DNA of 5,374 nt, from assembly GCA_030698575.1 (NCBI GenBank), contig JAUYMQ010000454.1:1-5374 (forward strand), read 5' to 3'. The translations under genes were made by a program, and so were the position numbers. Below the pieces are notes generated by a model. The model ran no database searches and was not told the DNA's origin. It worked only from the letters and a program-made list of their open reading frames with translations. This stretch comes from Deltaproteobacteria bacterium. Lineage in GTDB: Bacteria; JAUYMQ01. This document shows, in pieces, positions 1-5,374 of this stretch; position 1 is the stretch's first letter, and the number at the start of each line of letters is the position of its first letter.

Positions 1-263
1 TCGCCCTGAAGAACCCTTCGATCCTGCAAGGATTCATCGGCGGGAGCCGGGGCGCGTGCAAGATCGCGGTGGGAACCGAGGGGAAGCCCGGGGCCGAACT
101 CACGAAGATCGTCCTCAAGGGTCGCGCCGGAACCGCCGGCGCCCGCCCCTACTGCGAGAAGGACCTCGAGAAGATCCTCAGGTACGGGCGGGGCGAGTTG
201 AGAAACCGGCCCGACAGGCGCGAGCGGGCAAAGCCGCCCTGGGTGAGAGATGTCGAGCCCTAG
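1..263 (+). CDS. 3' end of an unrecognised protein (partial)
   Basis: Only the C-terminal 86 residues or so are in the window. The frame is open from the left edge, reading ALKNPSILQGFIGGSRGACK, to a TAG at 261-263. Codon third positions are strongly G/C, as expected for a real gene in this genome. The visible part has a Gly-rich stretch (GFIGGSRGAC), two cysteines (in RGACK and RPYCEKD) and a very basic tail ending KPPWVRDVEP. No family is recognised and no catalytic motif is visible. Its last 14 nt overlap the start of the following lipoprotein gene in another frame, which suggests translational coupling and a shared operon. The two cysteines and the lipoprotein neighbour would suit an exported protein, but the N-terminus that would show a signal peptide is missing. 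Confidence 0.7.
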   Translation, partial: ALKNPSILQGFIGGSRGACKIAVGTEGKPGAELTKIVLKGRAGTAGARPYCEKDLEKILRYGRGELRNRPDRRERAKPPWVRDVEP

Positions 264-726
264 ACGAACCATTCCGGTCGCACTCCTGCCGCTCCTTCTG
301 GCGGGGTGCCTGCACGGCAAGTCGCTCCCCGTGGAGGTGCGGGCGCAGAGCCTCGGCAACCCGGGGCTCGTGCTCTCCCGTGCGCTGACCCGCGTCCAGG
401 TGTTGGGCTACACGGTCGACACGATCGACGCCGAGGGCTCCCGGTTCAGCGCGACCCACTCGGGCAGCTCCTTCGCCAGCCTGTTCGGGAGCGACAGCAA
501 CTGCGAGATCGAGGTGGCCACCACGCCCGCCGCGCGCCCGGAAACATCGGAGGTATTGATCAACTGGCAGGCCCGCAACGCGGGGTCACTCGCGGGGTGC
601 CGGAAAGACGCCGAGTCGGTGCTGCGCTACGCCACCGGGGAGCAGCGCCCCCCGATCCTCGATCCCGATCCGCCGCCGCCCATCGATCCGCAGAAGGTGC
701 TGCACGGGGGAATCTACGGAAACTAG
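250..726 (+). CDS. small lipoprotein of unknown function
   Basis: A 158-residue protein with a lipoprotein signal peptide: basic n-region (SPRR, residues 3-6), hydrophobic core (IPVALLPLLL) and lipobox LLAGC, so Cys20 would be lipidated after signal peptidase II cleavage. The residue after Cys is Leu, not Asp, which in Lol-type sorting favours the outer membrane. The mature domain (about residues 25-128) looks like a small alpha/beta fold: a helix-like SRALTRVQVLGY, then alternating strands around FSATH and CEIEVA, then INWQA. Cys85 and Cys117 could form a disulfide. The C-terminus (about 133-146) is a Pro/Asp-rich linker containing DPDPPPPIDP. The ATG at 250 sits just after a weak purine-rich GGTGAGAG and overlaps the preceding gene by 14 nt, so expression is probably coupled. 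Family and function are not recognised. It appears to be the last gene of the plus-strand unit, with the 783-810 hairpin following. Confidence 0.85.
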   Translation: MSSPRRTIPVALLPLLLAGCLHGKSLPVEVRAQSLGNPGLVLSRALTRVQVLGYTVDTIDAEGSRFSATHSGSSFASLFGSDSNCEIEVATTPAARPETSEVLINWQARNAGSLAGCRKDAESVLRYATGEQRPPILDPDPPPPIDPQKVLHGGIYGN

Positions 727-745
727 ACGATCGCGGCGCCGGGCG

Positions 746-762
746 GGCGATAGGTGATCGCC
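746..762 (+). other. small inverted repeat after the lipoprotein gene
   Basis: A perfect 6-bp inverted repeat, GGCGAT-AGGTG-ATCGCC, lies 19 nt after the lipoprotein stop codon. It has no following T-run, so it is more likely a 3'-end RNA hairpin or chance than a stand-alone terminator. Confidence 0.3.
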
Positions 763-775
763 TGACGCGGCCCGG

Positions 776-810
776 AAAGCAAAAGGCCGGACCCGAGAGG
801 GTCCGGCCTT
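776..810 (-). terminator. intrinsic terminator, probably bidirectional
   Basis: A perfect 12-bp stem, AAGGCCGGACCC (783-794) and GGGTCCGGCCTT (799-810), closes a GAGA tetraloop. Read on the minus strand it lies 26 nt beyond the hydrolase stop codon and is followed by TTTTGCTTT, a reasonable U-rich tail, so it is a good intrinsic terminator for that gene. On the plus strand the same hairpin comes 56 nt after the lipoprotein stop but has only CTT after the stem, so termination there would be weaker. Its place between two convergent units fits a shared terminator. Confidence 0.8.
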
Positions 811-836
811 CGCCGTTCACGATATGCCTGCGCTTG

Positions 837-2078
837 TCAGCGCGGGCGGATGCGGCCGTCCATGTCCGGGATCACGAATGCCGGATCGTAGCGGCAGGGG
901 CCACCAACACCCGGCGCGATCGCGTTGCAAAGAGCCTGGATGCTGGCCGCCGAGGGCTGAGGCGCCCCGGCCACCCAGCCCCGCAGGCTTTCCCAGCCCG
1001 AGATGAGCTCGGCGTTGCTGAAACCACAGTGCGTGTTGCCCGCCTCGTTGACGATCGCGGTCGTGAGGTTCCCGGCGGGAACGACGTCGGCGTACTCCCT
1101 CTCGTTCTCGACGATGACCAGGCCGTCGCCGTCGGTGTGGACCGAGACGATCTTCACGCTGCCGACCTGCCCCTTGGGCGTGAAATTTTTGCCCAGGCGG
1201 GTGGCGGCGCCGTTGTTCACCGCGACGCGCTGGATGGTCGTATCGATGACGCCGCCGTTGTCATAGTTGACATTGACGTTTCCGACACCCTGCCCGCCGT
1301 TGAGCTTCGCCGGATCAAAGATCACGTTCGACATGGCGAAGAGACCGTATCCCAGGTCGGTCAGGAGAAAGCTCGGCGGAAGCTGCGTGATTGTCAGGTA
1401 TTGAACCAGCCTGGCGGTCTGCGCAACAGTCGCCCCTCCAAAAATCCCGAAGCAGGCGTGGGCCGCAAACGCCATCTGTGTCTGGCTGTAGGGGTAGGTC
1501 GGGAAGCCAGGGGCCGGAAGGCCCGTGGCGCCGCCTGGAATCGCCGCGCCCGGCACGGCCGAACAGATAGCGTCATAGGTCAGGCGCAGGTCGAGCGCGC
1601 CGTCCCAGTTGCGGCTGCCGGCCACCGCGCCGCAGAAGGGGTAGGCGCCGACCAGATTGCCGACGTTGGCCTTCTCGACGCCCTGGGCCGTCACGATGCC
1701 GCCCAGCGATCCGCCGTTCAAGAGCACGTTGTTCGGCGTGCCGAAGTTCGCCTTGAAAGCAGCAACCATGTTCTGGAGATCGTTCTTGGTCTTGAAGAGC
1801 GCCCAGCCGATCTGCTGGTAGCTCGAGGCCGCAACGGCGTACCCCTCGCTGAGCTGCACGGCGGCCAGCGGCCCGAGGTCGGACACCGGCCCGACCGGGC
1901 TCAGGCTGAAGCCGTGGTTCCAGATGACGAGATCACCGTTCCAGACGGTGGGAACGACGATCCGGAAGAAGGCGCCGCCGTCCGTGGTGCCCGTGAGGAC
2001 GGTGTCGGCATGGGCCGCCGGGGCTGAAATCCCGACGAGCGCGGCGACGAGCGCCAGCGCAAGAAGTGTTCGCTTCAT
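837..2078 (-). CDS. secreted alpha/beta-hydrolase (serine esterase-like)
   Basis: A 413-residue protein. Residues 1-24 are a Sec signal peptide (MKRTLLALALVAALVGISAP, then AAHA) with a likely signal peptidase I cut after AHA24. An alpha/beta-hydrolase domain follows. WNHGF (53-57) is the expected HG oxyanion-loop motif after a strand, NGGSLGG (121-127) is the nucleophile elbow with Ser124, VHTDGDGLV (313-321) offers Asp316 or Asp318 as the acid, and GNTHCGF (348-354) gives His350. A block FCGAVAGSRNWDGALDLRL (148-166) resembles, from memory, a family of secreted hydrolases of unknown substrate common in actinobacteria. The long stretch between Ser and Asp suggests a large lid insertion. The mature protein has six cysteines (149, 172, 209, 351, 384, 395), an even number suitable for disulfides in the periplasm or outside. 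The ATG at 2078 is chosen over upstream in-frame codons because AAGGGGG lies 8 nt before it and a signal peptide begins exactly there. It appears to be its own transcription unit with a sigma-54 promoter. Substrate unknown; ester or amide hydrolysis is inferred from the fold. Confidence 0.88.
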   Translation of the reverse strand: MKRTLLALALVAALVGISAPAAHADTVLTGTTDGGAFFRIVVPTVWNGDLVIWNHGFSLSPVGPVSDLGPLAAVQLSEGYAVAASSYQQIGWALFKTKNDLQNMVAAFKANFGTPNNVLLNGGSLGGIVTAQGVEKANVGNLVGAYPFCGAVAGSRNWDGALDLRLTYDAICSAVPGAAIPGGATGLPAPGFPTYPYSQTQMAFAAHACFGIFGGATVAQTARLVQYLTITQLPPSFLLTDLGYGLFAMSNVIFDPAKLNGGQGVGNVNVNYDNGGVIDTTIQRVAVNNGAATRLGKNFTPKGQVGSVKIVSVHTDGDGLVIVENEREYADVVPAGNLTTAIVNEAGNTHCGFSNAELISGWESLRGWVAGAPQPSAASIQALCNAIAPGVGGPCRYDPAFVIPDMDGRIRPR

Positions 2079-2086
2079 GGGTGAAA

Positions 2087-2093
2087 CCCCCTT
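2087..2093 (-). promoter_or_regulatory. ribosome binding site of the hydrolase gene
   Basis: AAGGGGG on the minus strand ends 8 nt before the ATG at 2078. It decides this start: the same frame is open a further 30 codons upstream, but that stretch lies in the predicted mRNA leader and encodes no signal peptide at its beginning. Confidence 0.7.
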
Positions 2094-2144
2094 GGTTGGT
2101 TGGCGAGTCTTGCTGGCCCTGGATCGGGCCGTGCGGATGAGGAC

Positions 2145-2164
2145 GCCGGGCGGCGGGCCCCGGC
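2145..2164 (-). other. GC-rich hairpin in the hydrolase mRNA leader
   Basis: On the minus strand, GCCGGG (2164-2159) and CCCGGC (2150-2145) form a 6-bp all-GC stem around an 8-nt loop. It begins about 14 nt into the transcript predicted from the sigma-54 promoter and lies about 66 nt before the start codon. It might stabilise the 5' end. No riboswitch architecture is recognised. Confidence 0.3.
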
Positions 2165-2188
2165 ACAAACTAGATCACTTTCATGAAC

Positions 2189-2203
2189 AGCAATTTTCGT
2201 GCC
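2189..2203 (-). promoter_or_regulatory. sigma-54 (RpoN) -24/-12 promoter
   Basis: The minus strand reads GGCACG-AAAA-TTGCT from 2203 to 2189. The sigma-54 consensus is TGGCACG-N4-TTGCA/T. Every position matches except the first T, which here is A (at 2204). The invariant GG and GC are at exactly the required 12-nt spacing, and the N4 spacer is A-rich. Transcription would begin near 2178, giving a leader of about 100 nt before the hydrolase ATG. Such promoters need an AAA+ enhancer-binding activator; none is encoded in the window. The surrounding DNA is AT-rich compared with the flanking genes, as expected of a control region. Confidence 0.72.
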
Positions 2204-2224
2204 TTCCACCATGCTCTGTGCCAG

Positions 2225-2244
2225 ATTTTCAACATCCCGAAAAT
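2225..2244. promoter_or_regulatory. inverted repeat upstream of the sigma-54 promoter
   Basis: ATTTTC (2225-2230) and GAAAAT (2239-2244) form a perfect 6-bp inverted repeat with an 8-nt spacer, centred about 32 bp upstream of the -24 GG. It could bind a dimeric regulator or assist DNA bending. It is not a match to a known operator that I can name, and AT-rich dyads of this size also arise by chance. Confidence 0.3.
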
Positions 2245-2298
2245 GCAGAAGATTCCAATATTTGCGCAGTGCGTAGAACGCGGTACACCGCCCTTTTC

Positions 2299-2333
2299 AG
2301 AAAGACTTTTCCTTATTAGGGAAAAACTTTTCC
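2299..2333 (-). promoter_or_regulatory. tandem GGAAAAGT repeats, possible enhancer (UAS) sites
   Basis: On the minus strand, GGAAAAGTTTTTCC (2333-2320) and GGAAAAGTCTTTCT (2312-2299) are two related near-palindromes whose starts are 21 bp apart, two turns of the helix. They lie about 96-130 bp upstream of the -24 element, the usual distance for activator sites of sigma-54 promoters. The first copy overlaps the last codons of the TPR gene. The same bases can also fold into an imperfect 14-bp RNA hairpin around the TPR stop codon, so a transcript-end role is an alternative. Confidence 0.4.
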
Positions 2334-2966
2334 TCCCTCCAGGACCCACAACTGGGTCTCCTCGTCACGGACCATGGGACGGCCACCGGCCAGCTTTTCC
2401 GCCTTTTCACGCGCGTAGGCGGCCCGCTCCAGCAGGATGTCGCGCTCGTAGAGGTTCACGAGATCGACCCACACCTGCGGATCGTTTGGCGCCAGCTCAG
2501 CGGCGCGCTTCAGGTGCGGGTAGGCCTTCGGGTAGTCGGTCATGAGCGTGAGCAGCCGCCCGTAGTCCGATCGCGGCGCGGGATCCTCGGGATCGGCTTC
2601 GATGGCTTGCTCGAACAGGTCGACGGCCTGCTCCAGCTCCCCTTGTCGCCAGGCATTGAGCGCCTGCGTGTTGAGGGTCCGCGCCGCTTCCGTTTGCACA
2701 CCCGGCGGCGTGGCGCGGGGGGCCGGCTGGGGCAGGACCTCGTCGGAGAGCTTCTCGCGCGGAACGATCTTCTTCGTCAGCGTCCACTTTTCGGCCTCGC
2801 CCTCGGCACCGGGAAGGTACTGCGTCACGGACTTGCCGAGCGGAACCGGCTGCGCGCCGACCTCGGGCGACGGTGGAACCGCCGGCTTCTCATCGCGGGA
2901 CGTAACCAGGAACGCGCCGACCCCGGCGACAAACACGATCAGGAGTGCAACCAGAGAACGTCTCAC
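2316..2966 (-). CDS. membrane-anchored periplasmic TPR protein
   Basis: A 216-residue protein if started at GTG 2966. Residues 2-3 are Arg, followed by one hydrophobic segment (about 4-21, SLVALLIVFVAGVGAFLV), which fits an N-terminal anchor with the rest in the periplasm. Residues 25-92 are a Pro-rich, probably disordered linker. Residues 94-193 carry about three tetratricopeptide repeats, clearest as LNTQALNAWRQGELEQAVDL and YPKAYPHLKRAAELAPND. The C-terminal 20 residues (DEETQLWVLEGGKVFP) are not TPR. TPR domains bind proteins; no partner can be named. GTG is preferred because it forms GTGA with the stop of the upstream propeller gene and has GAGG 5 nt before it, a typical coupling arrangement. 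ATG at 2981 or 3017 would add 5 or 17 residues but lacks a good ribosome site. It is probably co-transcribed with the propeller gene. TPR proteins are common around exosortase and surface-polysaccharide systems, which fits but does not prove a role in sorting or assembly. Confidence 0.85.
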   Translation of the reverse strand: MRRSLVALLIVFVAGVGAFLVTSRDEKPAVPPSPEVGAQPVPLGKSVTQYLPGAEGEAEKWTLTKKIVPREKLSDEVLPQPAPRATPPGVQTEAARTLNTQALNAWRQGELEQAVDLFEQAIEADPEDPAPRSDYGRLLTLMTDYPKAYPHLKRAAELAPNDPQVWVDLVNLYERDILLERAAYAREKAEKLAGGRPMVRDEETQLWVLEGGKVFP

Positions 2967-4813
2967 AAGCCCCTCGAGCATCCGGCCGCGCCAAGGCGCG
3001 CCCGACGCAGGCGCCATGCGCCCAGGGAGAAGGAGAGAAGCAGGAAAAGAGCGAAGCCCTCGGGGGAGAGCGCCGGCACACCGCCGCCGCCCCCGCTCTG
3101 GGCGGGCGGGAAGGCGAGATCGACCGGAGCGTCGAGACCGCCGCTTCCCGACGATACAAAGGTGTCGATGAAGGCGCCGTTCGCGCCATCGTAGCGCTTG
3201 ATCGAATCGTTCTCCTTGCTCACCACGTAGAGGTCCCCATCGGGCCCGAATTCGATGCCCGTCGGGCCGTCGAGGCCGCCCGACCCCGCCGTCACGAAGG
3301 TCTGCACGAAGGCACCCGTCGTGCCGTTGAACTCCTTCACATCGTCATATACCCACGAAGACACGAAGAGGTTGCCGGTGTGGAAGGTGATTGCCCAGGG
3401 CGCGATCGGATCCATCCCCGTGTTCCCGAGGGAGTCGACGAAGACGCCGACAAAGGCGCCCGTCGTACCATTGAATTCCTTGATGTTGAAATCCGGGAAT
3501 CCACCGGCAACAAAAAGGTTCCCGTTCGGCCCGAAGGACAGGCCTTGCGGATTCACCAGGCCCTGAAGGCCAGTGACGAAGGGCCCCATCGGATCGCCGG
3601 TTACACCATTGAAACGGTATATCCCGTCGGAGGCGGGGCAAGAGATGTACAAGTTTCCGTCTGTGCCGATCACCTGATCGAACGGGAAAGCGAATGAGGT
3701 CGGGCAGGCATCGAAGAACTTCCGCACCTCCGTCCCGATCTGCCCGCTGTACTCGACGACGTCGTTGTCGGGCTGGCTGCCGACGATGATGTTCCCCGCG
3801 GCCGTGAAGGTCATGCCGCTGTCGGCCGGGGTCGATATGCCGCGCGCCAGCGTGCCCGTGGGCGTGCCGGCGCTGTCGTAGTAGATGATCGCGTTCGTCG
3901 AGAGGCTCGAGACGAGGAGCGTGCTGCCGTTCCAGGCCACGCTACTCGGCGTGCTGAGGCCTCCGGCGCCCGGCGAGACCAGGGTCGTGACGGCGAGCGT
4001 GGTCAGATCGACTGCGACGACGTTGTTGGTGAACTGCCCCGCCACCGTGAGCTTGCCGTCGGGCGCCAGGGCAATTCCCATGGGGCCGTCAACTCCCGCG
4101 CCGCTCGCGAGCACCACGCGGTCGAAGACCCAGCTCGAACCGTTGAAGGTGTACTCGAGGACGCGATCCGTGTCCATGTCGGCCACCAGCATGTCGGTGG
4201 ACGACCGGAACAGGATCCCCGCCGGTGACGAAAGTCCCGAGCTGATCACGTTCGTGCCCGAGCCGCCCGAGTCCGGCACGCGCTTCACGAGGTTGTTGAA
4301 GGCGTCGCTCACGTAGAGATCGGAGCCGTTCAGCGCGATGAAATTGAAGTTCGCCGTGCCGTCGGTCGCGAGCGTCGAAACGCTGCCCGACGAAACGACC
4401 ATCTTCTTGACGGCATCGGTGCTGACGCTAAGGACGGTGTCGGAGGCCAGGAAGTAGATGTTCGCGCCGGTTCCATCAAAAGTGAGGGCACCGGGCGTGA
4501 GAAGGCCGGTCTTCGCAACGGGTGTGATGACGGCACCAGTGGCCGTCGTGTATTTCCAGAACTCGCTTGTGGCCGTGCTGGAGACCCAGAGCACGCCGTC
4601 GGAGGGGCGGATGGCCATGCCGCCGGGTAGCTGGAATCCGCTTGTGACGGGCGAGATGAAGGTGCTGACGAAGGCGCCGGTGGTGCCGTCGTAGCGCTTG
4701 ACCTCCTGCGTGGCCTGGCTCACGACAAAAAGGTCCTGGGCGGCCGAAATCGAAGGCCACGCCAGGACCAGCAGGAACACACCTAGAATGAACAGCCGCC
4801 CGCGGGCAGCCAT
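2963..4813 (-). CDS. secreted NHL/Vgb-type beta-propeller with IPTL-CTERM-like sorting tail
   Basis: A 616-residue protein if started at ATG 4813. Residues 1-25 are a Sec signal peptide (MAARGR, then LFILGVFLLVLAW, then PSISAA) cut before Gln26. Residues 27-570 are beta-propeller repeats of NHL/virginiamycin-B-lyase/SMP-30 type, with recurring P.G(I/L).(F/A).PDG(D/N)L(Y/F)V signatures such as GPTGIEFGPDGDLYVVS (516-532). A gluconolactonase or lyase activity should not be assumed; the family name reflects the fold. After a Gly linker (574-578), VPALSPEG (579-586), a hydrophobic helix (587-600) and RLRRAR (601-606) resemble the IPTL-CTERM form of the PEP-CTERM signals that exosortases process, so the protein is probably placed at the cell surface or released. 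A 10-residue tail follows the Arg cluster. An upstream in-frame ATG at 4906 overlaps the predicted -10 box and is unlikely. ATG 4840 is possible but would lengthen the n-region. No clear ribosome site precedes 4813. Confidence 0.88.
   Translation of the reverse strand: MAARGRLFILGVFLLVLAWPSISAAQDLFVVSQATQEVKRYDGTTGAFVSTFISPVTSGFQLPGGMAIRPSDGVLWVSSTATSEFWKYTTATGAVITPVAKTGLLTPGALTFDGTGANIYFLASDTVLSVSTDAVKKMVVSSGSVSTLATDGTANFNFIALNGSDLYVSDAFNNLVKRVPDSGGSGTNVISSGLSSPAGILFRSSTDMLVADMDTDRVLEYTFNGSSWVFDRVVLASGAGVDGPMGIALAPDGKLTVAGQFTNNVVAVDLTTLAVTTLVSPGAGGLSTPSSVAWNGSTLLVSSLSTNAIIYYDSAGTPTGTLARGISTPADSGMTFTAAGNIIVGSQPDNDVVEYSGQIGTEVRKFFDACPTSFAFPFDQVIGTDGNLYISCPASDGIYRFNGVTGDPMGPFVTGLQGLVNPQGLSFGPNGNLFVAGGFPDFNIKEFNGTTGAFVGVFVDSLGNTGMDPIAPWAITFHTGNLFVSSWVYDDVKEFNGTTGAFVQTFVTAGSGGLDGPTGIEFGPDGDLYVVSKENDSIKRYDGANGAFIDTFVSSGSGGLDAPVDLAFPPAQSGGGGGVPALSPEGFALFLLLSFSLGAWRLRRARLGAAGCSRGL
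2996..3079 (-). other. IPTL-CTERM-like C-terminal sorting signal
   Basis: This segment encodes residues 579-606 of the propeller protein: VPALSPEG, then a hydrophobic stretch FALFLLLSFSLGAW, then RLRRAR. The three-part order (short motif, transmembrane helix, Arg cluster) defines the PEP-CTERM class. Against IPTLSEWG the motif keeps P, L, S and G, with V for I; the W is lost. The matching protease would be an XrtH-type exosortase encoded elsewhere. Confidence 0.7.
3155..3619 (-). repeat. four regular propeller repeats, (K/Y)(R/E)(Y/F)(D/N)G.(T/N)GAFV..F
   Basis: Four copies of one motif begin at residues 399 (YRFNGVTGDPMGPFV), 445 (KEFNGTTGAFVGVFV), 493 (KEFNGTTGAFVQTFV) and 539 (KRYDGANGAFIDTFV), spaced 46, 48 and 46 residues. 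A fifth copy, KRYDGTTGAFVSTFI, is at residue 39 (4655-4699). The middle of the protein carries more divergent blades. The spacing matches one blade per repeat, and the similarity of the first and last copies could mean they complete a ring or arose by blade duplication. Confidence 0.75.
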
Positions 4814-4904
4814 GAAAAAATTCGTCGCCAAGACTTGCATCCTCGACCCGAAGGTTCCGGGGCCGGAGATGCCAACCTGAGTTCTCTGCCCCCACGGCAC
4901 GGTC

Positions 4905-4933
4905 ATCCTATCGGCGGCACCGGATCAAGTCAA
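4905..4933 (-). promoter_or_regulatory. sigma-70-type promoter of the propeller-TPR operon
   Basis: The minus strand reads TTGACT (4933-4928), a 17-nt spacer, then TAGGAT (4910-4905). The -35 matches TTGACA in 5 of 6 positions, the -10 matches TATAAT in 4 of 6, and the spacer is optimal. Transcription would start near 4898, about 85 nt before the ATG at 4813. The next gene upstream on this strand ends at 5025, so the promoter sits in the only gap available. Confidence 0.65.
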
Positions 4934-4952
4934 GCAAGGGGGTGGAGCCCCA

Positions 4953-5009
4953 CGCATGTCATTGCGAGGAGCGGAGCGACGAAGCAATCCCACCTCGCAA
5001 TGACATGCG
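4953..5009. repeat. 57-bp palindromic intergenic repeat (REP/MITE-like)
   Basis: Perfect 17-bp arms, CGCATGTCATTGCGAGG (4953-4969) and CCTCGCAATGACATGCG (4993-5009), flank a 23-nt centre, AGCGGAGCGACGAAGCAATC followed by CCA. The left arm plus centre contain ATTGCGAGGAGCGGAGCGAC then GAAGCAATC, a sequence I recognise as close to a dispersed intergenic repeat seen in many environmental bacterial genomes. A second, inner pairing (ATTGC 4962-4966 with GCAAT 4984-4988) competes with the outer stem. It begins 15 nt past the stop of the right-edge gene, so it could also end or stabilise that transcript. Confidence 0.8.
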
Positions 5010-5024
5010 AAGGTGGCCTGCGCC

Positions 5025-5374
5025 CTAGTATCCGATGACCAGAAGCGAGGTAAGTGTGCGGGGACTGACCACGTCGGCGTCAATCGTGCCCAGTTCGCAA
5101 CGCATGCGTTCGATGCAGTCGTCGAGGTAAGCAAGGCCCGCCGGACGCACCCCGGGGTCGAGCCGTTCCGCCCAGCCGGCAAGGGCGCCGTGAAGGCGCG
5201 TCCGGACCCCCTCGGCGAGGGCCGGTTCTGCGCAGTTCGCGCCGAAGGCACTGAAGAGCGCGCGCTGCAGGGTGGCGATCCGAGCGACGGGAAGAGGCCG
5301 AAGCTCCGCCTTCGCCTCCAGCAGTTCCCATGCGAAGAGGGTATTCACCAGCACCGGCAATCGGATGGGGGCAC
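5025..5374 (-). CDS. 3' end of an unrecognised protein (partial)
   Basis: The frame is open from the right edge of the window to a TAG at 5025-5027, giving about 116 C-terminal residues. It reads APIRLPVLVNTLFAWELLEA at the edge and ends TLTSLLVIGY. Third codon positions are mostly G/C, supporting a real gene. The sequence looks largely helical (AWELLEAKAELRPLPVARIA, RTRLHGALAGWAERL, LAYLDDCIERMRCEL) with three cysteines. I see no transmembrane segment, signal or catalytic motif in this part and do not recognise the family. A TTG inside the frame (5360) could serve as a start, but nothing resembling a ribosome site precedes it, so the gene most likely continues beyond the window. It is the gene upstream of the propeller operon on the same strand, separated by the palindromic repeat and the promoter. 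Confidence 0.7.
   Translation of the reverse strand, partial: APIRLPVLVNTLFAWELLEAKAELRPLPVARIATLQRALFSAFGANCAEPALAEGVRTRLHGALAGWAERLDPGVRPAGLAYLDDCIERMRCELGTIDADVVSPRTLTSLLVIGY

Follow-up and report, generated by a model that had tools for sequence, protein, structure and literature searches.

The window, by which we mean the whole stretch of 5,374 nucleotides analysed here, carries on its reverse strand a gene for a secreted beta-propeller protein with a predicted C-terminal sorting tail, and a downstream gene for a TPR protein:

4736..4813, reverse strand: N-terminal signal peptide MAARGRLFILGVFLLVLAWPSISAAQ (inspection and hydropathy)
2963..4813, reverse strand: gene for the secreted NHL beta-propeller (616 aa when read from the ATG at 4813)
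3080..3094, reverse strand: Gly5 linker preceding the motif (translation)
2996..3079, reverse strand: predicted sorting tail, made up of VPALSPEG, the hydrophobic helix FALFLLLSFSLGAW and the basic cluster RLRRAR (translation, coordinates and HMM scores)
2316..2981, reverse strand: TPR protein gene with an N-terminal membrane helix, downstream of the propeller gene (ORF and domain search)

The open reading frame of the propeller (2963-4906, reverse strand) reaches an upstream ATG at 4906, from which its translation gives 647 aa. The ATG at 4813 is the likely start, giving a typical signal peptide, and the earlier note, which placed the tail at residues 575-616, had numbered from this internal ATG. 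The signal peptide is the hydropathy peak of the whole protein (2.31 over 17 residues), and translation of 2963-4906 (reverse strand) gives the C-terminal end ...PPAQSGGGGGVPALSPEGFALFLLLSFSLGAWRLRRARLGAAGCSRGL*. The beta-propeller body described in the earlier note was borne out by NHL repeats above the Pfam cut-off (22.5 bits, cut-off 20) and by phmmer matches to solved NHL propellers (Pizza7H, 8.7e-8; PknD, 4.3e-7), while ScyE/ScyF-type propeller models matched below their cut-off. AlphaFold run without an alignment returned a poor model (mean pLDDT 36.7), the best part of which was the C-terminal helix at 615-637; we left this model aside and identified the propeller from sequence matches only.

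The ATG of the TPR gene lies at 2981, within the 3' end of the propeller gene (19-base overlap), indicating that the two genes are likely co-translated and probably form one operon. Elsewhere in the window (837-2075, reverse strand) lies a gene for a secreted 412-aa protein, which contains a GGSLGG motif like that of an alpha/beta hydrolase and found no match in Pfam or NCBIfam.

The tail has the three-part build that had been noticed from the sequence, a Gly linker leading into VPALSPEG, a helix and RLRRAR, and it lies at exactly 2996-3079 on the reverse strand: the V codon of the motif begins at 3079, the last R of the cluster ends at 2996, and 10 more residues follow before the stop. This is the general architecture of sorting tails (PMC3237569). 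Motif, helix and basic cluster at the C-terminus, together with a signal peptide recognized by inspection and hydropathy at the N-terminus, are also the features by which an XrtH-class signal is defined.

Exosortase H and sibling tails in the same genome

A search with PF09721 revealed two exosortases in the genome. One of these, at C634:410-862, scored 110.7-110.8 bits in the exosortase H model (TIGR04177, cut-off 86), and the XrtH model outscored every other exosortase model. Its Cys95, Arg136 and His155 are invariant across four aligned XrtH proteins (itself and three others), and Haft et al. 2006 (PMC1569441) proposed that Cys, Arg and His form the catalytic triad in the EpsH family. With a score above 86 bits and all three residues in place, this protein is an exosortase H. 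At this locus (L022), two thioredoxin/DsbA-like genes lie upstream of xrtH, and a gene for a small membrane protein, cut by the contig end, follows it. A similar-looking gene also comes after xrtH at L050, L051 and L052; we found no fitting NCBIfam family for this small membrane protein.

Searching the genome by phmmer with the 33-residue window tail recovered seven further tails, and a home-built tail profile brought the total to 15 at E<=0.01, the window tail included. The 14 siblings, some C-terminal and some internal, sit on otherwise unrelated proteins, among them another propeller, a multicopper oxidase, a subtilase-like S8 protease that carries TSP3 repeats, two YncE/cytochrome-like proteins, one choice-of-anchor-like protein, cohesin/TSP3-type proteins and RHS proteins; several unrelated carriers per genome are a further mark of the XrtH class. 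Since the genome contains both exosortase H and 14 further tails, lacking neither of the two things whose absence the earlier note had set against its own reading, the prediction of an XrtH-type exosortase elsewhere in the genome and of other proteins with VPALSP-TM-Arg tails holds.

Two of the siblings, IPALSPRG and IPTLSGLS, passed the IPTL-CTERM model TIGR04174 in the genome search (23.0 and 22.7 bits) and fell just below its cut-off in hmmscan (19.5 and 19.0 bits). Neither has a Trp. The earlier note had described the window motif as a departure from IPTLSEWG by loss of W, which is true against that archetype but is quite ordinary in this class, because Trp stands at the motif position in few tails of XrtH genomes (9/29 from named XrtH genomes, 3/15 in the window genome). 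Loss of Trp does not set the window tail apart. In addition, an SdiA-regulated-like propeller (C622:830-886, L045) ends VPALSLASIALFAALAKIVGSDPLTKGV, where the motif begins and the Arg cluster is absent; its tail is possibly truncated or frameshifted.

The tail also occurs in mid-protein in at least three RHS/YD-repeat proteins (C613, L012; C121, L043; C233, L046). C151 (L007) and C555 (L047) probably hold fragments of two more, the motif of the latter lying beyond the contig end. In these proteins YD repeats are followed by TSP3 calcium-binding repeats, a [VI]PAL motif, a helix, an Arg cluster, a second helix and the HTDHLG/RHS core. The midcut-by-XrtH model NF033207 matched four of the five RHS proteins below its cut-off (26.2 bits or less, against 45), and the internal tails that we saw elsewhere among XrtH genomes lie ahead of domains other than an RHS core. 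We tentatively raise the possibility that in this lineage the signal used by XrtH has shifted to [VI]PALSxxGxxLFL, and that the enzyme also acts on internal copies of it between the YD/TSP3 repeats and the RHS core. If so, large RHS shells would be split in two by XrtH in the course of export. No description of such RHS cleavage was found in the literature searched, nor any relevant paper on XrtH, IPTL-CTERM or midcut-by-XrtH in the open literature.

The second exosortase, on C317 (L003, L030), is of the EpsH type (8TM_EpsH, 179.6 bits) and is accompanied by an EpsI gene (79.7 bits); a glycosyltransferase gene lies near the pair. The genome also encodes a separate PEP-CTERM set, with 17 matches over 16 bits and two more when neighbours are counted, and two PEP-CTERM genes are found on the xrtH contig itself. 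Two parallel sorting systems are present in one cell, XrtH with VPAL/IPTL tails and an EpsH-type enzyme with PEP tails. A tail swap between the sibling on C349 and a PEP-CTERM protein on C634 was considered and rejected, the bodies of the two proteins matching weakly (E 0.003 over 29 residues).

Profile tests and distribution of the tails

Neither of the models that the earlier note had singled out recognized the window tail. TIGR04174 (cut-off 20.5 bits) did not report it at E<=10, either in hmmscan or in the genome search, and the PEP-CTERM model TIGR02595 returned 22 matches at E<=10 in the genome, from which the window tail, lacking a PEP motif, is absent. The GlyGly-CTERM model gave no match to the window protein by hmmscan, and MYXO-CTERM membership was rejected because VPALSPEG lacks the invariant Cys of that signature motif. 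As TIGR04174 misses it, we describe the window tail as a divergent tail of the XrtH class and do not count it as a member of that model.

An independent profile, built solely from those tails of other XrtH genomes that TIGR04174 likewise accepts, gave the window tail 16.1 bits. Among 5000 shuffled decoys, in which linker, motif, helix and basic segment each kept their own composition, the mean score was -0.5 (sd 3.3) and two reached 16.1 bits. The PEP-CTERM tails of the same genome scored at most 10.9 bits, and some siblings scored low (1.5 bits on C99, 5.1 bits on C349). In the 15-tail profile the leave-one-out score of the window tail was 28.2 bits against a decoy maximum of 21.7, a figure that is partly circular because the window tail had partly recruited the set.

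We also compared 192 genomes across Bacteria. The sampled relatives share only the domain with the window genome, whose phylum has no other member of >=80% completeness in the collection compared. XrtH exceeded its cut-off in 4/192 genomes, the window genome included. Besides the window genome, two of the three remaining XrtH genomes had at least two tails by the home profile, against 0/188 genomes without XrtH over the cut-off, each of which had at most one weak match (Fisher p=1.7e-4, window genome excluded). In the third other XrtH genome (G057), a VPALTKW tail gene below the profile threshold lies directly upstream of xrtH (...VPALTKWSILVLLLML...RKE); the same position in G009 is taken by an IPTLSEWG tail gene (...IPTLSEWGLILF...RRKRK).

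Named genomes were scanned for XrtH with a profile from a two-sequence alignment, a single-protein XrtH query having given no match against them. The scan yielded 23 XrtH loci, mostly in Acidobacteriota and many of those in Thermoanaerobaculia. The home profile detected tails in 20/23 of these genomes, 17 of them with two or more, and TIGR04174 exceeded its cut-off in 23/23. By manual comparison of the lists, 15/20 of the strongest home-profile matches coincided in place with TIGR04174 matches, indicating that the home profile and the NCBI model largely see the same thing. The co-occurrence of tail sets with XrtH across genomes, added to the cognate exosortase in the window genome, supports the pairing of tail and enzyme that marks the XrtH class.

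Interpretation of the window tail

Taken together, our results argue strongly that the window tail is a C-terminal sorting signal of the XrtH class, resembling IPTL-CTERM and predicted to be cut by the exosortase H of the genome. It is a divergent member of an already known kind of sorting signal. From the sequence, the propeller would be exported by Sec through its signal peptide. The tail helix would then stop in the inner membrane, and under the positive-inside rule RLRRAR would be cytoplasmic and VPALSPEG would face the periplasm. On the exosortase model (PMC1569441), the Cys-Arg-His site of XrtH would cut at or near VPALS, and the cut propeller may be passed to the cell surface or released.

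A plain C-terminal anchor, with helix and Arg cluster holding the propeller in the inner membrane and no sorting enzyme involved, would agree with the failure of TIGR04174 to report the tail and with the moderate hydrophobicity of the helix (1.59 over 17 residues). We consider it improbable, since it leaves unexplained both the shared motif and the link to XrtH: 14 further proteins of the genome, otherwise unrelated, share VPALS..G ahead of the helix, tail sets track XrtH across genomes, and the motif itself is conserved in addition to helix and charges, with segment-preserving shuffles losing score. That the tail is a PEP-CTERM variant and a substrate of the EpsH-type exosortase, an enzyme that does exist in this genome and whose substrates have an identical three-part plan, is very unlikely given the separate and clear PEP-CTERM set, which excludes the PEP-less window tail.

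An XrtH-class signal at this locus implies that XrtH substrates reach beyond the current IPTL-CTERM model, which gave two borderline hits in this genome against 15 tails by the home profile. Annotations of XrtH bacteria therefore probably miss part of the surface proteome. With its two exosortase systems side by side, this genome also offers a setting in which to test the tag specificity of each enzyme. The window tail is otherwise an ordinary sorting signal, and the internal use of the module in RHS proteins is the more unusual feature.

Likeness to known systems

The closest likeness is to IPTL-CTERM (TIGR04174) and exosortase H (TIGR04177), with which the window tail shares the xPxLSxxG motif, a similar helix length, the terminal Arg cluster, many unrelated carrier proteins per genome and the presence of XrtH. 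It differs in having VPAL for IPTL, no Trp and an 'LFLLL' helix start, and in lying below the detection limit of TIGR04174. Midcut-by-XrtH (NF033207) uses the same tail module placed internally and bears on the RHS proteins found here, whereas the window tail is C-terminal. PEP-CTERM (TIGR02595) with EpsH/XrtA has the same three-part architecture and is represented here by the parallel system, but its model misses the window tail, which has no PEP motif. MYXO-CTERM with myxosortase shares the general strategy and differs in the Cys of its motif.
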